A DNA stretch of 64,000 bases from Algibacter lectus (GTDB lineage Bacteria > Bacteroidota > Bacteroidia > Flavobacteriales > Flavobacteriaceae), in assembly GCF_900112395.1 (NCBI RefSeq), contig NZ_FOLN01000003.1, positions 186,001 to 250,000 on the forward strand, written 5' to 3'. Below the pieces are notes generated by a model. That model was not told where the DNA came from. It worked only from the letters and a program-made list of their open reading frames with translations, and ran no database searches. This document shows, piece after piece, positions 1 to 64,000 of the stretch (position 1 is the first letter of the stretch; each line of letters starts with the position of its first letter). Position numbers and translations under genes: made by a program.

Positions 1-598
1 CAATAAATTCTTGAGATTTTCCTTTTAAAAACAACTCGGTTTCTGTAGCTCCAGGAGCGATAGCGTTAACCGAAATACCGCGGCCAATTTCCTTAGAAAA
101 CACACGAGTCATTTGCTCAACAGCCGCTTTTGTAGATGAATATATACCGTAAGTAGGAAACATTAATTTTGCTGTACTCGAAGATATATTAATAATATTT
201 CCGTTATCAGCCAGTTTGCTGTCGGCCTCTTGTAGTGTATTAAAAACACCTTTTACGTTTACATCAAATTGATTATTAAAATCATCTTCGGTGCAATCTT
301 TTAGTAATTTAGAAGTCATAATACCTGCATTGTTTACTAAAACATCAATTTTGCCATAAGCCTCAATAGCTTTATCAAAGAGATTTACAACATCCGTTTT
401 TTGGCTAACATCCGCTTTTACTGAAATAGCTGCACCGCCATTTTTAACAATAGTGTCTACTGTTTCTTGAGCTTCTGCTTCACTATTAGAATGGTTAACA
501 ATTACTTTTGCGCCATTTTTAGCTAACTGTATAGCAATTTCTTTTCCTATGCCTTTAGACGATCCGGTTACTAGTATAACTTTGTTTTCTAGATTCAT
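1..598 (-). CDS. SDR-family NAD(P)-dependent oxidoreductase (3' end cut by window edge)
   Basis: This is a short-chain dehydrogenase/reductase, a cytosolic NAD(P)-dependent enzyme of unknown substrate. The translation begins MNLENKVILVTG. It shows the Rossmann dinucleotide motif TGSSKGIG at residues 11-18, a central NNAG, and the catalytic YSSTK (YxxxK) preceded by an INISSS serine region. About 199 residues are inside the window; families of this type run near 245, so roughly the last 45 residues lie beyond base 1. It follows the HAD gene by 8 bases on the same strand, so the two are probably one transcript under the TetR gene upstream. SDRs next to TetR repressors often act on small carbonyl compounds, but the substrate cannot be read from sequence. 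Confidence 0.9.
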   Translation of the reverse strand, partial: MNLENKVILVTGSSKGIGKEIAIQLAKNGAKVIVNHSNSEAEAQETVDTIVKNGGAAISVKADVSQKTDVVNLFDKAIEAYGKIDVLVNNAGIMTSKLLKDCTEDDFNNQFDVNVKGVFNTLQEADSKLADNGNIINISSSTAKLMFPTYGIYSSTKAAVEQMTRVFSKEIGRGISVNAIAPGATETELFLKGKSQEFI

Positions 599-606
599 AA
601 TGTATA

Positions 607-1404
607 TTATTTTAGTGCAATGAGTTTATCTGCTATGTTTTTTAAATTAGATTCCGATAGTTCTGGTAATGCTGCTAATGGATATAATTGAGCTCCCGGA
701 CGACTAATAAAAGCGCCTCTCCAATTAGCCCAAAGTGCTCCGGCAATATCCCAGCCATGTGCGGCTACTAGCATGCATTCGTTTGGTTGTACGCCCATTT
801 TTCTTGCGGCCCAATCGTAAGCATCTGCATGTGGTTTAAATTTACCCATATCTTCAATACTTAAGCGTTGTTCAAAATACTCGGTTAATCCTGCGTTTTT
901 AAATTGCGTTTCCACACCTTTATTAGATGAGTTTGTGAAAGATACTAATTTGTAGCCAGCATCTTTTAAACTTTGTAATGCTTGTTTTACTTCTGGGTGT
1001 GCAGGAATAGAACGTAACGGTCCTAAAATAGCTTCTTTGGCTTGCGTTTCCGTAATAGAAATGCCATGGTTTGCCGCTACCATTTGTAATGCTGCAGCTC
1101 CAATAATTCCGAAGTCGTTATATTGTCTTCCTACGGTTGTAACTAAAGAATACTGTAACATGGTTGTAAACCAAAGCGGTAATAAATCTGGGCGATTGCC
1201 TAATACTTTACCAACACTTTCCTTCATGGCTGTTAAATCGAGTAGTGTTTCGTTTACATCAAAAAATAAAACTTTTGGTCGCTTGCTAGATGTTGTGTTT
1301 GCAGTTTCTGTATTTGTTGAGGCAAATGCTAAATGCGGTGCTGCTAAACCTACCATGGCCGATTTTTTTAGAAAGTCTCTTCTTTTGTTTGTTTCGTTTT
1401 TCAT
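607..1404 (-). CDS. Haloacid dehalogenase type II-like hydrolase with twin-arginine signal
   Basis: This is a HAD-superfamily hydrolase of the L-2-haloacid dehalogenase type. The nucleophile Asp is D49 in FFDVNETLLDL, the second motif is SFTNSS, the Lys motif is KFKPHADAY, and the acidic motif is AAHGWDIAGA. The N-terminus has a twin-arginine pattern (RRDFLKK, residues 8-14) followed by a hydrophobic stretch, suggesting Tat export of a folded enzyme, which is unusual for this mostly cytosolic family. I chose the ATG at 1404, which puts RR at a normal Tat position; an in-frame ATG at 1428 would lie inside the operator palindrome. It is upstream of the SDR gene and preceded by an operator shared with the TetR gene. 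Substrate unknown. Confidence 0.85.
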   Translation of the reverse strand: MKNETNKRRDFLKKSAMVGLAAPHLAFASTNTETANTTSSKRPKVLFFDVNETLLDLTAMKESVGKVLGNRPDLLPLWFTTMLQYSLVTTVGRQYNDFGIIGAAALQMVAANHGISITETQAKEAILGPLRSIPAHPEVKQALQSLKDAGYKLVSFTNSSNKGVETQFKNAGLTEYFEQRLSIEDMGKFKPHADAYDWAARKMGVQPNECMLVAAHGWDIAGALWANWRGAFISRPGAQLYPLAALPELSESNLKNIADKLIALK

Positions 1405-1424
1405 TGCAATTGTTGTTTTATAAA

Positions 1425-1442
1425 ACATACTAATAGGTATGT
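1425..1442. promoter_or_regulatory. Probable TetR operator upstream of the HAD/SDR genes
   Basis: The sequence ACATAC-TAATAG-GTATGT is a perfect 6-bp inverted repeat with a 6-bp spacer. It lies 20 bases before the HAD start and matches 16 of 18 positions of a second site at 2082-2099 in front of the TetR gene. Confidence 0.75.
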
Positions 1443-1460
1443 TTTTAGTGTAAAAAAATA

Positions 1461-2063
1461 TTAATGTTTAATTTGCTGTAGATAAATAGATAAGCCGCTC
1501 ATGTACTCATCTAAAATAACATCGGTATCATAGAGTTTTCGAATACCACGCACGCCTTCAAAAGCACTTATTAAATATACAGCAACCGATGCGCTCGAGA
1601 TGTTTTGTTTAATGCTACCTTCTGTTTTACCACGCTCTAATAACAGGATTAAGGCATCACGCCAATTATCTATTATTTGTTTTAATGCCATTTGGTATGC
1701 GGTTTCAAAATCGCCAATTTCGTTTATAAAATTGTTTGTTGGGCAACCGTGTTTTTTATCGTGTAGCGAGAAAGATTTTAACCTTTCAGAAAATGTATTT
1801 TCTAGTATATTTACAACATTTCCGGGTTGCTGTAAAGGTTCTATCATACCTTTAAAAACGCGCTCTTGTAGTTTTAAGCTTATTACGGCAAGACCCAATT
1901 CTTTTTTGTTTTTATAATGATGGTAAAACGCCCCTTTTGTGAGTTTGGTGGTTTTCATTATAGTATCTACACTTGTGGTTTTAAATCCGTTTTTATAAAA
2001 CAGTTTAAACGACTCGTTAAGAATGGTTTGTTTTGTGAATTCCGATTTTTGCTCCTGTAACAT
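1461..2063 (-). CDS. TetR/AcrR-family transcriptional regulator
   Basis: This is a TetR-type repressor of 200 aa, a usual length. The N-terminal helix-turn-helix covers about residues 10-60 and includes the typical FxxxGFKTTSVDTIMKTTKLTKGAFYHHYKNKKEL pattern, of which GAFYHHYKNK is the recognition-helix end. The C-terminal ligand domain contains GCPTNNFINE, seen in the subgroup that regulates adjacent SDR or quinone/aldehyde-handling genes. It lies immediately upstream of the HAD and SDR genes on the same strand. Near-identical palindromes in front of it and in front of the HAD gene suggest that it represses itself and the downstream pair. The inducer is not known. Confidence 0.9.
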   Translation of the reverse strand: MLQEQKSEFTKQTILNESFKLFYKNGFKTTSVDTIMKTTKLTKGAFYHHYKNKKELGLAVISLKLQERVFKGMIEPLQQPGNVVNILENTFSERLKSFSLHDKKHGCPTNNFINEIGDFETAYQMALKQIIDNWRDALILLLERGKTEGSIKQNISSASVAVYLISAFEGVRGIRKLYDTDVILDEYMSGLSIYLQQIKH

Positions 2064-2081
2064 ATGACAAATGTATATAAA

Positions 2082-2099
2082 AAATACTAGTAGGTATGT
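2082..2099. promoter_or_regulatory. Probable TetR autoregulatory operator
   Basis: AAATACTAGTAGGTATGT lies 19 bases upstream of the TetR start codon and matches the 1425-1442 palindrome at 16 of 18 positions. The two-copy pattern supports autoregulation. Confidence 0.7.
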
Positions 2100-2180
2100 T
2101 TTTTAACTTTTTCTGTTAATTTGTATGCTGTGCGGATAAAAATTATTTGTGGGTTTCGCTATTTGTTGGAAGGTAAACCT

Positions 2181-2344
2181 GCGAGAAGGATTGATGCGGC
2201 ATCCTTTTTTGAAAGCTTAAAATAGCTTATACTTTAGGCTATGCCGAGTTTGTGTTAAAATAACTGTTGTAGAACGTTAACCAAAAGTGCTTACAAAAAA
2301 GATATAGCGGAAAGCCTGTTTGCCATTTTTCTTGGCAACTCGCC
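2181..2344 (+). repeat. Dispersed intergenic repeat, copy A (degenerate, long)
   Basis: This copy is bounded by GCGAG and CTCGC. It contains GGATTGATGCGGCATCC near the left end and ATAGCGGAAAGCC near the right end, the two core blocks shared with copies at 30.4, 36.4, 49.6 and 52.2 kb. It fills most of the gap between the TetR gene and the permease gene; no reading frame is evident. Confidence 0.6.
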
Positions 2345-2352
2345 AAAATTAT

Positions 2353-3558
2353 TTACACGGTTTTTACCATGTTTTTTGTAATACGTACCGATGCAATTTT
2401 TGATGCAATAATGCCTAAAACCGAGATGGTAATAAAAACGATAAATATGTTTTCGATACGGATGGCAACAGGATATGGCAGCGATGGCGTGATCATGACG
2501 AGGCTGAATTGTTGTTGTAAAAAGGTAATAATAAGTGCGGTAACGAGCCCGATAAGGCCACCAATAATACTCATTAAGCTACCTTGATAGAAAAATATTT
2601 TACGAATATCTTTTACCGTGGCTCCTATATTAAATAGGGTGCTTAAACTTTTCTTTTTATCGAGCATCATCATAATTAATGAGCCGATAACGTTGAAAAA
2701 TGCAATGATGAGTACTAGGGTAAAAATGAGGTAAACGGCCAAGTTTTCGGTGTTTAACATTTTGTAAAGTGCATCGTTTAATTGTGCGCGATTTTTTACG
2801 GTAACGTTATCACCTAAAATGGCTTGTATGCTTTGTTTAGCTTGGGTTTCGTCTGCGTTCGGGTTAAGCTTAAACTCTATAGACGATATTTGGTTGTCTT
2901 GGTAATTAAGTAATCTTTTTGCTAAATCTATGGGTGCATAAATGTAGCCGTCGTTTAAGGTTTCGTTTATGTAAAATATACCAACATTTACTGCGCGAAC
3001 GGTATTGAAGGCATCTTTTGTAGATGTTATTTGTCCTTTTCCAGGCTTGGGAACATAAATGTTTATAGATTTTGTAAAATCTAGAATGCCTAAAGATAAG
3101 TTTTTAGAAATGCCCCAACCCACAACAATTTCGTTTGTGTTTTGGTCTAACCAACTGCCCGTATCCATTGCAGAATCTATGTTTACAATGTTTTGAAAAT
3201 TGCCATCTACACCTTTTATTTTAGCAATAGTAGTTTTGTTATTGCTAGTTATAAAAATGCGTTCTTCAATAATTTTAGAGTACTCGGCAACGGCTTCTAA
3301 ATTATCGAGTTTTTCTGCGATAGCTTTAGTAAGCATAAAGGTTTTACCAACGGTGGTTTCGGCCTTTAAATCTGGGTCTATTTCTGTAGAAAACTGTAGT
3401 GTAAAATCTTTTAATCCGGCAAAACCAGAGAGCACAATAAATAAAGATGCAGCCCCGAGAATAACACCAATAATAGCAATGTTGGTAATAAAATTAATAG
3501 CGTTATTGCTGCTTTTGGAGCGCAAATAACGTTTTGCTATATATAGTGGGAAACTCAA
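2353..3558 (-). CDS. LolC/LolE-type lipoprotein-releasing ABC transporter permease
   Basis: This inner-membrane permease belongs to the FtsX/MacB family that extracts lipoproteins for delivery to the outer membrane. Its 401 aa are typical. One membrane segment follows the N-terminal RYLRSKSSNNAINFIT motif (about residues 22-47), then a large periplasmic domain, then three C-terminal membrane segments at about 275-300, 325-350 and 370-393. The start is one base after the rbfA stop, so the two genes are likely co-transcribed. The ATPase partner is not in the window. MacB-like or other FtsX permeases are alternatives, but the N-terminal sequence and length favour LolC/E. Confidence 0.85.
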   Translation of the reverse strand: MSFPLYIAKRYLRSKSSNNAINFITNIAIIGVILGAASLFIVLSGFAGLKDFTLQFSTEIDPDLKAETTVGKTFMLTKAIAEKLDNLEAVAEYSKIIEERIFITSNNKTTIAKIKGVDGNFQNIVNIDSAMDTGSWLDQNTNEIVVGWGISKNLSLGILDFTKSINIYVPKPGKGQITSTKDAFNTVRAVNVGIFYINETLNDGYIYAPIDLAKRLLNYQDNQISSIEFKLNPNADETQAKQSIQAILGDNVTVKNRAQLNDALYKMLNTENLAVYLIFTLVLIIAFFNVIGSLIMMMLDKKKSLSTLFNIGATVKDIRKIFFYQGSLMSIIGGLIGLVTALIITFLQQQFSLVMITPSLPYPVAIRIENIFIVFITISVLGIIASKIASVRITKNMVKTV

Positions 3559-3559
3559 T

Positions 3560-3961
3560 CTACGATTTTTTTCTTTTGTCTAAAATATTAGGATCTTTGA
3601 TAGGGTTTTCTTCGCCTTTTAAAGATTTTTCAATCTGGTCGATGTACTCTAAAGAATCGTCTATAAAAAACTCTAAATTAGGCATACGGCGCAACTGGTG
3701 TTTGGTACGTTGTGCTAATTCGTGGCGAATTAATGGTGTATTCGATTTTATGCCCTCCATAAGAGCAGGTGCTTTATCGTTAGGGAAAATGCTTAAATAG
3801 ACCTTCGCAACCGATAAATCTACAGTAACCTTTACTTTAGATACCGATATTAAAACACCGCGCATTCCGCCCTGTGTGGCAGCTCCTTGTAGAACTTCTA
3901 CTAAATCTTGCTGTAAAACCCCACCTATTTTTTTTTGTCTTTGACTTTCTGCTTCTTCCAC
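3560..3961 (-). CDS. rbfA: 30S ribosome-binding factor RbfA
   Basis: RbfA is a small KH-fold protein that binds the 30S subunit during late 16S rRNA maturation and cold adaptation. The start MEEAESQRQKKIGGVLQQDL and the block SVSKVKVTVDLSVAKVYLSI match the family well, as does the basic C-terminal tail. I chose the GTG at 3961 because related proteins begin close to QRQKKIGG. An in-frame ATG at 3997 would add twelve residues of unlikely sequence. It is followed after one base by the lolC/E-like permease. Confidence 0.88.
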   Translation of the reverse strand: MEEAESQRQKKIGGVLQQDLVEVLQGAATQGGMRGVLISVSKVKVTVDLSVAKVYLSIFPNDKAPALMEGIKSNTPLIRHELAQRTKHQLRRMPNLEFFIDDSLEYIDQIEKSLKGEENPIKDPNILDKRKKS

Positions 3962-4256
3962 TTTATAAAATGCTTTTAGATTGCAAAAATAAAGCATATT
4001 TAAAGATTATCTTGTTTTTCGAGGTGTATTTTAATATTTTCAGATTAATTTAGATAATAATTAACAAATTAACGCTTTCGCGGAAGGAATACAGACTCGT
4101 TTATTCTTTTTGTCTGGGAGGGATTATTTAGTGATATTCTTGCCAAGAGAATGTAAAAGAACTGCGTCGAAACAGATTTGATATTTTCTTTTGCATGTAT
4201 TGTTAGAATAAAATTAAGCTTTTCGCATTCACAGAAATGAAAAAACAGGTTTTTAG

Positions 4257-4658
4257 ATGAAAAAAATTGAACATATTGGCATTGCAGTAAAAAATTTAGA
4301 AGCTTCTAATAATTTATATTCAAAACTTTTTGGAGAGCTACCTTATAAAACCGAAGCAGTAGAAAGTGAACATGTAAATACATCGTTTTTTAAGGTTGGC
4401 GATAATAAAATTGAATTGTTAGAAGCAACCTCGAAAGATAGCGCAATAGCCCGTTTTATTGATAAAAATGGAGAAGGTATCCATCACATTGCCTTTGATG
4501 TTGAAGATATTGAAGCTGAAATTATGCGTTTAAAAAATGAAGGTTTTAGAATTATAAACGAGGTTCCAAAGCGTGGAGCGGACAATAAATTAGTTGCTTT
4601 TTTACATCCGAAATCTACAAATGGTGTACTAATTGAACTTTGCCAAGAGATAAAGTGA
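4257..4658 (+). CDS. mce: Methylmalonyl-CoA epimerase
   Basis: This enzyme interconverts (R)- and (S)-methylmalonyl-CoA in propionate and succinyl-CoA metabolism. It is a vicinal-oxygen-chelate fold protein of 133 aa, the expected size. Candidate metal ligands are visible: His in KIEHIGIAV, Glu in KIELLEA, His in GIHHIAFDVED, and Glu in GVLIELCQE. The start ATG overlaps the end of a preceding AT-rich leader (3962-4256, 295 bases), in which I see no other gene. A tRNA-Met gene follows 51 bases downstream. No mutase gene is present here. Confidence 0.92.
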   Translation: MKKIEHIGIAVKNLEASNNLYSKLFGELPYKTEAVESEHVNTSFFKVGDNKIELLEATSKDSAIARFIDKNGEGIHHIAFDVEDIEAEIMRLKNEGFRIINEVPKRGADNKLVAFLHPKSTNGVLIELCQEIK

Positions 4659-4709
4659 TATTTTTTTTGGTTACATCTAAAATAAATAGTAATATTGCAC
4701 TCCAATTTC

Positions 4710-4783
4710 GGTCCCATAGCTCAGTTGGTTAGAGCACCTGACTCATAATCAGGTGGTCCTTGGTTCGAGCCCAAGTGGGACCA
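4710..4783 (+). tRNA. tRNA-Met (anticodon CAU)
   Basis: The acceptor stem GGTCCCA/TGGGACC, D-arm AGCTCAGTTGGTTAGAGC, anticodon arm CCTGA-CTCATAA-TCAGG and T-arm with TTCGAGC all pair. The discriminator is A and CCA is not encoded. CAU anticodons can also belong to a tRNA-Ile read after lysidine modification; I favour elongator Met but cannot exclude Ile2. Confidence 0.93.
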
Positions 4784-4795
4784 CATAGAGATTGA

Positions 4796-4824
4796 AAGCT
4801 TCACAGCAATGTGAGGCTTTTTTT
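4796..4824 (+). terminator. Rho-independent terminator after tRNA-Met
   Basis: AAGCTTCAC and GTGAGGCTT form a stem with one mismatch and loop AGCAAT, followed by seven T residues. Confidence 0.8.
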
Positions 4825-5304
4825 GTGCTTTAAAGATAAATAAAAGAGATGTTTTGGCGCTTTATTGATTAGATATTGATAGAGTAAGCCTGTTGTCTTT
4901 CTGATTTCTTTTAGAAATAAAAGAGGTTTTCTAGGAAGGGCTTAATTTGTTCTTTTTGAAAAAATAAATTAACTGTTTCGATTTGAAGTAGAGTATAGTT
5001 TTGGTTAAGTGTTTTTTAAAGTAGAGTATGGTTTTGGCTAAGCGTTTTTATAGGCTTTCTCTGGTTTTATTTGCTTTGTTTGCTTGAATGAGTTTCGGTG
5101 TTCTTTTAAATGGGCTTAAAAGCGCTCTATGTATTCTAATTATACGTCAAGAATTTATATTCGTGCTTCGTTTAAAAGTATAGAGTGTTGGTTCGCGTTT
5201 TCTATTTGTAGAGTTGTAATATCGTTAAGAAGTATTAAAACCTCAGAAAAACCAAAACCTATTAAAAACAAAAAAGTCTAACATTTCTGTTAGACTTAAT
5301 TTTG
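4825..5304. other. 480-bp gene-free stretch with a tandem 31-bp imperfect repeat
   Basis: No convincing coding region lies between the tRNA-Met terminator and tRNA-Asn. At 4986-5016 and 5019-5049 two 31-bp blocks beginning AAGTAGAGTATRGTTTTGG differ at only three positions, a recent small tandem duplication. The rest is AT-rich without recognisable structure. Confidence 0.6.
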
Positions 5305-5378
5305 CTCCTTCTCTTGGGCTCGAACCAAGGACCCTCTGATTAACAGTCAGATGCTCTAACCAACTGAGCTAAGAAGGA
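5305..5378 (-). tRNA. tRNA-Asn (anticodon GUU)
   Basis: On the minus strand the acceptor TCCTTCT/AGAAGGA, D-arm AGCTCAGTTGGTTAGAGC, anticodon arm CTGA-CTGTTAA-TCAG and T-arm with TTCGAGC all form. The discriminator is G, as is usual for Asn, and CCA is not encoded. Confidence 0.95.
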
Positions 5379-5459
5379 CTGTGCTATTTTGCTTAGCGGT
5401 TGCAAAGATAGAACTTTATTTAAATGCCGCAAACATTTTTTAAATTTTTTTTAAAAAAT

Positions 5460-6806
5460 TTAATCAAATATCGCTTTGTAGATATCATTACCATTTGCAA
5501 ACAGCACTAATGCTATTAAAAGAAAGAATCCAACCATTTGTGCGTACTCCATAAATTTGTCTCCAGGCTTTCTTCCAGAGATCATTTCGTATAGTAAAAA
5601 CATAACATGTCCACCATCTAGTGCAGGAATAGGTAATAAGTTTAAAACACCTAGCATAATAGACAAAAACGCTGTAATGCCCCAGAATACTTGCCAGCTC
5701 CAAAAACTAGGAAATATATCGTAAATAGCTTTAAAGCCACCTACGCCTTTGTATGCGCCTGTACTTGGTGTGAAAATAGCTTTAAACTGTGTGATGTAAG
5801 AGGATATTTTATCTCCAGTTTTTTCTAAACCAACAGGAATTGCTTCTAAAAAGCTATATTCTTTAGTTTGAAATTTATAATAGTCTAATGCCTCTAATGT
5901 TGCATAGGTAGATTGTGGCGCGTAAACTAAGCCTAGTTTACCATCGCTACTAATATTTAGTGGTAAGGTTGTTTCTTTATTATCTCTAAGTATAGTTGCC
6001 GAAACTTGTTGTCCTTTAAATTTATCTAAACCAGTAGTAACTTGATCAACATATTTGGTTTTGTAATCATTTAAACCAACAATAATATCTCCTTTTTTAA
6101 GTCCGCTACTTTTATTAGCCGATGTGTCTGGCACTTCAACAACAACAAAAGGCATTCTTAAATTAATAAATCCTTTTTCTTTAGAGTCTATAAGTTGTGC
6201 TAAAAAATCTTCCGGAAAAGTTATCGTTTTTTCTTGTCCGTTACGCTCAATAGTAATTTCTTTTCCAAAAAGTACTTTTTCAGAAATTTGAGAATAATCG
6301 TCAATCTTGGTACCATCTACGGCAATAACATTATCTCCTGTTAAAAGTCCGGCATTGTTAGCAACACTACTTTGTACTAATAAACCATCTTGAATATTTT
6401 GAACTGGTAAAATTTTATCACCATAAAAATAACTCATACCAATGTAGATTACTACAGCTAAAACAAAGTTTACTGTAACACCACCTAGCATAATAATTAA
6501 ACGTTGCCAAGCCGGTTTAGAGCGAAATTCCCATGGTTGTGGTTCTTTAGCCATTTGCTCGGTATCCATACTTTCGTCTATCATACCCGAAATTTTAACA
6601 TAGCCACCAAGTGGTAACCAGCCAATTCCGTAAACAGTATCGCCAATTTTCTTCTTGAATAAAGAAAACTTTACATCAAAAAATAAGTAAAATTTTTCTA
6701 CTCGCGTTTTAAAAAGTTTTGCAGGGATAAAATGCCCTAATTCGTGTAAAACGATTAACAGCGAAAGACTTAGCAAAAACTGCGATATTTTAATAACAAA
6801 CTCCAT
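5460..6806 (-). CDS. rseP: RseP-type site-2 intramembrane zinc metalloprotease
   Basis: This membrane protease cleaves transmembrane segments, classically of an anti-sigma factor. From the ATG at 6806 it has the zinc motif HELGH at residues 21-25 in the first membrane helix. The third ligand motif LLPIPALDGGH lies near the C-terminus. One or two periplasmic PDZ-like regions sit between them (GLLTGDNVIAVDGT; SGLKKGDIIVGLND). The length of about 448 aa is normal. An upstream in-frame start at 6839 would add 11 residues that are not hydrophobic, so I prefer 6806. The gene stands alone, with the SCO gene diverging on the other side. Confidence 0.93.
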   Translation of the reverse strand: MEFVIKISQFLLSLSLLIVLHELGHFIPAKLFKTRVEKFYLFFDVKFSLFKKKIGDTVYGIGWLPLGGYVKISGMIDESMDTEQMAKEPQPWEFRSKPAWQRLIIMLGGVTVNFVLAVVIYIGMSYFYGDKILPVQNIQDGLLVQSSVANNAGLLTGDNVIAVDGTKIDDYSQISEKVLFGKEITIERNGQEKTITFPEDFLAQLIDSKEKGFINLRMPFVVVEVPDTSANKSSGLKKGDIIVGLNDYKTKYVDQVTTGLDKFKGQQVSATILRDNKETTLPLNISSDGKLGLVYAPQSTYATLEALDYYKFQTKEYSFLEAIPVGLEKTGDKISSYITQFKAIFTPSTGAYKGVGGFKAIYDIFPSFWSWQVFWGITAFLSIMLGVLNLLPIPALDGGHVMFLLYEMISGRKPGDKFMEYAQMVGFFLLIALVLFANGNDIYKAIFD

Positions 6807-6967
6807 ATATTTTTCAGTCAAATTTTTATAATCGCACAAAAGTAAGCTTTTAAACCAACTTTAAAAAAGACAATCAAACAAAGGCATTGGTTTTAACAGG
6901 AATTTAGGGTTCAATCACAAGGGGCTTATCTAAATTATCTCGTATTTTTGTCTAAAATTTATAGATA

Positions 6968-7636
6968 ATGGGTTCTATTTTTAAAGAATACAAGATTTTC
7001 TTCATTGTTTTTGGTGTTATTTCCGTGGTTATTGTATCGTTAATTTACAATACTTTAAATGTATATCAACCATTACCAATTTATCAGCCCGCATCGGTAA
7101 GTGCCGAATTGGTGGATAGCACACTTCAGTATCAAAAAAAATATCATAAAATAGGCGATTTTGCTTTGTTGAATCAAAATGGTAAAACCATCACGCAAAA
7201 CGATTACAAAAATAAAATATACGTTGCCGATTTTTTCTTTACTACCTGCCAAACCATTTGCCCGATTATGACGGATCATATGGTGAAAATTCAAAAGGAA
7301 ATTATAAATGATGATGAGGTGATGTTGCTATCTCACTCCGTAACGCCAGAAATTGATACCGTAGCACAATTAAAACGTTATGCTGAAAAAAAAGGTGTAA
7401 ACGATAAAAAGTGGAATTTAGTAACAGGTGATAAAAAAGAAATCTACACGTTGGCCAGAAAAAGTTATCTCGCTGTAAAAGACGCTGAATATGGCGGGCC
7501 TTATGATATGGTACATACAGAGAACTTTATGCTTATTGATAAAAAGCGACAAATTAGAGGTTTTTATGATGGTACCAATGAGGAAGAGATTGATAGGTTG
7601 TTAAAAGATATTTCAATTTTAAAAGAAGAAAAATAA
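6968..7636 (+). CDS. SCO1/SenC-family copper chaperone or thioredoxin-like protein
   Basis: This is a membrane-anchored thioredoxin-fold protein of the SCO family, which helps load copper into cytochrome c oxidase. One N-terminal membrane segment lies at about residues 9-29. The copper-binding CxxxC is CQTIC (C94, C98) and the conserved distal histidine is H183 in MVHTENF. The 222-aa length is typical. It diverges from rseP. No oxidase gene is nearby, so a general thiol-redox role remains possible. Confidence 0.9.
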   Translation: MGSIFKEYKIFFIVFGVISVVIVSLIYNTLNVYQPLPIYQPASVSAELVDSTLQYQKKYHKIGDFALLNQNGKTITQNDYKNKIYVADFFFTTCQTICPIMTDHMVKIQKEIINDDEVMLLSHSVTPEIDTVAQLKRYAEKKGVNDKKWNLVTGDKKEIYTLARKSYLAVKDAEYGGPYDMVHTENFMLIDKKRQIRGFYDGTNEEEIDRLLKDISILKEEK

Positions 7637-7780
7637 GGGTTGCCGGCAAATTAAATAGTTGTTATGCTGAAAGCTAGCGGTTGTAACTACGACTTAAAAT
7701 CCTCAAACTATTTTCGATAAACTTTTTAACTTCTAAACATTTACATTACTTTTGCTTCTTTAAAATCAATCTAAATAAGC

Positions 7781-8017
7781 TTGCAATACACTATAGCACA
7801 TCTAAAACGAGGCGAACGCGGTGTTATTACCGATGTTTCATCTAAAAATATTCCACTAAAATTATTAGAAATGGGATGTTTGCCAGGGAATTTTGTCGAG
7901 TTAATTCAGTTTGCTCCTTTTCAGGATCCTATGTATTTAAATATAAATGGGTCGCATGTTGCGATTAGAAAAGAAACGGCTTCGCATATTTTAATTGAAA
8001 AAATAACGCATGAGTAA
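7781..8017 (+). CDS. feoA: FeoA ferrous-iron transport accessory protein
   Basis: FeoA is a small SH3-like cytosolic protein that supports FeoB. The 78-aa sequence shows the FeoA pattern LKRGERGVITDV, LLEMGCLPG and GSHVAIRKETASHILIE. The start appears to be TTG at 7781, because no ATG or GTG precedes the conserved N-terminus in frame. It overlaps feoB by 8 bases, indicating translational coupling. I saw no iron-box palindrome in the 144-base upstream gap. Confidence 0.92.
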   Translation: MQYTIAHLKRGERGVITDVSSKNIPLKLLEMGCLPGNFVELIQFAPFQDPMYLNINGSHVAIRKETASHILIEKITHE

Positions 8018-10109
8018 GCAAATAAACGTTGCCTTAATAGGGAATCCAAATACGGGTAAAACTTCGGTTTTTAATGCTTTAACAGGGTTAAACCAAAAAG
8101 TTGGAAACTACCCAGGCATTACGGTGGAGAAGAAAGAGGGGGTTTGTAAGTTGCCACGTGGTGTAAAGGCGCATATTATTGATTTACCCGGAACTTATAG
8201 TTTAAATGCTTCGTCGCTAGATGAAAGTGTGGTTATCGAATTGCTTTTAAATAAAAATGATAAAGATTATCCAGATGTTGCCGTTGTTGTTAGTGATGTA
8301 GAGAATTTAAAACGAAATCTTTTAATTTTTACTCAAATTAAGGATTTAGAAATTCCGACAATTCTAGTGATAAACATGTCTGACAGGATGAAATATAAAG
8401 GTATTTCGTTGGATATTGATTATTTAGAAAAACAACTTCAAACTAAAATTGCATTAATAAGTACACGTAAAAACATAGGGATAGATAGGTTAAAAGAACT
8501 TATTACTAATTATCGTGATCTTTCGGTAACACCGTGTTTAGATCCTTCGGAAATTGATAAACCTTATTTCGATGCGCTAAGAAAGGCATTTCCTAATCAA
8601 CTTATTTATAAACTTTGGCTAGTAATTACTCAAGATGTTAACTTCGGAAAAACCGATAGAAATGAAATTGATGCCATAGCAAGTTTTAAAACTAAAACCA
8701 GTGGCGATTTAAAGCGTTTACAACAGCGTGAAACCATAAAAAGGTATCAGTTTATAAACAATGTTCTTAAAAAAGGAAAAACTATAGATGTTACTCAAGC
8801 TAAAGATTTACGGTCTAAGCTCGATAGAATTCTAACTCACAAAGTTTGGGGGTATGTTATTTTCTTTTTTATTCTTCTTACTATTTTTCAAGCAATTTAC
8901 GATTGGTCTAGTGTGCCAATGGACTTAATAGACGGGGCTTTTGCATCGTTAAGCGAGTGGGTGAAAACCACATTGCCATCTGGTGCTTTTACTAATTTAT
9001 TAGCCGAAGGTATTATTTCTGGTCTTGGCGGAATTGTGATTTTTATACCGCAAATTGCGTTTTTGTTCCTCTTTATTTCGGTTTTGGAAGAAAGTGGGTA
9101 TATGAGCCGTGTGGTATTCTTGATGGATAACATTATGAAGCGTTTTGGTCTTAGCGGAAAAAGTGTTGTGCCACTTATTTCTGGTACAGCCTGTGCTATT
9201 CCAGCTATTATGGCCACCCGAAATATAGAAAGTTGGAAAGAGCGATTAATTACCATTTTGGTTACGCCGTTTACAACCTGTTCGGCTCGATTACCAGTGT
9301 ATTTAATTATTATTTCGTTGGTTATTCCAGAAGGTCGGTTTTTAGGTTTAGGATATCAAGCATTAACGTTAATGTTGTTGTATTTACTAGGTTTTGTTTC
9401 TGCAGTAGTTTCGGCGTATATTTTAAATAAGATTCTTAAAATAAAAAGTAAAACCTTTTTTGTGGTAGAAATGCCTAACTATAAGTTGCCGCTTTTTAAA
9501 AATGTTGCGCTTACGGTTATCGAAAAAACGAAGTCTTTTGTATTTGGTGCTGGTAAAATTATTTTAGCGATTTCTATTGTGCTTTGGTTCTTGGCGTCTT
9601 ATGGACCAGGCGATAATTTTAATAATGCTGAAGAAATTATTAAAACTGAAAACGTTGCTAATAATTTATCTGACGATGAATTGCAACAAAAAATAGCCTC
9701 GCATAAATTAGAGCATTCCTTTATTGGTATTGCCGGACATGCTATTGAACCTGCTATTAGACCTTTGGGATACGATTGGAAAATTGGTATTGCTATTGTA
9801 AGTAGTTTTGCTGCTCGTGAGGTTTTTGTTGGAACATTGGCTACTATTTATAGTGTTGGAAATGATGATGAAGATACTATTAAAAACCGAATGGCTAAAG
9901 AGGTTAACCCTGTTTTAGGAGGGCCGTTGTTTACGTTGGCATCAGGTATTTCGTTGCTTTTATTCTACGCTTTCGCGATGCAATGTATGAGTACGTTGGC
10001 AGTTGTGAAACGTGAAACTAACAGCTGGAAATGGCCAGTTTGGCAATTGGTAATCATGACGGCAATTGCTTATATTACAGCTTTAATTGCTTTTCAATTA
10101 TTGAAATAA
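8010..10109 (+). CDS. feoB: FeoB ferrous iron transporter
   Basis: FeoB is an inner-membrane Fe(II) importer with an N-terminal G-protein domain. G1 is GNPNTGKT at residues 11-18, G3 is DLPG at about 58-61, and the NxxD motif is NMSD. A membrane domain follows from about residue 285, with the gate-like segments ISGTACAIPAIMATR and VTPFTTCSARLPVY, both containing the conserved cysteines of FeoB. The 699-aa length is normal. It sits between feoA (8-base overlap) and the Cys-rich feoB-associated gene, forming a feoA-feoB-associated-protein operon. Confidence 0.97.
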   Translation: MSKQINVALIGNPNTGKTSVFNALTGLNQKVGNYPGITVEKKEGVCKLPRGVKAHIIDLPGTYSLNASSLDESVVIELLLNKNDKDYPDVAVVVSDVENLKRNLLIFTQIKDLEIPTILVINMSDRMKYKGISLDIDYLEKQLQTKIALISTRKNIGIDRLKELITNYRDLSVTPCLDPSEIDKPYFDALRKAFPNQLIYKLWLVITQDVNFGKTDRNEIDAIASFKTKTSGDLKRLQQRETIKRYQFINNVLKKGKTIDVTQAKDLRSKLDRILTHKVWGYVIFFFILLTIFQAIYDWSSVPMDLIDGAFASLSEWVKTTLPSGAFTNLLAEGIISGLGGIVIFIPQIAFLFLFISVLEESGYMSRVVFLMDNIMKRFGLSGKSVVPLISGTACAIPAIMATRNIESWKERLITILVTPFTTCSARLPVYLIIISLVIPEGRFLGLGYQALTLMLLYLLGFVSAVVSAYILNKILKIKSKTFFVVEMPNYKLPLFKNVALTVIEKTKSFVFGAGKIILAISIVLWFLASYGPGDNFNNAEEIIKTENVANNLSDDELQQKIASHKLEHSFIGIAGHAIEPAIRPLGYDWKIGIAIVSSFAAREVFVGTLATIYSVGNDDEDTIKNRMAKEVNPVLGGPLFTLASGISLLLFYAFAMQCMSTLAVVKRETNSWKWPVWQLVIMTAIAYITALIAFQLLK

Positions 10110-10122
10110 AAACTAAAATAAA

Positions 10123-10260
10123 ATGAATACTATAATTCAAAATATACTCGTTTTTGCAGCTGTAGCCTTTGCGGTTTGGTCTTTAGTTAAAAAATACTTC
10201 GTAAAGAAACCGAGTACTAAAAAGGCCTGCGGTGGAGATGATGGTTGCGGCTGTCATTAA
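10123..10260 (+). CDS. FeoB-associated Cys-rich membrane protein
   Basis: This 45-aa protein starts 13 bases after feoB. It has one membrane helix ([20 protein letters not shown] region), a basic linker KKYFVKK, and a short Cys-rich tail ending [10 protein letters not shown]. That layout matches the small FeoB-associated Cys-rich family found after feoB in many bacteria. A role in Fe(II) delivery or sensing at the transporter is inferred from the context only. Confidence 0.85.
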
Positions 10261-10334
10261 AACATATTCATAGAGCAAATATTACTTACTTTTTAAGAAT
10301 ATATCTATATTTGGCTAAACTAAATAAGCCAACC

Positions 10335-11213
10335 ATGTATTCTAAATTCAAGTACATTTCCCTATTTTTAATTTTAACTAGTTTAACTGTAGCAGCTCAA
10401 AAAAGCTCTAAAACCATTCATTTACTGGATAAGGATTTAAGTCAGTTTGAAAAATGGATAGGAGTTCCACATGCTACTGTTACCGATTTGCCAGAAGGTA
10501 CATATCAATCTGATAATGTGTATAACGGTACCGCTTTAGGTTTAAACAACGATATTAAAGATGTTTTTACTGTGAATGAAGAAAACGGTGAATTAATATT
10601 ACATATTAGTGGTGAAATTTTAGGCGGAATAAACACTAAAAAAGACTACGAAAATTATCATTTAAGCACCTTGTTTAAATGGGGTGATAAAAAATGGGAG
10701 CCAAGATTAGATGCAAAACGCGATAGTGGTATTCTTTACCATTGTTATGGTGAACAAGGGGCTTTTTGGAAGACCTGGAAAACATCTCTAGAATATCAAG
10801 TACAAGAAACAGATTTAGGAGATTTTATTCCTTTAGGTGGCGGAACAGCGAGTCCTAAAAGGGGTAAGCCTACAGCTGTAGTTAGAGGTGAGTCTAAAAA
10901 ATACAACCCAAATTCCGATGCGTATTTTGAGGCAAACGGATATACTAATGCAGGATCAGAGCACGATGCGCCTCATGGCGAGTGGAATCTTTTAGAGATT
11001 TATGTATTAGGAAATAATGCAGTGCACGTAGTAAATGGTTATGTGGTTATGGTTGTTGAAAATGCAAAGAATGATAAAGGTGAAATTTTAAATAAAGGGC
11101 AAATTCAAATCCAATCGGAAGCTGCCGAATGTTATTATAAAGATTTAACCCTAACTTCAATCAAGAAGTTTCCGAAGAAAATTAGAAAGCAAGTGCGTTT
11201 TAAAAAGAGTTAA
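10335..11213 (+). CDS. Secreted DUF1080 (3-keto-disaccharide hydrolase-like) protein
   Basis: The protein has a signal peptide ([22 protein letters not shown]). It then has the concanavalin-A/LamG-like fold of DUF1080, with [51 protein letters not shown] and the closing [17 protein letters not shown]. Some DUF1080 members hydrolyse 3-keto-glycosides; this activity is only a family-level suggestion. I chose the ATG at 10335, which places the signal peptide first; the reading frame is open 90 bases further upstream. It stands apart from the feo genes and converges with the next gene. Confidence 0.85.
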
Positions 11214-11753
11214 TTATCGTCTTAGTAAAGCTTCTAGATAATTGCTTGTATTTAAGTATTCTAATCGCATCTGTTTTAAATATTTTAAAACGGATGCTTT
11301 ATATACGCTATTAGGTTTTAAGCAATCATTCATAGCTTCATCGTTTACGGTAATGGCAATATACCAGTTGCCTTGTCTTGATGTGTAACTATCTTCAAAT
11401 AGTGGGCTGTTACCACCGTTGTCTAATTTAGCATCAATTATAATAGGGATAAGATTGATAGTTTTGTCTGGGATTTCTACTTCGTGAAATGAGAAGTAAA
11501 ACAGTGTGCCATCAACTTCAAAAGGAACATTAAATTCTACATCTTGAAACTGTAATTCATGCTTTGTATTCACATAATTATAAAACTCGTTGGCGTTTTT
11601 TGGGTCTTCAAAAATAAAAGCTTGACGCTTGGGTAACTTGCGTTTAAATTTTTTCGCAACCATAACTTTGTCGGTTTTAATGGTTGGGGCAATGCGTACC
11701 GGAATGCAAGAAAAACAGAATGCAACTACAAAAACGAGTAAAAACGACTTCAT
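11214..11753 (-). CDS. Putative lipoprotein of unknown function
   Basis: The 179-aa protein starts MKSFLLVFVVAFCFSC, a lipoprotein signal with the modified cysteine at residue 16. The rest is soluble and has no motif I recognise. A basic stretch KKFKRKLPKRQ follows the signal. The stop codon directly abuts the stop of the DUF1080 gene on the other strand. I prefer the ATG at 11753; an in-frame ATG at 11786 would put eleven polar residues before the signal. Confidence 0.7.
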   Translation of the reverse strand: MKSFLLVFVVAFCFSCIPVRIAPTIKTDKVMVAKKFKRKLPKRQAFIFEDPKNANEFYNYVNTKHELQFQDVEFNVPFEVDGTLFYFSFHEVEIPDKTINLIPIIIDAKLDNGGNSPLFEDSYTSRQGNWYIAITVNDEAMNDCLKPNSVYKASVLKYLKQMRLEYLNTSNYLEALLRR

Positions 11754-11835
11754 ATTTTGAATTTTTGGATATGTGAATTTTATCAAAATTCGTGCCTTAT
11801 ACTAGTTTTGTAATACTTTTTTTATAAAACAGGAG

Positions 11836-12492
11836 TTAGGCTAATTTCACAAATAAATTATTAGCTATAATATTAGAAATTATAAATTCTGAATGATTTA
11901 TGGTAATCGTTATCGAGTTGTCAAAAGGTTCTTTGTTGGTTACTTTTAGCTCTGTACCTAAGGCTATACCGTGCTTGTCTAGGTATTTTAAAAATTCAGA
12001 AGAAGAATCTTTAACCCCAACACAAATACAAATATTATTAACTTGAGCTTGAGATAATAATATTTTATCGATGCTTTGTATTCTTCCGTTCTCATCCGGA
12101 ATCGGGTCACCATGCGGATCGTGAGATGGGTAATCTAAAAATGCATCTAATTGCTTAATAAGTTTCTCTGATTTTATATGTTCTAGCTGTTCTGCAACAT
12201 CATGTATTTCATCCCAGGAGAAGTTTAATTTTTCAGATAAAAAGACCTCCCATAGCCTGTGTTTCCTAACAATGTTCACAGCGATAAGTTTTCCTTCTTT
12301 CGTTAAAGTAACCCCTTGGTATTTTTTATAATCAGCATAGCCTTTCTCAGAAAGTTTTTTCACCATATCAGAGACGGAAGAGGCCTTAGTCTCCATTTCT
12401 TTAGCAATGGCATTTGTGCTAACGTTGTTTTCGCCTTGCTTGCCTAAGTGGTAAATAGCTTTGATGTAATTTTCTTCCGTAAGGGTAACCAT
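11836..12492 (-). CDS. DtxR/MntR-family metal-dependent repressor
   Basis: This is a metal-sensing repressor. Its N-terminal winged helix (LTEENYIKAIYHLGKQGE, SSVSDMVKKLSEKGYADYKKYQGVTLT) is followed by the metal-binding dimerisation helices containing RKHRLWEVFL, HDVAEQLEHIKS and PSHDPHGDPIP. A C-terminal FeoA/SH3-like domain covers about residues 145-218. At 218 aa it is a three-domain DtxR type. It diverges from a metal-uptake operon, and a perfect long palindrome lies between the two. Manganese is the likely co-repressor because of the neighbouring transporter, but iron is not excluded. Confidence 0.9.
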   Translation of the reverse strand: MVTLTEENYIKAIYHLGKQGENNVSTNAIAKEMETKASSVSDMVKKLSEKGYADYKKYQGVTLTKEGKLIAVNIVRKHRLWEVFLSEKLNFSWDEIHDVAEQLEHIKSEKLIKQLDAFLDYPSHDPHGDPIPDENGRIQSIDKILLSQAQVNNICICVGVKDSSSEFLKYLDKHGIALGTELKVTNKEPFDNSITITINHSEFIISNIIANNLFVKLA

Positions 12493-12538
12493 GATGCTTT
12501 TTTTAGAGATGTCACAAATATATAATAATTAAAACTTT

Positions 12539-12572
12539 AAAAATATTTTTAGACTTGTCTAAAAATATTTTT
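12539..12572. promoter_or_regulatory. Palindromic operator for the DtxR/MntR-type regulator
   Basis: Two perfect 16-bp inverted arms ending TTTAGAC and starting GTCTAAA flank a TT spacer, 34 bp in all. It lies between the repressor gene and the TonB receptor gene, so it could control both. Confidence 0.8.
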
Positions 12573-12594
12573 ATATTTGTCAAAAATTAAAAAC

Positions 12595-14844
12595 ATGAGG
12601 AATCTAATATTTGTAATTTTATGTCTGTTAAGTTATGTGGTAAGCGCACAAACCGTAACAGGCAAAACATCTACAAATGGAGATGCGTTACCGTATGTAA
12701 ATGTGTATTTAAAAGGAACTCAGAAAGGTGCGGTTTCTAATGATAACGGTGTGTTTAGCTTTAAAAATGTTTCACCAGGAAAATATACTATCATCGCCTC
12801 GTTTACAGGTTATCAAACACAAAGAAGAAGCATAACGGTGTCCGAATCAAAAGATGTAACTATCAATTTTAACTTGCCGGAATCTGAATTGTTAGATGAG
12901 GTTGTAGTAACAGGAACTCTAAAAGCTGTTTCTAGATTGGATAGTTCGGTGCCTGTAGAAGTGTATTCTACCACTTTTTTAAAGAAGAATCCGACGCCAA
13001 ATATTTTCGAAGCGCTACAGAACGTAAATGGTGTACGCCCTCAAATAAATTGCAATGTTTGTAATACGGGAGATATTCATATCAATGGTTTAGAAGGTCC
13101 GTATACTTTAGTTTTAATAGATGGTATGCCAATTGTAAGTGGGCTTTCTACGGTTTATGGGTTGTCTGGAATTCCAAATTCTTTAATAGAACAAATTGAA
13201 ATTGTAAAAGGTCCTGCATCATCTCTTTATGGAAGTGAAGCTGTTGGAGGCTTAATTAATATTATTACTAAGTTACCCGAAAATGCACCGCGTTTCTTTG
13301 CGGATAGCTACGCAACAGGTTGGGGAGAGGTTAATTTGGATTTAGGTTTTAATACTAGAGTTGGAAAAAAAGCCAACTTACTTTTTGGTGTTAACTACTT
13401 TAACTACAATAATCCTATAGATAATAATGGTGATAATTTTACAGATTTAACGCTTCAGAATAGAATATCAGTTTTCCAAAAATGGAATTTTAAACGTAAA
13501 GAAAACAGAGTTTTATCTTTGGCTGGTCGTGTTTTTTACGAAGATCGATGGGGCGGGGAGATGCAATGGAATTCCGATTATAGAGGCGGAAATGAAATCT
13601 ACGGAGAAAGTATTTATACCAAGCGTGGGGAGCTTTTAGGTAACTATCAATTGCCAATTAAAGAAAAGGTGATGTTTCAATTCTCATATACAGATCACGA
13701 CCAAAATTCCGTTTATGGAGACACGGCATTTTTAGCGCAACAAAAAATAGGTTTCGGGCAATTTACTTGGGATAAATCTCTTAAAAATCACGATTTGCTT
13801 TTTGGAGCAGCAGCTAGATATAATTACTATAACGATAGTACACCAGCAACATTAGGTGCCGACGAGGTGGTTATACCTTCTGTTTTTGCGCAAGATGAAA
13901 TAAAAATAAGCAAAAAAAACACCTTACTGTTAGGTGCGCGTTACGATTACGATAAAAGACACGGCAATATATTCACGCCACGAATTGCGTATAAATTTAA
14001 GCCAACACCCGATGATGTTTTTAGGGTAAATGCCGGAACAGGTTTTAGAGTTGTTAATATTTTTACTGAAGAGCATGCGGCACTTACTGGAGCCAGAGAT
14101 GTTGTAATTGCCGAAGCATTAAAACCAGAACGCTCTGTTAATATAAACCTGAATTATCTTAAAAAATTTTACACAAAATCTGGGTCTATTATAGGTTTAG
14201 ATATTTCGACATGGTATACGCATTTTTCAAACTTAATTTTACCAGATTATGATACTAATCCAAATCAAATTATATACGATAATCTAGATGGTAAAGCCGT
14301 AACAAAAGGAGTAAGCGTTAACCTTGACGCTATAGTAACAAGCGGTGTTAAACTTCTTGTTGGTGGTACATTTCAAGATGTGTCGCAAACAGAAAATGGT
14401 ATAAAAGAACGCCAAATACTTACTGAGCGTTTTACTGGTACCTGGGCGGCAACCTATAAAAATTATAAATATAATTTATCGGTAGATTATACCGGTAATA
14501 TTTATGGCCCTATGCGCTTGCCTTTATTGAGCGATTTAGATCCTAGAAGTGAAAATTCACCTGTTTGGAGTATTCAAAATATACAATTAACCTTCGATGG
14601 TCTTGAAAATCTAGAAATTTATGGCGGTGTTAAAAACCTATTAAACTGGACGCCAAATAAAGGTAATCCATTTATTATTGCTCGGGCAAACGATCCGTTT
14701 GATAAAGACGTCACTTTCGATCCCAATGGCAACGCACAAGTTACTCCAGATAACCCTTACGGACTAACTTTCGATCCAACTTATGTTTACGCACCAAACC
14801 AAGGAATTAGAGCCTTTTTAGGTTTAAGATATTCATTGAAATAA
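12595..14844 (+). CDS. TonB-dependent receptor of the metal-uptake locus
   Basis: This is an outer-membrane TonB-gated receptor of 749 aa. It has a signal peptide (MRNLIFVILCLLSYVVSAQ), then a carboxypeptidase-like beta-sandwich (about 20-100), a plug domain and the beta-barrel ending LGLRYSLK. The plug contains the unusual pair CNVCNTGD before HINGLEGPYTLVLIDGMP, which might bind metal. Translation is taken from the ATG at 12595; a TTG at 12577 would not give a signal peptide. It is the first gene after the DtxR/MntR operator and 38 bases before the binding lipoprotein gene. It probably imports chelated manganese or a similar metal, inferred from context. Confidence 0.9.
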   Translation: MRNLIFVILCLLSYVVSAQTVTGKTSTNGDALPYVNVYLKGTQKGAVSNDNGVFSFKNVSPGKYTIIASFTGYQTQRRSITVSESKDVTINFNLPESELLDEVVVTGTLKAVSRLDSSVPVEVYSTTFLKKNPTPNIFEALQNVNGVRPQINCNVCNTGDIHINGLEGPYTLVLIDGMPIVSGLSTVYGLSGIPNSLIEQIEIVKGPASSLYGSEAVGGLINIITKLPENAPRFFADSYATGWGEVNLDLGFNTRVGKKANLLFGVNYFNYNNPIDNNGDNFTDLTLQNRISVFQKWNFKRKENRVLSLAGRVFYEDRWGGEMQWNSDYRGGNEIYGESIYTKRGELLGNYQLPIKEKVMFQFSYTDHDQNSVYGDTAFLAQQKIGFGQFTWDKSLKNHDLLFGAAARYNYYNDSTPATLGADEVVIPSVFAQDEIKISKKNTLLLGARYDYDKRHGNIFTPRIAYKFKPTPDDVFRVNAGTGFRVVNIFTEEHAALTGARDVVIAEALKPERSVNINLNYLKKFYTKSGSIIGLDISTWYTHFSNLILPDYDTNPNQIIYDNLDGKAVTKGVSVNLDAIVTSGVKLLVGGTFQDVSQTENGIKERQILTERFTGTWAATYKNYKYNLSVDYTGNIYGPMRLPLLSDLDPRSENSPVWSIQNIQLTFDGLENLEIYGGVKNLLNWTPNKGNPFIIARANDPFDKDVTFDPNGNAQVTPDNPYGLTFDPTYVYAPNQGIRAFLGLRYSLK

Positions 14845-14882
14845 TTAATTGCTTTTTAGTAATTTCACAAAAATTAAAATTC

Positions 14883-15788
14883 ATGAAAAAATACATCTAC
14901 ATACTTTTTGTTAGCTTAATTGTTTTTAGCTGCAAAACAGATAAAAAAGCCAACCAAAAACTAAATATTGTTACCACCACATCCATGATAACCGATTTGG
15001 TTAAAAACGTAGCTGGCGATGAGGTAAATGTACAAGGGTTAATGGGGAGCGGTGTAGATCCGCATCTTTATAAAGCCAGTGAAGGCGATGTAAGTAAGTT
15101 GTCTGGTGCCGATATTATTTTTTACAACGGTCTGCACTTAGAAGGTAAGCTCGTAGAGATTTTCGAAAAAATGCGAAACATTAAAACGGTGGCACTTTCC
15201 GATGCTATCGACGAAAAAACACTAATTGGTTCAGAGTATTTTGCATCAAATTACGATCCGCACATTTGGTTTAATACCGAATATTGGATTCAAATCACCC
15301 AATTTGTAGCCGACAAATTATCCGAAGCACTTCCTGAGAAAAAAGATCTCTTTCAAGCCAATAGCGCCAAGTATATCGTGGAGTTAAAAGCGTTACAAAC
15401 TACTTTAAAAAGTACTATCGAAACGCTTCCAAAAGACAAACGCATTTTAGTAACCGCACACGATGCCTTTAATTATTTTGGTAAAGCCTATGGTTTTCAA
15501 GTACGCGGTCTACAAGGTATTTCAACAGCAACCGAGGCTGGTGTACAAGATGTTCAAAACCTGTCAGCCTTCATTATAGAAAACAAAATTAAAGCCATTT
15601 TTATAGAAAGTTCGGTGCCTAAACGCACCATTGAGGCGCTGCAAGCTGCTGTAAATTCTAAAGATCACAACGTCGATATTGGTGGGTCTCTTTATTCCGA
15701 TGCGCTTGGTACTCCAGGAACTCCCGAAGGCACGTATATCGGTATGTTTAAGTATAATGTAAACACTATAGTTAACGCTTTGAAATAA
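14883..15788 (+). CDS. Metal ABC transporter substrate-binding lipoprotein (TroA/ZnuA cluster)
   Basis: This periplasmic binding lipoprotein of cluster A-I captures Mn, Zn or Fe for an ABC importer. The lipobox cysteine is C17 in LIVFSC. Candidate ligands are His in GVDPHLYKAS, His in TAHDAFNYFG, Glu in IFIESSVPKRT and Asp in SLYSDALG. A His-His-Glu-Asp set is typical of Mn/Fe-type binders rather than Zn-type, and there is no His-rich loop, which also argues against zinc. The gene lies in the operon of the TonB receptor. Confidence 0.9.
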   Translation: MKKYIYILFVSLIVFSCKTDKKANQKLNIVTTTSMITDLVKNVAGDEVNVQGLMGSGVDPHLYKASEGDVSKLSGADIIFYNGLHLEGKLVEIFEKMRNIKTVALSDAIDEKTLIGSEYFASNYDPHIWFNTEYWIQITQFVADKLSEALPEKKDLFQANSAKYIVELKALQTTLKSTIETLPKDKRILVTAHDAFNYFGKAYGFQVRGLQGISTATEAGVQDVQNLSAFIIENKIKAIFIESSVPKRTIEALQAAVNSKDHNVDIGGSLYSDALGTPGTPEGTYIGMFKYNVNTIVNALK

Positions 15789-15806
15789 GTTTTTTATTAG
15801 AAGCTA

Positions 15807-15937
15807 ATCCTGCTATTCGCTATATCTTTTTTTTAGTAAAAGCTAGTTTTTATAGCTTTGAAAAAAGTTGTTAAATTAGAGTTGGTGCATACAATAAAGT
15901 GAGTTTTTAAAAAAAAGGATGCCGCTGCTATCAGGGC
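15807..15937 (-). repeat. Dispersed intergenic repeat, copy B (degenerate)
   Basis: Read on the minus strand this segment begins with an AGCGGCATCC-like block and ends with a TAGCGAATAGCAGG block, resembling the two ends of copy A. CCTG and CAGG mark its edges. It occupies the 238-base gap between the binding protein and the kinase gene; homology is weaker than for the other copies. Confidence 0.4.
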
Positions 15938-16026
15938 TAAATCATCCGCAAAAGCAAGTGTAAAACGTAATTCAAAAAAGGAATCAGTAAAGTTTATACA
16001 TAGGCTCAAAACCGTAAAAAAAAAAC

Positions 16027-17001
16027 ATGAATACATTTCCTGTTACAACATCAACCCTATCTGCGAAAGCTCTTGGAGAATTTGCAAAAGAACAATACGG
16101 GCTAGATACGAGCTACGTGTGCACGTTGTTTAGAACAGGAATGAATCACACCTATTTTATTTCCAACGGAAAAACAAAATATGTACTTCGGGTTTACTGT
16201 TACAATTGGCGTTCTGAAACCGAAATAAGCGAAGAGCTAACACTTTTAAACAAACTAAAAAGTAACGGTTTAGGTGTTTCTGTGCCGGTTTTAGATAAAA
16301 ACCAAACGTATATACAAACTGTAAAAGCACCCGAAGGTATTCGGTATGCTGTACTGTTTTCGTTTGCAGAAGGCGATAAAATTCGATTTTTAAATACAGA
16401 TATGTGTTACGCTATTGGCGAATTAATGGGTAAAATCCACCATGCCAGCCAGGACCAAATTATCGAGCGGATTACTTATAACAAAAAATCACTTTTAGAA
16501 TTACCATATCAAAAATTAAAATCATATTTTTCAGAGGCTTTACCAGAGATGGAATTTGTGAAATCTATAGAAGGATTTTTTGAAGATGCCGAGTTTGAAA
16601 ACACTCGAAAAGGTGTGGTGCATTTAGATATTTGGTATGATAATATGAGTATTGCAAACCAAACTAAGATAACCATTTTCGATTTTGATTTTTGTGGTAA
16701 CGGATCACAAATTTTGGATATTGGTTATTTTTGTAAACAATTGTTTCATATAGAAATAGATAAAAAAGAATACGAAGCAAAAAAGGAAAGCTTTTTAAAA
16801 GGCTATCAGAGCGTAAATACAATACCAGAAAAAGAATTACAACTATTGCCAAAAGCTGGGCTTGCGGTTTTTGTGTTCTATCTTGGCGTTCAGGCTCAAC
16901 GATTCGATTGGTCTAATATTTTCCTCACAGAAAATTACCTAAAAATGTTTGTAGGTAGATTTAGATCATGGAGTGATTATTATAAAATTGAAAACACATG
17001 A
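16027..17001 (+). CDS. APH-fold phosphotransferase inside the metal-uptake operon
   Basis: This is an aminoglycoside/choline-kinase-fold protein of 324 aa. The catalytic loop is [11 protein letters not shown] (HxDxxxxN) and the metal motif is [10 protein letters not shown], where DFD replaces the more common DFG-like pattern. An N-terminal lobe with [11 protein letters not shown] and KYVLRVYC looks like the nucleotide-binding region. Its stop overlaps the ABC ATPase start by 4 bases, so it is firmly part of the transporter operon. The family phosphorylates small alcohols, amino sugars or proteins; the substrate here is unknown. I do not know a standard role for such a kinase in Mn transport. 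Confidence 0.85.
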
Positions 17002-17735
17002 AAAAAAATATAGCAGTTCAGGTTGACGATTTAACGGTAGCGTATAACTACAAACCCGTACTTTGGGATATTGATTTAGAAATTCCCGAAGGTGTACTTA
17101 TGGCTATTGTTGGACCAAACGGAGCAGGAAAATCCACGCTTATAAAATCTATTTTAGGAATTTTAAAACCTATTGCAGGCAGTGTGTCTATTTTTGGCAA
17201 GAGCTACGAAAAACAACGTCATTTAGTAGCCTATGTGCCACAAAAAGGAAGTGTGGATTGGGATTTCCCGACTACGGCCTTAGATGTTGTTACTATGGGA
17301 ACTTATGGAAGTTTAGGTTGGATTAAGCGTCCAGGACAAAAAGAAAAAAAAGAATCTTTAGAAGCGTTGGAAAAAGTTGGTATGCTTGCTTTTAAAAACA
17401 GGCAAATTAGTCAACTTTCCGGAGGGCAACAACAACGTATATTTTTAGCACGTGCTTTGGTGCAAAATGCATCGATCTATTTTATGGACGAGCCGTTTCA
17501 AGGTGTAGATGCTACTACCGAAATTGCGATAATCAATATTTTGAAAGAACTTCGAAAAGCTGGTAAAACGGTGGTTGTAGTGCACCACGATTTACAAACT
17601 GTTCCTGAGTATTTCGATTGGGTTACCTTTTTAAACGTGAAAAAAATTGCCACAGGTCCCGTTAAGGATATTTTTAACGACGATAATTTAACGAAAACCT
17701 ACGGTATAAATTATAAAGTGAGTATTCAGGAATAA
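16998..17735 (+). CDS. Metal ABC transporter ATP-binding protein
   Basis: This is the ATPase of a Mn/Zn/Fe-type ABC importer. Walker A is GPNGAGKST, the Q-loop lies in [14 protein letters not shown], the signature is LSGGQQQR, Walker B is IYFMDEP and the switch histidine is in VVVHHDL. The VPQKGxxDWDFP segment is typical of the manganese/chelated-iron cluster. At 245 aa it is a normal length. It overlaps the kinase gene by 4 bases and is followed by two permease genes. Confidence 0.95.
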
Positions 17736-17788
17736 TTATAGTTTATAAGGCTTGTTGCAACAAAAACAATGCGTTCAATATAATAGAA

Positions 17789-18916
17789 ATGGACATAACA
17801 GAATATTTTAATCTAGTCTTTACAGATTATACACTTAGAACCATAACGCTTGGTACGGCCATTCTTGGCGCTGTTACCGGGATGCTTGGTAGCTTTGCAG
17901 TTTTAAGAAAACAGAGTCTTTTGGGCGATGCTATTTCGCATGCGGCTTTGCCAGGTATTGCGATTGCCTTTTTAATTACAGGTGCAAAGGATAGTAATGT
18001 GTTGCTTTTAGGGGCTTTGGTTAGTGGACTTTTAGGAACGTTTTGGATTAGAAGTATTATCAAGAAAACACATTTAAAATCTGATACCGCTTTAGGCTTA
18101 ATTTTATCTTTGTTTTTTGGTTTCGGTATGTTGCTTTTAACTTTTATTCAAAAACAACCTAATGCTAATCAGGCTGGTTTAGATAAGTATCTATTTGGTC
18201 AGGCAGCAACTTTAGTGGAGAGCGATGTTTGGTTAATGGCTATTGTAACCGGTGTGTGTTTATTTGTTTTATTACTTTTTTGGAAAGAGTTTAAAATACT
18301 GCTTTTCGATGCCGATTACACTAAAACACTTGGTTTTAATACCAAATTTATTGATATATTAATTACAACTTTTATTGTTTTAGCAATTGTTTTAGGCTTG
18401 CAAACGGTTGGTGTTGTACTTATGAGTGCTATGCTTTTAGCGCCTGCTGCTGCTGCACGCCAATGGACAAATAGCTTAGGGCTTATGGTTTTTTTAGCCG
18501 CTATTTTTGGTGCTTTTTCAGGAGTTTTTGGAACAGCTATTAGTTCTAGTCAAAACAATTTATCTACAGGGCCAGTTATTGTTATTGTTGCTGGTGTTTT
18601 TGTTTTGGTGTCGTTTATATTTTCGCCAAGTCGTGGATTGCTTTTTAAACAAATTCGATTTATTAAAAACCGTCGAGATTTAGAGCTGCATAAAACTTTA
18701 GCTTTCATGTTTCATATCGCGGAAACGCATGATAATATCTCTCATCCGCATACCATTAAAATTTTAAATAATTTTCAAGGTTATACAAAAGGAACGCTCC
18801 AGAAATTAGTCGATAAACATTACGTTACCCTTAAAGGAAAAAAATGGAGCTTAACGGAAGAAGGATATAAAACAGCATCCAATTTGTATAATCAACAAAA
18901 CGATAATGATGAGTAA
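17789..18916 (+). CDS. Metal ABC transporter permease with C-terminal winged-helix tail (first)
   Basis: This ABC-3 family membrane permease has about eight hydrophobic segments between residues 15 and 285, including the coupling region LGDAISHAALPGIAIAF. A cytosolic tail of about 80 residues follows (RDLELHKTLAFMFH to EEGYKTASNLYN). The tail resembles a winged helix like that of DtxR-type regulators, with YTKGTLQKLVDKHYVTLKGKKWSLTEEG. It overlaps the next permease by 11 bases. The tail makes it longer (375 aa) than the usual 280-aa permease. Confidence 0.9.
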   Translation: MDITEYFNLVFTDYTLRTITLGTAILGAVTGMLGSFAVLRKQSLLGDAISHAALPGIAIAFLITGAKDSNVLLLGALVSGLLGTFWIRSIIKKTHLKSDTALGLILSLFFGFGMLLLTFIQKQPNANQAGLDKYLFGQAATLVESDVWLMAIVTGVCLFVLLLFWKEFKILLFDADYTKTLGFNTKFIDILITTFIVLAIVLGLQTVGVVLMSAMLLAPAAAARQWTNSLGLMVFLAAIFGAFSGVFGTAISSSQNNLSTGPVIVIVAGVFVLVSFIFSPSRGLLFKQIRFIKNRRDLELHKTLAFMFHIAETHDNISHPHTIKILNNFQGYTKGTLQKLVDKHYVTLKGKKWSLTEEGYKTASNLYNQQNDNDE

Positions 18917-20069
18917 CGCACAAATTGAAATACAGCTTATTGCTAGTTTGGTTGCCATTGCATGTGCCATTCCTGGTACATTTTTGGTGCTTAGAAAAAT
19001 GGCGATGATTAGCGATGCTATTAGTCATTCTATTTTACCAGGAATTGTTGTTGGCTTTTTTATTACGCAAGATTTAAATTCACCGTTACTTATATTATTG
19101 GCGGCTTTAACAGGTATTATTACAGTTGTTTTGGTAGAGTATATCCAAAAAACTGGGTTAGTAAAAGAAGATACTGCTATTGGTTTAGTGTTCCCTATTT
19201 TGTTTAGTATCGGTGTTATTATGATTGCTAAAAACGCTAACGATGTCCATTTAGATATCGATGCCGTTTTACTTGGGGAACTTGCCTTTACGCCTTTTGA
19301 TAGATTTATAGTTTCGGGTGTTGATGTTGGACCAAAATCTTTATGGGTTATTGGTGTTATTCTGTTAATAACCATTGCTTTGTTGGTTGCTTTTTTCAAA
19401 GAATTAAAAGTAAGCACCTTTGATGCTGGTTTAGCGGCTTCGTTAGGGTTTTCTCCGGCAGTTATACATTATGGATTAATGACGGTATCGTCTATAACTA
19501 CAGTTGGTGCTTTCGATGCTGTTGGAGCTATTTTGGTGGTTGCTCTCATGATTTCTCCTGCGGCTACAGCTTATTTACTGACGAATAATTTAAAACGAAT
19601 GCTTGTTTTAGCCATTTGCTTTGGTGTATTTAGTGCGATTTCTGGATATTGGTTAGCGCATTTTCTCGATGCTTCCATTGCAGGATCTATAACAACCATG
19701 CTCGGTTTGTTGTTTTTGGCTGTTTATTTGTTTGCGCCAAGTAAAGGTGTTATTGCTGTCATTTATAGAGAAAAGCAACAGCGTACAGAAGTATCGTTAT
19801 TAACATTTCTTCTTCATTTAAAAAACCATACAGAAGAGCGCGAACGCCATGTAAATCACCTTAACGAACATATTAATTGGCAAAAAGTGCGTTCTAAAAC
19901 GGTATTAGATTTGGCGCTTAAAAACAATATGATTCAGTTTGAAAAAAACATTGTGTCTTTAACGGAAAAAGGCGATGCTTTTACATCTAAAGCAATTGAT
20001 TATATTATCACTAATGAAGATGCTCAAATTGAAGATATGAAAGATGATTTCTTCTTGTTTAGAGGATAA
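18906..20069 (+). CDS. Metal ABC transporter permease with C-terminal winged-helix tail (second)
   Basis: This is a second ABC-3 permease that should pair with the first as a heterodimer. The membrane region includes MISDAISHSILPGIVVGFF and several further hydrophobic helices up to about residue 285. A tail of about 100 residues then carries a winged-helix-like pattern (LTFLLHLKNH, VRSKTVLDLALKNNMIQFEKN, VSLTEKGDAFTSKAIDYI) and ends with acidic residues. The start overlaps the previous gene, indicating coupled translation. Confidence 0.9.
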   Translation: MMSNAQIEIQLIASLVAIACAIPGTFLVLRKMAMISDAISHSILPGIVVGFFITQDLNSPLLILLAALTGIITVVLVEYIQKTGLVKEDTAIGLVFPILFSIGVIMIAKNANDVHLDIDAVLLGELAFTPFDRFIVSGVDVGPKSLWVIGVILLITIALLVAFFKELKVSTFDAGLAASLGFSPAVIHYGLMTVSSITTVGAFDAVGAILVVALMISPAATAYLLTNNLKRMLVLAICFGVFSAISGYWLAHFLDASIAGSITTMLGLLFLAVYLFAPSKGVIAVIYREKQQRTEVSLLTFLLHLKNHTEERERHVNHLNEHINWQKVRSKTVLDLALKNNMIQFEKNIVSLTEKGDAFTSKAIDYIITNEDAQIEDMKDDFFLFRG

Positions 20070-20084
20070 ATAAACTTTGATGCC

Positions 20085-20444
20085 ATGGCAAAACACAACG
20101 AACTCGGTAAAAAAGGAGAGCAGTTAGCTGTCGATTTTCTGTTGAAAAACGGATACGCTATTGTGGCGCGTAATTACCGATACCAAAAGGCAGAAGTTGA
20201 TATTATTGCGAAAAAAGAAGATGTTCTGGCGGTTGTAGAAGTTAAAACAAGATCTACTAATAACTTCGGAAATCCTCAAGATTTTGTAAAACCAAAACAA
20301 ATTCAACGTTTAGTAAAAGCTATTGATGCGTACGTGATTGCAAACGATCTCGATGTAGAAGTTCGTTTTGATGTTGTTGCTATTGTAAAGCAAGGAAAAG
20401 ATTTTAGTATTGAGCACTTAGAAGGTGCTTTTTACCACTTTTAA
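20085..20444 (+). CDS. YraN/UPF0102 family nuclease-like protein
   Basis: This 119-aa protein has the restriction-endonuclease-like fold of the UPF0102 family. The active-site-like residues occur in LGKKGEQLAVDFL, KAEVDIIAKKED and LAVVEVKTRS (E, D, E-x-K). The start at 20085 follows the second permease by 15 bases, so it may share a transcript, although the function is unlikely to be linked. Its biochemical role is not established for the family. Confidence 0.88.
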   Translation: MAKHNELGKKGEQLAVDFLLKNGYAIVARNYRYQKAEVDIIAKKEDVLAVVEVKTRSTNNFGNPQDFVKPKQIQRLVKAIDAYVIANDLDVEVRFDVVAIVKQGKDFSIEHLEGAFYHF

Positions 20445-20452
20445 AAGCTGAT

Positions 20453-21796
20453 TTATTCTTCCTTAGCTTCTTCTTCAAAAAAGGCTTTTAAAGCTTTAAA
20501 ATCTTCCGGTTTTGAAATGAATTTTTTGTCTTTATCTAAAATGAAATATGTTGGTGTCGATGTTACGCCATAATCGTTTCCAATTTTATTTTCCCAACGG
20601 CCTTCACCATAAACATGAATAAAGCTAGTGTAAGTATAGGTTAGGTCTTTCCATTTGTATGGATCGTCTTCTAAGCCTACAGCAATTACTTTTACGTCAC
20701 CTTTTTCTAGAGTATTTACGAAGCTGTGTAATTGAGGAATTTCATCTAAACAATGCGAGCATGTGCTACTCCAGAAAACTACAATGTATTTTTGTGCTAC
20801 GTTTAGTGCGCTTAATTGTGTTTTAACTAAGGTTTTATCTTTTTTGATTTCTAATTCGAAATCTGGTGCTTTTCTACCTATTGATGTGTTTTTAAATAGA
20901 GTTAATCCATCGATTAAATCTTTATCATTTAACGATTTTGCAACCGGCATTAAATACTTGTCTGAAATATAGTTAGCAACCGACTCAAAACCTAAGTCTG
21001 CCATTTGTTGCCATAAATCGACTAATAAAATACGTTTTACGCCTTGTGGTGTTGTTTTTAGAACGTCATGAAAAACATCAATGTTATTCTTGTAAACTGT
21101 AGCTTCATCTTCAATGTCAGAAGACATTCCAAAAACATAATTCAGCATTTTTTCTTCTAAAAAATTAGAGCTCTGTAATGCTTTGCTGTTAAAATCTATA
21201 TGGTCGAAATAGTGCAGTCTTAAGTTGTTTATATACGTTTTTAGATCTTCAAAATCGGTTGGGATATAAGGTTTATTGGCCTTTATAAAATCTAAAGCCA
21301 TCATGCCTTTCGCAGCTTTTTCGAAGTTTTCTTGTGTTTCTTGTTGTGTTTTAAAGATTGACTTTAAAGCTTTGGTGTTTTTACTTTCTTCTCTAAAATA
21401 ATTTCCAATACTTTGCGTAACCATAGACATGCTATTGGTGTACGATGTTAATAACTTATTCTCGGCAGATTTTTTGAAAGTAACACCAGTTTCAGAGTTA
21501 AAGGTTAATTCAATATCTTCTTTACCGTTATAAATAATGTCGAAATTATAATCTTCTTGCGGTATAGCGTAAACCACACGATACATACCTTTTGTTCTTG
21601 TAGAGTCAAGTTGAAACTCAAAACCTCCCGTTTCTTTATTTATTTCGGTGTTCGAAATATATTCCGATAAGGTTGGAGTTACCTTATAGAGTAGAGCAAA
21701 ATTGTATTCTTTGGCAGGGGAAAACGTGCCTTTAATGCTGTGTTGTGCTAATAAAATACTTGGTATGAGGGTAAAAAGAAATAATAAGCGTTTCAC
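20453..21796 (-). CDS. Secreted TlpA-like thioredoxin-fold protein
   Basis: The 447-aa protein has a signal peptide (MKRLLFLFTLIPSILLAQ), an N-terminal DUF4369-like region (about 20-110), a helical middle, and a C-terminal thioredoxin/TlpA domain from about residue 305. The active site is FWSSTCSHC with C346 and C349, and the cis-Pro region is GVTSTPTYFILD. It is predicted to be a periplasmic thiol-disulfide oxidoreductase. It converges with yraN and lies 69 bases downstream of mfd on the same strand. Confidence 0.85.
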   Translation of the reverse strand: MKRLLFLFTLIPSILLAQHSIKGTFSPAKEYNFALLYKVTPTLSEYISNTEINKETGGFEFQLDSTRTKGMYRVVYAIPQEDYNFDIIYNGKEDIELTFNSETGVTFKKSAENKLLTSYTNSMSMVTQSIGNYFREESKNTKALKSIFKTQQETQENFEKAAKGMMALDFIKANKPYIPTDFEDLKTYINNLRLHYFDHIDFNSKALQSSNFLEEKMLNYVFGMSSDIEDEATVYKNNIDVFHDVLKTTPQGVKRILLVDLWQQMADLGFESVANYISDKYLMPVAKSLNDKDLIDGLTLFKNTSIGRKAPDFELEIKKDKTLVKTQLSALNVAQKYIVVFWSSTCSHCLDEIPQLHSFVNTLEKGDVKVIAVGLEDDPYKWKDLTYTYTSFIHVYGEGRWENKIGNDYGVTSTPTYFILDKDKKFISKPEDFKALKAFFEEEAKEE

Positions 21797-21865
21797 GGTT
21801 TTGGATGTATTTGTTTTCTTCTAATTGAAGATATAATATGTTTTTTATTTAAAATGAAACAAGAA

Positions 21866-24800
21866 TTAAGCCACAATAGGTTGTAAAGCGCTTAGTGCTT
21901 GTTTTACTGTTTTTATTTTATCGAAAGTTAGCATTAACCTTAATCCGTTTCGAGTTTGTTTTTCTTTCATTTTACATGCGCCTGGATTTTTTTGAACAAA
22001 CTGTAAAACTTTAGTGAAACCAGAACTTTGGTAAAAGTTACTTTGTTGGTCGTTAATGAAATAACCAATAAGTTTACCTTGTTTCATCACTACTTTTTCG
22101 AAACCAATTTTGGTTGCTAACCACTTTATTTGGACACTATTTAATAAATCGGTCACTTGTATTGGTAATTCTCCAAAACGATCGACTAATTCTGTTTCAA
22201 AAGTATGCAATTCATCGTCGGTTTTCAAATTATTTAGCTGTGTATATAAGCTTAATCTTTCTGCGATGTTATTTACATAATCGTCTGGGAAAAGTAGTTC
22301 GAAATCGGTGTCGATGGTAACATCTTTAACATAAACACGATCTTCTTCTGGTTCATCGTATAGATCTTTAAATTCGTTTTCTTTAAGTTCTTCTATGGCT
22401 TCGCTTAATATTTTTTGATAGGTATCAAACCCAATTTCATTTATAAAACCACTTTGTTCGCCACCTAATAAATCTCCGGCACCACGAATTTCTAAATCTT
22501 TCATGGCAATATTAAATCCGCTACCAAGCTCCGTAAATTGTTCTAGTGCGGTAATGCGTTTTCTGGCATCGTCGGTCATGGCAGAATATTCTGGTGTAAT
22601 AAAATAGCAAAAGGCTTTCTTGTTACTTCGCCCAACACGACCACGCATTTGGTGTAAATCACTTAAGCCAAAATTATTGGCATTGTTTATAAAAATGGTA
22701 TTGGCATTTGGTACATCTAAACCACTTTCAATAATAGTTGTACTTACCAAAACATCAAACTCGCCATCCATAAAAGATAGCATAAGTTGTTCTAGTTTTT
22801 TACCATCTAGTTGCCCGTGACCAATACCAATTTTAGCATCTGGAACTAAACGCTGAATAAGGCCAGCAACTTCTTTTATATTTTCTATTCTATTATGAAT
22901 GAAGAAAATTTGTCCACCACGTTCAATTTCATAACTCACCGCATCACGAATATCTTCTTCGTTAAAACGAATAACATGACTTTCTATAGGATATCGGTTT
23001 GGTGGTGGTGTTGTAATAACTGATAAATCTCGGGCAGCCATTAAGCTAAATTGTAACGTACGAGGTATAGGTGTTGCGGTTAATGTTAATACATCAACAT
23101 TGTCTTTTAATGTTTTTAGTTTTTCTTTTACAGCAACTCCAAATTTTTGTTCTTCATCTACAATTAATAAACCAAGATCTTTAAATTTTACATTTTTATT
23201 TACAAGTTGGTGTGTGCCAATAATGATGTCTACATTACCTTTTTCTAAACCTTCTAGAGTGGTGCGTTTTTCTTTTGCTGTTCTAAAACGGTTAACATAA
23301 TCTACCGTTACAGGGAAGTCTTTTAAGCGCTCACGAAATGTTTTGGCATGTTGATATGCTAAAATGGTTGTTGGTACTAAAACAGCGACTTGTTTGCCGT
23401 TGTCTACGGCTTTAAAAGCGGCACGAATAGCAACTTCGGTTTTACCAAAACCAACATCACCACATACTAAACGATCCATTGGACGTTCACTTTCCATATC
23501 GACCTTTATATCAGCGGTAGCACTACTTTGGTCTGGCGTATCTTCATAAATAAAAGAAGCTTCCAATTCATGTTGCATATAACTATCAGGATTGTATTGA
23601 TAGCCTTTTTCTGTTTTTCGCTTAGCGTAAAGTTTTATTAAGTTGAAAGCAACGTGCTTAACACGTGCTTTGGTTTTTTGTTTTAAGGTTTTCCAGGCTG
23701 TGCTGCCTAGTTTGTAAATTTTAGGCGGTTTTCCGTCTTTACCGTTAAACTTGGTGATTTTATGTAGGGAATGGATGCTTAAGTAAAGGACATCGCGCTC
23801 TCCATAAACCAATTTAATGGCTTCTTGTTTTTTGCCTTCAACATCAATTTTTTGAAGTCCACCAAAACGTCCAATACCATGGTCTATATGTGTTACATAA
23901 TCGCCAATATCTAGGTTTGTAAGTTCTTTTAAAGTAATGGCTTGTTTTTTAGCATAACCATTTTTTACGTTGAATTTATGGTAACGTTCAAAAATTTGAT
24001 GGTCTGTATAACAAACTATTTTGGTGTCGTGATCTATGAAGCCTTGGTGCAGTGAAAGTACAATAGTTTGGTAAGATACTTCGCCTTCAACATCGTCAAA
24101 AATATCATGAAAACGCTTAGCTTGTTGCTCGCTTACACAGGCAATGTAGTTTGTGTAACCCTTGTTGTGGTTGCTGTTTAAATCTTCAATTAATAAATCG
24201 AATTTTTTATTAAAAGATGGTTGCGGTGTGGTTTTGAATTCTACTTTTTGTACAACGCTACCAATTTTCGTCATTATAGACGTGCTACCAAATTCAATAA
24301 TAGAAAAATCGAGTAATTGCTTTTTTAATAAGGTTGAATTGCAAAAAAGTTCATTTGGTTGGGCTTGTTTTATTTCCGAAGATAAATTTTTATAAGCAAT
24401 TTCTGCTTTGTTGTAAAAATCATCAATTCTCGAAAAAATTAAGTCCGCATTTTTTAAGCAAACTACTGTTTTTTGTGCAATGTATTTAAGGAAGCTTTGG
24501 CGTTTTTCTTCTAGAAGTTTATTGGCAACGTTTGGGATAACGTTTATCTTTTTTATTTGATCTATGGAAAGCTGTGTTTCCACATCAAAGGTTCTAATGC
24601 TATCTACTTCGTCCCCAAAAAACTCAATACGATAAGGCTCATCATTAGAAAACGAAAATACATCAATAATACCACCACGTACCGAGAATTCTCCAGGTTC
24701 GGTAACAAAGTCAACACGTTTAAATTGATATTCAAAAAGAACTTCGTTTACAAAATTGATTGATAAATTATCGTTTACTGCTACTTTTAAAGTATTGCGT

Positions 24801-25216
24801 TCTAGCTCTTTTCTGGTAACTACTTGCTCAAAGAGGGCATCGGGATAAGTAACAATTATGGCTGGTTTTTTTTGCGAGTTTATACGGTTTAAAACTTCGG
24901 CACGTAAAAGTACGTTGGCGTTATCGGTTTCTTCTATTTCGTAGGGTCTGCGATAGCTTCCAGGGTAGAATAGTACGTCTTTATCATTGCAAAGTTGCTC
25001 TAAATCGTTTAGATAAAAAGCGGCTTCTTCTTTATCATCAAAAACAATAAGAAAAGGTTTGTCCGATTCCTTGAAAATACTTGATATTATAAAAGATAGC
25101 GAAGAGCCAACTAAGCCGGTAAGGTGTATTTTATTTTCGCTTTTGGCAACAGCATTTTGCAGATTCTGCTTTTGCAAAGTCTGTAAATATGTTTGCGAGA
25201 GGATAGATTTACTCAC
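21866..25216 (-). CDS. mfd: Transcription-repair coupling factor Mfd
   Basis: Mfd removes RNA polymerase stalled at DNA damage and recruits UvrA. The 1116-aa protein has an N-terminal UvrB-like module (SLSFIISSIF through EPGEFSVRGGIIDVFSF), a polymerase-interacting domain (LDIGDYVTHIDHGIGRFGGL), and superfamily-2 helicase motifs. Those are Walker A GDVGFGKTE, DEEQKFG, LTATPIPRTL and QMRGRVGRS. The C-terminal TRCF domain begins near FELLFPDDYV. Gene length and order of motifs are intact. Confidence 0.97.
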   Translation of the reverse strand: MSKSILSQTYLQTLQKQNLQNAVAKSENKIHLTGLVGSSLSFIISSIFKESDKPFLIVFDDKEEAAFYLNDLEQLCNDKDVLFYPGSYRRPYEIEETDNANVLLRAEVLNRINSQKKPAIIVTYPDALFEQVVTRKELERNTLKVAVNDNLSINFVNEVLFEYQFKRVDFVTEPGEFSVRGGIIDVFSFSNDEPYRIEFFGDEVDSIRTFDVETQLSIDQIKKINVIPNVANKLLEEKRQSFLKYIAQKTVVCLKNADLIFSRIDDFYNKAEIAYKNLSSEIKQAQPNELFCNSTLLKKQLLDFSIIEFGSTSIMTKIGSVVQKVEFKTTPQPSFNKKFDLLIEDLNSNHNKGYTNYIACVSEQQAKRFHDIFDDVEGEVSYQTIVLSLHQGFIDHDTKIVCYTDHQIFERYHKFNVKNGYAKKQAITLKELTNLDIGDYVTHIDHGIGRFGGLQKIDVEGKKQEAIKLVYGERDVLYLSIHSLHKITKFNGKDGKPPKIYKLGSTAWKTLKQKTKARVKHVAFNLIKLYAKRKTEKGYQYNPDSYMQHELEASFIYEDTPDQSSATADIKVDMESERPMDRLVCGDVGFGKTEVAIRAAFKAVDNGKQVAVLVPTTILAYQHAKTFRERLKDFPVTVDYVNRFRTAKEKRTTLEGLEKGNVDIIIGTHQLVNKNVKFKDLGLLIVDEEQKFGVAVKEKLKTLKDNVDVLTLTATPIPRTLQFSLMAARDLSVITTPPPNRYPIESHVIRFNEEDIRDAVSYEIERGGQIFFIHNRIENIKEVAGLIQRLVPDAKIGIGHGQLDGKKLEQLMLSFMDGEFDVLVSTTIIESGLDVPNANTIFINNANNFGLSDLHQMRGRVGRSNKKAFCYFITPEYSAMTDDARKRITALEQFTELGSGFNIAMKDLEIRGAGDLLGGEQSGFINEIGFDTYQKILSEAIEELKENEFKDLYDEPEEDRVYVKDVTIDTDFELLFPDDYVNNIAERLSLYTQLNNLKTDDELHTFETELVDRFGELPIQVTDLLNSVQIKWLATKIGFEKVVMKQGKLIGYFINDQQSNFYQSSGFTKVLQFVQKNPGACKMKEKQTRNGLRLMLTFDKIKTVKQALSALQPIVA

Positions 25217-25387
25217 GTAATTAGGGTTTTACGAGTGCAAAGATAAGTTTTAAAATGTTTTTAAAATGAGACTCTTTTGTATTTTTTAATGAAATCTCTA
25301 GAAAGTTAAGAGCATATTGAGTAATTTGCATTTTTTATCTGAATAAGATGAGAATTTTTAAAAAAAAGAAATAGCAAAAAACTCTCA

Positions 25388-25789
25388 ATGGTCCCTTACC
25401 AATCTACCTTACTTATCGATGATGATAAGTTTACTAATTTTTATAACGAAAAAATAGTAAAAAAACATAATACATTTAATTCTATACAGTCTGTAAATAG
25501 TGGCGCTGATGCGTTGGTTTATCTACAAAAAGCGATGGAGGGTTTAGTTAAAAAACCAGAGGTTATTTTTCTTGATATTAATATGCCGGCCATGAATGGT
25601 TGGGAGTTTATAGAAGAATATAGTAAGCTAGATAAAGAATTTACATCTAGTATTAAAATTATTATGTTAACCACGTCATCCAACCCGAATGATCAAGAAA
25701 AAGCAAAGGCTTCTTGCTTTATAGATGGTTATATAAACAAACCATTGTCTGTAACTCTTTTAGATGAAGCTTTGAATTTTGAGAAGTAG
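25388..25789 (+). CDS. Single-domain response regulator
   Basis: This 133-aa receiver domain has no output domain. The acidic pair is D11-D12 (LLIDDD), the phosphoacceptor is D63 in FLDINMPAMNGWEF, the conserved Thr lies in IIMLTTSS, and the Lys is K118 in YINKPLS. It stops 5 bases before the TonB receptor gene, which in turn is followed by a histidine kinase, so the three probably form one operon and one pathway. Confidence 0.92.
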   Translation: MVPYQSTLLIDDDKFTNFYNEKIVKKHNTFNSIQSVNSGADALVYLQKAMEGLVKKPEVIFLDINMPAMNGWEFIEEYSKLDKEFTSSIKIIMLTTSSNPNDQEKAKASCFIDGYINKPLSVTLLDEALNFEK

Positions 25790-25794
25790 TCCAC

Positions 25795-28491
25795 ATGGAA
25801 AAAAGAATAACTCTATTAATATGCTTATTTGTTAGTGCTACTATTTGTGCGCAAAATAGAGCTTCTGTACAAGGAAATGTTTCGGATGCTTTTGGTGCTT
25901 TGCCAGGAGCTTTAATTAGTGTTGAAGGTTACGAAGTACAAACAACTACCAATATAAACGGTGATTTTAAACTAGAGCTTGAGGAAGGAGATTATGTGAT
26001 AGCAGCATCCTTCATTATGTATAATAGTAAAAGTAAGTCCATTTCGCTTAAGGTTGGAGATAGTGTTACTGCTGATTTTCGTTTAGAAACGGGGTTTTCT
26101 GCGGATGAGCCCGTGTCTTTAGGTACACGATCTAAACCGCAATCTGCTTTAGAAACTACGGTGCCTATTGAGATTATAACCCCCGAAGAAATAAGTAATT
26201 CATCTCATTTTGAATTAGGTGAATTACTACAGTTTTTAGTGCCATCGTTTCATTCTACCCAACAAACGGTTTCCGATGGAACAGACCATATCGATCCGGC
26301 AACTTTACGAGGTTTAGGGCCAGACCAACTTTTGGTTTTAATAAATGGAAAGCGTCGCCATACATCGTCTATGCTAAATGTAAATAATACTATTGGTAGA
26401 GGTAGTGTGGGTACGGATTTTAATGCGATACCGGTATCTTCAATCGATCATATTGAAATTTTAAGAGATGGCGCAACCTCTCAGTACGGATCGGATGCTA
26501 TTGCAGGAGTTGTTAATATTGTTTTAAAGAAACAAACGGATGTTATCGATATTGATACAGGAACTAAAATCAATACAGAAAAAGATGGTGTTAACCATTA
26601 TTTTAGTGGAAATTTTGGTTTAAAAATAGGTAATACAGGTTTTATAAATATTACCGGAGAGTTTAGAGATAGAGGAGCTACAAATAGAGCAGGCAACTAT
26701 ACCGGAAATGTTTATGTTGATAATGATGATGTCTTGGATAGCCAATTGATAGAAGATAACGATTTTTTCTCTCAAACAGGTTATAAAAATCAACAAGTGA
26801 TGGAAGTTGGTAGTGCTGCAACTAGAAACTCGGCTTTAGCATTTAATGGTGAATTATCACTTTTTGATAAAGCTAATCTTTACTTTTTTGGTGGGCGTAA
26901 TTCTAGAGAAGGTACTTCAAAAGGGTTTTATCGTTTTCCTGGAGAAACCGATCGTGTTGTAGAAGAGCTTCATCCAAATGGATTTTCACCAGAAATTTTA
27001 ACAAACATTCAAGATGATGCCGTTACCTTCGGGATTCGAGGCGAAAAAAATGGTTGGGATATCGACTTTAGTCATTCCATGGGGTCTAATAGTATAGATT
27101 TTACGGTTAACAATTCTAACAATGCATCGCTTGGTGTTATTTCACCTAGAACGTTTAAATCTGGTGGTTATCAATACGAACTTAATACCACTAATTTAGA
27201 TTTTAGCAGACCTTTTGATGTTATGAAGGGACTTAACTTGGCCTTTGGAGGCGAACTACGTGTGGAGCGTTACGAGATTATTTCTGGCGAAGAAGATTCG
27301 TATATTAATGGTGATGTAATGTATGAAGATGAAAATGGAGAATTAAGACCTAAAATTATAGGTGCTCAAGTATTTCCTGGTATACAACCACAAGATGAAC
27401 TTATTCGTTACCGTTCTAATGCTTCTGGATATGTTGATGCTGAGTTGAAGCCTATTGAGCCGATGCTTATAAAAGGTGCGTTTCGATATGAATCTAACAA
27501 CGATTTTGGAGAAAACTCACTTTGGAAACTTTCTGCTCGATATAAGTTTGGTAAAAAGACTTCGTTGAGGTCTAGTTATTCTACAGGTTTTAGAGCACCA
27601 TCTATGCATCAAGTGTTTTTTCAAAAAATTAGCACACAGTTTTTTGATGGGGATATTAGTCAGGTTGGTACGTTTAACCATGAAAGTACTTTGGTAACCG
27701 ATGCTTTTGAGGTAAGCAAGCTTAAACCAGAATTATCAAAACATTTTAGCCTTGGTTTAAGTACTAAAATAGAAAATAAATACACGCTTTCTTTTGATTA
27801 TTATAATATCAATATTGAAGATCGAATTGTGCTATCAGGACAGTTTGATGAGGGTTACGAAGATTTATTGGCGCCGTTTAATGTTACGGCTGCTCAGTTT
27901 TTTGCCAATGCAATAGATTCAAGAACTAATGGTGTAGAAATGTCTTTCCATTACAAAAATCAAATAGGAGCAGGTAAATTAAGCGGAAAGGTTTCGGCTA
28001 ATTTTACTGAAACCAAAGTGACTAAAGTAAATAGAAGTAATATTGTAGATAGTGATATTGAATCTTTATTTAACAGAGAAGAGCGTTCTAGAATAGAGTC
28101 TGCTCAACCAAAAGTGAAGATAAACTCGTATTTGAATTATGAAATTAATGATTTTAAATTCAATTTAGTGGGTACTTATTTTGGAAGCGTAATGTATATT
28201 CACCCAGATGATGGTGATTCAAGTAATTGGGAGTTTAATGAGTTTACGGGTAATGTTGAAACTCGCGATCAAAAATTCGATCCAAAGTTTGTAACCGATT
28301 TGTATGTAACTTATAATTACGAGAATTGGCTACAAGCAACAGTTGGGTGTAATAATATTTTTGATGTATACCCAAACAAGCATACACACTCGGCTAATAC
28401 GGTGAATGGAAGTTTGGTTTACAGTAGGCGTGTGCAGCAATTTGGTGTAAACGGCGCCAACGTATTTGCTAAAATATTGTTACGTTTATAA
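25795..28491 (+). CDS. TonB-dependent receptor of the two-component unit
   Basis: This outer-membrane receptor of 898 aa has a signal peptide (MEKRITLLICLFVSATICAQ), a carboxypeptidase-like domain (about 22-100), and a plug with ATLRGLGPDQLLVLINGKRRHTSS and EILRDGATSQYGSDAIAGVVNIV. A long barrel follows and ends FAKILLRL. No SusD-like partner follows, which argues against a polysaccharide locus. It lies between a response regulator and a YfiR-domain histidine kinase and overlaps neither. The ligand is unknown. Confidence 0.92.
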   Translation: MEKRITLLICLFVSATICAQNRASVQGNVSDAFGALPGALISVEGYEVQTTTNINGDFKLELEEGDYVIAASFIMYNSKSKSISLKVGDSVTADFRLETGFSADEPVSLGTRSKPQSALETTVPIEIITPEEISNSSHFELGELLQFLVPSFHSTQQTVSDGTDHIDPATLRGLGPDQLLVLINGKRRHTSSMLNVNNTIGRGSVGTDFNAIPVSSIDHIEILRDGATSQYGSDAIAGVVNIVLKKQTDVIDIDTGTKINTEKDGVNHYFSGNFGLKIGNTGFINITGEFRDRGATNRAGNYTGNVYVDNDDVLDSQLIEDNDFFSQTGYKNQQVMEVGSAATRNSALAFNGELSLFDKANLYFFGGRNSREGTSKGFYRFPGETDRVVEELHPNGFSPEILTNIQDDAVTFGIRGEKNGWDIDFSHSMGSNSIDFTVNNSNNASLGVISPRTFKSGGYQYELNTTNLDFSRPFDVMKGLNLAFGGELRVERYEIISGEEDSYINGDVMYEDENGELRPKIIGAQVFPGIQPQDELIRYRSNASGYVDAELKPIEPMLIKGAFRYESNNDFGENSLWKLSARYKFGKKTSLRSSYSTGFRAPSMHQVFFQKISTQFFDGDISQVGTFNHESTLVTDAFEVSKLKPELSKHFSLGLSTKIENKYTLSFDYYNINIEDRIVLSGQFDEGYEDLLAPFNVTAAQFFANAIDSRTNGVEMSFHYKNQIGAGKLSGKVSANFTETKVTKVNRSNIVDSDIESLFNREERSRIESAQPKVKINSYLNYEINDFKFNLVGTYFGSVMYIHPDDGDSSNWEFNEFTGNVETRDQKFDPKFVTDLYVTYNYENWLQATVGCNNIFDVYPNKHTHSANTVNGSLVYSRRVQQFGVNGANVFAKILLRL

Positions 28492-28495
28492 TGTT

Positions 28496-30292
28496 ATGAA
28501 ATCTAATGTTTTAATAAAATATGCTTTAATGCTGTTGTGTCTAATGGCTATGCAAGCATATGCTCAAAACACAGATAACGAGCAGGTAAAACGACTTAAG
28601 CGAGCTATTTTTATATTCAATGTTGCAGAGCAAACACTTTATGGTGATACGCATACAGATCCAAATTTTGTTATTGGGGTTTTGGGTAAGGATCGTACTG
28701 TTATAGATTTAAAAAGCTTAGCGCAAAAAAGGGAAATTAAAAATAAGCCAGTTAAAGTGGTTAGTTTTAGTCGTGTAAAAGATATTAAAAACGTAGATGT
28801 TGTTTACACTAATTATGATAAGAATTTTGATATTTCGTATGTTTTAAATAAAATATCGAGCAGTAATACTTTACTTATTACGGAGAATTACCCGTTTAAT
28901 TCTTCTATGATTAATATTGTTAATGTAGGCAATGATTTTCAATATGAAATTAATGAGAAACTTATGCGAGGCAGCAATATTACTGCGTACTACAATCTTC
29001 GCAAAAATGCTATTTCGACTATAGAAAAATGGAAACAGTTGTTTCAGAATTCTGAAGATACTTTAGCTAAAACTAAAGATAAATTATCTGAAGTAGAAGG
29101 TAATATTAAGCTTAAAGATGAGGAGATTAAAGGCCAAAAACAAACTATAGGCGATAAAGAAAATTTGTTAAAAAATAAAAACAAATCTTTAGCAAATCAA
29201 GAAAATGAAATTAAGGAACTTATATCGCTTTCTGAGCTTCAAAAGAAAAAATACTCCGATAAATTAATTATCGAAAGCGAGCTGGAGCAGCGTATTTTAA
29301 AGCAGGTAGATTCGCTTAAAAACAAGCAAGAAAAAATTGCGCAGAGTAATAGTGAGATAGAAAAGCAGAACGTTATTCTTGTTCAACAAAGAGAAGATAT
29401 ACTTGATAAGGAGTTGAAAGCTAAAGAAATTAATGAAAAACTGAATACACAGCGCACAATTAATTACTTGTTATTGGCATTGGTGCTTTTTGCTGTAATA
29501 TTGGTTTGGGTGATATTGAGAAATTACTATGGTACAAAGCGATTAAATACTGTTTTAAAGGAGAAGAACAACACGATATATAGCCAGTCTTTTACGTTAG
29601 CTTCTAAGAATAAAGAATTAGAAGAGTTTGCGTATATCACAAGTCATGATTTAAAAGAGCCTTTGGCAACCATTTCTGGGCTTATTGCTTTGTTAAAAGA
29701 TGATTATAAAGGAAAACTCGATGATGATGCTATGATGAGTATGGAGTTTATAGATAAATCTAGCGAACGCATGCGAACCCAGATAGACGATTTGCTGGAG
29801 TATTCTAAATTAGGTAAATCTAAAGAGAAAACTGAGATTGATTGTAATGATTTACTAGGAGAAATAACGTTGGATATTGCGAATGCTATTACGCGCTTTA
29901 ATGCCAAAGTAACCTACGGAGATTTACCGACTGTTTTAGGTAGTAAGGTTGAGCTTAGAGGGGTTTTTCAGAATTTAATAAATAATGCCATTAAGTTTAA
30001 AAAAGCAGATGTAGACCCTGAGGTAGTTATTAGTTTTAAAACCGTTATTTACGGTCCGCAGAACAAAAACTTTTGGCAATTTGAGGTAGCAGATAATGGT
30101 ATTGGTATTTCTCAAAAGCATAAAAGTAAAGTTTTCTCTATTTTCCAGAGGCTGCATTCTCGTGAAGAATATGAGGGAACAGGTATTGGTTTGTCTTTTT
30201 GTAAAAAAATAGTTGAGTCTTTGGGTGGTCAAATTTGGTTTGAATCTGAAGTGCATAAAGGCACCACGTTTTTCTTTACTATACCTAAGTAG
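28496..30292 (+). CDS. Membrane histidine kinase with periplasmic YfiR-like domain
   Basis: This sensor kinase of 598 aa has a signal sequence (1-24), a periplasmic YfiR/HmsC-like domain (about 30-165, starting KRAIFIFNVAEQTLY), a long coiled coil (about 175-315), and one membrane helix (about 322-342). HisKA follows with the phospho-accepting H384 in YITSHDLKEPL, then HATPase_c with N, G1 (ADNGIGIS) and G2 (GTGIGLSFCKK) boxes. I chose the ATG at 28496, five bases after the receptor stop, over the upstream in-frame ATG at 28466, because it gives a clean signal peptide. The single-domain regulator upstream is its likely partner. Confidence 0.9.
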   Translation: MKSNVLIKYALMLLCLMAMQAYAQNTDNEQVKRLKRAIFIFNVAEQTLYGDTHTDPNFVIGVLGKDRTVIDLKSLAQKREIKNKPVKVVSFSRVKDIKNVDVVYTNYDKNFDISYVLNKISSSNTLLITENYPFNSSMINIVNVGNDFQYEINEKLMRGSNITAYYNLRKNAISTIEKWKQLFQNSEDTLAKTKDKLSEVEGNIKLKDEEIKGQKQTIGDKENLLKNKNKSLANQENEIKELISLSELQKKKYSDKLIIESELEQRILKQVDSLKNKQEKIAQSNSEIEKQNVILVQQREDILDKELKAKEINEKLNTQRTINYLLLALVLFAVILVWVILRNYYGTKRLNTVLKEKNNTIYSQSFTLASKNKELEEFAYITSHDLKEPLATISGLIALLKDDYKGKLDDDAMMSMEFIDKSSERMRTQIDDLLEYSKLGKSKEKTEIDCNDLLGEITLDIANAITRFNAKVTYGDLPTVLGSKVELRGVFQNLINNAIKFKKADVDPEVVISFKTVIYGPQNKNFWQFEVADNGIGISQKHKSKVFSIFQRLHSREEYEGTGIGLSFCKKIVESLGGQIWFESEVHKGTTFFFTIPK

Positions 30293-30363
30293 AGCAAAGG
30301 TTTTATAAAAAGTAAGCCTGCTATTTCTAGTAAATTTACATTGTTTTTTAAGTAGCGATTGCT

Positions 30364-30438
30364 GCGTTAAGGATTGAGGCGTTTGTTGAAGCTCCTCGAA
30401 GAGAGCGACTGCCGAAAGCCCGACCCTTGTGGTAACGC
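30364..30438 (+). repeat. Dispersed intergenic repeat, copy C
   Basis: This 75-bp segment is bounded by GCGTTA and TAACGC. It contains AGGATTGAGGCG and GCCGAAAGCCCGACCC, the core blocks of the family, with an internal GCTCCTCGAAGAGAGC hairpin-like segment. It lies between the kinase and the TerB-like gene. Confidence 0.7.
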
Positions 30439-30513
30439 CCAAATATTTGAAATTTCGGTTTATAATATTAAAAAAAATATGTAGGTTTGCATCACTTAAA
30501 AAAGAAAAAAGAT

Positions 30514-30945
30514 ATGTCGTTTTCAGATTTATTTGATAGTGGTTTTAAAAAGCGTAATGAGGATCATTTTGCTGCAATTGTAAGAATTGCAATGGATGAC
30601 GGCGTGATTACAGTTGAGGAACAAGCGTTTTTAGAGCGATTAGCTCGTAATTTAGATATTGGTGAAGGTGACTTTAATTTGATATTAGAGGATTATAAAT
30701 CGCACCCAATTAACCCTCCAACATCTTACGATCGTCGTTTAGAGCGTTTATATGATTTAGCACGTATGGTTTATGTGGATCATATTAAGGGCGATCACGA
30801 AGAAATTTTACTTAGAAAAATAGCTTTAGGGCTTGGTTTTCATGCTGATAATGTAAAGTATATTGTGGATAAAGCATTGACTTTAGTTAATAGCGGTACG
30901 GATTTAGATGATTTTATTGATGCCATGAAAAAAATGAATCAATAA
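30514..30945 (+). CDS. TerB-like helical protein
   Basis: The 143-aa protein resembles the TerB tellurite-resistance/co-chaperone fold, an all-helical domain that often acts in stress responses. Matching features are the acidic block MDDGVITVEEQAFLERLARNL and the second repeat YVDHIKGDHEEILLRKIALGLGF. I chose the ATG at 30514 (MSFSDLFDSGFKKRN); the ATG at 30487 would add a Lys-rich stretch. It is followed by a strong terminator and converges with the WYL gene. A TerB-like fold does not by itself imply tellurite resistance. Confidence 0.75.
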   Translation: MSFSDLFDSGFKKRNEDHFAAIVRIAMDDGVITVEEQAFLERLARNLDIGEGDFNLILEDYKSHPINPPTSYDRRLERLYDLARMVYVDHIKGDHEEILLRKIALGLGFHADNVKYIVDKALTLVNSGTDLDDFIDAMKKMNQ

Positions 30946-30970
30946 TTGTTTAATCTATGTTATATAATGT

Positions 30971-30997
30971 AAGCACCCTTTTTAGGGTGCTTTTTTT
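30971..30997 (+). terminator. Rho-independent terminator between TerB-like and WYL genes
   Basis: AAGCACCCT and AGGGTGCTT form a perfect stem with a TTTT loop, followed by a T-tract. The A-tract is short on the other side, so it mainly serves the plus-strand gene. Confidence 0.85.
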
Positions 30998-31000
30998 ATG

Positions 31001-32722
31001 TTATAGGGTTTGGTGTTCTGCGTATTGCAAGCCATTAGGTAATTTGATAGAAGAAAACTCTAAATGTAATACCCGACGACGTTTTTGAACAATTGTTGGA
31101 GAAGAAGCATGCAATAATAATGGTTTTATTAATTGAACACCGCCTGCTGCAATTTCGCTTATAAAAGGAATTGAATTATTAGAAATAAGCTTTATTTCTT
31201 CATCATTTAAACGCTTATTGTGTGAGCCCGGAATCACTTTTAAAGCCCCATTTTTATTTGTAGTATCATCCAAATGGATACGTATTGAAAACGTATTTTT
31301 AGAAATATTTTCAGGAGGACAAACACTTATGACTCCTTTTTTATTAGTCCATGATTTAAAACCATCAACCTCTATTTTTTCCAAGACATTTATGGGTACA
31401 TCTTGATGCCAGGTTACATACCAATTGTCTTTTGGAGATTTATCAAAATAAATAGCTTTAGTTAAGAACACATCTTTATCAATCGATTTAATTAGCTTTT
31501 TAAAATTCTTGTTAAATAAAGTGTCTTTTAATTTTGGGATTTTTTTTAATACTTCACGCATGCCAAAAGCTTGCTCGTTATGTTCTTTTATATAACTATC
31601 AAGATTAGTTTTTAGTTTTCTAATGTCTCTTTTGGTATAGATATGGTTTAGAATTCCAAAACCTTTATGTTCTAATCGTTTTGCAATGGTTTGTAGGTTT
31701 TTGTCGTTAATTTCAGTTTCGTAAGCATCTACAGCATCATACAAGCGCTCTTTTATATTTCGCTTTAAGCGTTCGGGAGCAATTACTTTTACACCTTCCC
31801 CTAGACCTAAAATTTCTTTTTCAAGTTCAAAATTAAGCTGTACGTCTAAAGCGATTGTTACACCATAATTATCGCGACTTACTTCTCTTTGCGAATGATG
31901 GAATGGTTTAGTTAAAACGTAAGGTGCGTGTTTGTGATTCACGTAAAGCAATACAGGGTCTGGTTCTAAATGCGGACTTACAGAAACCCCAATAACATCT
32001 TTATAATAGGTTTCTGAGTCAAATGTTACGTCAGGTAAAAAACTATTTTCACTTTTATTTAAAGCAATAATTCTATCTAAAGCTAAATTCATTAAGCCTT
32101 CATTCTTGTTTCTTTTTCCAATAATAAACCAGCGGTTTCTGAACTCTTTTAGTAAATATGGATGAAATGTAAATGTGCTTTCTTGTCTAGCTTTAAAAGA
32201 TTGGTAAGTAATGTCTATCGCTGCTTTCTTTAAAATATACTGATAGAGTTTATCTAAATATTTTAAGCCTTTTAAGTTCTCGTTTTTCTCAAAATCTATT
32301 AGTGATTTTTCATTTGTTTTCTGTGTGTAAACATGATTTTCTAGTTTTTGAACCATACTGCTTAACTCATCAAAATGAGAGAAACCTTGAAATTGTTTTA
32401 AGAAAGAAACCGCTTCTGATAACTTAGTTAAATCTTGGTTGGAAATTGGGCTGTTAGTAATACTATAATCGTCGGCATCGTATTTATAAAACTTTCTATT
32501 ATAAACTACAATTGGTGCATTGTAGCCTAGTTTGTCACTACGCATCATTTGTAGATCTAGTTGTACTGTACGTTTGCTGACATCAATATCTTTACCTTCA
32601 TAGTCATATAAAGCATCAGAAACAGCTTCAATTAAATCATTAAGTGTCCATTGCTTAAAGTTGTTTTGAAGGCATTTATCTATTGTTTTATATCGAATTA
32701 ATGCATTTTTGTTTACAGCCAT
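31001..32722 (-). CDS. WYL-domain transcriptional regulator fused to a phytanoyl-CoA-dioxygenase-like domain
   Basis: This is a single open frame of 573 aa. Residues 1 to about 85 form a DNA-binding winged helix (TLNDLIEAVSDAL, KRTVQLDLQMMRSDKLGYNAP). A WYL-type ligand domain covers about 145-325, where RWFIIGKRN takes the place of the name-giving residues and LALDRI follows. From about 345 the chain becomes a PhyH-like Fe(II)/2-oxoglutarate dioxygenase with the iron motif H439-x-D441 in TWHQDVP, distal H538 in LLLHAS, and a 2-oxoglutarate Arg among R548-R550. All catalytic ligands are present. WYL proteins bind nucleic-acid or nucleotide-like ligands and are frequent near defence genes. I do not know this fusion as a standard architecture. 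It diverges from a 206-aa gene, with a palindrome between them. Confidence 0.88.
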   Translation of the reverse strand: MAVNKNALIRYKTIDKCLQNNFKQWTLNDLIEAVSDALYDYEGKDIDVSKRTVQLDLQMMRSDKLGYNAPIVVYNRKFYKYDADDYSITNSPISNQDLTKLSEAVSFLKQFQGFSHFDELSSMVQKLENHVYTQKTNEKSLIDFEKNENLKGLKYLDKLYQYILKKAAIDITYQSFKARQESTFTFHPYLLKEFRNRWFIIGKRNKNEGLMNLALDRIIALNKSENSFLPDVTFDSETYYKDVIGVSVSPHLEPDPVLLYVNHKHAPYVLTKPFHHSQREVSRDNYGVTIALDVQLNFELEKEILGLGEGVKVIAPERLKRNIKERLYDAVDAYETEINDKNLQTIAKRLEHKGFGILNHIYTKRDIRKLKTNLDSYIKEHNEQAFGMREVLKKIPKLKDTLFNKNFKKLIKSIDKDVFLTKAIYFDKSPKDNWYVTWHQDVPINVLEKIEVDGFKSWTNKKGVISVCPPENISKNTFSIRIHLDDTTNKNGALKVIPGSHNKRLNDEEIKLISNNSIPFISEIAAGGVQLIKPLLLHASSPTIVQKRRRVLHLEFSSIKLPNGLQYAEHQTL

Positions 32723-32765
32723 TTTCTAAAAAAATTTCTTCTAATTTATGAGAAAATATCTAGTG

Positions 32766-32780
32766 CGCAAAAAGATTGCG
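32766..32780. promoter_or_regulatory. Palindromic site 1 (CGCAA-AAAGA-TTGCG) in the divergent WYL promoter
   Basis: The 15-mer CGCAAAAAGATTGCG is a 5-bp inverted repeat with a 5-bp spacer. It lies between the divergent WYL-PhyH and 206-aa genes, and a TTTG box starts 16 bases after its end. An identical 15-mer with identical spacing lies at 34390-34404. It is a candidate operator for the WYL regulator. Confidence 0.65.
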
Positions 32781-32816
32781 TATACATATGAGTAATTTGT
32801 ATCAAATATTAAAATT

Positions 32817-33437
32817 ATGGAAGCTTTAAAACTAAAAATATTTGATGTGTTAACTGAGAAAATAGCTGTTTCTCAATTTGAAAATTGGTTGTATTCTTCT
32901 GAATATATAAATCAAAAAATAAAAGCAGATTCTTTATTTTTTAACATAATCAATATCAATTATAGAGAAGCGAAATCGATAAAGGAGCTAAAAGAAATAA
33001 CGGCTAGTATTTTCACAGATGAAGAGCTGTTAGTTGTTAAGTTACTACAAAATTGTATAAAAATAAAAAACGCTGAAGCTTCTAAGAATATTAAAAAATC
33101 TGTTGTAGGTATTATTTCCGATTTTGATTATTACACTGAATTAAATCCTTTTTGGGAATTTTATGATGTCTATAATTCATATGAATATTTTGAAGATGAA
33201 TATACTAGCGAAAAAGATATTGATATTAAGCTAAAAGGGATTGCTATTTCTGTGATTACTAAGTTTGAATCTGCAAAAAGCATAGAAGAAAGCATAGAGC
33301 TGTTGAAACAAATTGAAGAGAACAGTACGGAACAAAAAAATAATTTAAATTCTACTGATAGTTCTTTGAAAAACACTGTAAACGAAAAAGAGTATACCTT
33401 CATTCAAAAAATATTTGCTTTTTTCAAAAAAATATAA
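32817..33437 (+). CDS. Hypothetical protein, 206 aa, divergent to the WYL regulator
   Basis: I do not recognise the family. The sequence is acidic and mostly helical. Its N-terminal half (IFDVLTEKIAVSQFENWLYS, then FFNIININYREAKSIKELKE) resembles in style the small acidic immunity-like proteins of toxin systems, but that is only an impression. A low-complexity linker rich in Asn, Ser and Glu (about 165-190) precedes a short aromatic-basic end (FIQKIFAFFKKI) that could touch a membrane or a partner protein. There is no signal peptide. It starts 36 bases after palindromic site 1, so it is probably under the same control as the WYL gene. Confidence 0.7.
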   Translation: MEALKLKIFDVLTEKIAVSQFENWLYSSEYINQKIKADSLFFNIININYREAKSIKELKEITASIFTDEELLVVKLLQNCIKIKNAEASKNIKKSVVGIISDFDYYTELNPFWEFYDVYNSYEYFEDEYTSEKDIDIKLKGIAISVITKFESAKSIEESIELLKQIEENSTEQKNNLNSTDSSLKNTVNEKEYTFIQKIFAFFKKI

Positions 33438-33560
33438 TACTTCGTATTATGAAGCTAAATTTTAACTGGTTAGAAAAATAAATTTGGAGAAGTCGAAAAT
33501 AAATTTAGATATTTGCAACGCATTTCAACCAAAATCAAGTTGAATTAAAAATTAGAAACT

Positions 33561-33635
33561 ATGAGTTTATTTATAACATATCAAATCGATCCTAAAGGCA
33601 TTATGCCTTTTGTGATGCTTCGTGATTATCGTTAG
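33561..33635 (+). CDS. Possible 24-aa peptide inside the small-RNA segment
   Basis: ATG at 33561 opens a 24-codon frame (MSLFITYQIDPKGIMPF then VMLRDYR). The middle codons also form the perfect 7-bp hairpin at 33594-33610, so RNA structure may be the real constraint. It is followed by a terminator-like stem 28 bases after the stop, which fits a leader peptide or a tiny independent gene. No clear homologue comes to mind. Confidence 0.35.
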   Translation: MSLFITYQIDPKGIMPFVMLRDYR

Positions 33636-33663
33636 ATAAACTTTTCAATTTTATAAATGAAAG

Positions 33664-33699
33664 ATCCGAAGCAAGTTAAAAACTGTTTCGGATTTTTTA
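33664..33699 (+). terminator. Terminator-like hairpin after the 24-codon frame
   Basis: A 7-bp stem ATCCGAA/TTCGGAT encloses an inner AGTT-AAA-AACT stem and is followed by TTTTTTA. It would end the small transcript or attenuate the TPR gene downstream. Confidence 0.65.
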
Positions 33700-33828
33700 T
33701 TTCCAGTCATTAGCAAGCCTGCTAAACATATTTCCAAAAACAGTTATAAGTAGATATTATTTGTTGCTCAAAACACAATCTTGAGTGGCTCTAATAATTG
33801 TCTAAAATCAAAAAACAAAAATAAAACA

Positions 33829-34374
33829 ATGGACACGAATTTGTTAAACAACTACGTGCTTAAAGCTATAGATGCTTATCCGTATGAGTTAGAAGAAACT
33901 GTAGAAAATCTAAATTACGCCTTGTCTTACCAAAGTAATAATGCTTACGCTTTATACTTAATGGCACGTTTACAGGCAGAGCAATTAGGCGACTACGACA
34001 AAGCAAAGCAATATTATGCCGAAGCTTTAGCTAACAATATGGATTTTCAAAAAGTATATCCAAGGTACATTCAAGTGTTACTAGATAATGAAGATTTAGA
34101 AGAAGCCCAAAAACTAATCGATTTTGCCTTAACCATAAAAGGTGTTGATAAAGGTTGTATTTGGGAGAAACAAGGTCGGCTTTTTGAAATAAAGCAAGAG
34201 AACAAAAAGGCAATTAAAGCGCTTAAAACAGCGAAGCAATTTGGATTTAATAACGATTTTATAAGCTATATAGATTTAGAAATATCTAGAAACAAAAGCA
34301 AAATAAAGCCTAAAAAGAAACCGTCTAAAAGCAAAGCGAAGAAGAAAAAGTGTAAAAAGAAGAAAAATAAATGA
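33829..34374 (+). CDS. TPR-repeat protein with Lys-rich tail, upstream of the tRNA-like cluster
   Basis: The 181-aa protein holds two to three tetratricopeptide-like repeats (NNAYALYLMARLQAEQLGDY, then AKQYYAEALANN, then EAQKLIDFAL). It ends in about 30 residues dominated by lysine (KPKKKPSKSKAKKKKCKKK), a tail that would suit RNA binding. I chose the ATG at 33829; the frame is open upstream only to a TTG at 33781. The stop is 16 bases before palindromic site 2. It has no signal peptide. A role as an RNA or tRNA cofactor is an inference from the tail and the neighbours (tRNA-like genes, slipin, rtcB). An internal TTAGCA-AGCC-TGCTAA hairpin lies upstream at 33710-33725. Confidence 0.75.
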   Translation: MDTNLLNNYVLKAIDAYPYELEETVENLNYALSYQSNNAYALYLMARLQAEQLGDYDKAKQYYAEALANNMDFQKVYPRYIQVLLDNEDLEEAQKLIDFALTIKGVDKGCIWEKQGRLFEIKQENKKAIKALKTAKQFGFNNDFISYIDLEISRNKSKIKPKKKPSKSKAKKKKCKKKKNK

Positions 34375-34389
34375 AATTAATTATTACTA

Positions 34390-34404
34390 CGCAAAAAGAT
34401 TGCG
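34390..34404. promoter_or_regulatory. Palindromic site 2 (CGCAA-AAAGA-TTGCG) before the tRNA/slipin/rtcB cluster
   Basis: This 15-mer is identical to the one at 32766-32780. A TTTG box again starts exactly 16 bases after its end (34420). Same sequence and same spacing point to a shared regulator, probably the WYL protein. Confidence 0.65.
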
Positions 34405-34409
34405 CAACA

Positions 34410-34501
34410 ACCTGTAATATTTGCAGGGTAATTAAAAGGAAGTCTTTTGGAATCAGACTTTAAAAAGAAGTTGCTCCACCAGACAAGGACGCTGGTGGAG
34501 C
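34410..34501 (+). ncRNA. Hairpin-rich leader upstream of tRNA-Tyr
   Basis: Three stems stand in a row. They are CCTGTAA/TTGCAGG (34411-34427, one G-U), AAGTCT/AGACTT (34440-34460), and a perfect 10-bp GCTCCACCAG/CTGGTGGAGC with loop ACAAGGACG (34473-34501). None is followed by a T-tract, so they are not ordinary terminators. They may be a processed 5' leader or a separate small RNA. Confidence 0.5.
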
Positions 34502-34531
34502 TTAATAAAAGTTCTTTAAAATATTAAAATT

Positions 34532-34616
34532 GGAAGTATTGAGCAATTGGTTGGCTCGCGAGACTGTAACTCTCGTTTCTTAAATGAACATGTAGGTTCG
34601 AGTCCTACTACTTCCA
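34532..34616 (+). tRNA. Divergent tRNA-Tyr (anticodon GUA)
   Basis: All arms form in normal order. The acceptor is GGAAGTA/TACTTCC, the D-arm GAGC-AATTGGTTG-GCTC, the anticodon arm CGAGA-CTGTAAC-TCTCG, a 16-nt variable region can form TTC/GAA, and the T-arm is GTAGG-TTCGAGT-CCTAC. The discriminator is A and CCA is not encoded. The long variable region, G1-C72 and A73 fit bacterial tRNA-Tyr. Position 9 is T rather than a purine. It looks unlike the typical flavobacterial tRNA-Tyr that I remember and sits beside an RNA ligase, so it may be a specialised or decoy tRNA rather than the housekeeping copy. Confidence 0.85.
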
Positions 34617-34665
34617 CATCAAGCAAGTCTTGTTCTGTGTTTCAGTATAGCACTATTGTATAAAT

Positions 34666-34690
34666 CCTTGCGGTTTCGCATCAGGTTTTT
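34666..34690 (+). terminator. Terminator-like hairpin after tRNA-Tyr
   Basis: CCTTGCG-GTTT-CGCA-TC-AGG forms a 7-bp stem with a 2-nt bulge and is followed by TTTTTA. It may separate tRNA-Tyr from the tRNA-like pieces downstream, or be leaky. Confidence 0.55.
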
Positions 34691-34703
34691 ATATTCAACT
34701 TGA

Positions 34704-34777
34704 CTTGAAGGCTTTCGGTTATTTAGCCAAATAAATAATCTCCTCTATGTACGCAGGTTCGAATCCTGCCTTCATTA
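34704..34777 (+). ncRNA. tRNA-like element, linear reading (weak anticodon arm)
   Basis: In normal order this segment gives a 5-bp acceptor TGAAG/CTTCA, a D-arm GGCT/AGCC with CGGTT in the loop, a weak anticodon stem ATAAA/TCTAT (one mismatch, 8-nt loop) and a perfect T-arm GCAGG-TTCGAAT-CCTGC with discriminator A. It looks like a decayed or non-decoding tRNA. Its T-arm and 3' acceptor strand pair equally well with the next 5' half; see the permuted reading at 34744-34817. Confidence 0.45.
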
Positions 34778-34817
34778 ATTTGAAGTAGCTAAGTCCGGTT
34801 AAGCAATAGAAACAATC
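34744..34817 (+). ncRNA. tRNA-like element, permuted reading (T-arm first, D-arm second)
   Basis: The order along the DNA is anticodon 3' strand TCTAT (744-748), a 4-nt variable loop, T-arm GCAGG-TTCGAAT-CCTGC (753-769), 3' acceptor CTTCATT-A, a two-base spacer, 5' acceptor TTTGAAG (779-785), T8-A9, D-arm GCT-AAGTCCGGTTA-AGC (788-804), A26, and anticodon 5' strand ATAGA (806-810). ATAGA pairs with TCTAT 5 of 5, and the acceptor pairs 5 of 7. The break would fall in the anticodon loop. Tandem duplication of a broken linear tRNA is the main alternative. Confidence 0.4.
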
Positions 34818-34900
34818 GCAGGTTCGAATCCTGCCAAGATCGAAATGATCTTGTGGTCGAGCGGTCAAAGACAATGGACTCAAAATCCATTATTTCACGA
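34805..34900 (+). ncRNA. Candidate circularly permuted tRNA-Leu (anticodon CAA)
   Basis: The T-arm GCAGG-TTCGAAT-CCTGC (818-834) and 3' acceptor CAAGATC (835-841) come first. A GAAAT spacer follows, then the 5' acceptor GATCTTG (847-853, 7 of 7 pairs), T8-G9, D-arm GTC-GAGCGGTCAAA-GAC (856-872), A26 and anticodon arm ATGGA-CTCAAAA-TCCAT (874-890). Every canonical spacing is kept. T8-A14, G18-G19 and G15-C48 partners are present. A TTTC (893-896) / GAAA (809-812) match could close a variable arm across the joined ends. No T-arm follows downstream, so a linear tRNA cannot be built. The base after the acceptor is G, whereas bacterial tRNA-Leu normally has A73. An ordinary tRNA-Leu(CAA) exists at 50.3 kb. 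Confidence 0.55.
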
Positions 34901-35295
34901 AGAAGGTCACTTATAAAAATCGACCACCAAGTGTGTCTCACTTAAAAAAGGCAAAAAACAAAGTAAAGGTAAACTCGCTAAAACAACTTGTTGTTGCAGC
35001 AGTCCGGAAAATACCTTGAAATACAAATGTATTTTTAGATGCCTTAGGTATTCTTTTAAAGAATCATTAGTTAAAATACAGTTTGAAAATTATTCAAATT
35101 GCAATTAATTAATCTTCAATAAAACGCTACCTAAATCGCTTTAAATCAATTGTCTTTCCGTATTTAAAAAGATGGTTTGCTTTTGCTTTGTTTTAATAAA
35201 GAATAGTCATTTCAGCTTGACTGAAATTCTATTATAAATAATTAATAGTTCTGAATAAAAAAACAAAAATAACAGAACATTAAAAATCAAATAAG
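34901..35295 (+). ncRNA. Structured non-coding region between the permuted tRNA and slipin
   Basis: There is no coding region here. TCGACCA-C-CAAG at 34920-34931 can pair with CTTGTGGTCGA at 34850-34860 and would compete with the tRNA acceptor and D-arm. Further stems are AAGTG/CACTT (34929-34943), AATACCT/AGGTATT enclosing AAATACA/TGTATTT (35010-35052), and AATAG..ATTTCAG-CTTGA-CTGAAAT..CTATT (35202-35233). The last lies 62 bases before the slipin start and may be a leader element. Confidence 0.5.
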
Positions 35296-36396
35296 ATGAA
35301 AAGAGTAAGAATTCATGCAGGAAAAGTAGGGTTAGTATTTAAAAATGGTAATTACAAATGTGTTATTACCCAAGGATCACATTGGTTAAAGTTTAATGAA
35401 CATGTATTAGTTTATAGCTTAGACCTAGCCTTTAATACACCAACAGCATTGGAGGTTTTACTTAAAGATCAAACGTTGGCAGATATGTTGCACGTTATTA
35501 ATGTAGAAGACAATCAAATGGTATTAGTGTATAGCAATAATAACTTTAAAAACGTATTAACAGCAGGACGACACACTTTTTGGAGAGACCTAGTAAGCTA
35601 TAGATTTATCACCGTAGATTTAAGCGATATTACTATTCCAGAAACAATAAATAAAGCTTTGTATACCAACAATGCTTTGCGTCTACATATTCGCACGTTT
35701 GAAGTTGCAGCACATGAAAAAGCAGTTCTAATTATTGATGATACGTTTGATAAAATTTTAGATCATGGTACATACCACTACTGGAGAAATAATCAAACTA
35801 TTAAAATTGCGAAAGCAGATTTACGTCAATTACAATTAGAAGTTGGAGGTCAAGAATTGTTAACCAAAGACAAAGCCACTGTGCGCATTAATTTTTACGC
35901 ACAGTACAAAGTTACAGATATCGAAACTGCTTTATTGCGCAACAAAGATTACGAAAAACAATTGTACACCAACTTGCAATTAGCATTAAGGTCTTTTATT
36001 GGAGCTTACACTTTAGACGAGTTGTTAGATCAAAAAGACAACATTGCAAAAGCAGTAGTAGAAGATGTGCAAACACAAGCACAAAAGTTAGGTGTAACCG
36101 TTTTACATGCAGGCTTAAGAGATGTGATTTTGCCAGGAGACATGAAAGAAATCATGAACCAAGTATTAATCGCTCAGAAAAAAGCGCAAGCCAATGTAGT
36201 AACAAGACGGGAAGAAACCGCATCTACACGCAGCTTGTTGAACACTGCAAAATTAATGGAAGACAACAGCATGTTGTTTAAATTAAAAGAGATGGAATAT
36301 GTAGAGAAAATTGCTGATAAAATTGGCGAAATTACAGTGGCTGGAAACGGTAACGTAATCGAACAATTAAAAGATATTTTCTCTGTAAATAAGTAA
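35296..36396 (+). CDS. Slipin-like SPFH (band 7) protein associated with RtcB
   Basis: The 366-aa protein carries an SPFH/band-7 domain at about residues 185-310 (VRINFYAQYKVTDIETALL, LRSFIGAYTLDELLDQKD, VEDVQTQAQKLGVTVLHAGLRDVILPGDM). No transmembrane helix is visible, unlike ordinary slipins and stomatins. The N-terminal half contains three copies of a roughly 40-residue beta-rich module starting near residues 8, 73 and 141 (GLVFKNGNYKCVITQGSHW, VLVYSNNNFKNVLTAGRHTF, VLIIDDTFDKILDHGTYHYW). It probably forms a soluble oligomeric ring or cage. It precedes rtcB by 163 bases with copy D of the repeat between them, a pairing I recall from other Bacteroidota. The molecular role is unknown; scaffolding of RNA repair is an inference. 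Confidence 0.85.
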   Translation: MKRVRIHAGKVGLVFKNGNYKCVITQGSHWLKFNEHVLVYSLDLAFNTPTALEVLLKDQTLADMLHVINVEDNQMVLVYSNNNFKNVLTAGRHTFWRDLVSYRFITVDLSDITIPETINKALYTNNALRLHIRTFEVAAHEKAVLIIDDTFDKILDHGTYHYWRNNQTIKIAKADLRQLQLEVGGQELLTKDKATVRINFYAQYKVTDIETALLRNKDYEKQLYTNLQLALRSFIGAYTLDELLDQKDNIAKAVVEDVQTQAQKLGVTVLHAGLRDVILPGDMKEIMNQVLIAQKKAQANVVTRREETASTRSLLNTAKLMEDNSMLFKLKEMEYVEKIADKIGEITVAGNGNVIEQLKDIFSVNK

Positions 36397-36403
36397 AATT
36401 ATG

Positions 36404-36494
36404 GCGTAACCCAAACCAGAAAAAAGTTTGGGTCGCGCTTTCCGCTAAATCTTTTGCAGAAAAAGCAAAAGGATACCGCATCAATCGCTTACGC
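36404..36494 (-). repeat. Dispersed intergenic repeat, copy D (between slipin and rtcB)
   Basis: The segment is bounded by GCGTAA and TTACGC. Read on the minus strand it runs GCGATTGATGCGGTATCC, then TTAGCGGAAAGCGCGACCC. It sits inside a likely operon, so read-through or processing must occur here. Confidence 0.7.
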
Positions 36495-36538
36495 GGGTGT
36501 ACTTGCTAAGTATTTATTTAATTCTAAACTAGTTTTAG

Positions 36539-37983
<1,445 letters not shown>

Positions 37984-38039
37984 CATAAAAAATACCCAGG
38001 ATCACAATAACACAAAAGCACATTTGTTATATTTACAAC

Positions 38040-39815
38040 ATGAGAATTTTTTTAATACTTTGTTTGTTTATAAGCACGAATATTTTTTCGCAATCTGATA
38101 TTTTAGCGAGGGAATATTTTAAAAACGGTGACTTTAAAAAGGCTTTAGCTGAGTATAAAAAAATCTATGAAGGGCCATCAACAAGCTTAACAAATATAAA
38201 TGCTATTGTAGAAACGCATCAGCAATTAGAGCAATATGCCGAGGCAGAAGCTTTTTTGCTAGAGGTGATGGAGGATATTGCGTATTCTGGGTTTTTAGTC
38301 GATTTAGGCTATAATTTTCAGTTGCAAAAAGATACCGTAAATGCAAGGCTTCAGTATAATAAAGCTTTAGAAAGTATCGATTTACGGGCTAGCAATGTGT
38401 TTTCTGTAGCAAAGGGGTTTCAAAATCATAGTTTGCTAGATGAAGCTATTTTGGCTTATGAAAAAGGTGTGGCTTTAAACCCTAAATATAATTTCGATTT
38501 ACAATTGGCTCAGTTGTATGGAGAGCAAGGTAAAGTTGAAAAAATGTTTACCAGTTATATAGATTATGTTGAGGCTAATCCGTTTACTGTAAATAATATC
38601 AAACGGTCTATTAACGATTTTATAAGTGAAAATAGTGATAATGAGAATAATATAATATTCCGAAAAATTTTATTAAAAAAAGCACAGCAAACTCCAGATT
38701 TGCTATGGAACGAGCTATTAAGTTGGTTGTTTGTGCAGCAAAAAGATATTAAAAAAGCATTTGTTCAAGAAAAGGCCATTTTTAATCGTCAGCCAGAAAG
38801 TTTAAACAGAATAGCTGATTTGGCGGTAATTGCAACTAATGAAAAAGCATACGAAACGGCTAAAGAAATTTACACATACCTTATAGAAAAAGCTCAAGAT
38901 ACTGGCACAAAGGTGTCGGCAAATTACCATTTATTACAACTAGAAGAGAAAGTAAGTTCTAAAGAAAATTACGAAGCTATTGAGGCTAAGTATTTAGAGT
39001 TGTTTGAAGAGTTTGGTTCGGTTTCTCAAACCTTAAAACTTCAAATTGCTTATGCGCATTTTTTAGCATTTTATAAGAATGAAACAACTAAGGCGACTTC
39101 CTTTTTAGAAAAGTCTTTAAAACTATCTTTAACAGAATTTCAGAAGGCTGAGGTGAAGTTGGAATTGGGTGATATATTGGTGCTTCAAGAAAAATTTAAT
39201 CAAGCTTTAATTTATTATACTCAAATTCAGCGAAGCTTAAAAAACAGTGAAATATCTCAAGAAGCCAGGTACAAAGTTGCAAAAACAAGTTATTATAAAG
39301 GTGATTTTAAGTGGGCAGAATCTCAATTAAAAATTTTAAAATCATCAACATCGCAATTAATCGCTAATGATGCATTAGACTTGAAGCTGTTAATAACAGA
39401 CAATAAATATGAAGATTCTCTACAAACTGCCCTAAAAATCTATGCTAAAGCCGATTTGTTGGCCTTTCAGAATAGAAATGATGAAGCTATTAGTTTGTTA
39501 AGCGAGGTTTTGGCCGCGCATAAAACGGAGCCTATTATTGCTCAGGCTTTGTACAAGCAAGCAGAATTATTTGAAGGAAAACAACAATTTGAAAAAGCCG
39601 AGAGTAACTATAAATCTATAATTGAAAATTATGGAGAAGGTATTTTAATTGATAATGCCTTATTTAAATTGGCTGAATTGTACATGAATTACTTAGAGCA
39701 GCCAGATAAAGCCAAACCGCTTTACGAAGAGATTATTTTTAGCCATCCCGATAGTATTTATTTTGTTGAAGCACGAAAGAAATTTAGAGCTTTACGTGGC
39801 GATGCTATAAACTAA
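38040..39815 (+). CDS. Secreted/periplasmic TPR-repeat protein
   Basis: The 591-aa protein has a signal peptide (MRIFLILCLFISTNIFSQ) followed by tetratricopeptide repeats along its length. Examples are AREYFKNGDFKKALAEYKKIY, EEAILAYEKGVALNP-like and KAESNYKSIIENYGEGILIDNALFKLAELY near the end. TPR proteins of this kind act as periplasmic adaptors in cell-envelope or T9SS-related machinery, but no partner is indicated here. It follows rtcB by 85 bases but is probably a separate unit because a stem and its own leader lie between. Confidence 0.85.
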   Translation: MRIFLILCLFISTNIFSQSDILAREYFKNGDFKKALAEYKKIYEGPSTSLTNINAIVETHQQLEQYAEAEAFLLEVMEDIAYSGFLVDLGYNFQLQKDTVNARLQYNKALESIDLRASNVFSVAKGFQNHSLLDEAILAYEKGVALNPKYNFDLQLAQLYGEQGKVEKMFTSYIDYVEANPFTVNNIKRSINDFISENSDNENNIIFRKILLKKAQQTPDLLWNELLSWLFVQQKDIKKAFVQEKAIFNRQPESLNRIADLAVIATNEKAYETAKEIYTYLIEKAQDTGTKVSANYHLLQLEEKVSSKENYEAIEAKYLELFEEFGSVSQTLKLQIAYAHFLAFYKNETTKATSFLEKSLKLSLTEFQKAEVKLELGDILVLQEKFNQALIYYTQIQRSLKNSEISQEARYKVAKTSYYKGDFKWAESQLKILKSSTSQLIANDALDLKLLITDNKYEDSLQTALKIYAKADLLAFQNRNDEAISLLSEVLAAHKTEPIIAQALYKQAELFEGKQQFEKAESNYKSIIENYGEGILIDNALFKLAELYMNYLEQPDKAKPLYEEIIFSHPDSIYFVEARKKFRALRGDAIN

Positions 39816-39910
39816 TCTCAAAGCTTAATCTACGCGATTTTAACAATAAACCAAGAGTAATTTGGGTATTGTAACTAGGAGCTTTAATTTTGCGGCTTTA
39901 AATAGAAACT

Positions 39911-40234
39911 ATGATAATATATAACGTAACTTCAAACATCGACGAGTCTATAGAAGCTGAATGGTTAATCTGGATAAAAGAACATATTCCACAGGTTTTA
40001 GGGACAGGTAAGTTTGAAAAGGCAACGCTTAGTAAGGTTTTGGTAGAAGAAGATATTGAAGGTGTAACTTACTCTGTGCAATACCGATCGTATTCTCGTG
40101 AAGCTTTAGATGCTTATTACCGAGACGATGCCGATAAATTTAGAATGGAAGGACTTAAGAAATTTGCCGATAAAGTGCTCTCATTTCGTACTGAACTAGA
40201 AATAGTAGATGAATATACGGTTAATTTTAAGTAA
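39911..40234 (+). CDS. DUF4286 family protein
   Basis: This 107-aa cytosolic protein starts MIIYNVTSNIDESIEAEWL and contains GVTYSVQYRS and ALDAYYRDDADKFR, the pattern of the DUF4286 family common in Bacteroidota. The family has a ferredoxin-like layout and no known function. It lies 95 bases after the TPR gene and converges with pheS. Confidence 0.85.
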   Translation: MIIYNVTSNIDESIEAEWLIWIKEHIPQVLGTGKFEKATLSKVLVEEDIEGVTYSVQYRSYSREALDAYYRDDADKFRMEGLKKFADKVLSFRTELEIVDEYTVNFK

Positions 40235-40250
40235 TAAAAACCGAGTATAA

Positions 40251-40284
40251 AAAAGCCTATAAATTTAAATTTATAGGCTTTTTT
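40251..40284. terminator. Bidirectional terminator between DUF4286 and pheS
   Basis: A perfect inverted repeat AAAAGCCTATAAATTT with its complement is flanked by A on the left and T on the right, so it can end transcripts from both sides. Confidence 0.85.
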
Positions 40285-40306
40285 ATGTTTTAAAATATCG
40301 TATTTA

Positions 40307-41326
40307 TTATAAGGCGCTCTTAAATTGCTCTAAGAAACGTACATCATTTTCACTTAATAAACGAATATCACCAATTTGGTGTAGTAGCATTGCAATTCGG
40401 TCTATTCCAACACCAAAAGCAAAACCAGAATATTCAGTAGAATCAATTTTACAGTTTTCTAAAACGTTTGGATCTACCATACCGCAACCTCCAATTTCTA
40501 ACCAACCTGTTCCTTTTGTTATTTTATAATCTGTTTCTGTTTCTAAACCCCAGTACACATCAATTTCTGCACTTGGTTCTGTAAACGGAAAGTATGATGG
40601 ACGTAAACGAATTTCGCTTTTCCCAAACATTTCACTTGTAAAATGTTGTAGTGTTTGTTTTAAATCGGCAAAGCTTACATCTTTATCAATATATAAGCCT
40701 TCTAATTGGTGGAAAAAACAGTGAGAACGCGCAGAAATAGCTTCGTTTCTGTATACACGACCAGGAGAAATGGTTCTAATTGGTGGTGTATTGTTTTCCA
40801 TATAACGTACTTGTACCGAGCTGGTGTGCGTGCGTAATAAAATATCTGGATCGGTTTGGATAAAAAATGTATCCTGCATATCGCGCGCCGGATGGTATTC
40901 TGGCAAGTTTAATGCTGTAAAATTGTGCCAATCGTCTTCTATTTCTGGACCTTCACTTACATTAAATCCAATGCGAGAAAAGATATCTATAATTTGATTT
41001 TTTACGATAGAAATAGGGTGTCGTGCACCTATTTGAACCGGTTCTCCCGGTCTAGATAAATCGCCGTAAATACCTTTTACTTCTTCGGTACTTTCAAGTT
41101 CTGCTTTTAGAGCGTTTACTTTATCTTCGGCTGTTTTTTTTAGTTTATTTATGGTTTGGCCAAATTCTTTTTTTTGGTCGTTTGCCACATTTTTAAACTC
41201 TGCAAAAAAGTCGTTTAATAACCCTTTTTTACCTAAATATTTTATTCTAAATGCTTCTACCTCGTCTTTCGATTGTGCTTTAAAAGATTCGGCTTCGCTA
41301 ATAAGTTCTTTAATTTTATCTATCAT
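40307..41326 (-). CDS. pheS: Phenylalanyl-tRNA synthetase alpha subunit
   Basis: This is the catalytic alpha subunit of the class II PheRS (339 aa, normal length). It has the N-terminal coiled coil, motif 2 around FRNEAISARSHCFFHQLEG, and motif 3 GFAFGVGIDRIAM. The phenylalanine-specific block SYFPFTEPSAEID is present. The beta subunit is not in the window. Confidence 0.96.
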   Translation of the reverse strand: MIDKIKELISEAESFKAQSKDEVEAFRIKYLGKKGLLNDFFAEFKNVANDQKKEFGQTINKLKKTAEDKVNALKAELESTEEVKGIYGDLSRPGEPVQIGARHPISIVKNQIIDIFSRIGFNVSEGPEIEDDWHNFTALNLPEYHPARDMQDTFFIQTDPDILLRTHTSSVQVRYMENNTPPIRTISPGRVYRNEAISARSHCFFHQLEGLYIDKDVSFADLKQTLQHFTSEMFGKSEIRLRPSYFPFTEPSAEIDVYWGLETETDYKITKGTGWLEIGGCGMVDPNVLENCKIDSTEYSGFAFGVGIDRIAMLLHQIGDIRLLSENDVRFLEQFKSAL

Positions 41327-41370
41327 GACCTGTTCAAAATGTGCGCAAATTTAATGATTTTATAAATAAA

Positions 41371-41394
41371 AAACGCCTTCAATTGAAGGCGTTT
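41371..41394 (-). terminator. Terminator of the lipocalin-like lipoprotein gene
   Basis: AAACGCCTTC-AATT-GAAGGCGTTT is a perfect stem; on the minus strand it runs into TTTATTTATA. It lies between the lipoprotein gene and pheS. Confidence 0.75.
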
Positions 41395-41416
41395 GTATTA
41401 TTTAACGATAAGAAAA

Positions 41417-41821
41417 TTAATTTTTGATATATACTTCTTTGTATGTGTCCTCTCCATCTTCATCAATAAAATAAAATGTATTACCAGAAAAAATAATGGT
41501 TGCTGTACTAGTGTAGTCATCTTCATTCTCTGTAAACTCGTAAATATTGTCGCCTAGGTTTACCCAAGTTCCAGTCGATTCATAGTCAACCATGCATGTA
41601 TCATCATTTCCACTATAATAAGTAATTGAAGAATAAGTTCCGTCTGAGTTGAAAGTTAATTGGTCTTGTTTATCACAGCTGTCTAGTTCATATTCTTCAT
41701 CATTTTCAAAACTTTGGTAATAATTCCATATTCCAATAATTGAATCTTGAGAATCGTCGTCACTACTACAAGAGCTAAAGGTTAATGTAATAACGCTTAA
41801 AAGTAAAATTAATTTTTTCAT
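41417..41821 (-). CDS. Small lipocalin-like lipoprotein
   Basis: The 134-aa protein has a lipoprotein signal ending FSSC (C18) and a Ser/Asp-rich tether. A beta-rich domain follows with GIWNYYQS, LTFNSDGTYSS, TGTWVNLGDNIYEF and TATIIFSGNTFYF, which is the usual look of Bacteroidota lipocalin-like outer-surface lipoproteins. Two cysteines in the domain (DSCDKQD and DTCMVDY) may form a disulfide. Ligand unknown. Confidence 0.8.
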   Translation of the reverse strand: MKKLILLLSVITLTFSSCSSDDDSQDSIIGIWNYYQSFENDEEYELDSCDKQDQLTFNSDGTYSSITYYSGNDDTCMVDYESTGTWVNLGDNIYEFTENEDDYTSTATIIFSGNTFYFIDEDGEDTYKEVYIKN

Positions 41822-42293
41822 TTTTGATTTGGGTTTTTAAATTTAAGAAGCGAATATATAAAAAAGATCGATAATCTGTTTGTTTTTTCTGTTTAAATGT
41901 GTTTTTTAATAATTTTAATCAAAAAGCAAGTCTGTCTTGATAGGTGTTTTTTAGTGCGAATAATAAAGTAGAGCCAATGCTTTATAAGTGGTTGTATTTT
42001 AAAAATAATACTTTATTTAGAATGTTGTTGTAACAAAACATTAATATGAGCTACTTATAAGGAGAAGTTTGGTCTTGCTTTTTGAATGTGTGAGATTCTA
42101 AATATCGAATGGGCTTTTTAAAGATCAATAGTTAATTTTTTGAAATAAAAGACCTCGAAACGGTTAGAAAAACACACTTATTATCGTTGTAGTGTTTAGA
42201 GGGAATGTAGTTTTTATTATACTTTCAAAATAAATTGTTCGATCGTAAAAAAGGTATTACATTTAATTATTAATTTTTTTTAAATCTAAAATT
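41822..42293. other. 472-bp gene-free AT-rich stretch
   Basis: This divergent gap between the lipoprotein gene and the NfeD-like gene is very AT-rich. I found no reading frame of note and no strong hairpin. It probably holds the two promoters. Confidence 0.5.
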
Positions 42294-42863
42294 ATGGAGT
42301 GGTTTTACAGCTTGGCGCTTTTTACACAAATCTATTGGGGCATTGCATTAATTGGCTCTTTTATTTTTGTGATCACCATTGTAACCACGTTTATTGGTGG
42401 TGATTCGGGAGATTTAGATACCGATGCCGAAATTGAAGCTGATACAGGTATTGGGTTTCAGTTTATAACCTTTAAAAATCTTGTTGGCTTTTTTACTCTT
42501 TTTGGTTGGAGTGGTATTGCGTGTATTGATGCAGGCTTCTCTAAGCCAATAACGATAATGGTTTCCATTCTTTGTGGTTTAGCCATGATGGCTGTTATGG
42601 CTGCTATGTTTTATTCTATGCAAAAACTAAACCATAGCGGGACTTTAAAAATGAAAAATGCTATTGGTAGTGTAGGCGAAGTGTACTTAACCATTGGAGC
42701 TAAACGCTCAACTATAGGTAAGGCTCATGTGAGAGTTCAAGGTGCTTTAAGAGAACTTGAAGCTTTAACAGACTCGGAAACAGACCTTAAATCTGGCTCA
42801 GTAATATCGGTAAAAGAAGTTACCACAAACGGAATATTAATTGTAGAACAACTAAATAAATAA
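42294..42863 (+). CDS. NfeD-like membrane protein with OB-fold tail
   Basis: The 189-aa protein has three hydrophobic helices (about 10-33, 57-75 and 84-107). A soluble C-terminal OB-like domain follows, with MKNAIGSVGEVYLTIGA, GKAHVRVQGALRELEALTD and VISVKEVTTNGILIVEQL. That is the NfeD architecture that accompanies flotillins. The flotillin gene starts 3 bases after its stop. The pair is thought to organise membrane microdomains. Confidence 0.88.
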   Translation: MEWFYSLALFTQIYWGIALIGSFIFVITIVTTFIGGDSGDLDTDAEIEADTGIGFQFITFKNLVGFFTLFGWSGIACIDAGFSKPITIMVSILCGLAMMAVMAAMFYSMQKLNHSGTLKMKNAIGSVGEVYLTIGAKRSTIGKAHVRVQGALRELEALTDSETDLKSGSVISVKEVTTNGILIVEQLNK

Positions 42864-42866
42864 CAC

Positions 42867-44270
42867 ATGCTAACACTTTTTGTACAGGAGAACCTTCAAT
42901 TGGGTTTACCAATCGCTGTAATTGCGGCTATTTTATTCGTCTTTTTATTTTTTATAGTACTAGTTAGGCGCTATAAACGCTGTCCTTCAGATAGAATTTT
43001 AGTAGTTTATGGTAAAGTTGGCGGTGGACAATCGGCAAAATGTATCCATGGTGGTGCAGCCTTTATTGTACCTGTAATTCAGGATTACGAGTTTCTAGAT
43101 TTAACACCTATTTCTATTGAGGTGAATTTAGTAAACGCCCTTTCTAAACAAAATATTCGTGTAAACGTGCCATCACGTTTTACAATTGGAGTTTCTACCG
43201 AGCCTGGAGTTATGCAAAATGCTGCGGAACGTCTTTTAGGTTTAGGTCAAAATGAAATTCAAGATTTAGCACAAGAAATTATATTCGGTCAGTTACGTTT
43301 AGTAGTGGCTTCTATGGATATTGAAGAAATTAATAATGACCGTGATAAGTTTTTAACTAACATTTCTCAATCTGTAGAAACAGAATTAAAGAAAGTGGGT
43401 TTAAAACTGATTAACGTAAATATCACCGATATCGTTGATGAGTCTGGTTATATTGAAGCCTTAGGTAAGGAAGCTGCAGCACACGCAATAAATGCAGCAC
43501 GTAAATCGGTTGCCGAAAAAACTAGAGATGGTTCTATTGGTGAAGCGAATGCGGTACAAGATGAAAGAACACAGGTTGCTGCAGCAAATGCGCAAGCGGT
43601 TGAGGGTGAAAATAAGGCGAAAATTGCTGTTGCAAATTCCGATTCTTTACGTCGTCAACGTGAAGCAGAAGCAGAACGTGTAGCAAATGCGTCAGAGAAA
43701 GTGCAATCTGCAAAAGCGCTAGAGGAATCTTATGCTGCGGAACAATTAGCAGAAACAGCAAGAGCGGAACGTGAGCGTTCTTCTCAAATGGCAGATATCA
43801 TTGTACCTGCTGAAATTGATAAAAAGAAAGTTGAAATTGACGCTGAGGCGGAAGCTGAAAGAATAAGAAGGCGTGCTAAAGGTGAGGCCGACGGAATTCT
43901 TTTTAAAGCACAAGCAGAAGCGCAAGGTTTATATGAAGTATTAACGAAACAAGCTGCTGGTTTAGATCAAATTGTAAAGGCTGCAGGAAATAACTCTAAA
44001 GATGCCGTACTACTTTTAGTTGCTGATAAATTACCAGAACTAGTAAGAATGCAATCTGAAGCTATTAAAAACATTAAAATTGATAAGGTTACTGTTTGGG
44101 AAAATGGTGGCGGAAAAGACGGGAAATCGTCAACAGCTAATTTTCTTTCTGGTATGTACAAATCTGTACCTCCTTTACAAGAAATGTTCGATATGGCTGG
44201 TATGCAATTACCAGAGTATTTAAAAGGAAAAGATGTTGAAGCTGCTGAGGTAGTTTCTGAAAAAAAATAA
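42867..44270 (+). CDS. Flotillin family protein
   Basis: This membrane-anchored SPFH protein of 467 aa belongs to the flotillin class. It has an N-terminal membrane segment (about 14-35), an SPFH domain (about 45-215), then a long Ala/Glu/Arg-rich coiled coil (EAEAERVANASEK region), and a C-terminal tail near PPLQEMFDMAGMQLPEYL. It forms an operon with the NfeD-like protein just upstream. Confidence 0.93.
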   Translation: MLTLFVQENLQLGLPIAVIAAILFVFLFFIVLVRRYKRCPSDRILVVYGKVGGGQSAKCIHGGAAFIVPVIQDYEFLDLTPISIEVNLVNALSKQNIRVNVPSRFTIGVSTEPGVMQNAAERLLGLGQNEIQDLAQEIIFGQLRLVVASMDIEEINNDRDKFLTNISQSVETELKKVGLKLINVNITDIVDESGYIEALGKEAAAHAINAARKSVAEKTRDGSIGEANAVQDERTQVAAANAQAVEGENKAKIAVANSDSLRRQREAEAERVANASEKVQSAKALEESYAAEQLAETARAERERSSQMADIIVPAEIDKKKVEIDAEAEAERIRRRAKGEADGILFKAQAEAQGLYEVLTKQAAGLDQIVKAAGNNSKDAVLLLVADKLPELVRMQSEAIKNIKIDKVTVWENGGGKDGKSSTANFLSGMYKSVPPLQEMFDMAGMQLPEYLKGKDVEAAEVVSEKK

Positions 44271-44310
44271 TACCTCAGAGAAGTAATTAAAGATTAATCT
44301 TTATAAAACT

Positions 44311-44351
44311 AAAAAGCCCAATAATCTATTTTGATTTTTGGGCTTTTTTTT
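44311..44351 (+). terminator. Terminator after the flotillin gene
   Basis: AAAAAGCCCA and TGGGCTTTTT form the stem, with a partly paired ATC/GAT inner segment, followed by a T-run. Confidence 0.8.
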
Positions 44352-44520
44352 AAGACTATTTATAACTTTAGCTGTTTTTAAAAGAGAAACTATCCTCTAA
44401 AGCTTATTATGGAAGCGATGTTTTAGATGAAATTATTCAAGGTGTAAAAGTTGACTTTTTTAGTTGTATTTTACATGTTGTTAGTGTTTAAGCTTTTTTT
44501 AACTTGAATAAATTATTAAT

Positions 44521-44994
44521 ATGAACGATACTTTTAAAACCATAGCCAGATTTCAATATTCTACCGAAGCACAAATTATAAAAGGTCGTTTGGAAGCCGA
44601 TGGCATTCGGGTGTTTTTATTCGATAACCTTACTATAGATACCGATCCTTTAGTAAGTAATGCTATTGGTGGTGTAAAACTGAAAGTATTATCGTATCAA
44701 GCTGAAGAAGCCGAACATATTTTAAAATCGATAAATAAATTCTCTTTAGATAACCAAGGTAATGCTATAAAATGTCCGAATTGTAAAAGTGATCAAATCG
44801 AACTTTATTCGACAATAAAGGATATTAAAGCGTTTTTTGCTTTTATTTTTGCTTTCATAACTAATATTATCATATCTGCTTTACCAATTTATACAAAACA
44901 TAAATACAGATGTGAAGCTTGTAAAACGGAATTTGATATAGAGAAAGTGTCCCCTATTTATGTTGTGCCAGATGCAGAGCCTACAATGTCATAA
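44521..44994 (+). CDS. DUF2007-domain protein with zinc ribbon and membrane segment
   Basis: The N-terminal part (about 1-75; ARFQYSTEAQIIKGRLEADGI) matches the DUF2007 putative signal-transducing domain. It is followed by CPNC and CEAC half-sites of a zinc ribbon that are separated by a hydrophobic segment (AFFAFIFAFITNIIISALPIY). The C-terminus overlaps the end of the MocR gene by 37 bases on the opposite strand. Function unknown. Confidence 0.8.
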   Translation: MNDTFKTIARFQYSTEAQIIKGRLEADGIRVFLFDNLTIDTDPLVSNAIGGVKLKVLSYQAEEAEHILKSINKFSLDNQGNAIKCPNCKSDQIELYSTIKDIKAFFAFIFAFITNIIISALPIYTKHKYRCEACKTEFDIEKVSPIYVVPDAEPTMS

Positions 44995-46466
44995 GCAGTT
45001 TTTAAAGTTTTAATTGCAGTCTCTAATTCTTCTTCATTGAGCTGTCCAAAACCAAAACGGATAGCACAAGTATCTTTGTCTTGATAAAGTATTGTTTTTG
45101 GAAGAAATAAGTTGAGTTTTTCTGATTCTTCAGCCAATTTTACCAAAGAGATTTTATTGTTAAATCGCAGCCATATTGCTAAGCCACCCGATGGTTTTTC
45201 CCATGTAATAATATTTTTAAAATAGGAGGCTAAGTGTTCGCATAAACAATCGCGCCTTTCTTTATAAGTTATAATGTTTTTTTTTAGCAGTCGGTATATT
45301 TCACCTTCATGAATTAACTCGGCAAGTATTTGCTCTTGTATCATGTCGCCTTGCTTGTCTAGTAATTGCAAATAGTTTTTTGCTTCAGAAATTAAACTTT
45401 CGGGAGCTACTACAAATCCCGTTTGAAAACTAGGGAATAGCGATTGGCCAAGCTTTCCTAAATAAACCACTACGCCATTACCATCGGCACTTGCCATGGG
45501 TAACATGGCAGAACCGTTGTATTGAAAATCGTAATCGTAATCGTCTTCAATAATAGCGAATTTGTAGGTTTTGGCTAGTTCCAATAATTTCAATCGGCGC
45601 TCGGCACTAAGCGTTACTGTAGTTGGATAATGCCTATGTGCACAGATGTATATAAAGCGAATGCTCCCTTTTATAAAATGAGTTCTTATGTAATCAACAT
45701 CTAAACCATGTTCATCTACCGGAATTGTTTTTATGTCTGCTCCGGCTTGCTGAAAAATCATGTTTGAGGCATAGTTACTTAAGTGGCCTACCAAAACAAC
45801 ATCCTTAGGTTTTATTAAAAGCTGAGAAACAATATATAAGCTCATTTCTGTACTTCGCGTACTTATAAGGTTGTTTGGTTTTATATGAAACCCTCGAGTT
45901 GCGTTTAAATAATTACAGAGTTGAGTTTCAAATTTTGAATAGGATACTGCTGTGGTTTGGTTCCATTTTGAAATTAAAGATTTCCGTTTCATGGCGGCAC
46001 TATACCATCTAGAAAATTCGTGAACCGGATGCAGCGTTAAATCTGGGTTGCCATCGTTTATGCTGTATTCTGCCTTTGTAGTTTGTAATGTAGATGCTAA
46101 ATTAAATGATGTTTGAAAAGGAAAACCTGTAGTTTTTGGGTATTGATATACTTGGTCTATTTGGTGAGCTGTAGCTTTTATAGGTGCTGTTGTTTGCTCC
46201 GGAACCAAAATAAATGTGCCTTTGTTGGGTATTATTTCTACCCAACCTTGCGAGGCTAACTCATCATAAACAGCAACAGCGGTGTTTCTGTGGATTTTTA
46301 ATTTCTGACTTAAAATACGAGTTCCTGGTAATGCTGTTCCTATGGATAAATAACCACGCTGAATAGCATTTATAATTTGCTGAGCTATTTGAATGTATAC
46401 GGGTTGAGACGTATTTTTTTCAAATTGTATTAATTGCTGTAAGAGATTACTAACCGGACTATTCAT
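44958..46466 (-). CDS. MocR-type GntR regulator with aminotransferase-like domain lacking the PLP lysine
   Basis: The 502-aa protein has an N-terminal GntR winged helix (residues about 15-90; LPGTRILSQKLKIHRNTAVAVYDELASQGW) and a fold-type I aminotransferase-like domain. The conserved IIEDDYDYDF is kept (about 305-314), but the block that normally reads GTFSKTLFP is GKLGQSLFP, so the PLP-binding Lys position is Q341. The C-terminal Arg region (AIRFGFG) remains. It probably senses something other than, or without covalent, PLP. It diverges from a TonB receptor and bioB, and direct repeats lie in the shared promoter. Confidence 0.85.
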   Translation of the reverse strand: MNSPVSNLLQQLIQFEKNTSQPVYIQIAQQIINAIQRGYLSIGTALPGTRILSQKLKIHRNTAVAVYDELASQGWVEIIPNKGTFILVPEQTTAPIKATAHQIDQVYQYPKTTGFPFQTSFNLASTLQTTKAEYSINDGNPDLTLHPVHEFSRWYSAAMKRKSLISKWNQTTAVSYSKFETQLCNYLNATRGFHIKPNNLISTRSTEMSLYIVSQLLIKPKDVVLVGHLSNYASNMIFQQAGADIKTIPVDEHGLDVDYIRTHFIKGSIRFIYICAHRHYPTTVTLSAERRLKLLELAKTYKFAIIEDDYDYDFQYNGSAMLPMASADGNGVVVYLGKLGQSLFPSFQTGFVVAPESLISEAKNYLQLLDKQGDMIQEQILAELIHEGEIYRLLKKNIITYKERRDCLCEHLASYFKNIITWEKPSGGLAIWLRFNNKISLVKLAEESEKLNLFLPKTILYQDKDTCAIRFGFGQLNEEELETAIKTLKTAYDIVGSASGTT

Positions 46467-46498
46467 TGTTTTAAAACTGGACTACTTAACTCGTCCGG
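46454..46498. promoter_or_regulatory. Candidate MocR operator: two direct repeats plus an inverted half-site
   Basis: CCGGACTA (46454) and CTGGACTA (46477) are direct repeats 23 bp apart, and GTCCGG (46493-46498) is the inverted partner of the second. MocR proteins are known to bind direct repeats. The first copy lies within the first codons of the MocR gene. Confidence 0.5.
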
Positions 46499-46536
46499 AA
46501 AGTTACGACTTTTGCAGCGTTATAAACAAAACTTTT

Positions 46537-48357
46537 ATGAAAACTACATTCGCTTTAACTGCTTTTATTATGTGCACATTTATGTCGCATGCACAACAAG
46601 AGCAACAAAAACAAGACTTAGATACTATAGTTGTAGCGTCGACAAGAATAAATCTTCCTTTTAAGGAAAACTCAAGAACTATAAATATTATTTCTGCAGA
46701 AGCTATTAAAAATAGTGCTGCCAATAATATAGCAGATTTATTGCAACAAGTAGCTGGTATAGATGTAAGACGTCGTGGTACTGCTGGAAGTCAGGCCGAT
46801 TTATACATTAGAGGCGGAAGTTTTGATCAAACGCTTTTACTTATAGATGGTGTTAAAATGAATGATGTACAAACAGGTCATCACACCATGAATGCGGCTT
46901 TACCAATAGAGGTTATTGAGCGTATTGAAATTATTAAAGGTCCTGCTGCTCGTATATTTGGGCAAAATGCTTTTAACGGTGCTATTAATATTGTTACTAA
47001 AAAAGTATTAAATAATACTGTTTCTGTTAAAGCGGAAACAGGTTCGTTTGGCCAGTTAAACGTTGGTGTTACCATTGCTACAGATTTAGAGAATTCATCG
47101 AATATTGTGCATGTCGACAAAATGTCTTCGGCTGGTTATCGATATAATACTGATTACGATAATAGTAACTTTTTTGTAAAAAGTGTATTCAACAAAGACA
47201 AAAAAGCTATTGAAATGATCGCTACTTTTCAAGAGAGAAAGTTTGGTGCCAATGGTTTTTATGCAAGAGAAAGCGGAACTGATCAATATGAAGAAACTCA
47301 AAACAGCTTAATTGCGTTTTCTACACAGTTTAAAACTGAAAATTTAACAATTAAACCACGTATTTACTGGAAACGAAACCAGGATGAATATGTGTATTTA
47401 CGTAATGATCCAACGGTTTATAGAAATTTACATATTTCTAATAAAATAGGAGCTGAGGTTAACGGGTCTTATAGATCAAAAGCTGGTATTACAGGTTTTG
47501 GAATCGATATGTCTGAAGATTTTATTACAAGTAATAATTTAGGAGATCGTGATCGATTTATGACGACCTTGTTTTTAGAACACAAGTTTAAAGCGTTGGA
47601 TAATAAATTAGATATTACGCCTGGTGTTGCTGTTACTTATTTTTCAGATTTCGATTTTTATGCCTTCCCTGGTTTAGATGTTGGCTACAAAATAAGTGAT
47701 GCTGTAAAAGCTTATGGTAACATTGGTTATACTTATAGAATACCAACGTATACCGATTTGTTTTACAATGATCCAAGTACAGCTGGAAATCCAGATTTGG
47801 AGGTTGAAGAAGCTTTTGCGCAAGAAATTGGAATTAAATATTTTTCACCAAGATTTTCTGGTTCTGTAGCGGTTTACAATAGAGATGCACAAAACTTAAT
47901 CGATTTTATTCGTCCAAACACAACAGAAACTGTTTATACAGCAACAAATATTACTGAGGTTAATACTAAAGGTTTTGAGGTTGATGCCGCTTATAATTTT
48001 AAACTAAATACGTTTAATCAAACATTGGCTGTTGGTTATAATTTTTTAGAAGATGATATTTTAAATCAGAATAAAGAATTATCGCGTTATTCTTTAAATA
48101 CACTAAAACATCATTTTACTACTCGTTTAAGTACGCAGTTATTTAAAAATGTAAGTCATAATATTATTTACAAGCATGCACAACGTACCACGGGTGATAG
48201 CTATAATGTTTGGGATGCATCTTTAGTTGTTAATGTAAAGCAATTAGAGTTTACCGTTACAGCGAGTAATATATTTAATGCCGATTATATTGAAGCTGGT
48301 TTTGTACCTATGCCGCCTAGTAATATATTATTTGGTATGCGATATAGTTTAAATTAA
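46537..48357 (+). CDS. TonB-dependent receptor upstream of bioB
   Basis: This BtuB/CirA-type outer-membrane receptor is 606 aa, compact and without a carboxypeptidase-like extension. It has a signal peptide (MKTTFALTAFIMCTFMSHAQ) and a TonB-box-like DTIVVASTR. The plug carries IADLLQQVAGIDVRRRGTAG and LYIRGGSFDQTLLLIDGVKMND, and the barrel ends LFGMRYSLN. It lies 39 bases before bioB and diverges from the MocR-like regulator. Uptake of a biotin-related compound is a reasonable guess from the context only. Confidence 0.9.
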   Translation: MKTTFALTAFIMCTFMSHAQQEQQKQDLDTIVVASTRINLPFKENSRTINIISAEAIKNSAANNIADLLQQVAGIDVRRRGTAGSQADLYIRGGSFDQTLLLIDGVKMNDVQTGHHTMNAALPIEVIERIEIIKGPAARIFGQNAFNGAINIVTKKVLNNTVSVKAETGSFGQLNVGVTIATDLENSSNIVHVDKMSSAGYRYNTDYDNSNFFVKSVFNKDKKAIEMIATFQERKFGANGFYARESGTDQYEETQNSLIAFSTQFKTENLTIKPRIYWKRNQDEYVYLRNDPTVYRNLHISNKIGAEVNGSYRSKAGITGFGIDMSEDFITSNNLGDRDRFMTTLFLEHKFKALDNKLDITPGVAVTYFSDFDFYAFPGLDVGYKISDAVKAYGNIGYTYRIPTYTDLFYNDPSTAGNPDLEVEEAFAQEIGIKYFSPRFSGSVAVYNRDAQNLIDFIRPNTTETVYTATNITEVNTKGFEVDAAYNFKLNTFNQTLAVGYNFLEDDILNQNKELSRYSLNTLKHHFTTRLSTQLFKNVSHNIIYKHAQRTTGDSYNVWDASLVVNVKQLEFTVTASNIFNADYIEAGFVPMPPSNILFGMRYSLN

Positions 48358-48396
48358 TTAAACGTTTTCTGTGATAGAGTGAAAAAAATGGAATCT

Positions 48397-49491
48397 ATGA
48401 GCGATACAAAACACAATTGGACAAAGGAAGAAATTCTAGAGATTTACAATAAGCCATTAATGGAATTGCTTTACGAGGCGGCCACGGTGCATCGCGTAAA
48501 TCATGATCCTAATGTAGTGCAAGTATCAACTTTACTTTCTATTAAAACTGGTGGTTGTAGTGAAGATTGTGGGTATTGTCCTCAAGCTGCACGCTACCAT
48601 ACTAATATTGAAGGCAACGATTTAATGACGGTGCCACAAGTTAAAGCGCAAGCTTTACGAGCAAAGGCAAGCGGAAGTTCTCGGGTTTGTATGGGAGCGG
48701 CATGGCGCAATGTAAAAGATGGTGAAGAGTTTGATGCCGTTTTAGAAATGGTGCGTACCATTAATAAACTCGACATGGAGGTTTGTTGTACTTTAGGTAT
48801 GATTACCGAAAACCAAGCACAACGTTTGGCAGAAGCAGGTTTGTATGCGTATAACCATAATTTAGATTCTTCGGAAGAGTATTATAAAGAAGTCATTTCT
48901 ACGCGTGGTTATCAAGATCGATTGGATACTATTGATAATGTGCGCAAAACTAATGTTACCGTTTGCAGTGGTGGTATTATTGGTATGGGCGAAAATATTG
49001 AAGATCGAGCAGGTATGCTTGTTGCGCTTTCTACATTAAATCCGCAACCAGAATCTACACCAATTAATGCACTTGTTGCTGTAGAGGGCACACCGCTTGA
49101 AGATGAGAAACCGGTTTCTATTTGGGAGATGATTAGGATGGTGGCAACCACAAGAATTGTTATGCCAGAAACCCAAGTGCGCTTAAGTGCGGGTAGAACG
49201 CAAATGAGTAGAGAAGGACAAGCCATGTGCTTTTTTGCTGGTGCAAACTCTATTTTTGCTGGCGATAAATTATTAACCACGCCAAATCCTGATGTTAATG
49301 AAGACATGAAAATGTTTGAACTATTAGGATTGAATCCGCAAAAACCTTTTACAAAAAAGGTACAACCACAAACTGTCGAAGCAACCGATTCTGAATTTGA
49401 ATCTCTAGGTGAAAAACCAAAATGGACACGCCCAGAGCATAAAATTGAACGTAACGAATTGGCTAAAGAAAAAGGAAAATTGATTAAGTAG
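48397..49491 (+). CDS. bioB: Biotin synthase
   Basis: BioB is a radical-SAM enzyme that inserts sulfur into dethiobiotin. The SAM cluster motif is GGCSEDCGYCPQ and the second-cluster Cys and Arg residues lie in SRVCMGAAWR, EVCCTLG and TRIVMPETQVRLSAGRTQM. I prefer the ATG at 48397 (MSDTKHNWTKEEI), which matches related starts; in-frame GTG at 48379 and ATG at 48388 are alternatives. A C-terminal extension (about 40 residues, KPKWTRPEHKIERNELAKEKG) is common in Bacteroidota. Confidence 0.95.
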   Translation: MSDTKHNWTKEEILEIYNKPLMELLYEAATVHRVNHDPNVVQVSTLLSIKTGGCSEDCGYCPQAARYHTNIEGNDLMTVPQVKAQALRAKASGSSRVCMGAAWRNVKDGEEFDAVLEMVRTINKLDMEVCCTLGMITENQAQRLAEAGLYAYNHNLDSSEEYYKEVISTRGYQDRLDTIDNVRKTNVTVCSGGIIGMGENIEDRAGMLVALSTLNPQPESTPINALVAVEGTPLEDEKPVSIWEMIRMVATTRIVMPETQVRLSAGRTQMSREGQAMCFFAGANSIFAGDKLLTTPNPDVNEDMKMFELLGLNPQKPFTKKVQPQTVEATDSEFESLGEKPKWTRPEHKIERNELAKEKGKLIK

Positions 49492-49569
49492 CGCTCTTTT
49501 TTAGAGGATAAATTTTATAAATAAAGTCTGTTGATAGCCTGTTGAAGGTGTTGTTAGCGGGCTTTTTTC

Positions 49570-49656
49570 GCGTTAGGGATTGCAGCGGTAGCTTTTGGCG
49601 AGGCGAGCATCGAGCCAAAACTTTTAGCGGAAAGCCCGACCCTTTTCGGGTAACGC
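49570..49656 (+). repeat. Dispersed intergenic repeat, copy E
   Basis: The 87-bp segment is bounded by GCGTTA and TAACGC. It has GGGATTGCAGCGG and TTAGCGGAAAGCCCGACCC with an internal GGCGAGGCGAGCATCGAGCC hairpin-like segment. It lies downstream of bioB, before the DUF3157 gene. Confidence 0.75.
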
Positions 49657-49762
49657 TGTAATATTAAGATAAATAATTTTCAGTTTTTAAAATGACATTA
49701 TTGTTTCTGTCTTATGGTTTGAAAGCTGTATTTTTGAATACTATAATTACAATATCTATTTT

Positions 49763-50212
49763 ATGAAAACCTTTACTCTCTTCTTATTTTTACTTGTATC
49801 ATCTTTTAGCTTCTCGCAAACTGGTCAAATTGTAAAAACCGAGGACGGACGCCGTGTGTTTCTTAAAAACGATTATACTTGGGAGTATCTTGATGCTGTA
49901 GATTCGGAATCGCAAACCGCTTTAATCGAATCGCTTAAAGCGGCAGGTGAAAACGGATGTAGTCTAGAAGTAGGTTACTTAGAGCCTAGGTTAGATGGTA
50001 AAATTCAATCACAATTAAAACGCGGTCGTTCCTCTATGAGATATGTAAAAAAGAAAGTCGCTAAAGATCAAAACTGCTCGGTAGACGATGTTTTTTTATT
50101 GTCTTTTTCTGAGCAAAAAAAGAAAGCGGTTTATCATTTTTGTGCAAATGGAGCTGAGGTAACTTATAAACGCTTAGGGAATTCTATTATAAAGGCGTCT
50201 AAACTTTTTTAA
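49763..50212 (+). CDS. DUF3157 family secreted protein
   Basis: The 149-aa protein has a signal peptide (MKTFTLFLFLLVSSFSFSQ). It then has the DUF3157 pattern: GRRVFLKNDYTWEYLD, a Cys pair C60/C100-like, and VDDVFLLSFSEQKKKAVYHFCANG near the end. Function unknown. It converges with tRNA-Leu, with a shared terminator between. Confidence 0.8.
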   Translation: MKTFTLFLFLLVSSFSFSQTGQIVKTEDGRRVFLKNDYTWEYLDAVDSESQTALIESLKAAGENGCSLEVGYLEPRLDGKIQSQLKRGRSSMRYVKKKVAKDQNCSVDDVFLLSFSEQKKKAVYHFCANGAEVTYKRLGNSIIKASKLF

Positions 50213-50259
50213 TTTTAGGTAATTGAAGTTTTCTTGTTTTTTCGGCAAAATATCGGCAT

Positions 50260-50298
50260 AAAAAAAACCGTAAAAAACTAAAATTAAGTTGTTTACGG
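50260..50298 (-). terminator. Terminator between DUF3157 and tRNA-Leu
   Basis: CCGTAAA/TTTACGG with an inner AACT/AAGTT partial stem runs into a T-run on the minus strand, so it ends the tRNA-Leu transcript and may also slow the plus-strand one. Confidence 0.7.
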
Positions 50299-50308
50299 CC
50301 TTAAAAAG

Positions 50309-50388
50309 TACTCAAGGCGGGAATCGAACCCGCACTCCGAAGAATCGGATTTTGAATCCGACGTGTCTACCAATTCCACCACTTGAGC
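50309..50388 (-). tRNA. tRNA-Leu (anticodon CAA), ordinary linear gene
   Basis: On the minus strand the acceptor GCTCAAG/CTTGAGT (one G-U), D-arm with AATTGGTAGAC, anticodon arm TCGGA-TTCAAAA-TCCGA, variable arm TTCTTCGGAGT and T-arm CGGG-TTCGATT-CCCG all form. The discriminator is A. It decodes UUG, the same codon as the permuted candidate at 34.8 kb. Confidence 0.93.
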
Positions 50389-50534
50389 ATTTGGAGCAGC
50401 AAAAATATAGATTTTTTCGATATATAACTCAAAAAATACGCATCAATATACATTTTAGGTAAAAATAAATCCATAAATTTGCAGCTTGTTTAAAACAAGA
50501 GATGTTTTTATCCCTATAAAACAACACATTAACC

Positions 50535-51476
50535 ATGCCCATAGTAGTAACAGAAGCTAAAATTTTTGCGTGTACTCAAAGTAAAGTCCTTGGCGAGAAA
50601 ATCGCTAAAGCATACGGAGCTAAACTAGGTAAAGTAATTACCTCAACTTATAGCGATGGAGAATTCCAGCCCTCTTACGAGGAGTCTATACGTGGAGCAC
50701 GTATTTTCATCATAGGTTCAACAAACCCTGGTCCAGAAAATTTAATGGAAATGTTGTTAATGATTGATGCTGCAAAACGAGCATCAGCAAGACACATTAC
50801 AGCAGTTTTACCATACTTTGGTTGGGCAAGACAAGACAGAAAAGACAAGCCAAGAGTGCCAATTGCGGCAAAATTGGTAGCGAAAATGTTAGAAGCAGCA
50901 GGTGCAACACGTATAATCACTATGGATTTGCATGCTGATCAAATACAAGGGTTTTTCGAAAAGCCAGTAGATCACCTTTTTGCATCTACTATCTTTTTAC
51001 CATACTTACGCAGTTTAAATTTACCAAATTTAACCATTGCATCGCCTGATATGGGAGGATCTAAAAGAGCTTATGCCTATTCTAAAGCGTTAAAAAGTGA
51101 TGTAGTAATTTGTTATAAACAACGCGCAAAAGCCAATGTAATTTCGCACATGGAACTTATTGGTGACGTAACAGGTAAAAACGTTGTGTTGGTAGATGAT
51201 ATGGTTGATACAGCCGGAACACTAGCAAAAGCAGCCGATTTAATGATGGAGCGTGGCGCATTAAGCGTTAGAGCTATTTGTACACACCCAATTTTATCTG
51301 GTGATGCATACAAGAAATTAGAAAACTCAAAATTAGAAGAACTTATTGTAACCGATTCTATTCCGGTAAAACCATTAAGCGATAAAATTCGTGTATTAAG
51401 TTGCGCAGATTTATTTGCTCAGGTTATGGATAAGGTACACAACAATACGTCTATTAGTTCAAGTTTTGTAATGTAA
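50535..51476 (+). CDS. prs: Ribose-phosphate pyrophosphokinase
   Basis: This enzyme makes PRPP from ribose 5-phosphate and ATP. The 313-aa sequence has the FACTQSKVLGEKIAKAYG start, RQDRKDKPRVPIAAKLVA, the SPDMGGSKRA block, and the PRPP signature NVVLVDDMVDTAGTL. It is followed 56 bases later by rplY, a frequent pairing. Confidence 0.97.
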   Translation: MPIVVTEAKIFACTQSKVLGEKIAKAYGAKLGKVITSTYSDGEFQPSYEESIRGARIFIIGSTNPGPENLMEMLLMIDAAKRASARHITAVLPYFGWARQDRKDKPRVPIAAKLVAKMLEAAGATRIITMDLHADQIQGFFEKPVDHLFASTIFLPYLRSLNLPNLTIASPDMGGSKRAYAYSKALKSDVVICYKQRAKANVISHMELIGDVTGKNVVLVDDMVDTAGTLAKAADLMMERGALSVRAICTHPILSGDAYKKLENSKLEELIVTDSIPVKPLSDKIRVLSCADLFAQVMDKVHNNTSISSSFVM

Positions 51477-51532
51477 TTTTTCCTGAAAAGGAAAACACAA
51501 ATTAGAGTATTAATTAAATATATATATTAAAA

Positions 51533-52147
51533 ATGAAATCAATTACAATCAACGGATCTCAAAGAGAAAGCGTGGGCAAAAAAGCAGCTAAAGCCTTACG
51601 TAATGCTGGTCAGGTTCCTTGCGTATTATACGGAGGAGACAAACCAGTACATTTTGCAGCAGCAGAATTAGCCTTCTCAAAACTAGTATACACGCCTAAT
51701 GCGCATACAGTTGTGATTAATTTAGAAGGTGGTGAAACTTTTAGTGCAGTACTACAAGACATTCAATTTCACCCAGTAACAGACAGAATTTTACACGTAG
51801 ATTTCTACCAGTTATTCGAAGACAAAGAAATCGCTTTAGATATTCCTGTAAACTTAGTAGGAAACTCGAAAGGTGTTAAAAATGGTGGTATCTTACGTAG
51901 AAACAACCGTAAATTACGTGTTAAAGCACTTCCAGCAAACCTTCCTGATTTTATTGAAGTAGATATTACTCCATTAAAAATTGGTGATAAAGTTGCTGTT
52001 AGCGAATTAGCAAACGAAAAATATACTTTCTTACATACTGATAACACAGTTGTATGTCAAATTAAAACTTCTAGAACAGCAGTTGTTGAAGATGACGAAG
52101 AAGAAGAAGGTGCAGAAGCTCCAGCAGCAGAAGCGGCTCAAGAATAG
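51533..52147 (+). CDS. rplY: 50S ribosomal protein L25, long ctc form
   Basis: The 204-aa protein has the L25 5S-rRNA-binding domain (about 1-90; [25 protein letters not shown]) and the TL5/CTC C-terminal domain (about 95-180). An acidic Ala/Glu tail follows (about 188-204). It is co-oriented with prs and followed by a terminator. Confidence 0.95.
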
Positions 52148-52168
52148 AACATATTCACTTCAAAATAC

Positions 52169-52203
52169 AAAAAGCATTCTGTTAATTCAGGATGCTTTTT
52201 TAT
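52169..52203 (+). terminator. Terminator of prs-rplY
   Basis: AAAAAGCATTCT and AGGATGCTTTTT form a stem (one G-U) around TTAATTC, followed by TATTTTT. Confidence 0.85.
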
Positions 52204-52226
52204 TTTTACACAAAATAATAATTTGG

Positions 52227-52322
52227 GCGTTACCCGAAAAGGGTCGGGCTTTACGCTGCAAGTCCTCGCTCCACCAATTACCATTGGTAAAGCTGTGGGC
52301 TTTTCACTGCAATCCCTAACGC
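52227..52322 (-). repeat. Dispersed intergenic repeat, copy F
   Basis: The 96-bp segment is bounded by GCGTTA and TAACGC. On the minus strand it has AGGGATTGCAGTG, a CACCAATTACCATTGG-type inner hairpin, and AGCCCGACCC before TTCGGGTAACGC. It lies between the prs-rplY terminator and pth. Confidence 0.75.
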
Positions 52323-52402
52323 AAAGGCAAACTTATCAACAATAGTTAGGCACGATAAGTTAGGTGTGTATTGGTTGTGTTTGTTTAAAAGAAAACAATA
52401 AA

Positions 52403-53029
52403 ATGCGGCAATTTTTATTAAAAATATTTAGAAAAGAAAATAACAAAGAAGCGCAAAAACCTATGAAAAAATATTTAATAGTTGGTTTAGGAAACATTGG
52501 GGCAGAGTATGCAAATACCCGCCATAATATTGGTTTTAAAGTATTAGATTACTTAGCAGCTCAAGAAGATTTAACCTTTACCACGCAGAAATTTGGAGAC
52601 CTTACAACTTATAAGTTAAAAGGACGCACCTTTATTTTACTAAAGCCAAGTACCTACATGAATTTAAGTGGTAAAGCGGTACAATATTGGCTTACCAAAG
52701 AAAAAATTCCTTTAGAAAATCTATTAGTAATTACCGACGACCTTAATTTACCCTTTGGTAGCATTCGTGTAAAAGCAAAAGGTAGCGATGGTGGCCACAA
52801 CGGGTTAAAAGATATCCAAAGCACGCTAAACACGACAAAATATAATAGGTTCCGTTTTGGTATTAGCGATGCCTTTAGTAAAGGCAAGCAAATCGATTAT
52901 GTTCTTGGCGAGTGGAGCGAAGAGGAAAACAAAACTATGAAAGAGCGTTTAACAAAATCGGTAGAGCTTATTAAATCTTTCGGTTTAGCAGGAATGAGCA
53001 ATACCATGAATAATTTTAACGGTAAGTAA
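52403..53029 (+). CDS. pth: Peptidyl-tRNA hydrolase
   Basis: Pth releases peptides from stalled peptidyl-tRNA. The catalytic region is KKYLIVGLGNIGAEYANTRHN (His in TRHN), with KPSTYMNLSG, GGHNGLKDI and RFRFGI blocks. The ATG at 52403 gives 208 aa with a basic N-terminal extension (MRQFLLKIFRKENNKE) that I recall in relatives. The conserved domain starts at the ATG at 52463, which is the alternative start. Confidence 0.94.
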   Translation: MRQFLLKIFRKENNKEAQKPMKKYLIVGLGNIGAEYANTRHNIGFKVLDYLAAQEDLTFTTQKFGDLTTYKLKGRTFILLKPSTYMNLSGKAVQYWLTKEKIPLENLLVITDDLNLPFGSIRVKAKGSDGGHNGLKDIQSTLNTTKYNRFRFGISDAFSKGKQIDYVLGEWSEEENKTMKERLTKSVELIKSFGLAGMSNTMNNFNGK

Positions 53030-53038
53030 ATTAGTTAT

Positions 53039-55747
53039 TTATTTTACAATAATTTTTCTGGTGGCTTGTTTAAAGCCATCGGTAACATTTAAAATATACA
53101 TACCCGATTGTACATGGTTTAAATTAATGTTCTCATTAACGCCTCCATTGCCATCAAAGGCTTGTTCGTAAATTCTACGTCCGCGAATATCATAGACTTC
53201 AACATTAACCTCTTGTGATACTGCAGCTAACTTAAGCGTGAATTCACCATTATTTGGATTAGGGAATACTTTAAGTTCATCTAGCGTGAAAGAAGTAACG
53301 CTTAGCGGTACTAAAGTGGTTTCGCAAATTTCAATAAACCAAGAGTTTAAAACTCCGGTATCACCATCGGCTAAATCGGCATAAGCAAGTGTCCAAATTC
53401 CAGAAGAGTCTTCACCATTAAAATCAGAAAGGCTTCCTAAAGGTTGATAGCTTTCATTACTTACTGTATTATTACAGTCCATAGCAGTTGTGTTATCATC
53501 AAACTGAATAATTAAACTTCCTGTAGTACAAAACAGTGGTTTTATTAAATCAATAAATTGATTGGTAGGGCTTATTAAACCAAGTTGTAGATCTCCTTTA
53601 TAAGTGTGTGTAATGTCGACACCCACATTAATATCTGTTATAGTTGTAGATGGACTTATATTAATAGTACTATATTCAAAAGCTGTTGCATTATCAGGAA
53701 TGCTCGCGTTTGGCGATGCGCTATACTGCGTACAAGTTTTGGTTATTGTGTAGCCAATAGCAAAATCTTCGGTGTTTATCGCAAAAAAGATGTTGCCGTC
53801 TGCCTCAATCATTATTCTACAGTTTTGTGCTGTTACGTTTGGTACTGTTATATCTTCCGATCCATCGTTATCCACGCTAGATGCTAATGTAGTTGGGTAT
53901 GTTAATCCTCCATCGGTAGATAGAAGAATGTTTACTTTTGCGGTGTTTACGCCATTACTATCTGTTCCTGCTACATCCCAAGTAATGGTTTGCGTAGTAT
54001 TTTGTGTCCAGCTTATACCAGAGGTGTTTTGTGATGTAACAACAAAAGGTCCAGCAGCAGCAACGGTTGTTACAGTCATGTCTGCGGTTGCTATTCGGCC
54101 ATATTCTTCGTTGTCTCTTACTATTAATTTAAAATTTATATCGCGGTCTACGGAAGCTAATTTTTCCCAAGTTGTAGAACCGTTAAAATAAGATAAATCT
54201 TTTAAGTTAGGAATGTATCGCGTAGAGTTTGTTGTACCTTGATATGAGCGAACTAAAGGGCCTGTCGTATTAGTTGAGTATGGTAAGCCTGAGTTTCCTA
54301 AGTCATATTGTTCCCAAGTGTAGGTGTGTGAAGCTATGCCATCGGCATCTGTTGATGATCCAGAAAGTTTATATGGTGTAGATTGTGGTATCGTGTAACT
54401 TGTTCCATCTACAATAGCTTCTGGCTGGGTATTTCCGCTTGCAGTTTCCGTTGCGCAGGAACCATTAGTACTGTTTATATGATCCCAGATAAGTTGTAAG
54501 CTATTAATATGAAAATAATCGTCACTGTTTGCTTGAATGTTGTCTGGAGCACAAAGTCCAGCATAAGCCATTATGGTTGTTCCGCTCCCGGTTTCGTACG
54601 CGCTAGTAGCACTACGGTTGCCATCGGCACATAGATTTTGGATACTGTTAAATGTGTGGGGTGCTCCAAATTGATGTCCTAGCTCATGTGCTACATAATC
54701 AATATCGTACGCATCGCCTAGAGGCGATGATGACCCCGTAATACCTTTTGCTTTTCTGCTAGATACACAAACAGAACCTAACTGAGCTAAACCACCACCA
54801 CCAGTGCTAAATGTATGACCAACATCATAATTTCCGTTACCTATAATAGCGTCTATTTCCGTTTGGCTTTCATCTATTAAATTTTCTGCATCATCATTAG
54901 AAAATGAATCTGAATCTATGAAAATAAGGTCCATATTATCTGCTACAAACTCCATGGTAACAGATAGTTCTCTTTCGTAAATACCGTTAACTCTTGTCAT
55001 GGTTACAATCATGGCATCCATTACGGCATTTTTTTTATCAGCCTCAGTGTCGCTAGAAGTTAAACCTGCTGCCGTCCAATGAAATTCAGAATATTCAATA
55101 GTGCTCGCAATTGCTATACGGTAAGTTCTAATAAATCCATCATTTAAAGCCACTGCGGTTGCTTTGGTTCCTGCAGATTTTCCGGCAATCTCTTTGCTAA
55201 TAACTTCACAAGAAAAGTGATCTTCTAATTGTGGTAAATCACTTTTGCTATATACTAAATAGTTGTTTTCACCATAACTTATGGGGTCTATATATTGGGT
55301 GCTTTGACCGGCAGACATAAGCATCGTGTGTAAACCTTGTGGAGTTATACTAAAACGAATCGTATTTTCTGGATTTTCAATACTTTTTCCAATATAACTT
55401 CTAGAGTCTGGCATTTTTGCCTGAAGATCTGGGTGTAAAACAGAAGCTTCTTGTATTTTAAACTCCTCAAAATTCCCGTTGGAAACAGGGAAACTTAAAA
55501 TAACATCAGATGTGGTTTGAGTTTCACGTTGTGGCGCATTTTTTAAATAAGATTTTAGTCCCTCAATATTTAAACTGTATTCTAACGCTTTTTTGGGAGT
55601 AGATTTTCGTGCTAGTTTTTTTGAGTTAGCCGATTTACTTTGAGCTGTTTTTCCCCATAAATCTCGCCCATTTTGGCTATTTCCAAAATTAGAAAAGAAA
55701 AAAAATACTAATAAAAATAATATCGATTTAGGGTATAAATGTTTCAT
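53039..55747 (-). CDS. T9SS-exported reprolysin-like zinc metalloprotease
   Basis: The 902-aa protein has a signal peptide ending FGNSQ and a pro-region. Its metzincin-type catalytic domain carries the zinc motif HELGHQFGAPH (H354, E355, H358, H364), a zinc-binding signature typical of reprolysin/pappalysin-like enzymes, and a downstream GTTIMAY Met-turn. A Fn3- or PKD-like region follows, then a P-domain (about 660-800; TYKGDLQLGLISP, GIWTLAYADLADGD). The C-terminal type IX sorting domain ends VFPNPNNGEFTLKL to KQATRKIIVK. It is exported and probably surface-bound or released. Confidence 0.93.
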   Translation of the reverse strand: MKHLYPKSILFLLVFFFFSNFGNSQNGRDLWGKTAQSKSANSKKLARKSTPKKALEYSLNIEGLKSYLKNAPQRETQTTSDVILSFPVSNGNFEEFKIQEASVLHPDLQAKMPDSRSYIGKSIENPENTIRFSITPQGLHTMLMSAGQSTQYIDPISYGENNYLVYSKSDLPQLEDHFSCEVISKEIAGKSAGTKATAVALNDGFIRTYRIAIASTIEYSEFHWTAAGLTSSDTEADKKNAVMDAMIVTMTRVNGIYERELSVTMEFVADNMDLIFIDSDSFSNDDAENLIDESQTEIDAIIGNGNYDVGHTFSTGGGGLAQLGSVCVSSRKAKGITGSSSPLGDAYDIDYVAHELGHQFGAPHTFNSIQNLCADGNRSATSAYETGSGTTIMAYAGLCAPDNIQANSDDYFHINSLQLIWDHINSTNGSCATETASGNTQPEAIVDGTSYTIPQSTPYKLSGSSTDADGIASHTYTWEQYDLGNSGLPYSTNTTGPLVRSYQGTTNSTRYIPNLKDLSYFNGSTTWEKLASVDRDINFKLIVRDNEEYGRIATADMTVTTVAAAGPFVVTSQNTSGISWTQNTTQTITWDVAGTDSNGVNTAKVNILLSTDGGLTYPTTLASSVDNDGSEDITVPNVTAQNCRIMIEADGNIFFAINTEDFAIGYTITKTCTQYSASPNASIPDNATAFEYSTINISPSTTITDINVGVDITHTYKGDLQLGLISPTNQFIDLIKPLFCTTGSLIIQFDDNTTAMDCNNTVSNESYQPLGSLSDFNGEDSSGIWTLAYADLADGDTGVLNSWFIEICETTLVPLSVTSFTLDELKVFPNPNNGEFTLKLAAVSQEVNVEVYDIRGRRIYEQAFDGNGGVNENINLNHVQSGMYILNVTDGFKQATRKIIVK

Positions 55748-55949
55748 TCTTATAAATTTAAAAAAGCATAGACAATAAAAATAGGTCGTTAAGTTAGGAA
55801 TAACAAAAAAATCTTTGAATGAAACTTAAATATTTCTGTTTATTACGATAAACCTTGCCTTTTAACCTGTTTTTTAAATGAACAACTTTGGTTTCTAATT
55901 TAAAATAGTCGCTTTCTTTAATGGTTTAATACAGACTTAATAAGTAAAT

Positions 55950-56900
55950 TTGTGCAAAATTGATACGTTGAAGTTAAGTAATTCTGCAAATGCCATAGAA
56001 AACCACGATACCATTGTAACCATTGGTACCTTTGATGGTGTGCATATTGGGCATCAAAAAATAGTAAAGCGGTTAATTAATGCTGGAAATTTACAAGGAT
56101 TAAAATCTGTGGTTCTTACCTTTTTTCCACATCCGCGTATGGTGTTGCAAAAAGATTCTAACATTAAACTTATAAATACAATCGATGAGCGCCATGATAT
56201 TTTGGAGGCTTTAGGTTTAGATTATTTATTGGTTAAAAAATTTACAATGGATTTTTCTCGCCTTTCGGCAGAAGATTTTGTAAAACAAATACTGGTCGAT
56301 AAGTTGCATGCTAAAAAAGTAATTATTGGTTACGATCATCGATTTGGCAGAAATAGAAATGCGGATATTAACGATTTAAAAGCTTTTGGAGAGCGCTTTG
56401 GTTTTGAGGTTGAAGAAATTTCGGCTCAAGATATAGACGATGTTTCCGTGAGTTCTACAAAAATTAGAACTGCTTTAATAGATGGAGATATTGCCAAGGC
56501 CAATAGTTATTTAGGTTATCCATTTATGCTAAATGGAAGTGTAGTAAAAGGCAAAGGTTTGGGGAAGCAACTCGATTATCCTACAGCAAATATTAAAATT
56601 GAAGAAGATTATAAGTTGATACCAAAACAAGGTGCATATATAGTAAATGCTACAATTAATAACCAGTTGGTTTATGGTATGATGAATATAGGTGTGAACC
56701 CAACAGTTAATGGGAGCAAGCAAACTATTGAAGTTCATTTTTTAGATTTTGATGCCGATCTTTATGATAAAACTCTTCAAATTAATTTATTAGAGCGTAT
56801 TCGAGATGAAGAAAAATTCGAATCGGTTGAGGTTTTAAAAACACAACTTTTAAAAGATAAAATTTTTACACGCGACTATATCCAAAAGCTACATGGTTAA
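55950..56900 (+). CDS. ribF: Bifunctional riboflavin kinase/FMN adenylyltransferase
   Basis: RibF makes FMN and FAD. The N-terminal adenylyltransferase has VTIGTFDGVHIGHQKIV and the YDHRFGRNR block, and the C-terminal kinase has GKGLGKQLDYPTANI and GVNPTV. The start is uncertain. GTG at 55950 is shown; TTG at 55968 (giving MKLSNSAN) is equally plausible. The last 8 bases overlap the next gene. Confidence 0.93.
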   Translation: MCKIDTLKLSNSANAIENHDTIVTIGTFDGVHIGHQKIVKRLINAGNLQGLKSVVLTFFPHPRMVLQKDSNIKLINTIDERHDILEALGLDYLLVKKFTMDFSRLSAEDFVKQILVDKLHAKKVIIGYDHRFGRNRNADINDLKAFGERFGFEVEEISAQDIDDVSVSSTKIRTALIDGDIAKANSYLGYPFMLNGSVVKGKGLGKQLDYPTANIKIEEDYKLIPKQGAYIVNATINNQLVYGMMNIGVNPTVNGSKQTIEVHFLDFDADLYDKTLQINLLERIRDEEKFESVEVLKTQLLKDKIFTRDYIQKLHG

Positions 56901-58215
56901 TAATTGGTTGTTTAAACATATAGATAATTCGGCACTTGTTGTATTTCGTATTGTGTTTGGATTACTATGTTTTTTAGAATCGGTTGGCGCCATATTTACA
57001 GGTTGGATTACTAAAACTTTAGTAGAACCAAAATTCACATTTTCATTTATTGGTTTCGAGTGGTTGCAACCGCTTCCCGGAAACGGCATGTATTTTTATT
57101 ACGGCATCATGGGGGTTTTTGCCTTGGGCGTTATGCTAGGTTATAAATACCGTTTTAGTATTATAGCCTTTACGTTTATGTGGTCGGCTACATATTTAAT
57201 GCAAAAATCATCATACAATAACCATTATTATTTATTAATGTTGCTTAGTAGTATTATGGTTTTTATGCCCGCAAATGCCTATGCTTCCATAGATGCTAAC
57301 CAAAATAGTAGTATTAAGAGTTTTTCAATGCCACAGTGGTGTAAGTTGGTTTTTATACTGCAACTACTTATTGTTTACACTTACGCATCGGTTGCTAAAT
57401 TTTATCCCGATTGGTTAGATACTACGGCTGTTGAGCTTTTAATGCGTGGTAAAAAGAATTTTGTTTTAGTTGGTGAATTGCTTCAACAAAAAACGGTGCA
57501 TTATTTTCTGGCCTACGGAGGTATTTTGTTTGATGGATTAATAATTCCGTTATTACTTTTCAAGCCTACAAGAAAGTATATGTTTTTTGCATCTATATTT
57601 TTTCATTTGTTTAATGCGGTTGTTTTTCAAATCGGAATCTTTCCTTTTTTATCTTTAGCGTTTTCCCTTTTCTTTTTTGAAGCTGAAACGGTTAGGAACA
57701 TATTTTTAAAAAAGAAGCCTTTATATGTTCAAGGCGCTGTATTTCTTCCGAAGAGAAAAACGTTTTTAATAGGTTTGTTTTCAGTATATTTTTTAATTCA
57801 AGTGGCATTACCGTTACGTCATCATTTTATTGAAGACAATGTGCTCTGGACGGAAGAAGGTCATCGATTATCTTGGCGTATGATGCTAAGAGTTAAGCAC
57901 GGCAGTACCTCTTACGTTGTTGAAAATAAAAAAACAGGAAAACGATTTGTTGTTAAGTTGAACGATTATTTAACCGTAAAACAAAAACGATCGGCAAGTA
58001 CTAAGCCCGATGTTATGTGGCAGTTTGCACAACGACTAAAAGAAGAATATCGCGAAAAAGGTGAAGACATTGCAGTCTATGTAAATTCTAAAGTGAGCAT
58101 AAACGGCAGGAAATATCAACTTTTTATAGATCCTAAAGTTGATTTGGCAAGCTTAGGGTGGAGTGCTTTTAAGCATAATGATTGGATTTTAACTTCCAAT
58201 TTACAAGCTAAGTAA
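56893..58215 (+). CDS. HTTM-domain membrane protein (vitamin K-dependent gamma-carboxylase-like)
   Basis: The 440-aa protein has about eight to nine membrane helices from residue 12 to about 300, including LVVFRIVFGLLCFLESVGAI and QLLIVYTYASVAKFYPDWL. A soluble C-terminal domain follows with EGHRLSWRMMLRVKHGSTSYVV. That is the HTTM architecture related to gamma-carboxylase. In bacteria the substrate is unknown. It overlaps ribF by 8 bases, so translation is coupled. Confidence 0.85.
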   Translation: MVNNWLFKHIDNSALVVFRIVFGLLCFLESVGAIFTGWITKTLVEPKFTFSFIGFEWLQPLPGNGMYFYYGIMGVFALGVMLGYKYRFSIIAFTFMWSATYLMQKSSYNNHYYLLMLLSSIMVFMPANAYASIDANQNSSIKSFSMPQWCKLVFILQLLIVYTYASVAKFYPDWLDTTAVELLMRGKKNFVLVGELLQQKTVHYFLAYGGILFDGLIIPLLLFKPTRKYMFFASIFFHLFNAVVFQIGIFPFLSLAFSLFFFEAETVRNIFLKKKPLYVQGAVFLPKRKTFLIGLFSVYFLIQVALPLRHHFIEDNVLWTEEGHRLSWRMMLRVKHGSTSYVVENKKTGKRFVVKLNDYLTVKQKRSASTKPDVMWQFAQRLKEEYREKGEDIAVYVNSKVSINGRKYQLFIDPKVDLASLGWSAFKHNDWILTSNLQAK

Positions 58216-58337
58216 GTGGCGCTGTTTACTTTTAATTGTCACGAATAAGAGATTAGAACTTATTCGTGAAATTCGTTGCTACTAACCCCTCAAAATAATT
58301 CCCAATTCCCTAAATTTGTTGCTTAAATTTTCAGCAC

Positions 58338-59609
58338 ATGTTACAAGTACCTTTTATTAAAGAAAACAAAGATTTGGTTATTAGTCGTTTGGAAAAAAGA
58401 AACATCGACGCCACCAGCATGATTAACGACGTTATTGCGCTAGATGAAGATCGTAAACGCATCCAGACGGAATTAGACAACACGCTAGCCGAATCGAATT
58501 CCCTTTCTAAAGAAATTGGAAACTTGTATAAATCCGGACAGGCTCAAAAGGCAAATGTTTTAAAAGAAAAAACGAGCCAACTAAAAGAGGCTTCAAAAGA
58601 ATTTAGTGATACGTTGAATACTACGGTAGAAGCTTTAGCGCAATTACTGTATAAAATCCCTAATGTACCTAATGAAACGGTGCCTAAAGGAAGTACTGAA
58701 GATGATAACGAAGAGATTTTTAAAGAAGGCGAAATTCCTGTATTGCACGATGGTGCATTGCCACACTGGGAGCTTGCTAAGAAATATGATATTATAGATT
58801 TTGAACTTGGAAATAAAATTACAGGTGCAGGATTTCCAGTATATAAAGGTAAAGGTGCGCGTTTACAACGTGCTTTAATTGCTTACTTTTTAGACAAAAA
58901 TACAGCAGCTGGATATACAGAATATCAATTACCACTTTTAGTGAACGAAGCCTCTGGTTTCGGAACTGGCCAATTGCCAGATAAAGAAGGGCAAATGTAC
59001 CACGTTGGAGAAGATAACTTATACCTAATTCCAACAGCTGAGGTGCCAGGAACTAATATTTTTAGAGATACTATTCTTGATGAAAGTGAATTACCTATTG
59101 GTATTACGGGTTATACACCTTGTTTTAGACGTGAAGCTGGTAGTTATGGCGCTCATGTTCGTGGTTTAAATAGATTACACCAGTTTGATAAAGTTGAAAT
59201 TTTACGTGTAGAACATCCATCAAACTCTTATAAGGCTTTAGATGGCATGGTAGAGCATGTTAAGGGTATTCTTCAAGAGTTGAAATTACCTTATAGAATT
59301 TTAAGACTTTGTGGTGGCGATTTAGGTTTTACATCGGCGTTAACTTTCGATTTTGAATTGTTTTCTACAGCACAAGACCGTTGGTTAGAAATTTCGTCTG
59401 TATCGAATTTTGAAACGTTTCAAGCAAATCGATTAAAACTTCGATTTAAAAATGCTGAAGGTAAAAATGAACTTGCACATACTTTAAACGGAAGCTCATT
59501 AGCTTTGCCTAGAGTTCTTGCAGGTATTTTAGAAAATTACCAAACAGAAGAAGGTATTGTAATTCCTGAAGTACTTCAATCTTATACAGGTTTCAAAATA
59601 ATTGATTAG
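58338..59609 (+). CDS. serS: Seryl-tRNA synthetase
   Basis: SerRS has an N-terminal coiled-coil arm that contacts the tRNA variable arm (about 1-105) and a class II core. The core has TAEVPGTN, motif 2 FRREAGSYGAHVRGLNRLHQFDKVE, WLEISSVSNF and motif 3 LNGSSLALPRVLAGILENYQ. The 423-aa length is normal. Confidence 0.97.
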   Translation: MLQVPFIKENKDLVISRLEKRNIDATSMINDVIALDEDRKRIQTELDNTLAESNSLSKEIGNLYKSGQAQKANVLKEKTSQLKEASKEFSDTLNTTVEALAQLLYKIPNVPNETVPKGSTEDDNEEIFKEGEIPVLHDGALPHWELAKKYDIIDFELGNKITGAGFPVYKGKGARLQRALIAYFLDKNTAAGYTEYQLPLLVNEASGFGTGQLPDKEGQMYHVGEDNLYLIPTAEVPGTNIFRDTILDESELPIGITGYTPCFRREAGSYGAHVRGLNRLHQFDKVEILRVEHPSNSYKALDGMVEHVKGILQELKLPYRILRLCGGDLGFTSALTFDFELFSTAQDRWLEISSVSNFETFQANRLKLRFKNAEGKNELAHTLNGSSLALPRVLAGILENYQTEEGIVIPEVLQSYTGFKIID

Positions 59610-59774
59610 TAGTAAGTTATAGTTGAAAAATAGGTTAATTCCTACTTTTTAACTGTATTTTATCGATGAAATACATGAAAAGTTAGTTTTTGTGTGGATA
59701 TTCTGTGGTTTTCTTTGCTTTTTCGAAATTATTTTTGACTTTAGCATAACCAATCTACCAAAACCTACTCAATC

Positions 59775-59897
59775 ATGAAAAATTTTATGCGTATTTTATT
59801 ACTTGCCGCACTTGCTTTTGTAGCGAGCCAGGTGTTATTTTCTGATTTTGAAATAGTAAAAACTGAAAATAAAATTGCGGCAATAGTAAACGAGTAG
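59775..59897 (+). CDS. Small membrane or secreted peptide, 40 aa
   Basis: ATG at 59775 opens a frame with an N-terminal hydrophobic helix (MRILLLAALAFVASQVLF region) and a short polar tail ending KIAAIVNE. It could be a small membrane peptide. A terminator at 60034-60060 follows. No family comes to mind. Confidence 0.5.
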   Translation: MKNFMRILLLAALAFVASQVLFSDFEIVKTENKIAAIVNE

Positions 59898-60033
59898 ATT
59901 TTATACTATTTAAAATCGTAAAATTAATCAACCCAAACAGCATGTAGATCATGTTGAACTTGTCCCCAATTAAATATGATCTAGTTTTTGACTTGACAAA
60001 ACGTTAATATAGAACTTTATTTTTGGTTGGTTA

Positions 60034-60060
60034 TGCCCGAATTTTATTCGGGCATTTTTA
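60034..60060 (+). terminator. Terminator downstream of the 40-aa peptide gene
   Basis: TGCCCGAA-TTTTA-TTCGGGCA forms a perfect stem followed by TTTTTA. Confidence 0.85.
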
Positions 60061-60081
60061 TGCGGTATACTCAAATTCGTA

Positions 60082-60324
60082 TTAACAGATATTCAGTGTT
60101 ATAAATTCTAAAAGTATTGAATTTTTAAAAAAAAACTCAATACCGTTTTCAGTAAGTATAAACATGACTTTTGCACACCGTTTAGTATGGGTTATACTAG
60201 GTACAGAATCATCTAGATTTAATCTTATTTTCCCTGCATAGTTGTCGTAATCTGTACTAGCTGTTATGGCTGTAGATGAGGGCGTTATAGGTTCTTGAAA
60301 AAAGGCCATGCCGGAATATGCCAA
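60082..60324 (-). pseudogene. Short reading frame, possibly a secreted protein broken at a poly-A run
   Basis: The 80-aa frame starts inside what looks like a signal peptide. Read one base out of phase, the upstream sequence gives KKKLLPLFLAYSGMAFFQEP, a good export signal, but it is preceded by a TGA at a run of nine A. The only nearby GTG start is in a different frame. So either the start codon has been lost by a change in the A-run, or translation starts at the internal ATG. The mature part (GKIRLNLDDSVPS and beyond) has no family I recognise. Confidence 0.35.
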
Positions 60325-60388
60325 AAATAGGGGTAGTAGCTTTTTTTTTCACGTTAGACTTGGTCAGTTAATGTTCGTTAGGCGTATT

Positions 60389-63300
60389 TTACTTAATTAT
60401 CATTTTTTTTGTAATTGTAGAATGGTCTGTTTCAATAGTAAAAATATAAACACCTAAAGTTAAATTAGCAGGTAAGGTTATATTTTTATCAGAAGAATTA
60501 AGTAGTTCGCTCAATACGTTTTGCCCTAAAATATTAGTACCTGTGATGTTTTCAATTGAAAAATTATCAGGGTTGGTTATATGTATTGCAGCATCTGAAG
60601 GATCGTAATAGATGCTAATAATGTCTTGAGTAATCTCATTATCTGAAATACCTAAAGTATTTGTAGGTTTAGCGAATACAATTTCAAATCTATTAGCAGT
60701 AATACCTTCTTCAACTGAAGTGGTGTAGCTTGAGTTTTCTAATAAATCGTGATACGTTTGCGTTAAATTATCTTTTAAGTATAATTCAAAACCGTCCGTA
60801 GGGTATTTTAACTCTGCTAAACTAATTACAACTTCACCAGCTGTTTTTGTTTTTACAGAAAGTGGTAATGCGGTTGTTTCAGAAGCTTCATCTATACCTT
60901 GAATTACAAAACTGTTGTCGCCAATAGTCCAGAACATATCTTCTTCATTGTCTTCAATTAAAGGTGCATCGTAACCTCTGTCAATTTGTAAAGTTGCGTT
61001 TTCGTCTATAGTCGTCAATAATTGTCTCGTGTATCCGTCAGGCGAGTTATAGTTTAAACGTAGTTTGGTACGCAAGTCTTCTAAGCTAGAGTCTGTTGCA
61101 GCTGTTGTAGTTTTTTTGGCTGTTCCTCTCACGAATAAAGATGTTGTACTGCTTGCTTCTGTCTCGAAAATACGTTGGTTATTATTAAACGTTACATTTC
61201 CTCCTGATGTTGCTTTAACAAAAAATCCTTGACCTACTGGAACATATCGTGCAGGGGTTTTCGTTGATGAACCAGTTTGGGCTACATCGGCATCTGGTGT
61301 TGCCTTTGCTATAGTTGGAACACCTCCTGAATAATTGTATGTTGCGTAACCACCTTCATAATTTTTTAATATATGAGAATTGCCTCCGTAATGTTCCCAG
61401 AAATAAAGTGTGCCGTCTAAGTGTGGATTGTCATTTATAAAAGCATGGGCATCAATAGCAGAAGGGTATGGGTTTCCTACTAAAGACGCATTGCCAGCAG
61501 TAATAGGAAGTGCTATTGTACCGCTGTTTGGTTTACCTTGGAATACGTAGTTTTTATCTGTTGATACAGATCCAGTTCCAGGTCCTTTCATGGTATAACC
61601 TTCTCCGGCTTTAAGAGTCCCGTTGCTTTTTGTTTGCTCCCAAGCGTAGTAATTATCAAAAGATTTATCGTCAAACTTCCAAATCCAGTAATCTGCTATT
61701 TGTATTGGAGAGGTTGTGTTATTACCATCATAACCACCTACAAAACTAATAGAGCTAGGATTATCCGCATCTTCACCATCTCTTAAAATACTTGCAACAG
61801 TGTAAGTTTCATCTCCATCAATATCAGCATTTGGGTTTGAGGTATGTACTGGGGAAGACCAATAATTATAGGTATATAAGTTTTCGGTACCTTGTTGATC
61901 TCTTTCTATAGAACCTGTAGCTTCTAAAACACTATTTTCTGTTTGAATTAATTGAGATTCACCTTCTAAATCGATAAGTCCAGCTAGGTTTAAGTACCAA
62001 GAGTTGTTAAGTTCAACATCACTTTGTATTGATAATTCAACAGCAGCATCAACTATTAAACCAGCTGTTGCATGTCTAGTTGCGGTTGTTAGACTGTGTT
62101 TAACATGTACTATAGACCAATCTTGATTGGTTGCTTCAGCGTCAATATCCCAAACATCGCCGTGTAACCATGTATTTGTTGAGTTCCAAGATCCCACAGC
62201 TTTAGTTTCATAAGGTAATGGTGCGGTTTGAAAGTAAATGTTTTTGATGTTATATAGCCTTGCTCCTGTGCCAACATCGATAGTTAATGTTGTGGCATCA
62301 TCCACAATATCTCCTTTAAAAGTATCCATTTTAAAATACCTAACTAGAGATGTGTTAAATGTGTTTGCGGCATCAATATCTAAAGGAACTATGGCGCCTT
62401 GATTAAAATTAGTATCGCTCAATTCTTGATAAACCATTCTTTGGAATGAAGTTTCACTTAAAGCTTCGTTGAATAAACGCACTTCATCTATTTCTCCTTC
62501 AAAATAGCGGGTGTCTGTATTTGGTGTTCTTCCTATGGTAAAGTTAGAGGTATCTGTAAATAAACTATTGGCAACAGAGACTACAGGAAGAGGATCGCCA
62601 TTAACATAAACTATGAACTCTCCATCCGTACTACTATAAGTTGCTCCAACATGAACCCAAATACCTTCGGGTAAAGCAGTACTACCTTCTCGAGTATCAC
62701 TGTTAGCCTCAACTTTAATACGACCACCATTGGTTACCATAATATTAAAACTATTTTGGCCAACAACAACGCGGTCACCGGTTGCTCCTGGTTCAATTTT
62801 AATCCACGCCATAAGGGTAGCATTTGCCCAACCATTTATTACGTTAGTATCTTCTACATAATCATTACGTCCATCGAAGAAAAGAGTGTGGCTATCGCTT
62901 AAGTCTCTTGGTGAACCGAAAACAGTATTATCAGTATCAAAAGCATCAAGAATTCCATCACCATCTGTATCGGTAGTACCATCAATAACTCCGTCGTTAT
63001 CGGCATCTAAATGCGCATAAATTTGTGTTGTGTCTATATCACTTCCGTTGCTGAAATCGTTAGGATTATCAGTACTATCTACATCTCTAAAATTGGGTAT
63101 ACCATCACCATCATCATCTAAAGGTGTCGGGTAAGCATTAGCTGTACCATGATCAGAATCGTCGGCATCATCATCATTATTATCTGCAGGAGATAAAATA
63201 CCATCGCCATCAAAGTCATCGTTATTTATTGGGTTTCCGCTACTATCTAATACTTGTTTGTCTGAACCATCACCATTTCCATCACCATCAATATCTACAT

Positions 63301-64000
63301 CGCCTCTGTTATCATATTCTACAGCATCAAAAATGCCATCGTTATCAGAGTCTAAATCTAAATAATCCGCCACACCATCTCCATCAGTATCATATTTTGG
63401 ATCTGTTAAATCAATTGGTGTTCCTAAAGAACCGGAAAAGCCAGAATCACCAGGGTTTAATCCATTAATATCTTGGTGGTCGTAAATATCTATAAGTCCG
63501 TTATTATTAGCATCAACCCAAGCGAAAGCCCCAGAGTCGTTGTTTGCGGTACCATCTTTATCATCGTCAGTTAATTGTAATTCTACTACGTTTGGTATCC
63601 CATCATCATCATTATCTAAATCTATAGAATCTTCTACGCCATCACCATCTAAATCGCAAAGCGTTTGATACACATAAATATCATCAATTGCTAAATCGTT
63701 TCCTAAACCACCAGGAGCTTCATTAGATAATCTTACTGTAAAGCTAGTGTAGGTTGTATTAAAAGTTGCGTTAATATCTACCCAATCACCATTAACATAA
63801 TCTGTAGTAGGTTGTATATCTCCTGAAGATTTAAAGGCTATAACACTGCCCGATGGATCTAAAATTTCTATTAAAACTTTAGGTCTTTTTCTGCTGCTTA
63901 TTCCTGGAGCATCGCTTCTATCAAGGTTTATGGCAGAAAAACCATAAGTAATATCTACACTTGCGCTAACACCAGATATGGTTGTTTCGTAAAAGACACC
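60389..64000 (-). CDS. Large T9SS surface protein with TSP type-3 repeats and LamG domain (5' end outside window)
   Basis: The frame is open to the window edge at 64000, so the N-terminus is missing; an apparent start at 63673 is only an internal GTG. In order, what is visible is a beta-sandwich (RLSNEAPGGLGNDLAIDDIYVYQ), thrombospondin type-3 calcium repeats (DLDGDGVEDSIDLDNDDDG and repeats of DTDGDGVADYLDLDSDNDG), and a LamG/concanavalin-A domain (HTLFFDGRNDYVEDT to EGEIDEVRLFNEALS). A long region with GNPYPSAIDAHAFI follows, and a type IX sorting domain ends STITKKMIIK. It is exported by T9SS and probably acts as an adhesin or surface layer protein. Confidence 0.92.
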   Translation of the reverse strand, partial: GVFYETTISGVSASVDITYGFSAINLDRSDAPGISSRKRPKVLIEILDPSGSVIAFKSSGDIQPTTDYVNGDWVDINATFNTTYTSFTVRLSNEAPGGLGNDLAIDDIYVYQTLCDLDGDGVEDSIDLDNDDDGIPNVVELQLTDDDKDGTANNDSGAFAWVDANNNGLIDIYDHQDINGLNPGDSGFSGSLGTPIDLTDPKYDTDGDGVADYLDLDSDNDGIFDAVEYDNRGDVDIDGDGNGDGSDKQVLDSSGNPINNDDFDGDGILSPADNNDDDADDSDHGTANAYPTPLDDDGDGIPNFRDVDSTDNPNDFSNGSDIDTTQIYAHLDADNDGVIDGTTDTDGDGILDAFDTDNTVFGSPRDLSDSHTLFFDGRNDYVEDTNVINGWANATLMAWIKIEPGATGDRVVVGQNSFNIMVTNGGRIKVEANSDTREGSTALPEGIWVHVGATYSSTDGEFIVYVNGDPLPVVSVANSLFTDTSNFTIGRTPNTDTRYFEGEIDEVRLFNEALSETSFQRMVYQELSDTNFNQGAIVPLDIDAANTFNTSLVRYFKMDTFKGDIVDDATTLTIDVGTGARLYNIKNIYFQTAPLPYETKAVGSWNSTNTWLHGDVWDIDAEATNQDWSIVHVKHSLTTATRHATAGLIVDAAVELSIQSDVELNNSWYLNLAGLIDLEGESQLIQTENSVLEATGSIERDQQGTENLYTYNYWSSPVHTSNPNADIDGDETYTVASILRDGEDADNPSSISFVGGYDGNNTTSPIQIADYWIWKFDDKSFDNYYAWEQTKSNGTLKAGEGYTMKGPGTGSVSTDKNYVFQGKPNSGTIALPITAGNASLVGNPYPSAIDAHAFINDNPHLDGTLYFWEHYGGNSHILKNYEGGYATYNYSGGVPTIAKATPDADVAQTGSSTKTPARYVPVGQGFFVKATSGGNVTFNNNQRIFETEASSTTSLFVRGTAKKTTTAATDSSLEDLRTKLRLNYNSPDGYTRQLLTTIDENATLQIDRGYDAPLIEDNEEDMFWTIGDNSFVIQGIDEASETTALPLSVKTKTAGEVVISLAELKYPTDGFELYLKDNLTQTYHDLLENSSYTTSVEEGITANRFEIVFAKPTNTLGISDNEITQDIISIYYDPSDAAIHITNPDNFSIENITGTNILGQNVLSELLNSSDKNITLPANLTLGVYIFTIETDHSTITKKMIIK

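Follow-up and report, generated by a model that had tools for sequence, protein, structure and literature searches.

The closest described precedent for the RNA discussed here is the bacterial Y RNA YrlA, a circularly permuted tRNA mimic whose crystal structure (6CU1) is permuted relative to tRNA (PMC11472068), which in some operons is encoded together with rtcB, in the order rsr-yrlBA-rtcBA (PMC7790460, PMC8394870), and which is described as acting as a separate protein-binding RNA (PMC8394870) and has been proposed to inhibit an anticodon nuclease competitively (PMC7790460). With YrlA, a permuted tRNA-like RNA beside rtcB is already known in bacteria, as these accounts describe it (PMC7790460, PMC8394870, PMC11472068). 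Three further systems invite comparison. Among described permuted tRNA genes the spacer measures 1-74 nt, and in several the point of opening is the anticodon loop (PMC3978253); in Anabaena, a trn array is reported to be induced by translational stress, with the repressor TrcR controlling the tRNA array, rtcB and a slipin-family gene (PMC10272220); and GOLLD and ROOL are described as large pseudoknotted RNAs, often beside tRNA islands and encoded by phages or prophages (PMC12286853, PMC9569102, PMC6582537).

Here I discuss a locus of Algibacter lectus, contained in a window (the whole stretch of DNA analysed) of 64,000 nucleotides, in which an earlier note had read positions 34805-34900 as a candidate circularly permuted tRNA-Leu(CAA) whose two ends might be joined by the RtcB ligase encoded downstream. 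That element, called module B below, is by sequence comparison the middle part of a larger conserved non-coding RNA of ~620 nt, and the structure of this RNA, its conservation and its place just before a slipin gene are well supported by the folds and alignments that follow.

Anatomy of the RNA

The RNA sits between a tRNA-Tyr gene and a slipin/RtcB gene pair, and its predicted parts are the following.

34532-34617, + strand: tRNA-Tyr(GTA), ordinary order (ARAGORN)
34618-35235, + strand: large structured RNA, with 5' domain, modules A and B, pseudoknots, 3' domain and terminal hairpin (consensus fold, ends predicted)
34619-34708, + strand: 5' domain, closed by TCAAGCAAGT (34619-34628) pairing with ACTTGACTTGA (34698-34708) (fold)
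34744-34810, + strand: module A, permuted and opened in the anticodon loop, the YrlA topology (fold, structure read by hand)
34818-34890, + strand: module B, permuted and opened in the variable loop (structural scan, structure read by hand, ARAGORN)
34899-34925, + strand: pseudoknot 1, H-type (hand-written structure, pseudoknot count)
34929-34952, + strand: pseudoknot 2, H-type (hand-written structure, pseudoknot count)
34955-35194, + strand: 3' domain, closed by a mostly invariant 13-bp helix, 34955-34967/35182-35194 (fold)
35202-35233, + strand: terminal hairpin AATAG..CTATT with covarying inner stem (fold)
35296-36396, + strand: slipin-type SPFH/Band 7 protein (Pfam Band_7, E 8e-31)
36560-37954, + strand: RtcB-family RNA ligase (Pfam RtcB, E 1e-36)

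Between 34744 and 34890 lie two tandem permuted tRNA-like modules rather than one, and some loci carry three. Module A begins with the 3' strand of its anticodon stem (TCTAT, 34744-34748) and a variable loop (GTAC), continues through a T-arm (34753-34769), a capped acceptor (34770-34785) and a D-arm (34788-34804), and ends with the 5' anticodon-stem strand (ATAGA, 34806-34810), there being no anticodon loop. The 5-bp stem that closes it is present in 31 of 62 anticodon-less modules, compared with 406 of 3,750 swapped pairings, and a closing stem of this type occurs in 3 of the 46 relatives' modules that have an anticodon arm.

Module B has the tail-to-head order described for it, its T-arm (34818-34834) and 3' acceptor strand (CAAGATC, 34835-34841) preceding, across a spacer of 5 nt (GAAAT), the 5' acceptor strand (GATCTTG, 34847-34853, seven of seven pairs), the D-arm (34856-34872) and the anticodon arm (34874-34890, loop CTCAAAA, anticodon CAA); no T-arm follows it, the base after the acceptor is G, RtcB starts downstream at 36560 and an ordinary tRNA-Leu(CAA) stands elsewhere in the window (50308-50388), all as the earlier note had it. 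The TTTC/GAAA match that it suggested could close the variable arm exists in the window, but its GAAA side is kept in one of seven aligned sequences. In several close relatives two anticodon-type arms stand in succession, and the window keeps only the second. Within the 64-kb window, on both strands, a T-arm with closed acceptor hairpin and D-arm scoring at least 8 was found at 34753 and 34818 only; ARAGORN called four ordinary tRNAs and none at module B as encoded, and when the halves of module B are set in tRNA order in silico the same program calls tRNA-Leu(caa).

On the 5' side of the modules, the 5' domain contains an inner hairpin (34666-34685), and its closing stem hardly varies, so that covariation is no test of that stem. 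On the 3' side, pseudoknot 1 would combine stem 1 (34899-34902/34910-34913, three of four pairs formed in the window) with stem 2 (34905-34908/34922-34925), and pseudoknot 2 would combine stem 1 (34929-34933/34939-34943) with stem 2 (34935-34938/34949-34952), the columns of the last stem being poorly aligned in the seven-sequence alignment described below. After the last module, 56 of 69 loci show one or more H-type pseudoknots with an A-rich loop, as do 46 of 690 mononucleotide shuffles; two or more are seen there in 14 of 69 loci, against 2 of 690 of the same kind of shuffle. The whole region (34618-35240) folds at -158.8 kcal/mol, compared with -114.2 (sd 4.8) for 20 shuffles (z = -9.3).

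Conservation, chance controls and covariation

A search with a slipin alignment supplied the comparison loci, the best 80 loci of named genomes out of at least 181 confirmed matches being taken, and these span Flavobacteriaceae, Cytophagales, Chitinophagaceae, Sphingobacteriales and Bacteroidales, together with one bin labelled Chlorobiota and one labelled Rickettsiales. In 69 of 79 loci (L079, with 62 nt upstream, being left out) a permuted module stands in the same orientation as slipin and at most 1,200 nt before it, and 36 loci have at least two; the corresponding counts were 0 of 1,580 for dinucleotide shuffles, 0 of 79 for the antisense strand and 0 of 78 downstream of slipin. When acceptor spacers of up to 25 nt are allowed, a module is found in 75 of the 80 loci, and L079, L082, L086, L097 and L117 have none. 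An additional set, whose species may overlap those of the 80 loci, gave a module in 20 of 21 loci and 19 of 20 genomes (G245 contributing two loci, own genome included), with none upstream of slipin in G061.

The arrangement can also be judged from T-arms alone. T-arms that lie before slipin outside called tRNAs are directly followed by a perfect hairpin scoring at least 5 in 113 of 175 cases, whereas for the T-arms inside the called tRNAs of these loci the count is 23 of 314 (Fisher p 5e-42), in a test that makes no demand for a D-arm, and the hairpin loop measures 3-7 nt in 101 of the 113. With an acceptor of at least 6 bp, a spacer of at most 25 nt and a D-arm required, the counts are 93 of 175 free T-arms against 12 of 314 controls. 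Among the 108 modules counted in the 69 module-bearing loci, two (L054 6924 and L091 7247) share their T-arm with a called tRNA, and both loci contain other modules.

Across 395 Bacteroidota genomes, the slipin alignment matches 57 at E <= 1e-20 and 20 near full length (E < 1e-120), all 20 belonging to the window's own family, order or class and none to genomes that share only the phylum. At least 16 of these 20 long-slipin genomes have a module match within 1 kb upstream of slipin, among the matches listed; also among the matches listed, those of at least 62 bits fall in 12 genomes and lie just before slipin in 11 of them, G344 being the exception. As a detector of carriers, the module covariance model by itself was discarded as unspecific, since tandem ordinary tRNAs fit it and it matches 395 of 395 genomes; seven inspected matches away from slipin are ordinary tRNA stretches. 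The window's RtcB is matched in 13 of 60 genomes, strongly (E < 1e-190) in 9, own genome included. The sister species G001 retains the leader DNA, and G048, a member of another family, retains part of it; read by eye, module B has the acceptor strands CAAAATC/GGTTTTG and anticodon TAG in the former, and TACTC/GAGTA and anticodon TAA in the latter, where a further module has the acceptor TTTGACT/AGTCAAA. No match to the leader or to slipin was found in phage records, nor to slipin in viral contigs, and no title or abstract opening among those listed in literature searches describes permuted tRNA-like modules before slipin, an earlier description being still conceivable.

Do the paired strands change together? 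The earlier note had proposed covariation of the acceptor strands as a check, and six of the seven module B acceptor pairs have changed on both sides in a seven-sequence alignment of the whole leader, for which the sequences were picked by slipin similarity and structure was ignored. A fold program applied to this alignment recovers the T-arm and acceptor hairpin of each module, an anticodon-type arm after module B and the 5-bp stem closing module A, and of the two D-arms it finds that of module A but not that of module B; 34 of the 169 pairs in the consensus fold are changed on both sides in at least one of the seven sequences. The hand-written structure with pseudoknots scores 0.283 on the same sequences, against 0.156 for shuffles and at most 0.097 when slid, and has both-side changes in 19 of 66 pairs against 9.4 in shuffles, while its further pair types show no excess (37 against 34.2). 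Its pseudoknot stems pair in 59-97% of cells, and an assumed hairpin (35166-35184) and part of pseudoknot 2 fit poorly, the fold favouring a longer helix there. An alignment of 39 of the 46 anticodon-arm modules (six with long acceptor loops and L043 7355 excluded by hand) gives a covariation score of 0.744, against 0.216 for shuffles and at most 0.144 when slid, and on a weaker measure 18 both-side-changed pairs against 15.9, a value that 30 of 500 shuffles reach; the 108 modules and this subset of 39 were chosen by pairing, so that their pair counts are biased upward. As far as these alignments tell, acceptor stems and T-arms covary, and they do so also in the alignment chosen without regard to structure.

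Neighbouring genes and candidate control

Upstream of the modules, many relatives carry arrays of up to 18 tRNA genes. Among the 66 loci long enough for the count, 50 have ordinary tRNAs within 7 kb upstream, 28 have at least five and 18 at least ten. RtcB lies within the fetched flanks of 44 of the 80 slipin loci; counted by genome, it is present in 18 of 20 long-slipin genomes, compared with 155 of 375 other Bacteroidota genomes (p 2e-5), and was not found in the long-slipin genomes G245 and G312. In G048 (L038:7943-9837) slipin is followed, in the place of RtcB, by a T4-type RNA ligase (RNA_lig_T4_1) and a polynucleotide kinase-phosphatase, and a distant RtcB is encoded on another contig. 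Module loci, like some that encode YrlA, stand among RNA-repair genes.

Several other RNAs of these loci deserve a record of their own. Flavo-1 RNAs (Rfam RF01705, above threshold) occur on the minus strand at 15802-15942 and at 36427-36502, the latter between slipin and rtcB. Near RtcB in two relatives (L019:8158-8272 and L022:~19-128, minus strand) there is a tRNA body that has, in place of its anticodon loop, a long insert bearing a TTACTTT..AAAGTTCCT motif; L019 has similar motifs again downstream of this odd tRNA, with another T-arm followed by AGCTC-GAAA-GAGCT, and a 613-aa protein (L019:8490-10328) with a relative in L073 is encoded between the odd tRNA and rtcB, without a match in Pfam, PADLOC or NCBIfam.

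Candidate control elements lie before the tRNA-Tyr gene and farther upstream.

31001-32722, - strand: WYL-domain protein fused to a phytanoyl-CoA dioxygenase-like domain, candidate regulator (Pfam WYL, WCX, PhyH)
32764-32782, no strand assigned: palindrome-like site TGCGCA-N7-TGCGTA before the WYL gene (putative, read from the letters)
34388-34406, no strand assigned: candidate operator TACGCA-N7-TGCGCA, before tRNA-Tyr (site comparison)
34415-34423, + strand: TAATATTTG, resembling the Bacteroidota promoter box, just after the operator (putative)
34473-34501, + strand: 10-bp hairpin GCTCCACCAG/CTGGTGGAGC (read from the letters)

Of 75 loci, 28 have the exact pattern TACGCA-N7-TGCG[C/T]A no farther than 1,500 nt before slipin, at 29 sites in all, and the other 47 lack it there; five altered patterns, with other spacers or arms, were found upstream of slipin in none of the 75. 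Further operator-like sites occur in slipin loci, and these include sites before rtcB or near the WYL gene. The promoter box of Bacteroidota has the consensus TAnnTTTG. Hairpins similar to the one at 34473-34501 precede rtcB in L020 and the odd tRNA in L019. The WYL protein may be the natural candidate to bind the TACGCA-N7-TGCGCA site, and the related site before its own gene makes autoregulation possible. I know of no other protein in which a WYL domain is fused to a phytanoyl-CoA dioxygenase-like domain; PADLOC returned a defence-associated family and weak matches for it, and a WYL relative lies within the fetched flanks of 23 of the 80 slipin loci. That TrcR, a regulator of another family, joins a tRNA array, rtcB and a slipin-family gene gives an independent hint that these genes serve one stress response.

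Proposed role, rival readings and known systems

How might such an RNA work? The explanation that I prefer, and hold with some reserve to be the probable one, is that it acts in trans as a tRNA mimic in a response to tRNA damage, being made together with slipin, and is not a decoding tRNA. A WYL-controlled promoter would transcribe the RNA together with slipin, and the response would supply spare tRNAs (the arrays) and the RtcB ligase alongside it. The RNA would stay unconverted to decoding tRNA; its capped acceptor, with an anticodon side that is open in module A and displayed in module B, might be taken by tRNA-binding proteins for a tRNA cut in the anticodon, the kind of substrate that RtcB repairs, and the whole could either divert tRNA-cutting nucleases as a decoy or gather tRNA-handling enzymes as a scaffold. 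Against a mimic, the versions with long spacers look more like processable permuted tRNAs than like capped mimics.

Rather less probable, and yet the most serious rival, is that the RNA forms the 5' end of the slipin (and rtcB) message and works there in cis, as a sensor of tRNA damage that switches expression when its tRNA-like parts are cut or bound. Because the RNA lies on the slipin strand and no terminator-like site was found on the + strand between 34300 and 36600, a cis role fits as well; its place on that strand is moreover constant, the module matches of at least 62 bits ending ~267-529 nt before slipin in the 11 genomes listed, and conservation continues toward the slipin start. A simple sensor would need far less RNA than this, however, and the terminal hairpin and long closing helices that the RNA has of its own, as well as the description of YrlA, closest to it in form, as a separate protein-binding RNA (PMC8394870), speak against this reading.

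It is less likely still, indeed doubtful, that the modules are true permuted tRNA genes whose ends RtcB joins and whose acceptor loops RNase P and 3' enzymes cut to release a working tRNA, a wider form of the tRNA-Leu first proposed for module B. All 47 anticodon-bearing modules (the 46 from relatives and the window's own) are called as tRNA by ARAGORN once reordered, and none as encoded, which bears out the circularly permuted order, although these modules had been pre-chosen for their arms, so that the count shows completeness of form and not function. A ligase is often nearby, CCA stands in the acceptor loop of 5 of the 46 modules, and spacers of 11-22 nt separate the acceptor strands at 15 of 175 free T-arms, compared with 4 of 314 controls. 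Set against this, the anticodon is not conserved (16 kinds among 46 modules, the commonest being TTT with 12), position 73 is mixed (9 A, 7 C and 2 T among the 18 of 46 modules whose acceptor reaches 7 bp or more), module A has no anticodon loop, the TTTC/GAAA pairing proposed for the junction is not conserved, pseudoknots follow the modules in 56 of 69 loci, and an ordinary tRNA-Leu(CAA) is present in the window. The acceptor loops are also short (at most 5 nt in 74 of 108, at most 7 nt in 98), and among the 39 of four bases 12 are GNRA, ten of these being GAAA, the commonest sequence; short loops alone would leave maturation possible, because permuted tRNA genes exist whose spacers measure 1-74 nt, and several algal ones open, like module A, in the anticodon loop (PMC3978253). 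The earlier note's suggestion of a tRNA-Leu made by end-joining is not supported by these results.

A narrower version deserves mention, as a long shot: some modules, chiefly those with spacers of 11-22 nt, might be circularised by the ligase encoded nearby and cut at the acceptor, yielding new tRNAs or stable circles during translation stress. To my knowledge no pathway of circularised permuted tRNAs is known in bacteria, and if true it would be the first. Finally, functionless debris of tandem tRNA arrays, that is, adjacent halves whose acceptors pair by chance, is very improbable and close to refuted, for although arrays lie upstream in many loci and ordinary array junctions can match the permuted model, the arms carry compensatory changes, the same order and place recur in many genera, and both the hairpin-followed T-arms (113 of 175 against 23 of 314) and the shuffles (0 of 1,580) speak against it.

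Returning to the mimic acting in trans, the best reading of the comparisons made here is that the RNA would be a tRNA mimic of an RNA-repair regulon and a variant of the Y-RNA kind. YrlA resembles module A in having a permuted T-arm, a capped acceptor-like hairpin and a D-arm, in the same permuted order, and resembles the module-bearing loci in being found with rtcB in RNA repair operons. The Rfam model of YrlA (RF02553) matches module A at 27.9 bits (E 0.0011), far short of the gathering threshold of 69; in the fourteen relatives' loci scanned with Rfam, sub-threshold matches occurred in all ten short loci and in three of four further ones (not L056). Over all relatives scanned the scores were 24.4-45.9 bits, all below 69. 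No match to Ro60/Rsr (TROVE) was found in the window's own genome, and among 22 carrier genomes one has a Ro60-like TROVE match and the other 21 have none; the one match (G115:C1:839825-840589) lies ~3.3 kb from an RtcB gene. In form, then, the RNA is like YrlA, but its sub-threshold score and the absence of Ro60 are the reasons for not accepting it as a YrlA member. YrlA binds Ro60 by a long basal stem; module A has a 5-bp closing stem, and none longer was seen in the fold. Tandem modules, a full anticodon arm in module B, pseudoknots, the length of ~620 nt and the slipin neighbour set the RNA apart from YrlA.

The permuted tRNA genes of algae and archaea share with these modules the 3' half placed first, facing acceptor strands and a short spacer, and module B gives a cloverleaf after reordering as they do; those of red and green algae and archaea mature via circular intermediates to decoding tRNAs, whereas the present modules are embedded in a larger RNA and either lack an anticodon or show an unconserved one. 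The Anabaena regulon is alike in that a single regulator governs a tRNA array, rtcB and a slipin-family gene, and differs in that TrcR is an RHH repressor and that the word 'permuted' is absent from the available text of its description (PMC10272220). GOLLD and ROOL differ in the order of their elements and in their described phage or prophage setting, whereas the leader and slipin had no match in phage records. No match to GOLLD (RF02032) was found in the window between 34380 and 35300 at E up to 10; in some relatives GOLLD matches that are strong, though sub-threshold, lie upstream of the modules (L048:708-1210, 129.9 bits; L056:6714-7215, 136.4; L046:6504-6981, 117.4), the match is partial in L042, and L050 and L062 have none. 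These matches would place a GOLLD-like RNA beside such genes in some chromosomes.

The conserved and separately deletable parts of the RNA make the repair targets of RtcB, and its tRNA-like companions, an approachable question. Beside these known systems, the RNA would link permutation to the spare tRNAs, WYL regulator, slipin and RNA ligases that recur together, and would carry the mimicry of tRNA by permuted molecules beyond the Y-RNA module, to a large RNA of several modules that stands before slipin in many genera.
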